Source: a virus
IMG/VR virus record: IMGVR_UViG_3300020469_000153
Span: 1-32,554 of that record
Direction: 5' to 3' (one strand)
DNA: 32,554 nucleotides
Shown here one piece after another: positions 1 through 32,554 of this stretch; within the stretch, counting starts at the first letter, position 1, and each line of letters begins with the position of its first letter. The position numbers and the translations under genes are program-made. The notes under the pieces were generated by a model, which saw nothing but the letters and a program-made list of their open reading frames with translations, made no database searches and was not told the DNA's origin.

Positions 1-2
1 CT

Positions 3-74
3 ACTTTAAATAATCTCTTACTCCAACATTTAAATACCGGGGGTTATGAGTTCGATATTAAAATATACTTTTAA
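3..74 (+). CDS. 3' end of an upstream gene (partial)
   Basis: An open frame enters from the left edge and stops at TAA 72-74, giving about 23 residues that end in GGYEFDIKIYF. The composition looks protein-like, and the stop lies just before the first promoter cassette, the same layout seen at the next genes. It is too short to identify, and the frame could be open by chance. Confidence 0.4.
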   Translation, partial: TLNNLLLQHLNTGGYEFDIKIYF

Positions 75-90
75 CTACCCAAAAAAAAAA

Positions 91-160
91 GTTGCCTTTC
101 ATTAGGCTTCTTCTTATCTTTAAGTAAGTTAATTAAGAATAAAAATAAAGGTTATAAATT
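91..160 (+). promoter_or_regulatory. Promoter-leader cassette, copy 1
   Basis: TTG at 92-94 and TATCTTTA at 115-122 are separated by 20 bases, which fits the Bacteroidetes -33 TTG / -7 TAnnTTTG promoter. A run of ten A (81-90) lies just upstream. Downstream comes the shared leader TAAGTAAGTTAATTAAG, then AATAA and AAAGG (147-151), nine bases before the start codon at 161. Four more copies follow before position 2032. Confidence 0.75.
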
Positions 161-445
161 ATGGAAATTAGATCTAAAGAAGAATGGGGTAATTGCCGAT
201 TACTTAGAACTCAGATGGATGTTGAGGAACTAGGAACGGTAGAAATACTTGAAGTAATTCAGTATATAAAAGAAGATGCCTGGGGCGATCCTTACGAGGC
301 TGTCGTTTCTAGTAATATACTTTTTCCTAATATGGGAGCGATAAATACTGTAGAAGAAAAAGAATTCTGGATGGATAAAATATATAAATTCCTGAATAAA
401 GAATTACCGAATAGATATATAAAACCGATATGGGAGGTAGCGTAA
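161..445 (+). CDS. Small hypothetical early protein (94 aa)
   Basis: I do not recognise this protein. It is a soluble, mildly acidic polypeptide of 94 residues rich in Glu, Ile and aromatic residues, with no signal peptide or membrane segment. Its start follows promoter cassette 1 with AAAGG nine bases upstream. Its TAA stop overlaps the next start codon by one base (TAATG), so the two genes are probably translationally coupled. Position and promoter suggest an early accessory gene acting on the host, but nothing in the sequence gives a function. Confidence 0.75.
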   Translation: MEIRSKEEWGNCRLLRTQMDVEELGTVEILEVIQYIKEDAWGDPYEAVVSSNILFPNMGAINTVEEKEFWMDKIYKFLNKELPNRYIKPIWEVA

Positions 446-747
446 TGGTAACCGTAACTGAAAATAAAATAACGATAATAGACGATATAACCTTCGAAAC
501 CGTAGCCGGAGGAACTCATTATTACTTAGGTCAGTACCTGAAGGATTATCAAGCTTCAGTAACCCGAATAATGAGAGATGTAGGTGGACGGTATTGTCTA
601 GAATTAACCGGTCGAGGGCTAGACGTCTTTGTCATTTATATAGATGCTGAAGGTAAGCCGATTGAAGATGACGATCATGCCATCAGTGACGTTCCTCCTA
701 GAATGATTATTGATGGAGAGGAATGGGAAAAAGAAATGGGACGATAG
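445..747 (+). CDS. Small hypothetical early protein (100 aa)
   Basis: This is an unrecognised 100-residue soluble protein, acidic in its C-terminal half (IEDDDHAIS, DGEEWEKEMGR). An in-frame ATG at 430 is possible, but I chose 445 because it forms a TAATG junction with the preceding stop and has GGGAGG a few bases upstream. It shares promoter cassette 1 with the preceding gene. Its TAG stop (745-747) directly abuts the TTG of the next promoter, so gene end and promoter are packed without a gap. Confidence 0.75.
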   Translation: MVTVTENKITIIDDITFETVAGGTHYYLGQYLKDYQASVTRIMRDVGGRYCLELTGRGLDVFVIYIDAEGKPIEDDDHAISDVPPRMIIDGEEWEKEMGR

Positions 748-814
748 TTGCCTTTCTGATTCCTAGTTCATATATTTAAGTAAGTTAATTAAGAATAAAA
801 TAAAGGTTATAATT
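748..814 (+). promoter_or_regulatory. Promoter-leader cassette, copy 2
   Basis: TTG at 748-750 is followed by a 20-base spacer and TATATTTA at 771-778, then the conserved leader with TTAATTAAG and AAAGG before ATG 815. The -33 box begins with GTTGCCTTTC, identical to copy 1 over ten bases although the spacer sequence differs. It begins immediately after the TAG stop of the preceding gene. Confidence 0.8.
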
Positions 815-1168
815 ATGGAAAGAACTGAAATAGAAGTAATACGAGATAAAGAGCAAGCTAGAAATGCGACTCATATGTCCGGTTTTAGAACCTACCTAGG
901 GGGTATGATATCGTATAGAGATTTAGTAGATACGTTTGGTGAACCTACTTATACTCCGGAAGATAGCGGGGATGGTAAAGTAAATTATGAATGGACTTTC
1001 TACTTTGATGGCGACTACTTTACGATATATGATTGGAAGACTTATGATGCAGATTATACTCGAGAGGAGTATACGAATTGGCATGTAGGTGGAAAAGCAG
1101 GAGTGCTTATGACTGATGCTTTTGTAACGAATGTATTAGAAGAAATACGATTGGCGATATTTAGTTAG
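815..1168 (+). CDS. Small hypothetical early protein (117 aa)
   Basis: I do not recognise a family with certainty. The 117-residue protein has a central region rich in Asp, Tyr and Trp (residues about 45-85, with YEWTFYFDG, FTIYDWKTYD and NWHVGG) that suggests a small beta-rich fold. Its layout resembles phage proteins that take part of their fold from a DNA-damage or immune-evasion module, but that is only an impression. It has its own promoter cassette (copy 2) and overlaps the next gene by one base (TAGTG). Confidence 0.75.
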   Translation: MERTEIEVIRDKEQARNATHMSGFRTYLGGMISYRDLVDTFGEPTYTPEDSGDGKVNYEWTFYFDGDYFTIYDWKTYDADYTREEYTNWHVGGKAGVLMTDAFVTNVLEEIRLAIFS

Positions 1169-1362
1169 TGATTGAAATATTTGCTAATGTAGTCAGGTGG
1201 GGGTGGTTTACTTATACCCTTATCCTGGCTCTATCTTCTGATTTATCTTTAGGTCAGTTGATCGTAGGAATTGTAATGGTAGGTTATATTGGAGGTTGGA
1301 TGTGGTGGGTTGTTGCTACTATAACTCTCTCTTTCCTATCTGGATTTTTTTTGAATGATTAG
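1168..1362 (+). CDS. Small membrane protein, GTG start (64 aa)
   Basis: This 64-residue protein has two hydrophobic stretches (about residues 10-26 and 30-58), including the Trp-rich segment GGWMWWVVATITLSF, so it probably spans the inner membrane twice. It starts with GTG, which overlaps the preceding TAG stop by one base and indicates coupled translation. There is no enzymatic motif. Small two-helix membrane proteins of this kind in early phage regions can act on the host envelope, but no function can be assigned. Its TAG stop directly abuts the -33 box of cassette 3. Confidence 0.65.
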   Translation: MIEIFANVVRWGWFTYTLILALSSDLSLGQLIVGIVMVGYIGGWMWWVVATITLSFLSGFFLND

Positions 1363-1425
1363 TTGCTTCTTATTTCAATCGTTCATATATTTAAGTAAGT
1401 TAATTAAGAATAAATAAAGGTTATT
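1363..1425 (+). promoter_or_regulatory. Promoter-leader cassette, copy 3
   Basis: TTG at 1363-1365, a 20-base spacer and TATATTTA at 1386-1393 are followed by the shared leader TAAGTAAGTTAATTAAG and AAAGG, five bases before ATG 1426. It starts immediately after the TAG stop of the preceding gene. Confidence 0.8.
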
Positions 1426-1581
1426 ATGTATAGTTTAGACTGCCCGTATTACAATGAAGAATGGAACTCATTGAATGAATTGATTGATGATGTTGTATCA
1501 TCTGGAATGGATCCGAATTATGAGATCACATTAAATGGACATGGAACGGGAGAAACTTTATTTGAAATAATGCCAATTTAG
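1426..1581 (+). CDS. Small hypothetical early protein (51 aa)
   Basis: This 51-residue protein begins MYSLDCPYYNEEWNSLN and ends GETLFEIMPI. It falls below usual length cutoffs, but promoter cassette 3 with AAAGG lies directly upstream, and cassette 4 begins two bases after its TAG stop. That placement between two cassettes is the main reason to call it. It is acidic and soluble, with no recognised domain. Confidence 0.65.
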   Translation: MYSLDCPYYNEEWNSLNELIDDVVSSGMDPNYEITLNGHGTGETLFEIMPI

Positions 1582-1583
1582 AG

Positions 1584-1648
1584 TTGCCTCTTATCATTCT
1601 AGTCACTATATTTAAGTAAGTTAATTAAGAATAAAAATAAAGGTTATT
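1584..1648 (+). promoter_or_regulatory. Promoter-leader cassette, copy 4
   Basis: TTG at 1584-1586 and TATATTTA at 1607-1614 are again 20 bases apart. The shared leader with TTAATTAAG and AAAGG runs to ATG 1649. The -33 box keeps the extended form GTTGCCT. Confidence 0.8.
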
Positions 1649-1735
1649 ATGAAGAAAAAAGAAAAAATATATCTACTCGCAATAGGAGCTTTAATGCTGC
1701 TTTACTTCTGGATCGATACCCCATTAGGAGTTTAA
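1649..1735 (+). CDS. Very small membrane peptide (28 aa)
   Basis: A 28-residue frame starts MKKKEKIYLL and is hydrophobic through residues 7-23 (YLLAIGALMLLYFW), a classic positively charged N-terminus plus a single transmembrane helix. It is the first start codon after cassette 4, at the same distance from the leader as in copy 3. The next gene starts two bases after its stop. It may be a membrane peptide in its own right or a leader peptide that delivers ribosomes to the downstream gene. Confidence 0.55.
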   Translation: MKKKEKIYLLAIGALMLLYFWIDTPLGV

Positions 1736-1737
1736 TT

Positions 1738-1971
1738 ATGACTATCTCAGAAATAATGGAAGAACTAAACGAAGCAATAGCGTTAGTAGAAGAAGCAAAA
1801 GCCAAAGTAGATTCAGCAGCAAGGGCAGCAGGATGTTACAGTCATTATACTGCTTACGGCCGATACGGATTCGATACCTTACTTGGTAATGGTAATCGAT
1901 ATGATGCTAGCTTATTCGATATGATGAATGATCTAGAAATGGAAGAAGAAGAAGAAGAGGCTGGCTATTAA
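1738..1971 (+). CDS. Small acidic helical protein (77 aa)
   Basis: This 77-residue protein has a heptad-like N-terminal helix (residues 1-32, rich in Glu, Ala and Lys) and a C-terminal run of glutamates (MEEEEEEAGY). The middle holds Tyr and Gly (HYTAYGRYGFD). The composition suggests a small coiled-coil or adaptor protein; no family is recognised. It shares promoter cassette 4 with the 28-residue peptide and starts two bases after its stop, so the pair is probably coupled. Confidence 0.65.
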   Translation: MTISEIMEELNEAIALVEEAKAKVDSAARAAGCYSHYTAYGRYGFDTLLGNGNRYDASLFDMMNDLEMEEEEEEAGY

Positions 1972-1980
1972 GTAAGCTAG

Positions 1981-2031
1981 TTCATATATTTAAGTAAGTT
2001 AATTAAGAATAATAAAATAAAGGTAATAAAT
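1981..2031 (+). promoter_or_regulatory. Promoter-leader cassette, copy 5 (no clear -33 box)
   Basis: TATATTTA at 1985-1992 and the shared leader TAAGTAAGTTAATTAAG with AAAGG precede ATG 2032. Twenty bases upstream of the -7 box there is TGG (1962-1964) instead of TTG, and the GTTGCCT block is absent because this stretch is still coding. This copy may be weaker or rely on the leader part. Confidence 0.65.
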
Positions 2032-2862
2032 ATGAGTACAGATTTAACGTTTCTAACCACTGACGAAATAAAAGATCAAGCACCGGTAATCTTTGCCGGC
2101 GGACCTACTAGAGAGGTCTCTGAAAGATATGTGTATGCTGATACGCCTACTATCATTAACGATATGGATAAGTTGGGATGGAAGGTAAGACAGGTAGGCC
2201 AGCGTAAGGCTAGAAAAGAAGCTACCTCCTTTAGTCCTCACTTCGTAAGATTTGCTAACCCGGACTATCGTATCAAAGGTAATGGTGGCGACTATAGCTT
2301 CCCAGAAGTAGTAATGAAGAATAGGTATGATGGACTAGGAGCTGTAGAGTTCATGGCCGGAGTATTTAGACTTGTATGTGCCAATGGAATGGTTATCTCT
2401 ACTGAGTCATTCGGAGAGATGAAACTTAATCATAGAGGGTATAGCTTTGAAGAGATGAGAAAGCTTGTAGGAGATAGAGTTGTAAGTATCGAAGAGCAGG
2501 TCGAAGTAATGAATGCTATGAAGGATACTAACTTAATAAAAGAGCAGCAAAGAGAGCTAGCTATGAAAGGACTAATGATTAGAGGTCAAGTAAGTAAGAA
2601 AGAAGAAGGTAAGTTTAGAGGTAAAGTTGACTTACTAACTCTAGATGAAATATTAGCTCCGGTAAGATCTGAAGATGAAGGAACCGATCTATGGAATACC
2701 TTTAATGTAGTACAAGAGAAAATGATACATGGAGGCTTTCATACCCAGCTAGGCATAGATACCAAAGTAAGAAAGGTAAGAGCTATTAAGTCCTTTGAAC
2801 AAGATATAAATTTGAATAAGGCTTTATTTGAAGAAGCTAAAGTCTTAATGGAGTATTCTTAA
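2032..2862 (+). CDS. DUF932-like phage/plasmid protein (276 aa)
   Basis: This resembles the DUF932 (phage/plasmid-like protein) family. Diagnostic parts are the central YDGLGAVEFMAGVFRLVCANG segment (about residues 98-119), where the family carries a similar F-R-x-V-C-x-N-G motif, and the preceding FPEVVMKNRYDG. The family is common in phages and plasmids and its biochemical role is unresolved. The C-terminal half is helical and charged, with no zinc or nuclease motif visible. It is the last gene of the rightward early run, driven by cassette 5, and is followed 10 bases later by a strong hairpin terminator. Confidence 0.75.
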   Translation: MSTDLTFLTTDEIKDQAPVIFAGGPTREVSERYVYADTPTIINDMDKLGWKVRQVGQRKARKEATSFSPHFVRFANPDYRIKGNGGDYSFPEVVMKNRYDGLGAVEFMAGVFRLVCANGMVISTESFGEMKLNHRGYSFEEMRKLVGDRVVSIEEQVEVMNAMKDTNLIKEQQRELAMKGLMIRGQVSKKEEGKFRGKVDLLTLDEILAPVRSEDEGTDLWNTFNVVQEKMIHGGFHTQLGIDTKVRKVRAIKSFEQDINLNKALFEEAKVLMEYS

Positions 2863-2871
2863 TTAACAATG

Positions 2872-2904
2872 GTAGTGAGGGTTGATAGCCCTCCTACTCT
2901 TTTC
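2872..2904 (+). terminator. Intrinsic terminator of the rightward early unit
   Basis: GTAG (2872-2875) pairs with CTAC (2894-2897) and GAGGGTT (2877-2883) pairs with AGCCCTC (2887-2893) including one G-T wobble. This gives an 11-pair stem with a single bulged T (2876) and a three-base loop, followed by TCTTTTC. The T-tract is short but the stem is strong, and it sits 10 bases after the stop of the last rightward gene. Confidence 0.7.
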
Positions 2905-3062
2905 TATGGAAGGCGTAATGACGTCAAGGTGATGGCAGGCTTACGGCAGGGTGACAGAAAGTTGATAGTTAATTTCCCTAACAGTTTCCTAGCACCTGTT
3001 TCCGGAGCTATATAGAGATACATAATTCTCATAGATTTTAGAGATATAGGTCATATATATGT
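2905..3062. other. GC-richer gene-poor segment between convergent units
   Basis: About 160 bases without a convincing gene. The part 2905-3010 is clearly richer in G and C than the surrounding DNA. It carries GGCAGG twice (2934-2939, 2945-2950) and GTTGATAG at 2961-2968, a second copy of the octamer in the terminator (2881-2888). A 42-codon frame on the minus strand (2904-3032, starting MRIMYLYIAPETGARK) exists but is weakly protein-like at its end. A structured RNA, replication-associated site or antisense transcript are alternatives. Confidence 0.35.
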
Positions 3063-3179
3063 TTATAAAGGCTTACCTTTCTTAAGATCTCTCTTATTCT
3101 TCCAATCATAATAAACTATACCTATTTTAATGAATAGGGTAATTAAAGCTTTAATAAGAAAAAACTTAGGTATCGGCAT
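3063..3179 (-). CDS. Small membrane protein (38 aa), second of a tandem pair
   Basis: This short frame begins MPIPKFFLIKALITLFIKIG, one hydrophobic helix, followed by a charged tail (YYDWKNKRDLKKGKPL). It has the same length and plan as the protein encoded just upstream: M-x-(L/I)-P start, hydrophobic middle, then YY, Lys/Asn-rich tail. The two frames overlap by 14 bases, and the shared plan makes chance unlikely. The region upstream of the start is very A-rich. It probably inserts in the inner membrane with the basic tail in the cytoplasm. Function unknown. Confidence 0.6.
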   Translation of the reverse strand: MPIPKFFLIKALITLFIKIGIVYYDWKNKRDLKKGKPL

Positions 3180-3282
3180 TTTTATCTAACTTTTTTTTAT
3201 TTTTTTTATTATAGTACCATATTACTACCTCAATTACTAAGTCGATAAGGAATCTTAAAGGGTAAATTACAGGTAATCGCAT
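3166..3282 (-). CDS. Small membrane protein (38 aa), first of a tandem pair
   Basis: This frame begins MRLPVIYPLRFLIDLVIEVV, a predicted single transmembrane helix, and ends with a basic Asn/Lys-rich tail (WYYNKKNKKKLDKNADT). A GAGAGAG purine stretch lies immediately upstream of its ATG and could act as a ribosome binding site. It lies 75 bases after the phosphoribosyltransferase stop on the same strand and overlaps the next 38-residue gene by 14 bases. The resemblance between the two proteins in length and layout suggests an old duplication. Confidence 0.6.
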   Translation of the reverse strand: MRLPVIYPLRFLIDLVIEVVIWYYNKKNKKKLDKNADT

Positions 3283-3357
3283 CTCTCTCTAACTTTTTGT
3301 GTATATTTGGTAAAGACTCGGGGAAATTTTTTTAGCAAATTTTTTTGTATATACGGT

Positions 3358-3774
3358 TTATACTATAGTTTCCATATTTTCTACAGCATGTATCTCATAT
3401 TCCCATGGAAATACAAGCCAATCGTCATATTTTATATGTTCTCCAATAAAATCAGGTTCAAATATAGTGCCCTGTCTTTCAAATAAGGTAGCCGTATGAA
3501 CATATGTGTAGTTGTTAATGGGATTATGTGCTCTTTCTACTACTTCTTTTAATGTATTACCTGAGTCTGATATGTCATCTACTATAAGGCTATAGTTTTT
3601 CAAGTTTTGAGTTAAAGGAATCCCTAGTTTATGTGATAAAAGCACGGCAGGAATGAGACCTCCGCGAGGAATCCCGTAAATATATTGTATATTCGGTGAA
3701 TCCGTATCAATTTTAACGGCAATATTGTGAATAAGACTGTCTATAGTGACCCAGTCAATGTCTTTCTTAGTCAT
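3358..3774 (-). CDS. Phosphoribosyltransferase (Gpt/xanthine PRTase-like)
   Basis: A type I phosphoribosyltransferase of 138 residues. The PRPP-binding loop is clear at residues 64-74 (IVDDISDSGNT), preceded by the family's N-terminal signature YGIPRGGLIPAVLLS (32-46). The C-terminal DDWLVFPWE (117-125) resembles xanthine-guanine phosphoribosyltransferases, which join a purine base to PRPP to make the nucleotide. It is shorter than bacterial Gpt (about 150 residues) but keeps the core. A salvage role in nucleotide supply during infection is the simplest reading; a changed substrate cannot be excluded. It lies in the leftward cluster, 12 bases downstream of the 64-residue gene. Confidence 0.85.
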   Translation of the reverse strand: MTKKDIDWVTIDSLIHNIAVKIDTDSPNIQYIYGIPRGGLIPAVLLSHKLGIPLTQNLKNYSLIVDDISDSGNTLKEVVERAHNPINNYTYVHTATLFERQGTIFEPDFIGEHIKYDDWLVFPWEYEIHAVENMETIV

Positions 3775-3786
3775 TTTAGAAGATTT

Positions 3787-3981
3787 TTAATTATGTTCTG
3801 TTCTTTTTTCATGTTCATCGATATAAATTCGCCAAAGAATAGGATGCATAGATAAGTTTCCTAGCATATTAGGAAAATGCTCAATAAAATCATCCCATTC
3901 ATACAACTCCTTAGGGTAACCGGCTAGTAGTTCGGTTTCTAAAGAGGAAGAGTAGAAGAGAATACTTTCATCGTAATCCAT
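3787..3981 (-). CDS. Small hypothetical protein (64 aa)
   Basis: This 64-residue acidic protein is unrecognised. It begins MDYDESILFYSSSLETELL and contains several aromatic residues (YEWDDFIEHFPN, HPILWRIYIDE). There is no membrane segment or metal motif. It sits between the 45-residue basic protein gene and the phosphoribosyltransferase gene on the same strand, 12 bases upstream of the latter, so it is probably co-transcribed with it. Confidence 0.6.
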   Translation of the reverse strand: MDYDESILFYSSSLETELLAGYPKELYEWDDFIEHFPNMLGNLSMHPILWRIYIDEHEKRTEHN

Positions 3982-4082
3982 AATGTTAAATAGTGAAGTC
4001 TAGCCCTAGTCTACATATTCCCAGTCTTGACCCTAAAAATTTCTTACCCTTAGAGCCATTACCGCCATAGTAAACCCCAGAC

Positions 4083-4220
4083 CTACCTACCTTGACCCCT
4101 ATAAGCCTTTTTGTAATTTTTTGATTGCTTATGATTAGATGTCTTATTCTTAGACACAACCCCGGGTCTTTTCTTCTTAGGGTTAACAAACCGGGTTGCA
4201 CCTGCTGTATTTCTTGCCAT
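4083..4220 (-). CDS. Small basic protein (45 aa), MARNTAG type
   Basis: This 45-residue, strongly basic protein begins MARNTAGATRFVNPKKKRPG, continues with a Ser/Lys/Asn-rich stretch and ends KNYKKAYRGQGR. The pattern (KKKRPGV, SKNKTS, SKNYKK.Y.GQG) matches, from memory, short conserved proteins of unknown role in other large marine phages. The basic composition suggests nucleic-acid binding. A longer 71-codon frame on the same strand (3986-4201) overlaps it in another reading frame; the low-complexity basic composition and the clean family-like ending favour this one. Confidence 0.65.
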   Translation of the reverse strand: MARNTAGATRFVNPKKKRPGVVSKNKTSNHKQSKNYKKAYRGQGR

Positions 4221-4366
4221 ATTACTTTGATATATTACTTCTGTTTAAGTTGATTGATTGGATTATAAGATTGTATAGATTTCAATTAGAATAGGGGAGA
4301 GAAGGTATTTGCCGACCGGTAGGGAAGGTAAAATTCTGCGCGAAAAAGCGCGGCGGCGCGTCTTTG
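4221..4366. other. Intergenic stretch with a GC-rich island
   Basis: No gene is visible here. The half near 4300-4366 is far richer in G and C than its surroundings, including CTGCGCGAAAAAGCGCGG, where GCGC flanks a six-base loop, and GGCGGCGCG just after. The island lies immediately after the stop of the 79-residue leftward gene. The stem is only four pairs, so it is a weak terminator candidate at best. The other half (4221-4300) is plain AT-rich DNA that must hold the upstream region of the 45-residue gene. Confidence 0.35.
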
Positions 4367-4606
4367 TTACTTATCTCTCGGCCCCCACACTGCTGCAAAA
4401 TCTTTATCCTCCTTTAGTCTTTTTTCAAAGGCTTTTCTTTCCATTGCCTCTTGGAGATCCCAAGTACAAGCTCTTTCGTAGAGGTTGTATGCTTCGTCCA
4501 TAAGGGTATGTACTTTAATTCCTTCGCTTTCTCCTTCGTCATCGTCGAATTCCCATGTATTCTGTTTGTATTCGCTTGGTGAATAATGTTCTTTCATATA
4601 GTCCAA
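4367..4606 (-). CDS. Small acidic hypothetical protein (79 aa)
   Basis: This 79-residue protein is unrecognised. It has an acidic N-terminal third (EFDDDEGESEG, residues 19-29) and a helical, charged C-terminal part (EAMERKAFEKRLKEDKDFAAVW). It starts 13 bases inside the upstream GIY-YIG-type gene, so the two are translationally coupled. A frame on the opposite strand is merely a shadow. It could be an accessory partner of the upstream protein, but the only support is the overlap. Confidence 0.65.
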   Translation of the reverse strand: MDYMKEHYSPSEYKQNTWEFDDDEGESEGIKVHTLMDEAYNLYERACTWDLQEAMERKAFEKRLKEDKDFAAVWGPRDK

Positions 4607-5118
4607 TCGTTTGCTTCAAGGTCTGCATGAAGTTTACTAATTGTTGTTACTACGTCTTCAAGTTTTGTGTAGAAAAACTCTCGTTCGTTGTTTACTCTGT
4701 CCTTCTTTAAGAACTTATGAGTGAGCCTTTCAAGCATTTCACCGTTAAGACATTGTTTGGCAAACTCTAACTTAAATGGAGTAGGTACCCCGGTACCTTT
4801 ATATAACTGCTCACTTCGTAGTTCTGGTGCGTTCTTAGTATATCCAATCTTTAGCATACCATTAAAAGACGGATTAGATAGTACATATACCCATTCTGAG
4901 CCTCTTCCAGGTTCAAACATGTGCTTGTTCTGTTCTCTATTTACGTAGTAAGTAACTTTTTCCCATCCTTCTTCCTGTAATTTAGGGTCTGGATGTGGAG
5001 TCAATGAGAAGTATCGTGCGTAGGATACATCTGGTGCTAGAGGATCTTCATCAACTGTATAAAGACCCCTTGCTTGTGCGTCTTCTTCTGTTATTATATC
5101 TAATCTTTTCGTAACCAT
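4594..5118 (-). CDS. T5orf172/GIY-YIG-type nuclease-like protein
   Basis: The C-terminal half (about residues 75-160) fits the T5orf172 (MUG113) branch of the GIY-YIG superfamily: WVYVLSNP (76-83) and KIGYTKN (90-96) replace the GIY and YIG strands, followed by Arg101, Thr/Pro-rich GVPTPFKLEFA, a histidine at 134 and REFFYTKLEDV. Such domains can cleave DNA, but many phage versions are uncharacterised. The N-terminal 70 residues are a separate, unrecognised segment. It is the first gene of the leftward cluster, with a candidate promoter 26 bases upstream of its start. Confidence 0.8.
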   Translation of the reverse strand: MVTKRLDIITEEDAQARGLYTVDEDPLAPDVSYARYFSLTPHPDPKLQEEGWEKVTYYVNREQNKHMFEPGRGSEWVYVLSNPSFNGMLKIGYTKNAPELRSEQLYKGTGVPTPFKLEFAKQCLNGEMLERLTHKFLKKDRVNNEREFFYTKLEDVVTTISKLHADLEANDWTI

Positions 5119-5143
5119 TTTTGTGTTTATTTAGCGTTTATAC

Positions 5144-5174
5144 GTAGTATAGTAATAAAAATATTAAACATCAA
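5144..5174 (-). promoter_or_regulatory. Candidate promoter of the leftward cluster
   Basis: Reading the minus strand, TTG (5174-5172) is followed by exactly 20 bases and TATACTAC (5151-5144). The spacing matches the rightward promoters, but the -7 box lacks the TTT of TAnnTTTG. The distance to the start codon at 5118 would leave a leader of about 20 bases. Confidence 0.3.
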
Positions 5175-5205
5175 CTTTTATTTAAGTAAAAAATTAACTA
5201 TATTT

Positions 5206-5649
5206 ATGTATATGAAGAAGATAAATCTTGATAATGTATTTGAGATCTTCAATCAAGGTGATGAACAGGTTTATGAACAAGCTGGAATGAAGTTCTTGAT
5301 GGAAGACGATACCGTTTTACTTAACACTGTTGTAAGGGGAATAGAGACCTATTGGAAACTAGATGATATGTACACTAATAAGTTTCCAGATCAATACGAG
5401 ACAGTTAGGAAAAAGGTTCAAAGAAAGTACTTTAATAAAATGTTTAAGTACTTAGTAAGGATAAATCTTAAAAAGCTTGAGCCTTTCTTCGATACAGTAG
5501 GTGATTTAGGTTATGGAACAGTAGAAAACTCCCTTAAAGAGTATAGAAATCATTTCGTTCTACTAGAGGAATACGAAAAATGTGCTAAGATTCAAAAAGT
5601 ACTCGACGTAGTGCAGAATCTATACTATCCAGAATTCGAATTAGTATAG
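5206..5649 (+). CDS. Hypothetical helical protein (147 aa)
   Basis: This 147-residue, mostly helical protein is unrecognised. Near the C-terminus it has EEYEKCAKIQKVLDVV (about residues 123-138), which loosely resembles the UVR motif found in UvrB/UvrC and McsA, a short protein-interaction helix pair; this is a weak match. Two starts are possible: ATG 5206 and ATG 5212 (MKKINLDN). The second stands in the context TATTTATNNNTATG shared with two other genes here and may be the true one. It opens the rightward half of the window, divergent from the leftward cluster. Its TAG stop abuts a promoter -33 box. Confidence 0.7.
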   Translation: MYMKKINLDNVFEIFNQGDEQVYEQAGMKFLMEDDTVLLNTVVRGIETYWKLDDMYTNKFPDQYETVRKKVQRKYFNKMFKYLVRINLKKLEPFFDTVGDLGYGTVENSLKEYRNHFVLLEEYEKCAKIQKVLDVVQNLYYPEFELV

Positions 5650-5680
5650 TTGCCTTTTGTTATTTTATTTCGTATTTTTC
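5650..5680 (+). promoter_or_regulatory. Bacteroidetes-type promoter without the shared leader
   Basis: TTG at 5650-5652 (within GTTGCCTTTT, like cassette copies 1 and 2) is separated by 20 bases from TATTTTTC at 5673-5680. The conserved TAAGTAAGTTAATTAAG leader of the early cassettes is missing; an AT repeat array follows instead. It would drive the 57-residue gene and the HD, sigma and downstream genes. Confidence 0.65.
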
Positions 5681-5702
5681 TTAAAGAGTTATTAGGTACT
5701 AG

Positions 5703-5763
5703 TATTTAATATATAATATTATTATTTAATATATAAAATTAATTAATTAATTATTTAATATAT
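5703..5763 (+). repeat. Three copies of an AT-only repeat
   Basis: TATTTAATATATAA occurs at 5703-5716 and 5723-5736, and a third copy, TATTTAATATAT, at 5752-5763 runs directly into the start codon at 5764. Between the second and third copies lies AATTAATTAATTAA. The array is entirely A and T and would melt easily. It could be a set of extra -7 boxes, a binding array or part of an origin. Confidence 0.65.
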
Positions 5764-5937
5764 ATGAAAACTAAAGAAGTTATACAGACAAAACTTGAAA
5801 GAGTTGAAGCTAAGGTAAAAAAAATTGGATATCACATTAGGTTAGAGGAATATAAAGAAGCTTACGATATGGTAGAAAAGATACTTGACGACACTGCCGA
5901 TATACAGACTTACCTTAATAGAGAGTCCCAAGACTAA
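5764..5937 (+). CDS. Small coiled-coil protein (57 aa)
   Basis: A 57-residue frame starts MKTKEVIQTKLERVEAKVKK and continues as an uninterrupted charged helix to its end (EYKEAYDMVEKILDDTADIQTYLNRESQD). The heptad-like spacing suggests a small coiled coil. It follows the promoter at 5650-5680, and its TAA stop overlaps the start of the HD gene by one base (TAATG), strong evidence that it is translated. Too short for most gene callers; function unknown. Confidence 0.65.
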   Translation: MKTKEVIQTKLERVEAKVKKIGYHIRLEEYKEAYDMVEKILDDTADIQTYLNRESQD

Positions 5938-6668
5938 TGGAAGCCGAACAAATACAAAAGAATTGGGATAAGCATCTAGCTATAATTGAGAAATTTATTA
6001 GTGAAGAAAGGATGGAGCAAGTACTGTCGATGGTAAATACTCTAGAAGATAAAATGGTACTCGCCCCGGCATCCGGTAAATCTCATTTTCATAACGCTTT
6101 TGCAGGTGGTTATATAGATCATGTAAATAGGGTAGTACAATGCTCTCTTATGACAAGAGATTTGTGGATGAAAATGGGAGCAGATATTAATTTCACTGAA
6201 GAAGAATTAGTATTTTCTGCCTTATTTCACGATTTAGGTAAAGTTGGAGACGGAGAAGTGGAGGGCTATCTTCGTCAAAACGATCAATGGAGACAGAAGA
6301 ATCTCAACGAACAGTTTACTCCTAATAAAGAATTACCCTTCATGCTGATCCAGGACAGATCTCTCTACCTTCTACAGAAATTCGGAATAAATCTTAGTCA
6401 TAACGAGTATATGGCAATAAGGCTACATGACGGTATTTACGATGATGCAAATAAAGCATACTTTATGAGCTACAATCCAGATTCTAAATTTAGAACTAAC
6501 ATAGTTAACATACTACACCAAGCTGATTACCTAGCTTCCAAAGTTGAATACGATCAGTGGTATAGTTCTAAAAGTGATAACATACAGCAGGTGAGTAAGA
6601 AAACTTCCAAAGGTCCTAAAAAGGTAAAAGGATCGAAAGATTTAACTAACTTTATTAAAAATTTATAA
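5937..6668 (+). CDS. HD-domain phosphohydrolase
   Basis: An HD-superfamily metal-dependent phosphohydrolase of 243 residues. The metal ligands expected of the fold are visible: His62 (YIDHVNRV), His98-Asp99 in LFHDLGKVG, a second His-Asp at 164-165 (RLHDG) and Asp197 (HQADYLA). The C-terminal 35 residues are a lysine- and serine-rich tail. Members hydrolyse phosphomonoesters or diesters of nucleotides; here the substrate is not readable. A role in nucleotide pools or in removing a host signalling nucleotide is possible. It is coupled to the preceding 57-residue gene and followed two bases later by a membrane-anchored small protein. Confidence 0.85.
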   Translation: MEAEQIQKNWDKHLAIIEKFISEERMEQVLSMVNTLEDKMVLAPASGKSHFHNAFAGGYIDHVNRVVQCSLMTRDLWMKMGADINFTEEELVFSALFHDLGKVGDGEVEGYLRQNDQWRQKNLNEQFTPNKELPFMLIQDRSLYLLQKFGINLSHNEYMAIRLHDGIYDDANKAYFMSYNPDSKFRTNIVNILHQADYLASKVEYDQWYSSKSDNIQQVSKKTSKGPKKVKGSKDLTNFIKNL

Positions 6669-6670
6669 CT

Positions 6671-6970
6671 ATGTTTTTAGAAGTTTTATCTGTAAGTCTA
6701 TTTATTATTCTATCTATAAGTATCTACACTATAGTAAATTTAATGAAAAAACTAGAAGCTCATGAAGATATTCTAGAAATTCAAGATAAATACTTACTTA
6801 GTATATCTACTAACATCATTGAAGGAAAAAAACATATAGATATGTTAGATCAAAAAGGAATTTTTCAAGCAGATGACGAAGTAGGAGTCTTTTTCGACGC
6901 AATAAAGGTTATACAGCAAAATTTAAACCTTTATATTAGAGACGTCGATAATGCCCAAGAAGAAAACTAA
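6671..6970 (+). CDS. Membrane-anchored coiled-coil protein (99 aa)
   Basis: The N-terminal 24 residues are hydrophobic (FLEVLSVSLFIILSISIYTIV) and would serve as a membrane anchor or uncleaved signal. The remainder is a charged helix with a basic start (MKKLEAHEDILEIQDKY) and an acidic end (RDVDNAQEEN). No catalytic motif is present. The gene starts two bases after the HD gene and overlaps the sigma factor gene by 20 bases, so all three are probably one translational unit. Function unknown. Confidence 0.7.
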   Translation: MFLEVLSVSLFIILSISIYTIVNLMKKLEAHEDILEIQDKYLLSISTNIIEGKKHIDMLDQKGIFQADDEVGVFFDAIKVIQQNLNLYIRDVDNAQEEN

Positions 6971-7646
6971 TCAGTACTGGCCCAGAGAAGTAGATAATTT
7001 CATAGTAGACTATAATACTGAGACGAATATATATAAAAAAGCTATTATATTCGAAAGACATCTACATTACCCTTTCTATAAGTTAGCTGAAAATATAATA
7101 CATACTTTTAAATTTTACTACACCGATGTTGATGATGTAGAAGATTTAAAGCATAAGATTATTGCACTTGTAATCGAAGAGAAGATAGATAAATTCGACC
7201 CGACTAAAGGCGCTAAATCCTATTCCTACTTTGGTACTATCATCAAGAGATGGCTTATAAACTACAATAATAAGAATTATAAGAAACTTAAGAAGAGAGG
7301 TACATTCGACGAATACGAACAAGACATTCAACCACCAGACGAAATACTTCACGAAGATGCTCTTTCCCTATCCCAGTTCTTTGACGAATATATAGAGATA
7401 ATGTATGAGGAACTTGACCAATTATTTTTCAAGGAGAAAGATAGACAGATAGCAGACGCTATACTTAAATGCTTTACTCATAGATCTGGACTTCCTGTAT
7501 ACAAGAAGAAAGCACTTTACATTTTCATAAGGGAACAAGTTCCGGACTGTAAGACACCTCACCTTACTAGAGTTATTAAGATATTAAAGGATAGGTACTA
7601 TCAACTATATACAGCGAAGTACGACACCGGACTAGTATATACGTAA
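6951..7646 (+). CDS. Late sigma factor, T4 gp55-like
   Basis: A sigma-70-family protein of 231 residues that resembles phage T4 gp55, the late transcription sigma factor. Residues about 60-108 form a recognisable region 2: DVEDLKHKIIALVIEE, then KFDPTKGAKSYSYFGTIIKR and WLINYNNK. This part of sigma contacts the RNA polymerase beta' coiled coil and the -10 DNA. No region 4 is evident, as in gp55, which reads only a -10-like late promoter. The C-terminal half is helical. In T4, gp55 works with gp33 and the sliding clamp; neither is certain here. It directly precedes the structural block it would be expected to activate. Confidence 0.8.
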   Translation: MPKKKTNQYWPREVDNFIVDYNTETNIYKKAIIFERHLHYPFYKLAENIIHTFKFYYTDVDDVEDLKHKIIALVIEEKIDKFDPTKGAKSYSYFGTIIKRWLINYNNKNYKKLKKRGTFDEYEQDIQPPDEILHEDALSLSQFFDEYIEIMYEELDQLFFKEKDRQIADAILKCFTHRSGLPVYKKKALYIFIREQVPDCKTPHLTRVIKILKDRYYQLYTAKYDTGLVYT

Positions 7647-7680
7647 AATATATATCCCTTTCTATTTATAATTAAAAATC

Positions 7681-8070
7681 ATGGGATTCGAAACTGAAAT
7701 ATTTAACGGCAAATCTCTCTCTGACCTTTTTTCCGAGATATACGATAATTCTCGTAAGAAAGACAAACAGATATCCGCACTAATCTCAGAACTAAAGCCT
7801 CTAATTGAAGACGTAGGAGATGCTACTCTAGTTGTTCCTATGATAAAAGAGTATCTTGAGATAGGAGTTAAGAACGACGACCAGTTAGTTAAGATAGCAA
7901 CAATCGTCCAGAGACTTGAAACTTCTATTCAAAAAAGTTCTGGAGATTCAGACTGGTTTGATTCTGAAGAACTTCAAGCTTTACTTGCAGACGATACCGT
8001 AATTGAGGAAAAAATAGAATCTGTTCAACAGGAAATGGATTCCGAAGAGGATTTAGAAGATGGTGTATAA
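7681..8070 (+). CDS. Conserved-looking hypothetical protein (129 aa)
   Basis: This 129-residue helical protein contains KDKQISALISELKPLIEDVGDATLVVPMIKEY in the middle, a pattern I recall from proteins of unknown function next to baseplate genes of marine T4-like phages. The C-terminus is strongly acidic (EEDLEDGV). It lies between the sigma factor and baseplate hub genes, and overlaps the latter by 11 bases. A gp33-like late co-activator is conceivable from position and acidic tail but is not supported by any motif I can see. Confidence 0.65.
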   Translation: MGFETEIFNGKSLSDLFSEIYDNSRKKDKQISALISELKPLIEDVGDATLVVPMIKEYLEIGVKNDDQLVKIATIVQRLETSIQKSSGDSDWFDSEELQALLADDTVIEEKIESVQQEMDSEEDLEDGV

Positions 8071-9214
8071 TCCTACATTAGGAGGCGTACTTAACTCTAT
8101 AAAGAAAGTAACTAAAGATCCATCAGAAAAATCTATTTTCGGTAGGGTAGTAGAAGTAGTGCTTGACGAAACCTTTATAGAAAGTGACTTGTACAATAAT
8201 CTAGGAAGAGAAAATAGTTTAAACGGTATTTTTTATAAGAATATTTTAGAGAGTAGTATAACGGAAGAAGAGGAATTAGATTTATCTATACTACCTTTTG
8301 CGTACTGTGACAACTCAACACTAAAAAGATTACCTATTAAAGGAGAGATAGTTGAAATCACCTTTAAACCATCTAGTACTCTAGGTGGAGGAAATTATCC
8401 ATTTGCTGCATACTACAGTTTCCCGTTAAATATCTGGAATAATGCTCATCATAATGCTTTACCTGATTCTAAAATCGATATTATAGAGATCAATTTTGGC
8501 GATAGTATACAAGAGCAGGAAAGAATAGCAACTCTTCAAGCTTTTTCAGGAGATGTACTACTAGAAGGTAGGTTAGGACAAAGCTTGAGATTCTCAGGTT
8601 TCAACCATCCTAGAAGCATTCTTACAACAGATACTAATATAAGTTCACCTTATGCAATATTAAAAGTCGGTCAAGACCCAGAATACGATAATTTACAATC
8701 ATATGTTGAGGATATAAATAGAGATCTTAACTCTATATACATTACTACTAATCATATAGTACCAATAGAAAAATCTATAAGTAAACAAGATACTTTTAGA
8801 GATACTCCTCCACTTGATCTCGATAAGTTTAAAAATAATCAAATAATTTTAGATAGCGGTAGAATAGTCCTACATGCAAAACAAGATAGTATATTTTTAA
8901 ATTCGTTAAACTCTATTTCTTTCGAAAGTACTAGTATAAATCTAGATTCTACTGAATACTTATCTATTGATGCGCCTGAAATCTATGTAGGTTCGAACGC
9001 AGTCGAACCAGCAGTACTAGGAGATTCAACTGAAGCACTTTTGAGAAAAGTTTTAGATCTCCTAACTGAAATAGGTACTCAATTTACTAAAGCAACTACT
9101 CCTGCATCCGCCGTAGCAGTACTAGCTGGTTTAGGAGCTTACATCCCAGCCCAGGCGAATACTATAGCTTCTCGTCTTAACAGTATAAAATCTAAAAAAG
9201 TTAAGGTAGAGTAA
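8060..9214 (+). CDS. Baseplate hub protein, gp5 OB-fold-like
   Basis: This 384-residue protein has features of the N-terminal OB-fold portion of T4-like baseplate hub proteins (gp5). SIFGRVVEVVLDE (about residues 24-36) and PIKGEIVEITF (about 94-104) look like OB strands, and DVLLEGRLGQSLRFSG (about 169-184) is typical of these hub proteins in marine T4-like phages. No lysozyme domain is present. The C-terminal part ends in an Ala/Leu-rich helical stretch with a basic tail. It would sit at the centre of the baseplate under the tail tube. It overlaps both neighbours by a few bases or less. Confidence 0.65.
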   Translation: MVYNPTLGGVLNSIKKVTKDPSEKSIFGRVVEVVLDETFIESDLYNNLGRENSLNGIFYKNILESSITEEEELDLSILPFAYCDNSTLKRLPIKGEIVEITFKPSSTLGGGNYPFAAYYSFPLNIWNNAHHNALPDSKIDIIEINFGDSIQEQERIATLQAFSGDVLLEGRLGQSLRFSGFNHPRSILTTDTNISSPYAILKVGQDPEYDNLQSYVEDINRDLNSIYITTNHIVPIEKSISKQDTFRDTPPLDLDKFKNNQIILDSGRIVLHAKQDSIFLNSLNSISFESTSINLDSTEYLSIDAPEIYVGSNAVEPAVLGDSTEALLRKVLDLLTEIGTQFTKATTPASAVAVLAGLGAYIPAQANTIASRLNSIKSKKVKVE

Positions 9215-10074
9215 TGCCATATCAAAACATTCCAGAAACAAAATTAGATGCTTCTATTTCTAAATTAGTAGGAAGTCTTAAGGGTACTTTTGAGGAAAAC
9301 ATATCTATTAGTCTAGACGACATAAAAGGACTTTTCAAAAACGGATGTCCTGATAATAGACAAACTGTTGAGCTTTTAAGTAAGCTTAATAATATAGGAG
9401 AGACTTCAACGAATATTTCTGATAGATTAAATAGATTCAGAAAGATACCAAGCCCTCTTAGATCGGCTTCTAAATCAATTAAGGGGGGAGTATCCGTACT
9501 TAAAAAAATACCATTCCCACCTTTTTTTCCCGGCGGTATAGTCTCTGACGCATTAACTCTAGTTAAAGAACTAGCAATACAGCTTGAAACTTCTGCTGAC
9601 TCTATTGATATATCCATTTCACAAGCTAAATCTTTAGAAAAACTTCAAAAAGAAGCAGCAAACCTTGGGGAAAAAGTTAATATAGCACTTGAAGTATGCG
9701 AATTAAGTAAGGAAGCAGGAGTTTCTGTAGATCCAGAACTTATAAACCAATTAGTAAACGGCTCAGATTCAGAATCTAGTAACGCTCTAAAAAAACTCAA
9801 TACATCAGTCAATGCAAATCTTTCTTTGAAAGCTGTAGAGAATGTTTCTAAAAAAGTTACTTCCGAAGTTGAGACATTTGTAGCCAGAGACGGAAAAGTT
9901 TATAAGCTAAGAGTAGTTCAAGTTCCTTCAGATTTTACTAGAGCTAGAAGGATACAGGTGCTAGCTGAATCTCCAAAGGGCGAACTGCTGTATAAGAGTG
10001 CAAAATCTTTTGCTACCTCCGAAGAGGTTCTAAAGAAAGAAGTTAAATTCAGAATAGATAATTCACAAGTTTAA
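9214..10074 (+). CDS. Probable baseplate/tail structural protein (286 aa)
   Basis: This helical 286-residue protein has a Pro/Phe-rich hinge (KKIPFPPFFPGGIVSDAL, about residues 91-108) between two coiled regions and a beta-rich C-terminal segment (KVYKLRVVQVPSDFT). I do not recognise a named family, but the hinge with a following helix recalls structural proteins next to the gp5-like hub gene in marine T4-like phages. Its start overlaps the preceding stop by one base (TAATG). It probably belongs to the baseplate hub or spike. Confidence 0.6.
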   Translation: MPYQNIPETKLDASISKLVGSLKGTFEENISISLDDIKGLFKNGCPDNRQTVELLSKLNNIGETSTNISDRLNRFRKIPSPLRSASKSIKGGVSVLKKIPFPPFFPGGIVSDALTLVKELAIQLETSADSIDISISQAKSLEKLQKEAANLGEKVNIALEVCELSKEAGVSVDPELINQLVNGSDSESSNALKKLNTSVNANLSLKAVENVSKKVTSEVETFVARDGKVYKLRVVQVPSDFTRARRIQVLAESPKGELLYKSAKSFATSEEVLKKEVKFRIDNSQV

Positions 10075-10093
10075 GTAAACCATATTTATAAGT

Positions 10094-10510
10094 ATGAAGG
10101 TAGATCAATTAAAAAATATTATTAAAGAAGCTGTTAGAGAAGCTGTACGAGAAGAGATAAAAGAAATCCTTAACGAAGCAGTTCTGAATTCCTCTACACC
10201 TAACATTAAACCCGATACAAAGTCTGTTACAAAGCCAGCTGTAAAGAAGCATGTTAAATCCGGTGATCCTATTCTGGAAATGCTTAATATGACTCAACAG
10301 TCTATGACTAGAGAAGATTTTAAAAATGTTACCGGAGGTAATATTCAGCCGGGAATGGAATCGATTAATTTTAATACTAATTCGATTCCGATTTCAGCAC
10401 CAGCAGGACCACAACCTGGTCTTGACATTAGTCAATTAGGGTTTGTTAAAAATGCTGCAGCAGTATATAATAAATCAGTAGAAAAAGATAGATTTAAAGT
10501 TGGTATGTAA
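10094..10510 (+). CDS. Small protein with amphipathic N-terminal helix (138 aa)
   Basis: The first 30 residues form a strongly charged amphipathic helix (MKVDQLKNIIKEAVREAV, then REEIKEILNEAV). This MK-x(3)-L-x(2)-I-(K/R)-E start is shared in outline with the 31192 protein. The remainder is low-complexity Thr/Val/Lys, then a Pro/Gly-rich, probably extended part. It overlaps gp25 by one base (TAATG). It is likely a virion-associated or assembly protein, with the N-terminal helix as a docking element; this is inference from position. Confidence 0.6.
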   Translation: MKVDQLKNIIKEAVREAVREEIKEILNEAVLNSSTPNIKPDTKSVTKPAVKKHVKSGDPILEMLNMTQQSMTREDFKNVTGGNIQPGMESINFNTNSIPISAPAGPQPGLDISQLGFVKNAAAVYNKSVEKDRFKVGM

Positions 10511-10917
10511 TGGCTTTTAATGTAAAGAGAATAGACCCGTTAGATTTACAGCCTAGGAAGGCTATTGGAGTTTCTTTACCCTTTTCCGGACCAGCCGTAT
10601 TTAGTTCAACTTATTTGTCGAAAGACGCTATTAAAACTAACTTAATCAATTTACTACTTACAGGAACAGGGGAAAGATATTTGAACCCTACTCTAGGATC
10701 TGGATTAAGAAGTTTTATATTCGAAAATATTAATGAAGCAAGTTTACTAAGAATAAAAAGTGAAGTTAGACAGAGCATAGAAATTTACTTTCCAACTGTT
10801 AGCATACAGACTCTAGAACTAACAAGTCAACCCGATACTAACTCAGTAGTATTTTTCATTAAGTATATGATAGTTGATACAGATATAGAAGACGAAATTA
10901 CAATAAATGTAGAATAA
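10510..10917 (+). CDS. Baseplate wedge protein, gp25-like
   Basis: A gp25/GPW family protein of 135 residues, the usual length. The diagnostic segment is LLLTGTGERYLNPTLGSGLRS (about residues 48-68) with the conserved Gly-Glu-Arg and Asn-Pro-x-Gly-x-Gly, followed by the FIFE strand. In T4 the protein joins gp6 and gp53 in the wedge and contributes to sheath attachment; the family name gp25-like lysozyme reflects sequence similarity, not proven activity. It is followed after one base by the gp6-like gene, a pairing conserved across contractile tails. Confidence 0.9.
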   Translation: MAFNVKRIDPLDLQPRKAIGVSLPFSGPAVFSSTYLSKDAIKTNLINLLLTGTGERYLNPTLGSGLRSFIFENINEASLLRIKSEVRQSIEIYFPTVSIQTLELTSQPDTNSVVFFIKYMIVDTDIEDEITINVE

Positions 10918-10918
10918 A

Positions 10919-12763
10919 ATGGCCCAAGAAAGAGATATAAAATATATTAATCGTGGCTTCAGTGATTTTAGAAGTCAGTTGATTGAATATTCAAAAAACT
11001 ACTTCTCTGACACTTACAACGATTTTTCTCCTACCTCACCAGGTATGATGTTTATTGAAATGGCATCTTACGTTGGAGACGTACTTTCTTTTTATCAAGA
11101 TACTCAATTACAAGAAACCTTTTTACAACACGCTAAAGACCCAGGAAATCTGTACAGCCTAGCGTACATGATGGGCTATAAGCCTAAGATATCTAATGCA
11201 TCTGAAGTAGAACTAGAAATATCTCTAACCGTTGCTGCTTCCGGATCAGCACCAAACATAAGACCAGATTTCACAGAAGCAGGTTCATTGGAACAAAACT
11301 CTACCTTGAAAGCATCCTCTAATTCAGCTACCGAATTTGTACTCCAGAAAACTGTCGATTTTAATTTTTCCAGCTCTTTTGATCCAACTATAGTTTCTAT
11401 TACCGGACTAGATGGAAATAACGACCCCACTGAATTTACATTAACTAAGAAGGCTAAAGCTTTTTCTTCGAAAGTAATTACTAAAACATATAGTATTGAC
11501 ACAGTAGAGAAATTTAAAACTATTACTATTGAAGATGAAAATATAATCGGTATACTTAGCGTAGTAGACGAAAACGATAATACCTATTATGAAGTTCCTT
11601 TCCTGGGGCAAGATACTGTATTTACTGAAGCTACTAATGGAAGCAATGATAGTAATATAGTTCCTAATAGCTTGTCACTACTTAAAGTTCCTAGAAGATT
11701 TGTTAGTAGGTTCAATTCAAATGGAAATTTGCAAATACAATTTGGTGCAGGAATTACCGGAGACGATGACAGTGAAATTACACCTAACCCACTTAATGTA
11801 GGAATGGGGACAGCTCAAGGTATAAGTAAAATTGATATAGCTTACGACCCTTCCAACTTTCTATTTACCCAAGCATACGGCTTAGCTCCCCCGGCAGGTA
11901 CTACTCTTACAGTCAAGTACCTAAAAGGCGGCGGCATATCTGCCAATGTACCTTCAGGTACCGTAACTAATTTTATCTCTGCTCAAACCACTCCTGATAC
12001 GGATGGCTTTAGAAATAGGTTAAGCGCTACTAACCCTCAACCAGCAGCCGGAGGTAAAGACGGAGATACAGTTGAGGAATTAAGACAAAACTCTTTAAGA
12101 GCCTTTAACGAACAGGGTAGAGTCGTATCTTTAAAAGATTATGCAATTAGGGCCCTTAGCCTACCTCCAAGGTTAGGGTCACTATCTAAAGCGTATGCTA
12201 TACAAGATCAACTAACCAATACTAATAGCGATGTTGATACTTTAATAGACAGTAATCCACTCTCTATCTCTCTTTATACTTTGAGTGAAGATATAAACGG
12301 CAACTTAGTAACAGCATCCACTACCCTAAAAGAAAACCTAAAAAAATACCTATCTCAGTATATAATGATAACTGATTCGGTAAATATTAAAGATGCCTTT
12401 ATAGTTAATATAGGCGTACAATTTGAGATTTTACCTCTCCCTAACTTTATCGGGAGAGACGTACTATTAACGTGTACTAATAGACTTATTGATTATTTTG
12501 ATATTTCAAAATGGTCTATTAATCAACCAGTAAATTTCTCTCCTATATATACTCTTTTAGATAGAGTAAGAGGGGTGCAATCAATCCAAAGTTTTAAAAT
12601 TATAAATAAATCAGGTACTATAAGTAATAGAACCTATTCTGAATATGCATACGATGTAGAAGGAGCTACCAGAGGTAATATTGTATACCCTTCTTTGGAT
12701 CCTTGTATATTTGAAGTTAAATTTCCTACTCAAGACATTCAAGGTAGAATAACGGTACTATAA
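10919..12763 (+). CDS. Baseplate wedge protein, gp6/Baseplate_J-like
   Basis: This 614-residue protein fits the gp6 / Baseplate_J group. The N-terminus (INRGFSDFRSQLIEYSKNYF, then YNDFSPTSPGMMFIEMASYVGDVLSFYQD) matches the family start, and the central RVVSLKDYAIRALSLPPRLGSLSKAYA (about residues 400-426) is the conserved part after the variable beta-rich insertion. In T4, gp6 forms the ring that holds wedges together and shapes the baseplate from hexagon to star. It directly follows gp25, as in other contractile systems, with one base between the genes. Confidence 0.85.
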   Translation: MAQERDIKYINRGFSDFRSQLIEYSKNYFSDTYNDFSPTSPGMMFIEMASYVGDVLSFYQDTQLQETFLQHAKDPGNLYSLAYMMGYKPKISNASEVELEISLTVAASGSAPNIRPDFTEAGSLEQNSTLKASSNSATEFVLQKTVDFNFSSSFDPTIVSITGLDGNNDPTEFTLTKKAKAFSSKVITKTYSIDTVEKFKTITIEDENIIGILSVVDENDNTYYEVPFLGQDTVFTEATNGSNDSNIVPNSLSLLKVPRRFVSRFNSNGNLQIQFGAGITGDDDSEITPNPLNVGMGTAQGISKIDIAYDPSNFLFTQAYGLAPPAGTTLTVKYLKGGGISANVPSGTVTNFISAQTTPDTDGFRNRLSATNPQPAAGGKDGDTVEELRQNSLRAFNEQGRVVSLKDYAIRALSLPPRLGSLSKAYAIQDQLTNTNSDVDTLIDSNPLSISLYTLSEDINGNLVTASTTLKENLKKYLSQYIMITDSVNIKDAFIVNIGVQFEILPLPNFIGRDVLLTCTNRLIDYFDISKWSINQPVNFSPIYTLLDRVRGVQSIQSFKIINKSGTISNRTYSEYAYDVEGATRGNIVYPSLDPCIFEVKFPTQDIQGRITVL

Positions 12764-12764
12764 A

Positions 12765-13874
12765 ATGGCAATTTATAAATTATTTTCTGAATCTGATGCT
12801 TTTCTAGTAAGCGATAATCCAACTGCAAATACGGGTAAAGATGAGCTATTAGAGATAGGTGGCTTTCAAAATAATTTTGGACTCGGCAGCACTATTAGGA
12901 GTTTAATTAAATTTAATACTTCTCAAATACAAGACGTTGTTAATAATACTATTGGTTCTGGAGCTTGGGCTTCTAGCTTAAGTGTTTTTAAAGCGTATGC
13001 TTATGAAGTTCCTATCTCACATAGTATATACGCGTACCCGGTGGCAGCAACATGGGACAACGGCATAGGTAAATTTCAAGACTTTCCGATTGATAACTCA
13101 GGAGTAAGCTGGAAATTTAGAAGGGCAGGCTCCAATAATGAATGGCCTACGTCTTCTTTTGCAGTCAATACTACCGGTTCAGACGTAGCAGGTCAAAGAG
13201 GTGGAGGGACTTGGTTTACAGGTTCTGGAGGCGTAAATCTAGAAGCTGAGCAAGAATTTGCCTTGAATGAATCGTTAGATCTTAGTATAAATGTTACTAA
13301 TGCAACTAAATTATTTTATAGTGAATCTATAGACAATAATGGATTTATACTTAAGCTACCTGATAGTTTAGAATTTAATACATCTTCCTCTATTAGATTC
13401 TTTTATTTTGGATCTGATACCAACACTATCTACCCTCCTTCATTAGAATTTAAATGGGATGATAGTTCTTACGTGACCGGTAGTTTATCCGTACTTAATA
13501 ATAGTCAAGCCCAAATAAATATAAAAAATAATAAAGGTGAGTTTAAAGACGAAGGTAAACAGAGATTTAGACTTTCAGCTAAACCTAAATATCCTACTAG
13601 GACCTTTACAACTTCTTCCGTATATTTAACTAACTACGCTCTTCCTGAAGCTTCATACTGGGGACTAAAAGACGAACACTCTGAAGATATGGTAGTTAAT
13701 TTTGACACTACTTACACTAAAGTAAGCTGTGACAGTAGCGGCCCTTACTTTGATGTCTTTATGAACGGATTACAACCTGAAAGGTATTATAGAATTTTAA
13801 TTAAAACAACATTAGATGGAAGTACTACAGTAGTAGATAACGGAAACGTCTTCAAGGTAGTAAGAAATGGCTAA
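12765..13874 (+). CDS. Virion structural protein (369 aa), beta-rich
   Basis: A beta-rich 369-residue protein with many Ser, Thr, Asn and Gly residues and few helices. Its opening (YKLFSESDAFLVSDNPTANTGKDELLEIGG) and the RSLIKFNTSQI strand look like the DNRLRE-type jelly-roll fold seen in secreted and virion surface proteins. It follows gp6 by one base and overlaps the next gene by eight bases, so it is part of the baseplate or tail-fibre attachment module. In T4 the gene after gp6 is gp7, but this protein does not resemble gp7. No enzymatic motif is visible. Confidence 0.7.
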   Translation: MAIYKLFSESDAFLVSDNPTANTGKDELLEIGGFQNNFGLGSTIRSLIKFNTSQIQDVVNNTIGSGAWASSLSVFKAYAYEVPISHSIYAYPVAATWDNGIGKFQDFPIDNSGVSWKFRRAGSNNEWPTSSFAVNTTGSDVAGQRGGGTWFTGSGGVNLEAEQEFALNESLDLSINVTNATKLFYSESIDNNGFILKLPDSLEFNTSSSIRFFYFGSDTNTIYPPSLEFKWDDSSYVTGSLSVLNNSQAQINIKNNKGEFKDEGKQRFRLSAKPKYPTRTFTTSSVYLTNYALPEASYWGLKDEHSEDMVVNFDTTYTKVSCDSSGPYFDVFMNGLQPERYYRILIKTTLDGSTTVVDNGNVFKVVRNG

Positions 13875-15192
13875 GGTTGATCTTAGAAAAACGGTTTATA
13901 ATAAAACACAGTTCGACAAAGTTGTTGGAGGTAGAGATTTCAAAACCTTCACTACTTTCGTTGCTGGGCAAGACGTGTTTACTGTTGAAGACTTCTTTAG
14001 AGAATACGAAAACCTCTTCCTTACTATACCGATAAATGGTAATACAAACTCCCATGAATTCATAGTCCGTAAAAGCGGGGAACTAGTAGGCTTTCAGAGA
14101 TCTACTGATGATATTCAACCGCTATTAGATGAGATAACTTCATTACGTGAACAGCTTTTAGAGGCACGGCAGGAGATAGTTGACCTACAAGTCGGCGATA
14201 TAAATGAAGACTCTCTTAAAGATCAATTTCAAGATATACTTCAAGCATTATCTGAACCCATCGAGCTTCCAGACATTATACTTCCAGATGTAAATATTAA
14301 TCTTGGGGACGATGAGAAAGAAGACGACGATCCTGATAGACTTTTACCAAAACCTAAAGATGACGTAATTGTGGTATCTATTGATGCCGATAAGACAATT
14401 AATCGAGGTTCAGTCAACGTTCTAGAAAACGATGTTGACGCTTCCGGTAATCCGGTAATTTTTGAGGGAATAAAAGATGCACCTAAGTACGGTAAGGTAG
14501 AAGTTCTAGACACAGAGGAAGGTATAGTCCAATACATCCCTAATCTCAGAGCACCTTCTGGAACAAAAGCTGACCAGTTTACTTATACTATTTCTGATAC
14601 TGCAGGAAGAACCGAAATTGGTACGGTGTTCGTAAATATTACTAACAACGCTCTACTGGTTACTGAACCTGGAGCTGACACTATAACAGTTGATATAATA
14701 GTTGATGATCCTAATGACCCTAATAACTCATATGTAGTTGAGGGAGGTGTAAAGAATCTATTAGATAATGATGAAGGTTTAGATTTAGCTTTTGACGGAA
14801 TTATAGGCAATCCAAAATACGGTACTATAACTGTACTAGATGATCAACAGGGGATAGTAGAGTACGTACCTCGTATAGGAATAGGTTCAGATAAAATTGA
14901 ACTTGGAGCATACTTTACCGAAGGGGCTAACGTAGAGCCAGTTACCGAAGATGAATTCTATTATCAAGTTAAAAATTTAAACACAGCAGCTAGTACTGCT
15001 ACAACTAAAGTAACCGTTAGATTCTTTATACCTGATGCCGAAACACCTCTTGGAGTTGACTCTAAAGATGAAGCTAACGGAAATGCTAATTCCGAACCGG
15101 GAGATGGTGGAGATATTAGTAATAATGACGATAGTTCTAGCGAAAACAGCTCTACAGGTAGCAACGATAGAGAACCCAATATTGCTTTTTAA
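13867..15192 (+). CDS. Virion protein with two Ig-like (cadherin-type) repeats
   Basis: The 441-residue protein has a unique N-terminal part (1-80), a coiled-coil (82-135), an acidic linker (145-160) and two tandem Ig-like repeats. The repeats are unmistakable: VNVLENDVD (183-191) pairs with VKNLLDNDE (295-303), and PKYGKVEVLD...GIVQYIP (206-225) pairs with PKYGTITVLD...GIVEYVP (316-335). This pattern belongs to bacterial Ig-like/cadherin-type repeats found in adhesins. The C-terminal 50 residues are a Ser/Asn/Asp-rich disordered tail. Such repeats on phage tails usually project from the surface and can bind carbohydrate. It overlaps the preceding gene by eight bases. Confidence 0.75.
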   Translation: MAKVDLRKTVYNKTQFDKVVGGRDFKTFTTFVAGQDVFTVEDFFREYENLFLTIPINGNTNSHEFIVRKSGELVGFQRSTDDIQPLLDEITSLREQLLEARQEIVDLQVGDINEDSLKDQFQDILQALSEPIELPDIILPDVNINLGDDEKEDDDPDRLLPKPKDDVIVVSIDADKTINRGSVNVLENDVDASGNPVIFEGIKDAPKYGKVEVLDTEEGIVQYIPNLRAPSGTKADQFTYTISDTAGRTEIGTVFVNITNNALLVTEPGADTITVDIIVDDPNDPNNSYVVEGGVKNLLDNDEGLDLAFDGIIGNPKYGTITVLDDQQGIVEYVPRIGIGSDKIELGAYFTEGANVEPVTEDEFYYQVKNLNTAASTATTKVTVRFFIPDAETPLGVDSKDEANGNANSEPGDGGDISNNDDSSSENSSTGSNDREPNIAF

Positions 15193-15194
15193 AA

Positions 15195-18100
15195 ATGGCT
15201 ATTAATACTAGATATAACACTACGAAAGGCGCTCCCGAAAGTTTAATAGCTTTCAATAGGATACAGGATAAAGATATACCTCTTATACAGAGATTAGAAC
15301 TTGATACAAGTTTTAATCCTTCTAAGAATAGGTTAGATGTCTTCTTCTATTCTCTTGACGGAAGATACCTTTCAAGTATAGTAGATTCAAAGAGCTATTC
15401 GGTAGTTAGAGGAGGAAGTACAGGGGGAGTAATCGAAGACATTACCCTAAACCCAGAAAAAGATTCTATATCCGGAGGGTACCCTAACGGGGATGTAAAC
15501 GTTCTTTACAATTTTGTAAATAACTTATTTTCTTCTAATAATACTCAACCAAGATTCTTTATAGAAAGTATTTCACCAGACAGAACAGAAATACGAGCTC
15601 TTTCTAATGAGATTTCTAACAAAGGTATAGTACGTAATGTAGACTTAATAAAAGAACGTATTAGCTCTAATAGCTATTTTGAAGACTTCAGATTAAACTT
15701 TTCCAATAATAAGCTTCCTATAGCTATTAACATAGATAGAATAGATTTTGAAGGTAATCAAGCTGTACTAATTAAACTCTACCAACCTCTTGCCCCTGAT
15801 TTTGGAGAAAAAGATGTTTTTCAAATTGAGGAACTAGTAGGCGATAGTGTTCTTTATGAAGTCATTACCGATCTTATAGACGAACAAGTTGATACTCAAT
15901 TAAAACTACGTGGTCCTAACTTCGACATAGAACTAGTAGAAGAGAACAACAACCCTACTGGTTTTTTAAATTATACTGAGTTATTTAACTACCCTGTTAG
16001 CAATTCATTTTATGAAGTATATTCTCTGTTTAATGAAAAAGGTTCTCAAATAAGTATTGATCATACGGATTACAATAACTTTATTCAATTCTCTTCAGCT
16101 GAGGAACGATTAAACAATTTTAGGTATAAAGTATCGTTATTAGAATCGTATAAAAATGATAAAGACAGTCGTACTAAGTATACTGGTAGTATAGAAGAGA
16201 ATATAAAAAACATAGTCAATAATTTTGACCACTACGATAGGTACTTGTATTTTGAAACAGGTTCTAAGGCATGGCCAAAGAGTTCTTCTACCCGTCCTTT
16301 TGAACTATACTCTACAGGAAGTAGTGAAGTTGCTACCTGGTTTACAAGCTCCTTAGTATCTGCCTCAGCATTCGATACCTCTAACCCAGATAGACTGACT
16401 AATTCTATTCCTTCCTTCTTAAGAGACGATCCTAATAACGCTCCTTACTCCCTATTCGTAGACATGATAGGGCAGCATTTTGATAATTTGTGGATTTATA
16501 CTAAATCAGTTACAGATAAGTACGATGCTGATAACAGGTTAGACTTCGGTATATCTAAAGATTTAGTAAGAGATGCTATAGAGGGATACGGAATATCCCT
16601 TTATAACAATAATGAAGCATTAGAAAATTTATTTTCTGCATTTACAGGAGAGGCTCATAACACAGGAAGTGAAGTTATAAGTTCACTCATAGTAGCAGTA
16701 GAAGGTTCAGGCAGTTTAACCGGTTCAGCAGGAAATGAGCACTTACAGCCAATGCCTAAAACTTCATACCAAAAAGAAGTTTATAAGAGACTATACCATA
16801 ACTTACCTTTACTTTTAAAATCTAAAGGTACAGAAAGAGGACTTCGAGCTTTAATAAACTCTTTAGGTATTCCTTCCGATGTTCTTAGCATAAAAACTTT
16901 TGGCGGTGGAGAGGTTACTAGCTCTATCTTCTACGGACCTGAAAATGAATTTACAAGCTCATTAGATAAAATAAGAATAGCTAATAGCGATACAGTAACA
17001 ACAGGTAGTACACTATCTCAGTTTAGCTCTGTAGTAAAACCAGGAGCTGATTACAGTACAGACTTACATAGTATAGAGGTAGGATTTAGTCCATCGGATA
17101 GTTTAAATAAATTTATAAAATCTCACCCTTCAATGTCGTCTTTCAACATAGACGAATATATTGGGGATCCTGGACTTATATACTCTAGTAGTTATTCAAG
17201 TTTAGATAATCTAGCTGAAACTGTCTTTACATCCGGCTCTTCTTACGCTAACGTATACAATGCGTTTGATTTTGTAAGATTAATTAAGTTCTTTGATAAC
17301 TCTCTTTTTAGAATAGTAAAAGATTTTGTTCCTGCCAGATCTAACGTGAATACCGGGGTTATAGTTAAACCGCATATACTAGACAGGAGTAAGATTAAGC
17401 AACCAGAAGTTAAGTGGTCTAATCAAACCTCCCCTAGCTTCGATCATAGCGGTACTCAACTAGACTTTACAGGCTCCTTCTACACGTCTAATTTTTCTCT
17501 AGAAGGAAATATTTCTACAGCATTTATGACCGGTAGCTCCGGTCTAGATAGCGGATATACATCCTCCTATACAGAAACGTATGCTAACCCGTCGGGAGGA
17601 TTTCAAACGTTAACTCGTAACAATCACGACGAACCTAGCTTTACTGGAGAGTTTTCTGGAAGTATAATTAAAGTCTCTAATGGAGACCTAACTACTGGAA
17701 ATACTTTTAGAAAATTAGAACCAGAAAACTTTAGTTTTAAGTATATTCCTAGAAATGATTTTACTTCCGGTGCTAGTGTCATTACAGCTACCGGTGATAT
17801 AGTTACTATAGTAGGTACTAGTGGAAGTATTCAGTCACCCTCTCCGCAAGACGGTACCGGAACTGCAATCGAGGTAAGTGTAGAAAATATAGACGACTAT
17901 ACTGCTGACTTTAGAATTTCTGGTGGCCCTAACAATATTGGTGGATATCTTGGCGGCGCTCCTATAGCAGACTCCGCTTCAGTTAGATTTTTACCTGATG
18001 AAGATTTGGCAGATGGAGAATCACTTATTATAGACGTTACGGTTGAGTATGGTACTTCTTTATATATTGACGGCTACAGTGGCAATTCCGATCTAGGTAA

Positions 18101-20363
18101 AGTAACCTTAGAGTTAGTAACCGGGTCTTTATCAAGTTTTAGCACTGTTGCCTCGGTAGAGTTAAAGCGAGATACTACTACTAGCTTACCAACCTCAGAA
18201 ACTAAAGTAGAGACTCTTTCTTTTAACAACAATAGCGGCGGTACTCTTGAAACCCCTGCCGGCGGTCCAGGTAGTAATAAGTATTTTTGGTTTATAAAGT
18301 ATAGTTCTAATTACAATACAGTTGCTTCGCAGAACTTTTTGGATGCTCAAGTTACTTATGCCCCTAGAAAACTTGTTTTTAATAATGATGCTATAACTCT
18401 TTGGCTAAGTGAGGATACGACCTCTAATTACACTGCTTCTTTAGTTCAAGCTATGACAGTTCCTTTAAGGAGTAGTACTAATGGATCGATGATAGAGTAT
18501 TTAAGAGAAGCATCAGAAGTAGTATTTCAATATCCAAATTACGTACCTGTTAACTATTTCGATAAAGACATATTTACCTCTTCTGTAGAGGGAGGAGCGT
18601 ATAGAGCATCATCTGAGATACTAGATGACCAGATTAACCTTTTCCATATTACTAGCGCCCCATACTCTGCTTCTTTTAACAAGGCATTACCCAGTCTACC
18701 AGCCAATCAGAATTTAGAATTTAACTTTACTGTTGATTTTCAATCTTACTGGAGTAACTACCTAAATACCTTTAATAGTGTCAATACTCCTTTTGTTACA
18801 GCTTCTATAAGAAATAAAAATACTAAAGTAGTTACTGGCAGTCTAAGCTTTGACGTTCAACAAGGTCAGTACCCTAATGAGCATGTAAGATCATTAAAGT
18901 TTGAGAACAATACTGGAGCCACTTTAAATGATTTAGAATTTTATTATCAAGTAAATGTCCCAAAAGCAGATAAAGGCCAAGGAGCTCCTATTGTAAATCT
19001 AAAAAATATATCTGTTAATTATAGAGAGCCCAGTGTAGTATTCAATAGGAGTAAAGTACTAAGCTCTCAAAAGTTATTGGATACTTTTTATTTAGATATA
19101 GCTCCTGATGTCGAGGTATTTTCCGGTTCGTTAACCTATTTTGTCCCATCTACTGATTACTTTAAAGTAGGCTTTATAACTGGGGAGAGTGAATTATTTA
19201 AATTTAATGACTATGCTCCGATTAGTAGTAATGTAGATGCCATCCGCCGTTCGTCATTAAGATTAAAAGTAGAAGATAAGACATATAGCTCTACTAGAGG
19301 CAAGTTTCAAAACTTTTTAGTTCCATCTAATTTTGAAATTATCTCCTCAAGCATAGTTAATGGAGTAGAAGGATTAGATAAAAAACTTTTTGCTGAAATA
19401 CAAGATTCTAACTACTCTCTAGTAAGTTGGAAAAACGGTAGATACGATGGCTCTCTTACTAATAATAGACGTCGAGGTGTAAGAGTACTAGGATTAGAAC
19501 CATCTCTAACTTTTGATAAGTTTAATAGTTTTAGCTTCCCATTATCCGCATCAAATGATGAAATTAGAGGTTTCTATTCAACGTTTGAAGATAGCGGTGG
19601 AAGTGAAAAAGGTGATACTTTAGTTTACTATAATAAATATGAATCGAAGCTTTTAGGAGACGTCTTACTAGAGTTTGAATCAGCAGGAGGTAATGCTTCT
19701 GGAACTGCCACACTAAATACCTCTACCGTAAACTCTTTAGGAGTGACTGTAGACGGGGTATCACAGGGGCTTTATAATTGGAGCGGTAGTATAGGTGAGT
19801 TCAAAGATGGCGGTAGTGTAGAAGTAGACTTTAATGTTATCTATTCTTTCTGGACTGCCGACGAAATATCTGGTTCGGAAGCTTCAAGCTCTCCAGGTAC
19901 CAGAACACCCGGTGAATTTACTATTACTTTGGTAGACGAAGAAAATGGAGGACTAGTCTTAGACTCAATTAATACTACCTACAGTGATGCTACCTTTGTA
20001 CAAAAGCCTAACGGATATTCTGATGAATACAGGTACACTTACTTGCTACGCTCTGATGTGGTATCTAGAAATGTGGCAATAAAATTTCAAGACAGTAATC
20101 TATACGAGGAAGCAGGCGGGAGTACAAGCGTAACTCTTAATTTTAATTCTTTTAAAAAGAGCAACTTTATACCAGTCAACAATCCTACTTCCGGCATAGT
20201 AGCTGAAACTCCTGAACTTAAAACTTTCTTCTACAAAGAAGTTTTACCTACTCCCTCTAATCCTAACGGATATGATGCCCTAACACAAAGAAAATTCTAT
20301 AGGCTGGACACAGGTCAGATTTATTCAACTAATGATTTAGGAATAGTAACAAATATAGAATAA
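15195..20363 (+). CDS. Very large baseplate wedge protein (1722 aa), gpI/gp7-like core
   Basis: The largest gene in the window. Around residues 440-575 it contains RDDPNNAPYSLFVDMIGQHFDNLW, IEGYGISLYNN and YKRLYHNLPLLLKSKGTERG followed by LRALINSLGIP. This helical segment recalls P2 tail protein I and the T4 gp7 wedge core, where a Lys-Gly-Thr-x-x-Gly-Leu helix pair is typical. The rest is beta-rich and Ser/Thr/Gly-rich, with several strands around residues 860-1100 that could be surface domains. At 1722 residues it is far longer than T4 gp7 (1032). It probably spans the wedge and carries receptor-facing or fibre-attachment domains. The gp7 assignment is inferred. Confidence 0.65.
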   Translation: MAINTRYNTTKGAPESLIAFNRIQDKDIPLIQRLELDTSFNPSKNRLDVFFYSLDGRYLSSIVDSKSYSVVRGGSTGGVIEDITLNPEKDSISGGYPNGDVNVLYNFVNNLFSSNNTQPRFFIESISPDRTEIRALSNEISNKGIVRNVDLIKERISSNSYFEDFRLNFSNNKLPIAINIDRIDFEGNQAVLIKLYQPLAPDFGEKDVFQIEELVGDSVLYEVITDLIDEQVDTQLKLRGPNFDIELVEENNNPTGFLNYTELFNYPVSNSFYEVYSLFNEKGSQISIDHTDYNNFIQFSSAEERLNNFRYKVSLLESYKNDKDSRTKYTGSIEENIKNIVNNFDHYDRYLYFETGSKAWPKSSSTRPFELYSTGSSEVATWFTSSLVSASAFDTSNPDRLTNSIPSFLRDDPNNAPYSLFVDMIGQHFDNLWIYTKSVTDKYDADNRLDFGISKDLVRDAIEGYGISLYNNNEALENLFSAFTGEAHNTGSEVISSLIVAVEGSGSLTGSAGNEHLQPMPKTSYQKEVYKRLYHNLPLLLKSKGTERGLRALINSLGIPSDVLSIKTFGGGEVTSSIFYGPENEFTSSLDKIRIANSDTVTTGSTLSQFSSVVKPGADYSTDLHSIEVGFSPSDSLNKFIKSHPSMSSFNIDEYIGDPGLIYSSSYSSLDNLAETVFTSGSSYANVYNAFDFVRLIKFFDNSLFRIVKDFVPARSNVNTGVIVKPHILDRSKIKQPEVKWSNQTSPSFDHSGTQLDFTGSFYTSNFSLEGNISTAFMTGSSGLDSGYTSSYTETYANPSGGFQTLTRNNHDEPSFTGEFSGSIIKVSNGDLTTGNTFRKLEPENFSFKYIPRNDFTSGASVITATGDIVTIVGTSGSIQSPSPQDGTGTAIEVSVENIDDYTADFRISGGPNNIGGYLGGAPIADSASVRFLPDEDLADGESLIIDVTVEYGTSLYIDGYSGNSDLGKVTLELVTGSLSSFSTVASVELKRDTTTSLPTSETKVETLSFNNNSGGTLETPAGGPGSNKYFWFIKYSSNYNTVASQNFLDAQVTYAPRKLVFNNDAITLWLSEDTTSNYTASLVQAMTVPLRSSTNGSMIEYLREASEVVFQYPNYVPVNYFDKDIFTSSVEGGAYRASSEILDDQINLFHITSAPYSASFNKALPSLPANQNLEFNFTVDFQSYWSNYLNTFNSVNTPFVTASIRNKNTKVVTGSLSFDVQQGQYPNEHVRSLKFENNTGATLNDLEFYYQVNVPKADKGQGAPIVNLKNISVNYREPSVVFNRSKVLSSQKLLDTFYLDIAPDVEVFSGSLTYFVPSTDYFKVGFITGESELFKFNDYAPISSNVDAIRRSSLRLKVEDKTYSSTRGKFQNFLVPSNFEIISSSIVNGVEGLDKKLFAEIQDSNYSLVSWKNGRYDGSLTNNRRRGVRVLGLEPSLTFDKFNSFSFPLSASNDEIRGFYSTFEDSGGSEKGDTLVYYNKYESKLLGDVLLEFESAGGNASGTATLNTSTVNSLGVTVDGVSQGLYNWSGSIGEFKDGGSVEVDFNVIYSFWTADEISGSEASSSPGTRTPGEFTITLVDEENGGLVLDSINTTYSDATFVQKPNGYSDEYRYTYLLRSDVVSRNVAIKFQDSNLYEEAGGSTSVTLNFNSFKKSNFIPVNNPTSGIVAETPELKTFFYKEVLPTPSNPNGYDALTQRKFYRLDTGQIYSTNDLGIVTNIE

Positions 20364-20383
20364 TAAAAATAACATATATACCA

Positions 20384-20391
20384 TATTTATA
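20384..20391 (+). promoter_or_regulatory. Candidate late promoter, TATTTATA
   Basis: TATTTATA stands in the only sizeable gap of the structural block (20364-20420), 29 bases before ATG 20421. A start site about six bases downstream would leave a leader of some 23 bases. No TTG box is visible at -33, as expected if a gp55-like sigma reads only a -10-type site. The same octamer occurs before 30261. Confidence 0.35.
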
Positions 20392-20420
20392 TTATATAGT
20401 AGCAATTAAACTAAACAAAA

Positions 20421-21077
20421 ATGGGATACTTAAACAATTCTGTTGTAACCGTAGACGCAATTTTAACTAAAAAGGGACGAGAATTACTTGCCCGCGGAGA
20501 CGGTTCATTTAAAATAACACAATTTGCCTTATCTGACGACGAGATAGATTACACACTTTATAACCCTTCTCATCCATCCGGTTCAGCATACTATGGCGAA
20601 GCTATAGAAAGCATGCCAGTTCTTGAAGCATTTCCAGATGAAACTCAAATAATGAAATATAAGCTTACGACTCTTCCGAGAGGTACCGCCAAGCTTCCTA
20701 TTCTCAATATTGGATACTCATCTATTTCCCTTAAACAAGGAGCTTCTCTAGCTATAACTCCTGAAACCCTTAACTACTTGGGTGCAACTAACGTATTCGA
20801 GACTGGTGGTTATCAAGCTACAATAGCCGACGCTCGTCTATTCGGAGGATTTACCGGTACAGGAATTGGATCAGCTGAAGCAACCAAGCTTAATACTACT
20901 GCTACTCTAGGTACTAACGTATCAAAAACAGTAATCGGTACTAGCATTAACTTAAGAGCTACAACTGTTAATACCTTATTCGGTACAAGAACAAGTTTAC
21001 AGACAACATTAACCGTAATAGGAAGAGATTCTGGAGCTAGAGTATCCATTCCAGTTACTATTACTAAAACTAACTAA
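20421..21077 (+). CDS. Conserved virion structural protein (218 aa)
   Basis: A 218-residue protein with a start (MGYLNNSVVTVDAILTKKGR, ELLARGDGSFKITQFALSDDEIDY) that I recall as conserved among structural proteins of large marine phages; the family has no assigned role that I can name. The C-terminal half is a Thr/Gly-rich beta domain. It heads a four-gene set of tail-adjacent proteins and has its own upstream candidate promoter. It probably forms part of the neck, tail or fibre base. Confidence 0.7.
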   Translation: MGYLNNSVVTVDAILTKKGRELLARGDGSFKITQFALSDDEIDYTLYNPSHPSGSAYYGEAIESMPVLEAFPDETQIMKYKLTTLPRGTAKLPILNIGYSSISLKQGASLAITPETLNYLGATNVFETGGYQATIADARLFGGFTGTGIGSAEATKLNTTATLGTNVSKTVIGTSINLRATTVNTLFGTRTSLQTTLTVIGRDSGARVSIPVTITKTN

Positions 21078-21082
21078 GAGAC

Positions 21083-22084
21083 ATGTCGTACAAAAGATTT
21101 GATTCCGATGATGTTATTGTAAGTGCCGAATCAGTAACTACTTCTGCCTGGAGCGGTAATGTTACGACTCTATCTTCTTTTTATACTTCATCCACTCAAT
21201 ATAATAGCACTTCCGGTGATTATTACATTAACATATTCAACCAGGACCCATCTGGTTCTGGAGAAGAAATACAGTTCACAGTTGGCTATGCTAACAAAGA
21301 CGGTAAAGGAAGCTTACTATACAATAGTGCCGTAGCTGGAAAATCACCTTCTGATACAATATACGGACAGTATAGAACCTTAGTATTAGGTGACGAAGAA
21401 TCTGATTTTATATTTGGTTCAGGAGACAACACTTTTACAGGAACTAGTTTTTATGCCCTATCAGTAGATAGAGGAAGGTATAAGGAAAAAATACTTCCTG
21501 GTAGCTTTGAATTAGTACTTAAAACTGCTAATAACGGTAATATAACTATTACCGATACTTCAACATCTACTACTACCGATACCTTTACGGATGCTGGAAG
21601 AGTATATGAGCTAAAAGCCGACGTATCTTCTTCAGTAGCTACTTCAGGAAGTTACGGAAAACTTCTACCAGACGTCGGTTTAATTCTACTTAATGAAGAA
21701 GCTCTTGACGCACCAATAGCAGCTGGAGGTCTTGCTTTAGGTACCGGAAATAACACTAATACTAATGACCAGAATTCGAAAAAACTCTACAACGCTATAG
21801 TATCGGGATCAAGCTTTAAACTTTCCTCTCAAGAAACTATATCTTCAAATTTTGTATTTGCTAGAGCACGTAACAGCGAGTTTAATTACAGCACTAATCC
21901 ATCCATACTTACCGGTTCAGGCGAACTCAGACACGACGTACTTATTGACTCTCCAGAGACATATGTAACTTCAGTTGGTCTTTATAATGACAATCAAGAT
22001 CTATTAGCAGTAGCTAAACTCTCTAGACCCCTACTTAAAAATTCAACAAAAGAAGCGCTAATTAGAATTAAGTTAGATTACTAA
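21083..22084 (+). CDS. Virion protein, first of three tandem paralogues (333 aa)
   Basis: This 333-residue beta-rich protein shares its C-terminal block with the two downstream genes: FNYSTNPS, then YVTSVGLYNDNQDLLAVAKL and a final basic strand IRIKLDY. Its N-terminal part (MSYKRFDSDDVIVSAESVTTS) differs from the other two, which start MSAFKKLN. Such a shared C-terminus with divergent N-terminal regions suggests the C-terminus is the attachment or trimerisation part of a fibre or whisker-like protein. It follows the 218-residue gene after five bases. Confidence 0.7.
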   Translation: MSYKRFDSDDVIVSAESVTTSAWSGNVTTLSSFYTSSTQYNSTSGDYYINIFNQDPSGSGEEIQFTVGYANKDGKGSLLYNSAVAGKSPSDTIYGQYRTLVLGDEESDFIFGSGDNTFTGTSFYALSVDRGRYKEKILPGSFELVLKTANNGNITITDTSTSTTTDTFTDAGRVYELKADVSSSVATSGSYGKLLPDVGLILLNEEALDAPIAAGGLALGTGNNTNTNDQNSKKLYNAIVSGSSFKLSSQETISSNFVFARARNSEFNYSTNPSILTGSGELRHDVLIDSPETYVTSVGLYNDNQDLLAVAKLSRPLLKNSTKEALIRIKLDY

Positions 22085-22087
22085 TGA

Positions 22088-22987
22088 ATGAGTGCTTTCA
22101 AAAAACTCAATCGTAGGAATGTATTCACTACTGCTCACCAAGCCTCTAAAGCTTTTAGTGACTCGAGCAGCACCTCAACCTATGGAGTTCAGTTTTTACT
22201 AAGTACCTCCGGCTCTCTGCCGGTTTATAGTTCAGCTACTACTAACGAATTACGCTACCGTAGTATAAAACAGCTTTACTACTCTAACTACGTAAATGAT
22301 TCAAATGTAGTTACTGGTTCATTTGAAAACTACCTACAATCCTCTCTACATACCTCAGGCTCTAGGAATCTTTTTTCCAAAGCTACTGTAGTTTCTTATC
22401 CAAGAAGTTTAACTGGGGAAGGGATAAAACCCGGTACTGTTATTTATGATTTAGCAGGAATAAGCGACTATATAGTTAATGAACCAGACTATGTACTTGA
22501 AACCCAAGCAGCCGGTGGTCAGTATATTGAATCAGGTGAGAATAGTGGAGGGATAATAAAGGATGATGGGGAAGGTAGGCTTAAAGTCGACTCCGGAAAC
22601 CCACTTAGCGTCAGTACTGGAACTGTAGTAGGAAATGTTTTTTACAGTCACGGTATAGCTATACTAACTCACGAAGCTGTTGTAGACTTTTTTGCTTCGC
22701 CACATTCTCTCAATTATAATTGGAATTCTTTACAGTCTATATATACGTTAAATTTAAAATGCAAAGTAAAAGACTCAGAATTTAATTTTTCTCTAAATCC
22801 TTCCTCAACCAGAGACGATAATGGTAACATAGCTGACAATATTACAGGTAGTGAATTTAAACCCTACGTTACCACAGTAGGACTATATAACGACTATGGA
22901 GAGCTAATTGCAGTAGCAAAACTCAATCAACCTATTCCGAAATCAACTGATACGGATATGACATTTGAAATTAAACTTGATATTTGA
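22088..22987 (+). CDS. Virion protein, second of three tandem paralogues (299 aa)
   Basis: This 299-residue paralogue begins MSAFKKLNRRNVFTTAHQASK and shares with the third copy the segments LRYRSIKQLYYSNY, DNITGSEFKPYVTTVGLYND and AVAKLNQPIPKS. It ends FEIKLDI. Low-complexity Ser/Thr stretches and a predicted all-beta profile fit a fibre-type virion protein. It starts three bases after the preceding stop. Duplicates this close in length and motif probably arose by tandem duplication and then diverged in receptor-facing parts. Confidence 0.7.
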   Translation: MSAFKKLNRRNVFTTAHQASKAFSDSSSTSTYGVQFLLSTSGSLPVYSSATTNELRYRSIKQLYYSNYVNDSNVVTGSFENYLQSSLHTSGSRNLFSKATVVSYPRSLTGEGIKPGTVIYDLAGISDYIVNEPDYVLETQAAGGQYIESGENSGGIIKDDGEGRLKVDSGNPLSVSTGTVVGNVFYSHGIAILTHEAVVDFFASPHSLNYNWNSLQSIYTLNLKCKVKDSEFNFSLNPSSTRDDNGNIADNITGSEFKPYVTTVGLYNDYGELIAVAKLNQPIPKSTDTDMTFEIKLDI

Positions 22988-22998
22988 TATTTATTTGT

Positions 22999-23883
22999 AT
23001 GAGCGCCTTTAAAAAATTAAATACAGCCGACAGTTTTATTTCTGTTTTTAACTCCCATAAGAATTATTCGGTAGTTAGCTCTTCCTTTGCTCAAAATGGC
23101 ATTACAGCAAAAACAGCCCTAGAAAATACCGGAAATAGTAACTTCCCTTCAGATAGTACTTACAATCAAGCTTTAAGGTACAGAAGTATTAATCACCTTT
23201 ACTACAACAACTTTAACATCACTGGCTCAGTACTTACAACAGGCTCTTATGAACATTACCTAGAGACAAGTCTACCTTCAGGGTCTAGAAAAATTTATAC
23301 TTCTGCTTCTATTTTTTCTTTTCCAAGAAATATAATTGGCAGTTATATTAAACCAACCTCTTTTGAAATCTCGGCAGTGTTCGGCCCAGCCGAATCAGAC
23401 AGAAGAAGACTAATGGACTCAGGAGAAGGTTATCTTACTTTCTCAGGATCTTCAGCTACAGATTTACCTAACTCTATAACTTCATCATACTCAGTCGGAG
23501 ACATAAATTATAGACATGGAACAGTAATAATTACTAATAGCGATCTAGTAGATTGGTTTCAAATAAGTAGTAGCTATACAGCAAGTTGGGAATCAACTCA
23601 ACCCGTTTTTACTTCTAATAACTACTGTAAGGTAATGTCATCTGATTTATCCTTTAGCTCTAATCCCTCAGCATGTAAATCGGAAAATGCTTTGACCGGA
23701 TCTCTTTCTTATTCAGGTGGGCTGCCTAAGGATAACATTACTGGAAGTGAATTCAAACCTTACGTTACAGCTGTCGGACTTTATAATGATGCGACTGAAC
23801 TTATAGCAGTAGCTAAACTAGGGCAACCTATTCCAAAATCTAAAACAAACGATATGACATTTGTTGTAAAATTTGATATATAA
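22999..23883 (+). CDS. Virion protein, third of three tandem paralogues (294 aa)
   Basis: This copy aligns with the second over most of its length: MSAFKKLNTADSF, LRYRSINHLYYNNF, DNITGSEFKPYVTAVGLYND, AVAKLGQPIPKS and the terminal VKFDI. An upstream in-frame ATG at 22984 would add five residues, but I chose 22999 because it matches the MSAFKKLN start of the second copy and lies in the TATTTATNNNTATG context. Middle parts differ from copy two, consistent with faster change in a surface domain. It is the last structural gene before the accessory block. Confidence 0.7.
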   Translation: MSAFKKLNTADSFISVFNSHKNYSVVSSSFAQNGITAKTALENTGNSNFPSDSTYNQALRYRSINHLYYNNFNITGSVLTTGSYEHYLETSLPSGSRKIYTSASIFSFPRNIIGSYIKPTSFEISAVFGPAESDRRRLMDSGEGYLTFSGSSATDLPNSITSSYSVGDINYRHGTVIITNSDLVDWFQISSSYTASWESTQPVFTSNNYCKVMSSDLSFSSNPSACKSENALTGSLSYSGGLPKDNITGSEFKPYVTAVGLYNDATELIAVAKLGQPIPKSKTNDMTFVVKFDI

Positions 23884-23886
23884 AAT

Positions 23887-24345
23887 ATGTGGTTATATAA
23901 AAAAAATGTTATAGATAGCATTGATAAAATGCCAAAAGATACTTACGGTTTCATTTACCAAGTCACCCATTTACCAACCGATAGAAAGTACATAGGAAAA
24001 AAAGTTCTTTATTTTGAACGTAATGTTCGTTTAGGTAAAAGAGAACTTCAAGCTCTAAAAGAAGAAAGAAAAGCTAAAGGTATAGGCGGAAGAGCACCAT
24101 CTAAGAAAAAAGTGATAAAAGAATCAGATTGGAAGACCTACTTTGGATCTCAGACTGAAATGAAAGATTTAGTAAAAAACGGTAAACAGTCGGACTTTAA
24201 AAGAGAAATTCTTAAATTTGTATACAATAAGAAGCATCTTACATACTTTGAGTGTAAGTATCTATTTATATATGAAGTTTTAGAAAATAATAAAGAGTTT
24301 ATCAACGATAATATTCTTGCCAAATTCTACTCCAGAGATTTTTAA
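23887..24345 (+). CDS. GIY-YIG-like endonuclease-family protein
   Basis: A 152-residue protein with a GIY-YIG-type pattern: GFIYQVT (21-27) followed by KYIGKK (34-39), then a basic linker, DWKTYFGSQ (81-89) and Glu122 in YFECKYLF. The spacing and the W-x-x-Y-x-G-S block match a phage group usually annotated as putative GIY-YIG endonucleases. It could nick or cleave DNA as a stand-alone nuclease; target unknown. It starts three bases after the last structural gene and overlaps the next gene by one base (TAATG). Confidence 0.75.
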   Translation: MWLYKKNVIDSIDKMPKDTYGFIYQVTHLPTDRKYIGKKVLYFERNVRLGKRELQALKEERKAKGIGGRAPSKKKVIKESDWKTYFGSQTEMKDLVKNGKQSDFKREILKFVYNKKHLTYFECKYLFIYEVLENNKEFINDNILAKFYSRDF

Positions 24346-24905
24346 TGATCAAGTTAGCTAAAATTATAAGTACTACTCCCGGTATTAGGTATCATATTGA
24401 ACACGGTTTAGCCCTTCATGAAAATATTTATCGCTATTCCTCTAAGGAGTTTGTAAATTTATTTTTCGAAGCTCGTTTATTATATAACGCAGGTAAGATA
24501 GATTTAATTGAAGCTGATATCGATCTCATAACTACTACCGATATCGGAGAGTACGGTGTATATGAAGGTAAACAAATACCTCTAGATCTTCCTATGGCTA
24601 CTGAGGCTAAATATCAAGGAAAAGATGTTGATCTTAATAAACCGAAAAGAGGCGGTAGTAAAAAGTTCTACGTTTACGTACGAGATCCTAAAACTAAGAA
24701 TATTAAAAAAGTTTCTTTTGGTGCAAAAGACGGCGGGGGTAATTTAGCAGTTAAGTTAGATGATCCAAAAAGAAGAAAAGCATTTGCCGATCGTCACAAT
24801 TGTAAAGATAAAAAAGACAAAACTAAACCAGGTTATTGGGCATGCAGAACAGGACGTTATTGGAAATCTCTCGGTGGAAGCAAAAACTATCCAGGTTTCT
24901 GGTAA
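24345..24905 (+). CDS. Conserved-looking phage protein with Cys/His/Trp motif (186 aa)
   Basis: The N-terminal 80 residues (VNLFFEARLLYNAGKIDLIE, TTDIGEYGVYEGKQIPLDLP) form one module. The C-terminal 80 form another, with KKFYVYVRDPKTKNIKKVSFG, the His-Asn-Cys at RHNCKDKKDK and GYWACRTGRYWKSLGG. The latter pattern recurs, from memory, in phage proteins of unknown role. It carries few cysteines (HNC, AC), possibly a small metal site. The gene overlaps its upstream neighbour by one base and its downstream neighbour by about 64 bases in another frame. Function unknown. Confidence 0.65.
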   Translation: MIKLAKIISTTPGIRYHIEHGLALHENIYRYSSKEFVNLFFEARLLYNAGKIDLIEADIDLITTTDIGEYGVYEGKQIPLDLPMATEAKYQGKDVDLNKPKRGGSKKFYVYVRDPKTKNIKKVSFGAKDGGGNLAVKLDDPKRRKAFADRHNCKDKKDKTKPGYWACRTGRYWKSLGGSKNYPGFW

Positions 24906-25204
24906 AGTTACATCTTCGGCTTTTTAAAAAAACAACAGATTTTCCTTTCGAAGAAGAGCGTATAGGCTCAAGAAGAATACGGACTTTCTCTAAAGATTCT
25001 CTTCAAGACGATATGGTATGGCATCGTGATAGAGAAAATAGATTAGTAATTCCATTAAACAATACAGACTGGTTATATCAGCAAGATAATGAACTTCCAG
25101 TACCTTTAAAGAAAGGTAGATTACAATTTATTCCTAGGAATGTTTACCATAGGCTCCTAGTTGGTAAAAAAGATTTAGTAGTTGAAATAAGAGAAATAGA
25201 ATAG
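24842..25204 (+). CDS. Cupin-like small protein
   Basis: A 120-residue frame whose conserved part is residues 40-120: RRIRTFSKDSLQDDMVWHRDREN, then IPLNNTDWLYQQDNELPVPLKKG, FIPRNVYHRLLVGKKD and VVEIRE. The WHRD...YHRL pattern resembles the cupin-type beta-barrel proteins found in marine T4-like phages; histidines could bind a metal. The start is uncertain. ATG 24842 puts the first 20 codons inside the preceding gene in another frame; TTG at 24836 or 24860 are alternatives, and the conserved domain does not need the overlap. Its TAG stop directly abuts TTG. Confidence 0.6.
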   Translation: MQNRTLLEISRWKQKLSRFLVKLHLRLFKKTTDFPFEEERIGSRRIRTFSKDSLQDDMVWHRDRENRLVIPLNNTDWLYQQDNELPVPLKKGRLQFIPRNVYHRLLVGKKDLVVEIREIE

Positions 25205-25257
25205 TTGTTTTTCTCAGTATTTCTCACGATATTATAGTACGTACGTAAATAAGTTAT

Positions 25258-26184
25258 ATGCAGGACTACTCAATTTTATTAGGGGCGCTTGAAAACGTCC
25301 TTGGCAAAAGCCATAAAAGAGCTAGGGATAATTATGCCTTTCACTGTCCTTTCTGTAACCATAAGAAAATGAAGCTTGAGATAAAGCTAGGTACTACCGA
25401 AGATGGTAAAAATCCTTGGGAGTGTTGGGTATGTCGTACCCGCGGTCGAACTATTAAGTCCCTTCTATATCAACTTAAGCTACCTAAAGAACAAGCAGTA
25501 GAAGTACTAAAATATATTCATAAAGGTACGGATAGTTATTACCGAGTCGAAGAAAGTGTTACTCTACCTGAAGAGTTTCGATCTATAAATGAGCTTTCTC
25601 CTACATCTATTATGGGCCAGAAGCTAAGAAGGTATTTAAATAGAAGAGGTATATCTGACTTAGACATACTACGGTATAATATTGGCTTTTGTGATAAAGG
25701 TGAATATGCCGGCCGAATAGTTATACCTTCCTACGACGAGAATAATAATTTAAACTTTTTTGTCGCCCGTACCTATCAAGATGATTGGATGAAATATAAG
25801 AACCCAGAAGCTTCAAAAGATATAGTAGCTTTCGAAAATCAAGTTAACTGGTCCAAGCCAATAGTACTTGTTGAAGGAGTATTTGACGCTATGGCCGTAC
25901 GTAGAAATGCAATACCTATCCTCGGTAAAAGTTTACCACAAGCTCTATTGAAGAAAATTGTGTCTGCCGGTAGCGAAGACATATACATAGCGTTAGATGG
26001 AGATGCTAGGAAACAAGCTCTCTCATATTCTGAGCAATTGCTTAACATGGGTAAGAACGTTTACCTGGTCGAACTCAAAGATAAAGACCCAAGCGAGATG
26101 GGCTTTACCGGTTTTACTAACTTAATACAACAAGCTCAAAGACTTGATCTCTCTTTGCTCTTAAAATATAAAATGTCATTATGA
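25258..26184 (+). CDS. DnaG-type DNA primase
   Basis: A 308-residue primase with the zinc-binding domain at the N-terminus (His29, Cys30, Cys33 in CPFC; Cys56, Cys59 in CWVC) and a TOPRIM domain near residues 200-275: Glu206 in VEGVFDA and Asp247-x-Asp249 in ALDGDA, which bind catalytic metals. GRIVIPSYD (152-160) is the conserved strand before TOPRIM. It makes RNA primers for lagging-strand synthesis. It is shorter than bacterial DnaG because no helicase-binding C-terminal domain is present. A 53-base gap separates it from the cupin-like gene, and it overlaps the nuclease gene by four bases. Confidence 0.9.
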   Translation: MQDYSILLGALENVLGKSHKRARDNYAFHCPFCNHKKMKLEIKLGTTEDGKNPWECWVCRTRGRTIKSLLYQLKLPKEQAVEVLKYIHKGTDSYYRVEESVTLPEEFRSINELSPTSIMGQKLRRYLNRRGISDLDILRYNIGFCDKGEYAGRIVIPSYDENNNLNFFVARTYQDDWMKYKNPEASKDIVAFENQVNWSKPIVLVEGVFDAMAVRRNAIPILGKSLPQALLKKIVSAGSEDIYIALDGDARKQALSYSEQLLNMGKNVYLVELKDKDPSEMGFTGFTNLIQQAQRLDLSLLLKYKMSL

Positions 26185-26963
26185 TAAATGTAGGAACGAA
26201 CGTCCTAAAAGAACATAGTAAAAAACGTCTCCAGTTTGACGGGGAACTTAAACAAATTAATTTTTTAGATAGAAGAGTATATCAGAGAGGAGAAGGAGTA
26301 TACTACCCCTCCGTTACTACCATTCTCCAGTATATGCCTAAGAATAAGTTCTTTGAAATGTGGCTTAAAGATGTAGGGCATAATGCCGACTTAATCATGA
26401 GACGGGCAGGAAAAGAAGGCACTCAAGTACATGAAGCTATAGAGACTTTACTTGACGGTGAAGAACTTCACTGGATGGATGACTACGGTAATGCCAAGTA
26501 TAATGAAAAAGTCTGGGAGATGATAAACAAGTTTGTAGACTTCTGGACTACCTGTAAACCGGAATTAATTTCTACGGAAGAGTTTGTATATTCCGATGAA
26601 TATAGATATGCTGGTACAGCTGACTTGGTATGTAAACTTGACGGAGAAGTTTGGTTAATAGATTTTAAAACTTCTAACTCTCTACACAAGTCTTATGACC
26701 TGCAGCTTGCCTCTTATGCCAAGGCTCTAAAAGAATCCAAAGGTGTAGAAATTGAAAGAACTGGTATACTTTGGTTAAAATCTTCTAAGAGAGGCCCATC
26801 TAAGCAAAAAGGACGCATTCAGGGCAAAGGCTGGGAACTAAAAATGATAGATGATATAGAAGAAAACTTTGAGCTCTTTCAACTTATACGTAAACTATAC
26901 AACCTTGAGAACCCCGATACTGAGCCTATTTATACTAAATACAGTACAGTCCTCAAACTATGA
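26181..26963 (+). CDS. PD-(D/E)XK nuclease, RecB/Cas4-like
   Basis: A 260-residue RecB-type nuclease. The catalytic set is complete: His84 (GTQVHEAIE), Asp148 in GTADLV, Asp161-Phe-Lys163 in LIDFKTS and Gln175 in QLASYAKAL. Members degrade DNA ends or act as Cas4/Dna2-like exonucleases. The N-terminal VYYPSVTTILQYMP motif is typical of phage RecB-like exonucleases. It overlaps the primase by ATGA and the kinase by ATGA, so it belongs to the replication-repair operon and could process DNA ends during replication or recombination. Confidence 0.85.
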   Translation: MINVGTNVLKEHSKKRLQFDGELKQINFLDRRVYQRGEGVYYPSVTTILQYMPKNKFFEMWLKDVGHNADLIMRRAGKEGTQVHEAIETLLDGEELHWMDDYGNAKYNEKVWEMINKFVDFWTTCKPELISTEEFVYSDEYRYAGTADLVCKLDGEVWLIDFKTSNSLHKSYDLQLASYAKALKESKGVEIERTGILWLKSSKRGPSKQKGRIQGKGWELKMIDDIEENFELFQLIRKLYNLENPDTEPIYTKYSTVLKL

Positions 26964-27892
26964 AATTAAGTCAAATACTTTTAGAAGAAAACGGAAGACC
27001 CAAAGCCTTGATCATGGCAGGTGGAGCCGGCGCCGGTAAATCCTATATACTTAGTAAGATTGACACTAGAGGTACTACTCAGTATAATCCTGATAAGTAC
27101 GTAGAAGATCCCAAAAGTCCAATGTTCAACAACTTAGGTGCAGCAGCTCCTATGGTAAAAAAAGATGTAATTGCAGCTGTAGAAGCTAAAGAGTCGTTTA
27201 TTTGGGATACTACTGGTAGAGACATAGGCATTATAGGAGATATGAAAGAGGAAGGGTACGATGTTTTTGTTGTGATGGTTTATACTCATCCCATTATTTC
27301 ATTTATTTCAAACTTTGAACGTTCACGTGCCGTACCTAAATCAGCTGTATTTTCTACTTGGCAACAAGCGTATGACCTAGTTGATAACTATAGAGATTTG
27401 CTTGGTAAGAATTTTATACTTGTATCTAATCTACGAGGTGGAGAGTACGAAAAACAAATTAAAGATTTTAATAAGGCAGCAGAAAAAAAGGGTGCAGGTA
27501 TCTTACAGTATTTGGATACTATGATAGCTAAGGATCCTCAAAAGTATAAGACAACTTTCTCAAAAGACTTTGACATAACAGATCCAGAAGCACTTGAAGC
27601 ATACAGTACCGAAGTAGAAGGTCTTAAGTTTGACGCAGATGATGAATCTATGGTTAAACAACTAAAAAGACATTTTATGAAGTCGTGGGATAAAAAAGGT
27701 CAAGGTCCTGGTCGTAAGTCGATAGAAACTAAAATTAAAAGTATAGAAAGAACTAGAGATAACGCTGCTGCAAAACATGAGAAGATAATGGATGAGATAG
27801 CTAAAATGGTTCTAAATCCTAAATTTAATAAAATGCTTGATGCAGAACCACAATCAGAAGCTATTTTTAAAGCTAATCAATTTTTAAAGTAA
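26960..27892 (+). CDS. P-loop kinase, zeta-toxin/PNK-like
   Basis: A 310-residue protein with a Walker A motif GGAGAGKS (21-28), preceded by ALIMA, and downstream QYNPDKYVED and FIWDTTGRD strands in the places where zeta-toxin and polynucleotide-kinase-type phosphotransferases have their acceptor-binding and catalytic Asp residues. The C-terminal third is a separate helical region rich in Lys, Glu and Asp. It could phosphorylate a nucleotide, sugar nucleotide or nucleic-acid end. Neither toxin nor repair role is demonstrated. It overlaps both neighbours (ATGA, TAATG), placing it in a unit with a nucleotidyltransferase and a HAD phosphatase. Confidence 0.75.
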   Translation: MKLSQILLEENGRPKALIMAGGAGAGKSYILSKIDTRGTTQYNPDKYVEDPKSPMFNNLGAAAPMVKKDVIAAVEAKESFIWDTTGRDIGIIGDMKEEGYDVFVVMVYTHPIISFISNFERSRAVPKSAVFSTWQQAYDLVDNYRDLLGKNFILVSNLRGGEYEKQIKDFNKAAEKKGAGILQYLDTMIAKDPQKYKTTFSKDFDITDPEALEAYSTEVEGLKFDADDESMVKQLKRHFMKSWDKKGQGPGRKSIETKIKSIERTRDNAAAKHEKIMDEIAKMVLNPKFNKMLDAEPQSEAIFKANQFLK

Positions 27893-29106
27893 TGGCAATA
27901 GCAATTTTTCCGGGAGCTTTTAAACCACCTACTAAAGGGCACTTTTTAGCCGTCAAGGAACTTGCTACGAATACATTTAAAGCTGCTAAATGGGACTCCG
28001 ATCAAACAGGAAAGATTACTCCCGGTACTTTACGATCAAAAAAAGCTGATGATAAAGTAGATACAGTAGTAGTCATTATCTCTAATAAAGCTAGAAACGG
28101 TATTTCGGCTGAAGACTCTCTGAAGATTTGGAATATTTACAGTAAGTATTTACCCGGAAACGTAGATATTATAATTAGCCCTGATGCCGATCCTATTCGA
28201 ACGGCTTTAAAAATGGTAAAAGATAATCCTGATAAACAATTTATTAATACCGTATACCTAAGAACTGAAAAAGACTACCCAGATCTATCTAGAATTAAGA
28301 CCTTTGAAAAGTACCCTAACTCTAAAGGATTAGCACTTAAATCTGAATTAGAAGGTGTTAGAGCAACGGATTTAAGAAAAGCAGTAGTATCTAATAGTTT
28401 TGACCTATTTAAACAATATATACCCGAGGAAGTTTCTGAAGAAGAAGCACAATTAATATTCAATATGGTAAGAGAGACAGTTAAAGCGGAACAAAATATG
28501 TATGAAGAGATGGGAAATCTCTTTGAGAATATATTTACAGTTGAAGAAACAGTAAAAGAAGCAAGCTCGGGAACCCCAATCTCAGCCCGTGGCACAGTCT
28601 CGTCAGCCGATAGACAAAAGCTTACTGTTGCTTACCATAGAGTAGTCAGTACCTTAGGTGATAATTTTTACGATATTAAGTTTAATCAAGATCATATCAG
28701 AATACAGCTACCTAACGAGGATCAAAAAATAGGCTTTGATTATACACCTTTTATGGGATCTATTTTAGAGTATATGATAGACGAAGGTATGAATGTATCG
28801 CCACTACCTGAGGTTAAAATTAAGAAAGACCCGGTAGAATCAGCTGACTTTTTTGGCAGAACAGCATTTTATGACCCAAACGTAAACGAGATTACTCTAT
28901 ACGTTGAAGGACGACATCCTAAAGATGTAATGAGATCTTTTGTACACGAGATGATACACCACATTCAAAATATAGAAGGTAGAATAAAGAATATTAATAC
29001 TACTAATGTAAACGAAGATGATGCTTTAGTAGAACTTGAAAAAGAGGCCTACATGCTTGGAAACATGACTTTTCGTAGCTGGGAGGATAAAGTTAAAAAT
29101 GGCTAA
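27892..29106 (+). CDS. Nucleotidyltransferase fused to an HExxH metallopeptidase
   Basis: Two domains in one 404-residue frame. Residues 1-180 look like a nucleotidyltransferase of the NMNAT/cytidylyltransferase superfamily: FPGAFKPPTKGH (6-17) supplies the (H/T)xGH motif, ISNKARNGISAEDSLKIW follows, and GVRATDLRKAV (155-165) stands where the ISSTxxR motif is expected. After a helical linker (180-235), the C-terminal domain ends with SFVHEMIHHIQN (349-360), an HExxH zinc peptidase motif, and Glu381/383/385 in ELEKEAYML as candidate third ligand. Proteolysis of a substrate linked to nucleotide transfer is speculative. The gene overlaps both its neighbours. Confidence 0.75.
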   Translation: MAIAIFPGAFKPPTKGHFLAVKELATNTFKAAKWDSDQTGKITPGTLRSKKADDKVDTVVVIISNKARNGISAEDSLKIWNIYSKYLPGNVDIIISPDADPIRTALKMVKDNPDKQFINTVYLRTEKDYPDLSRIKTFEKYPNSKGLALKSELEGVRATDLRKAVVSNSFDLFKQYIPEEVSEEEAQLIFNMVRETVKAEQNMYEEMGNLFENIFTVEETVKEASSGTPISARGTVSSADRQKLTVAYHRVVSTLGDNFYDIKFNQDHIRIQLPNEDQKIGFDYTPFMGSILEYMIDEGMNVSPLPEVKIKKDPVESADFFGRTAFYDPNVNEITLYVEGRHPKDVMRSFVHEMIHHIQNIEGRIKNINTTNVNEDDALVELEKEAYMLGNMTFRSWEDKVKNG

Positions 29107-29653
29107 AACGTTATTAGAACTTCTAGGCGGGCCTGATCCGTTGAGAGAAATAAAAGAAAAACCGCCATATCAAATATACTGCGACATGGATGGAGTTCTT
29201 TGCGACTTTAGAGGTAGGTTTGAACATTTTACCGGTATGCATCCTAGAGAGTATGAAGATCGACACGGTAAAACTCTCTTCTGGAACCTTATAGATAATG
29301 AAGTAGGACTTGTATTCTGGTCTAAGATGGATTGGACTCCAATGGGTAAAATGCTTTGGCACTTTATTAAACCTTATAGTCCGCAACTTCTTACTTCTCC
29401 CTCCCGTGCTAATGAATCACGTTTAGGTAAAAATATATGGGTTAAAGATCACCTTAACCCTCAACCTAAAGTAAATTTTAGAAGAGCAAAAGAAAAGCAT
29501 GACTTTGCAAATGAAAATGCTATCTTACTAGACGATAGAGAAGATACTATTGAAAGATGGAATAACGCCGGAGGTATAGGAATACACCATCCGGAGAATA
29601 CAACGAACTTGAATCCCATATTAGATAAGTTAAAAGAACTTGGTTATGAGTGA
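29099..29653 (+). CDS. HAD-family phosphatase, 5'-nucleotidase-like
   Basis: A 184-residue HAD-superfamily hydrolase. Motif I is YCDMDGVLCD (27-36), with Asp29 as nucleophile and Asp31 as acid-base; motif II is near LLTSPSR (97-103); a Lys (111 or 131) could be motif III; motif IV is LLDDRED (143-149). The type fits 5'(3')-deoxyribonucleotidases or the phosphatase half of T4 Pnk. With the kinase two genes upstream it could make a split nucleotide or nucleic-acid-end processing pair. It overlaps the fusion gene by eight bases and the next gene by eight. Confidence 0.85.
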   Translation: MAKTLLELLGGPDPLREIKEKPPYQIYCDMDGVLCDFRGRFEHFTGMHPREYEDRHGKTLFWNLIDNEVGLVFWSKMDWTPMGKMLWHFIKPYSPQLLTSPSRANESRLGKNIWVKDHLNPQPKVNFRRAKEKHDFANENAILLDDREDTIERWNNAGGIGIHHPENTTNLNPILDKLKELGYE

Positions 29654-30224
29654 AACTCTACTAAAAAAAGAATTTAAAAAATCAGATGTTGAACGTATTC
29701 GTAATCTCGTAAAGAAAGATTTTACAGCTAAAACTAAAGTAGCATCTGGGTACAAGAAATCTCAAGTCGTCCGTAAAGAAGGAGAAGTATGGGAAGAAGA
29801 CGGACGCTCTTGGACTATTCAGAACGGCCTTAAACAAAATATCACTAAGCTAGATACCGCCAAGAATGCTTATAAAATACCTTTAAGATGCCCTAAATGT
29901 AATGGTTCTATGAGCCATTGGTTGGCTAAAAAGATGTACCGTATACATGGTTTCTGTTTTGACTGTACTGTGGATTACGAAGCCAGTCTTAAAAAAGCCG
30001 GTAAGTATGAAGAGTATGAAAAAGCTATGATGCAGGGTAACGTAAAAGAATTTGCTAGAGATCTTGAGCAGTATATTATAGATAAGCTTGAAGAGACTAG
30101 TGATTTTGTTACCGAACAAGGTGACGTAGAGGATTGGAAAAATGATAGTACTCAACAAAAAGATAGAATTCTTAAAGAATTAGCTAGTTTTACTAAACAA
30201 GTTAATAAGTCCTTACAGAAGTAA
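29646..30224 (+). CDS. Zinc-ribbon protein (192 aa)
   Basis: This 192-residue protein has a zinc-ribbon-like pair, CPKCNG (about residues 80-85) and CFDCT (about 101-105), 20 residues apart, between a basic N-terminal half and a helical acidic C-terminal half. A TTG start at 29640 is possible; ATG 29646 overlaps the preceding stop (ATGAGTGA). Zinc ribbons of this kind bind nucleic acid or proteins. Placement after the kinase-nucleotidyltransferase-phosphatase genes suggests a nucleic-acid function, unproven. Confidence 0.7.
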   Translation: MSETLLKKEFKKSDVERIRNLVKKDFTAKTKVASGYKKSQVVRKEGEVWEEDGRSWTIQNGLKQNITKLDTAKNAYKIPLRCPKCNGSMSHWLAKKMYRIHGFCFDCTVDYEASLKKAGKYEEYEKAMMQGNVKEFARDLEQYIIDKLEETSDFVTEQGDVEDWKNDSTQQKDRILKELASFTKQVNKSLQK

Positions 30225-30226
30225 TA

Positions 30227-30234
30227 TATTTATA
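30227..30234 (+). promoter_or_regulatory. Candidate late promoter, TATTTATA
   Basis: TATTTATA lies two bases after the stop of the zinc-ribbon gene and 26 bases before ATG 30261. The spacing closely matches the copy at 20384 (29 bases). Both stand in intergenic gaps where new transcription would be expected. The octamer is AT-only and could occur by chance. Confidence 0.3.
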
Positions 30235-30260
30235 AGAGTATTCTATAAATTAAATATATT

Positions 30261-30587
30261 ATGACTCAAAAAGAATTATTAGAAGCTCTTCATACTGAAA
30301 TCATATCGATAAAAGGTAAGATGCCTAATGGCGAACTAACAGGTATGGCAAATGATATGAAAGAAATGAAGGAAGACATATCCGACTTAAAGTATACTCT
30401 TCTCAACCCAGAGGACGGAGTAATAGTTAAGACAAACCAAAACACTTTTTTTAGAAAAGAGAACGCAGGTAATATCGAAAGGATTGATGAATTAGTTTCC
30501 TGGAAGGATACTGTTACCAAGGCTCTATGGATACTTTTTACGGCGATAGTTGGAGTAGTAGTTAAACTAGTTTCTATGTCTACATGA
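30261..30587 (+). CDS. Small membrane protein, XhlA/holin-like
   Basis: A 108-residue protein with an N-terminal coiled-coil region (residues 30-85, including MKEMKEDISDLKYTLLN) and a single C-terminal transmembrane helix (88-105, ALWILFTAIVGVVVKLV). The layout matches XhlA-type hemolysin/holin accessory proteins. No endolysin gene is seen beside it, so a lysis role is only a suggestion. It has its own gap and candidate late promoter, and overlaps the next gene by ATGA. Confidence 0.65.
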   Translation: MTQKELLEALHTEIISIKGKMPNGELTGMANDMKEMKEDISDLKYTLLNPEDGVIVKTNQNTFFRKENAGNIERIDELVSWKDTVTKALWILFTAIVGVVVKLVSMST

Positions 30588-31195
30588 AAAAGACTAAAAA
30601 AATATCACCTGACATGCAAGCTTTTATGAGAGAGCTTATAAAGGAGTCATTACGTGATTGGTTTAAAAAAGAAAAATGGGTTAGAATAACTACCTCAGGT
30701 AATATAGCCGGCCCTTGCGGTACGTCTAAGAATACTAAAAATCCTGATAGATGCTTACCTAAAGCAAAGGCACAATCGTTAACTAAAGCTCAAAGAGCAG
30801 CTACTGCACAGAAAAAAAAGAAAGCAGGTGCTCAAGGAAAAACAGTCGTGAAGAATACAAAGAAAGCAGCAGTCAAAAAAGAAGGCCTTTGGGCTAATAT
30901 AAATGCTAAGAAGAAGGCAGGAAAAAAATCTTCTCATAAAAACTCTAATGCATATAAAGATGCTAAGAAAGCTGGTGCATCATTAGAGAAAACTAAAGAA
31001 GGAGTAACTAAAGAAGATATCAAAAATTTAGTAATAGGTCTCATATACGAAGCTCAAGGTAAGGAAATACTTACTGAAAAAGACGATAGATGTACTAGAA
31101 TAGCTAAACGTAAATATGATACCTGGCCATCTGCTTACGCTTCCGGAGCTGTTGTTAGATGCCGCCGTGGTGATATTTGGAAAAATGAAAAATGA
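30584..31195 (+). CDS. Modular basic protein (203 aa), possible DUF5872-type module
   Basis: A lysine-rich 203-residue protein built from recognisable short modules: an amphipathic helix (MQAFMRELIKESLRDWF), then KWVRITTSGNIAGPCGTSK (31-49) with NPDRCLPKAKAQSL (53-66), which I recall as a DUF5872-like phage motif, then GLWANINAKKKAGKKSSHKN, and a C-terminal DRCTRIAKRKYDTWPSAYASG (168-188) VVRCRRGDIW. Each recurs separately in other phage proteins. High basic content suggests nucleic-acid or virion-core association. The start overlaps the membrane protein gene by ATGA. Confidence 0.65.
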   Translation: MKKTKKISPDMQAFMRELIKESLRDWFKKEKWVRITTSGNIAGPCGTSKNTKNPDRCLPKAKAQSLTKAQRAATAQKKKKAGAQGKTVVKNTKKAAVKKEGLWANINAKKKAGKKSSHKNSNAYKDAKKAGASLEKTKEGVTKEDIKNLVIGLIYEAQGKEILTEKDDRCTRIAKRKYDTWPSAYASGAVVRCRRGDIWKNEK

Positions 31196-31986
31196 AAAAG
31201 TCTGAACTACATAAAATAGTTAGAGAAGTTATCCGTAAAGTAGGAGACGAGTACGCTGTATACCCTAAAAAAGGCGGTAGTAGACTAGGTACCCATAAAA
31301 CTAGAAAAGGTGCCCAAGACCAAATGACCGCTATTCACATAAGTAAATACTCAGAAAACTTAGACCCTTCTTATAAACATGACGGAAAAGCCGCTCCTTA
31401 CGGTTCAGGTTATAGACCTGCAAAAAAAGAAGCAGTAGACAACAAAGACCCACTCCCCCTTAAACCTGAAGAACTTAAAACTTACCTAGCTAGTATAGAC
31501 GGATGGTCGATTAAAAGGGATAAGCTTTACAAAAGGTACAAATTTGAAACTTTCTCTGAAGCGTTAAACTTTATTAATAACATCGCTCCAATGTTGGATA
31601 AAGAGGACCATCATCCAATATTATTTAATTTCTACTCTGTCGTTGATCTCTATTTTTATTCTGGATTTGCAGACAATAAAATAACTTCTTTAGATTTTGA
31701 GGTAGCAAAAAAAGTAGACGAGATACATGAAGAAAGTACTTTAAATGAATTAAAATGCAAATATGGTCAATACTTCTGTCCTCACGATAAAGTATATAAG
31801 TGTAGAAAAAGTCCTAAAAAAACTAGATCTGAAGACGTTCATAAACCAATGAACCCAGGTATATTAAAAAAAAGATTAGGTAAATTATCTTGCTCAAAAG
31901 TAAGAGCTGAAAGAGCTAAGTTAAAAGATAAAGGGACTACATACGCAAAAGCTTTACAACGTTACCTTAATTATCATTGTCAATGA
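31192..31986 (+). CDS. Fusion protein with pterin-carbinolamine-dehydratase-like domain
   Basis: A three-part protein of 264 residues. Residues 1-58 hold a phage module (KKSELHKIVREVIRKV; YPKKGGSRLGTHKTRKGAQDQ). Residues 88-180 resemble pterin-4a-carbinolamine dehydratase (PCD/DCoH): Trp105, HHP (140-142), YSVVDLYFYSG and ITSLDFEVAKKVDEI. PCD recycles the oxidised pterin cofactor of aromatic amino acid hydroxylases. The first two active-site histidines (140, 141) are present, but the third, in the usual Thr-His before Gly-Leu-Thr, is missing. Residues 186-264 hold a cysteine-bearing module (YGQYFCPHDKVYKCRK, NPGILKKRLGKLSCSK). It overlaps both neighbours by ATGA. Confidence 0.7.
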   Translation: MKKSELHKIVREVIRKVGDEYAVYPKKGGSRLGTHKTRKGAQDQMTAIHISKYSENLDPSYKHDGKAAPYGSGYRPAKKEAVDNKDPLPLKPEELKTYLASIDGWSIKRDKLYKRYKFETFSEALNFINNIAPMLDKEDHHPILFNFYSVVDLYFYSGFADNKITSLDFEVAKKVDEIHEESTLNELKCKYGQYFCPHDKVYKCRKSPKKTRSEDVHKPMNPGILKKRLGKLSCSKVRAERAKLKDKGTTYAKALQRYLNYHCQ

Positions 31987-32554
31987 AAAAAGTTATACTA
32001 CACCCTAACCATTTTGACGAAAATATGTACTGGTCTAACGAACTTAAAGACGTTGCAGTACTAGACGACGCAGATGGGTTAGACCTCTTCGATCAAAACG
32101 GATACCATCTTACTAAAATAGAACAAGCATACGGAGATGTAAACGGCTACCCTCTTATACAAAGAAGACATGAGACTGTACTAAGACAAAACTGGATGAC
32201 GATGTTTGGCTCTAAATACGGTGCTCATTTTAATCACTGTGATTTATTCGAAAGAAAAGGATACTCAGGGTCTTCAAAAGAACAGTTACTAGAATTCACT
32301 CATTATAATCCTCTTCTATGGAAACTGGTTAAGCTTAAACCTAAGTACGGTATTGATGTAAGCATTGATTACGTTGACGATAAAGGTAACGTTTTTGAAG
32401 TCTTTCATTTCGAATGGGACTCCTTTGAGTACGGTGCTGTAGTAGAGAACAAGAAACTAGTAGAAGAAGTGATTCTGAATACAGATTGGGACGAAAAAGC
32501 TATTGAATTACTAGACAGAAAAGAAGAATGGTATAATTTAGAATTTTTCGAACA
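31983..32554 (+). CDS. Hypothetical protein, partial (190 aa visible)
   Basis: A frame starting MKKVILHPNHFDENMYW, overlapping the preceding stop by ATGA, runs off the right edge. The visible 190 residues are acidic and aromatic-rich (GSKYGAHFNHCDLFERKGY, HFEWDSFEYGAVVEN). I do not recognise a family. It probably continues the same operon. Confidence 0.65.
   Translation, partial: MKKVILHPNHFDENMYWSNELKDVAVLDDADGLDLFDQNGYHLTKIEQAYGDVNGYPLIQRRHETVLRQNWMTMFGSKYGAHFNHCDLFERKGYSGSSKEQLLEFTHYNPLLWKLVKLKPKYGIDVSIDYVDDKGNVFEVFHFEWDSFEYGAVVENKKLVEEVILNTDWDEKAIELLDRKEEWYNLEFFE

What the first reader, a model, noticed from the sequence alone, without database searches (positions are those of the whole stretch)
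26960..29653. Kinase, nucleotidyltransferase-peptidase fusion and HAD phosphatase in one coupled cassette
Three genes overlapping by 1-8 bases combine a P-loop kinase, an NMNAT-type nucleotidyltransferase with a C-terminal HExxH peptidase, and a HAD phosphatase. Kinase, phosphatase and nucleotidyl transfer are the activities of end-repair or nucleotide/NAD salvage pathways, and the peptidase fusion is unexpected. The set could rebuild or edit a nucleotide cofactor or nucleic acid ends, perhaps against a host defence that depletes them.
Basis: inference. Interest (0 to 1): 0.65.

Follow-up and report, generated by a model that had tools for sequence, protein, structure and literature searches.

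The report
Phage enzyme cassette with capsid-targeting tags
Marine phages related to T4 carry a conserved set of three adjacent genes (a kinase, a nucleotidyltransferase joined to a protease-like domain, and a phosphatase), and two of the three proteins begin with a short tag like the one T4 uses to load proteins into its head, which suggests that the enzymes are injected into the host together with the viral DNA.

Summary
Three overlapping genes encode a PNK/zeta-fold kinase (KIN), a CoaD/NMNAT-fold nucleotidyltransferase fused to an HExxH zincin (NTP), and an NT5C-like HAD phosphatase; their catalytic residues are conserved. The set is not a chance cluster. NTP lies beside KIN in 64/64 testable loci and upstream of HAD in 72/73. 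In one clade KIN is replaced by two polymerase-beta-type nucleotidyltransferases. The pelagiphage HTVC008M carries kinase, nucleotidyltransferase and HAD at one locus.

KIN starts with M(I)KLxxLILE, its final E invariant in 32/32 homologues. The same leader heads unrelated neighbours, including a phage superoxide dismutase, and resembles T4 capsid-targeting peptides (gp24, Alt, IPII/IPIII). Leaders cluster near the head genes, which include a gp21-type protease. A cyanophage homologue of the NTP nucleotidyltransferase, S-SCSM1 ORF91, was found in virions by mass spectrometry and starts MKSFLQFLKEAA.

Best reading: the enzymes are packaged in the head, trimmed by the prohead protease and ejected with the DNA. 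Their substrate is open: RNA ends (some NTP fusions contain a CCA-adding domain) or NAD/CoA-type cofactors. Packaging of these particular proteins is inferred, not shown.

The parts
26960..27892 (+). KIN: P-loop kinase of the PNK/zeta-toxin fold, 310 aa
   Evidence: (Zeta_toxin 39.3 bits); Walker A G21-G24-G26-K27, D45, W82-D83-T84-T85, R121 and R123 invariant in 32 homologues
26960..26986 (+). KIN leader MKLSQILLE, capsid-targeting-like, ends in LxE
   Evidence: E9 invariant 32/32, followed by a variable stretch; pLDDT 40 for residues 1-10; strict motif in 95% of 198 kinases against about 1% internally
27892..29106 (+). NTP: nucleotidyltransferase-zincin fusion, 404 aa
27892..28500 (+). NTP nucleotidyltransferase domain (about residues 1-203); TKGH motif at 27931-27942, RATDLR region about 28360-28377
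   Evidence: VIA Z 15.8 to CoaD 6b7b; hhalign 95.9%, E 5.5e-9 to cyanophage cytidyltransferases
28741..29103 (+). NTP zincin domain; HEMIH at 28945-28959, putative third ligand in EKEAY (E383/E385)
   Evidence: H352, E353, H356, H357, E383, A386, Y387 invariant in 42 sequences; IrrE-/SprT-like matches in BFVD
29099..29653 (+). HAD: NT5C-like HAD phosphatase, 184 aa, catalytic DMDG at 29183-29194
   Evidence: phrog_2643 E 2.7e-25; D29, D31, T99, K111, D145, D146 invariant in 25 homologues
29099..29149 (+). HAD leader MAKTLLELLGGPDPLRE, with LxE
   Evidence: [LIV]xE before the catalytic motif in 101/104 distinct homologues; the window copy lacks the DLLEA form seen in most relatives
25258..26184 (+). 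DnaG-type primase, first gene of the conserved block
   Evidence: phrog_47 E 7e-45; conserved upstream of the cassette
26181..26963 (+). PD-(D/E)XK exonuclease, overlaps KIN by 4 bases
   Evidence: phrog_298 E 1e-44, PDDEXK_1; conserved neighbour
29646..30224 (+). zinc-ribbon-like protein of unknown function, conserved directly downstream of HAD
   Evidence: 75/75 testable HAD loci

Best explanation
The three genes belong to a block of enzymes, encoded beside the head genes of T4-like marine phages, whose products are loaded into the prohead by short N-terminal capsid-targeting leaders. A gp21-type protease would cut the leader after [LIV]xE, and the enzymes would be ejected into the host with the DNA, acting at once on nucleotides or on nucleic-acid (most likely RNA) ends. 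Shown: the genes, folds, conserved active sites, conserved linkage, leaders, leader clustering near head genes, a protease gene in relatives, and homology of the NTP nucleotidyltransferase to a protein found in cyanophage virions. Inferred: packaging of KIN, NTP and HAD themselves, leader cleavage, ejection, and substrate. My estimates: packaging of KIN and HAD about 0.65; substrate RNA ends about 0.4, NAD/CoA-type cofactors about 0.3.
For: KIN leader in 95% of 198 kinases, E9 invariant 32/32, disordered in the model. Same leader on unrelated proteins, including a phage SOD whose ordinary fold begins at residue 14. T4 gp24 MAKINELLRES, Alt MELITELFDED and IPII/IPIII MKTYQEFIAEA have the same shape; T4 gp24 loses 10 N-terminal residues and Alt and the IPs lose short N-terminal peptides to gp21 (PMC9958956). 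Leaders in 10/31 genes of the head-proximal region against 7/187 elsewhere in phage immuto, p = 8e-6; 7/36 against 6/195, p = 0.001, in a kinase-type genome. Head maturation protease in immuto (phrog_207 E 6e-53) and in 5/6 large related contigs. Distant NTPs carry the leader themselves. S-SCSM1 ORF91, found in virions (PMC9602691), is 40% identical over full length to ACG-2014d gp153 and starts MKSFLQFLKEAA; these cyanophage cytidyltransferases match the window's nucleotidyltransferase domain. Kinases and cytidylyltransferases are reported in several cyanophage virions (PMC10665884). RNA-end hint: CCA-adding and polymerase-beta domains in NTP fusions.
Against: I found no virion proteome for a phage carrying this exact cassette. 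NTP in the window lineage has no N-terminal leader, and neither do the polymerase-beta proteins that replace KIN. The window HAD has a degenerate first LxE. The cassette sits next to primase and exonuclease genes, as a replication or metabolic set would. The authors of the cyanophage proteomes note that the enzymes could be carry-over in the virion preparations. The leader regex was chosen after seeing the sequences, although the T4 peptides it matches are independent of them, and the region borders are post hoc. The window is a fragment without head genes.
Confidence: 0.52

Rival explanations
1. The enzymes stay in the infected cell and form a nucleotide or cofactor salvage pathway (NAD, CoA or deoxynucleotides), perhaps restoring a cofactor depleted by host defence. 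The leader would be an interaction helix with no packaging role.
For: CoaD/NMNAT fold; NT5C-like 5'-nucleotidase; neighbouring primase and exonuclease; phage NAD+ reconstitution pathways are known (PMC12774641).
Against: No Nampt-, Adps- or Namat-like gene turned up among the window proteins scanned, but most were not scanned against Pfam. The leader is shared by unrelated proteins near head genes. A homologue is virion-associated.
Confidence: 0.22
2. A virion-delivered or intracellular RNA (tRNA) end-healing kit: kinase for 5'-OH, HAD for 3'-phosphate, a nucleotidyltransferase for rebuilding 3' ends, countering host ribonucleases. This overlaps the best explanation and differs in fixing the substrate.
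For: PNK-type fold of KIN; CCA-adding domain in L235 and two polymerase-beta domains in L224; a KWDG (ligase-like) motif in DUF6267 proteins beside the cyanophage and pelagiphage homologues.
Against: The HAD is closer to 5'-deoxynucleotidases than to PNK phosphatases (2.7e-25 against 2.5e-3). No ligase was seen in the window. The CCA domain is rare. The KxDG motif alone is no proof of a ligase.
Confidence: 0.3
3. The proteins are head-assembly factors: the zincin and nucleotidyltransferase domains act in, or are structural parts of, the prohead core and are not delivered effectors.
For: Adjacency to head genes; leaders like that of the MCP (MCP starts MEINNLLES); extra zincins recur in the locus.
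Against: Active sites are conserved in all three enzymes, and a gp21-type maturation protease is already present.
Confidence: 0.12
4. KIN is a zeta-type toxin, with the neighbouring genes acting as its control.
For: Zeta_toxin Pfam match above the gathering score; zeta toxin is the top Foldseek match.
Against: No epsilon-like antitoxin was noticed next to it; the cassette is conserved in T4-like phages; PNK structures fit better in VIA.
Confidence: 0.05

Closest known systems
T4 internal proteins IPI-III and Alt with the capsid-targeting sequence (PMC3012670, PMC9958956)
   Same: Short N-terminal hydrophobic leader, usually ending in xE, cleaved by the gp21 protease; diverse cargo; genome encodes a gp21-type protease
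   Different: Different leader sequence (MIKLxxLILE); cargo are kinase, phosphatase and other enzymes arranged as a conserved block beside the head genes; packaging not yet shown
Cyanophage virion-associated NMNAT/cytidylyltransferase (S-SCSM1 ORF91, phrog_395 type; PMC9602691)
   Same: Homologous nucleotidyltransferase domain (hhalign 95.9%); leader at its N-terminus
   Different: No zincin fusion as in the window; neighbours are DUF6267 and other virion proteins, not kinase and HAD
Pelagibacter phage HTVC008M gp129-gp130-gp134
   Same: Kinase overlapping a cytidyltransferase by 4 bases, HAD deoxyribonucleotidase further downstream
   Different: Cytidyltransferase fused to DUF5824, not to the HEMIHH zincin; three genes between it and the HAD
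T4 Pnkp and RNA repair
   Same: P-loop kinase plus HAD phosphatase activities
   Different: Separate genes; HAD is of the NT5C type; no ligase in the cassette
NARP1/NARP2 NAD+ reconstitution pathways
   Same: Adenylyltransferase-fold enzyme in a phage
   Different: Partner enzymes of those pathways not seen among the proteins scanned; substrate unknown

Membership tests
T4-type capsid-targeted internal (ejected) proteins | about 10-aa N-terminal leader ending in a gp21-type site (LxE/IxE) | tested here: met
   KIN: E9 invariant 32/32 and motif in 95% of 198; HAD: [LIV]xE in 101/104
T4-type capsid-targeted internal (ejected) proteins | leader on NTP itself | tested here: not met
   window NTP starts directly with the nucleotidyltransferase; leader present only in distant NTPs
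T4-type capsid-targeted internal (ejected) proteins | gp21-type prohead protease in the genome | tested here: met
   immuto phrog_207 E 6e-53; 5/6 large related contigs; the window itself is a fragment
T4-type capsid-targeted internal (ejected) proteins | presence in purified virions | not testable with these tools
   only for the homologue S-SCSM1 ORF91, from the literature (PMC9602691)
Phage cytidyltransferase family phrog_395 | profile match and HxGH-type nucleotidyltransferase | tested here: met
   E 1.2e-8 over residues 153-208; hhalign E 5.5e-9 to phrog_395-type cyanophage proteins
NMNAT / CoaD | nucleotidyltransferase fold with [TH]xGH and second [ST]xxxR motif | tested here: met
   Z 15.8 CoaD, Z 13.1 NMNAT; TKGH, RATDLR
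NMNAT / CoaD | activity on NMN or phosphopantetheine | not testable with these tools
   needs an enzyme assay
Zeta toxin | Pfam Zeta_toxin above gathering score | tested here: met
   39.3 against 22.3 bits
Zeta toxin | paired epsilon-type antitoxin | not tested
   no dedicated antitoxin search was made
T4 Pnkp | kinase and phosphatase in one polypeptide, phosphatase of PNK type | tested here: not met
   separate ORFs; HAD matches phrog_2643 far better than phrog_415 PNK
NARP NAD+ reconstitution | Adps plus Namat, or Nampt plus NMNAT | tested here: inconclusive
   no such partner among the window proteins scanned; the window is a fragment

The most novel reading that the evidence does not exclude
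Flavobacterial, pelagic and cyanobacterial T4-like phages share a virion-delivered RNA-end/nucleotide repair kit whose parts are exchangeable (PNK-like kinase, polymerase-beta or CCA-adding nucleotidyltransferase, ligase-like DUF6267, HAD phosphatase, zincin). The parts are tagged for the head by a common leader and injected at time zero to undo host RNA- or cofactor-cleaving defences.
Probability: 0.2. Interest if true: 0.85.

Novelty: new variant of a known kind. Interest (0 to 1): 0.6.

Why it matters
If true, one sequence signature (the leader) would let anyone read the injected-protein complement of T4-like phages of marine Bacteroidetes directly from their genomes, and would turn a group of 'auxiliary metabolic' enzymes into candidate first-minute effectors. 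It would tie scattered reports of kinases and NMNAT-like proteins in cyanophage virions to a conserved locus and a targeting mechanism, and it makes the question of what these phages inject testable.

Tried and rejected
PDB sequence search with NTP: nothing significant. PDB profile searches with KIN and HAD: only borderline PezT and 5'-nucleotidase hits. Pfam and PHROG on the immuto polymerase-beta proteins and on the extra C-terminal zincin of NTP: weak or nothing. DUF6744 and PipA hits of NTP lie below their cut-offs. The zincin domain was not covered by the VIA table, so nothing is claimed about its fold beyond the HExxH motif and the BFVD matches. The 'NAD synthetase' label of window 23887-24345, which would have suggested an NAD theme, was rejected: it is a GIY-YIG domain (SegE_GIY-YIG E 3.7e-27). 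Literature searches for cytitidyltransferase with virion, and for immuto, gave no direct hit on this cassette. Searching bacterial genomes for NTP found only five contigs, all in metagenome-assembled genomes. PMC3037559 reports a virion 'citidylyltransferase' T4-GC190, but cyanophages have two genes of that name (ACG-2014d gp153 = phrog_395, gp154 = phrog_764, which showed no phrog_395 match) and I could not tell which is meant, so the argument rests on S-SCSM1 ORF91 instead. Searches were input errors.
Full report
Observation. The three ORFs are present at the stated coordinates and overlap by 1 and 8 bases. They are part of a longer coupled run that starts with a primase and a PD-(D/E)XK exonuclease and continues into a Zn-ribbon-like protein. 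The window is a 32.5-kb virus record, a fragment.

Domains. KIN matches Pfam Zeta_toxin above the gathering score. Its model aligns best to Clostridium thermocellum polynucleotide kinase (Z 12.4), with PSTK close behind and zeta toxin at Z 9.8. NTP residues 1-201 have the CoaD/NMNAT fold (Z 15.8 and 13.1), and the C-terminal 120 residues carry HEMIHH, with matches to predicted phage IrrE-/SprT-type proteins. HAD is an NT5C-like HAD phosphatase. Catalytic residues are invariant in 42, 32 and 25 homologues, which speaks against a purely structural role.

Linkage. IMG/VR scans seeded separately with NTP, KIN and HAD give the order primase-exonuclease-[x]-KIN-NTP-[x]-HAD-Zn ribbon almost without exception: NTP follows KIN in 64/64, HAD follows in 63/64, and NTP precedes HAD in 72/73 testable loci. 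Each scan keeps the 80 best matches, so the figures describe relatives, not all phages. In one clade, which includes the cultured Flavobacterium phage immuto, KIN is replaced by two polymerase-beta-type proteins, the second fused to NTP. The polymerase-beta assignment rests on GS..DxD motifs and weak Pfam matches in immuto and on firm ones in L224. NTP is a modular backbone: it gains a second zincin, another HAD, the HAD gene itself (L231), or a CCA-adding domain (L235, E 5e-33 to 6ibp). Pelagibacter phage HTVC008M has kinase, cytidyltransferase (4-base overlap) and HAD in the same order.

The leader. KIN begins M(I)KL-x-x-L-I-L-E. E9 is invariant, the next four positions are variable, and residues 1-10 have pLDDT 40. 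The same peptide heads unrelated proteins nearby, for example MKLSKIILEG (80-member family), MKLINIILEN, and MIKMSDILLEAKG on a superoxide dismutase whose Pfam and PDB matches start at residue 14. That is what a transferable N-terminal tag looks like. T4 proteins known to lose N-terminal peptides to gp21 have the same shape: gp24 MAKINELLRES and Alt MELITELFDED; IPII and IPIII start MKTYQEFIAEA (PMC9958956, PMC3012670, PMC5694885). In immuto a strict form of the motif occurs in 10/31 genes of the head-proximal region against 7/187 elsewhere (Fisher p 8e-6; internal background 1.5%). In a 191-kb kinase-type contig the figures are 7/36 against 6/195 (p 0.001), and the cassette runs on into terminase, portal, protease, scaffold and MCP genes, identified by similarity of order and sequence to immuto, the MCP starting MEINNLLES. 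Caveat: motif and region borders were set after looking at the data. A T4-type head maturation protease is present in immuto and in 5/6 large related contigs.

Virion evidence from relatives. The window's nucleotidyltransferase domain is homologous to the cyanophage cytidyltransferases (hhalign 95.9%, E 5.5e-9; tblastn E 8e-4). These start MKKFSDFLSEAA or VKSFGQFLTEAV, close to the T4 sequence. One of them, S-SCSM1 ORF91, was detected in virions by mass spectrometry (PMC9602691), starts MKSFLQFLKEAA and is 40% identical over its full length to ACG-2014d gp153; its record lists neighbouring genes as virion proteins too. PMC10665884 reports kinases and cytidylyltransferases in further cyanophage virions, and its authors note that carry-over is possible.

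Synthesis. The most economical account is a set of head-packaged enzymes ejected with the DNA. For KIN and HAD the argument is leader plus location. For NTP it is homology to a virion protein and leaders on its distant relatives; the window NTP has none, so it would need to be carried by a partner or an internal signal (inference). Substrate: RNA ends are favoured slightly by the company it keeps (PNK-like kinase, polymerase-beta and CCA-adding domains, a KWDG motif in DUF6267); NAD or CoA chemistry is favoured by the fold alone. Neither was tested.

Novelty. Packaged T4 internal proteins and virion-associated cyanophage NMNAT-like proteins are known. I found no description of this kinase/NTP/HAD cassette, its module exchange, or the leader shared with unrelated enzymes; the literature library held only open papers. 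New variant of a known kind.

Noticed in passing
window 23887-24345: Annotated 'NAD synthetase' in PHROGs and in immuto, but Pfam SegE_GIY-YIG matches at 3.7e-27: a GIY-YIG endonuclease-like protein, probably a propagated misannotation.
   Followed up: yes
L115:4720-5367: Phage Fe/Mn superoxide dismutase preceded by the 13-residue leader MIKMSDILLEAKG; a virion-carried SOD would be unusual.
   Followed up: partly
window 31192-31986: Pterin-4a-carbinolamine dehydratase domain (E 4.6e-19) with leader-like N-terminus MKKSELHKIVREVI and a long basic C-terminal tail.
   Followed up: no
L018:4216-5079, also L009, L025, L028, L049: Lipoprotein-like ORF (lipobox) upstream of KIN whose reading frame runs about 200-240 bases into the kinase gene in another frame in many loci; may be real overprinting or just a stop-free frame.
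   Followed up: no
L029:5519-6007, L044, L051, L066: 160-194-aa ORF between KIN and NTP with a leader such as MIKLANILLESEG and no confident family match.
   Followed up: partly
L005:7260-7634 and others: Stand-alone second zincin (VHEYQHYLQS) between NTP and HAD in many loci.
   Followed up: partly
L104:3196-3627 (80-member family): Small protein with leader MKLSKIILEG and a GSGDYGSVYLL..AVKVT stretch resembling a protein-kinase N-lobe; no Pfam match.
   Followed up: no
L242:6716-7723, L241:6819-8051: DUF6267 proteins beside cyanophage and pelagiphage cytidyltransferases contain TKWDGAP/VKWDGAP, a ligase-like KxDG motif.
   Followed up: no
L224:2126-5965: A 1279-aa NTP fusion with two polymerase-beta-type domains (MTPAP-like and NTP_transf_2).
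   Followed up: no
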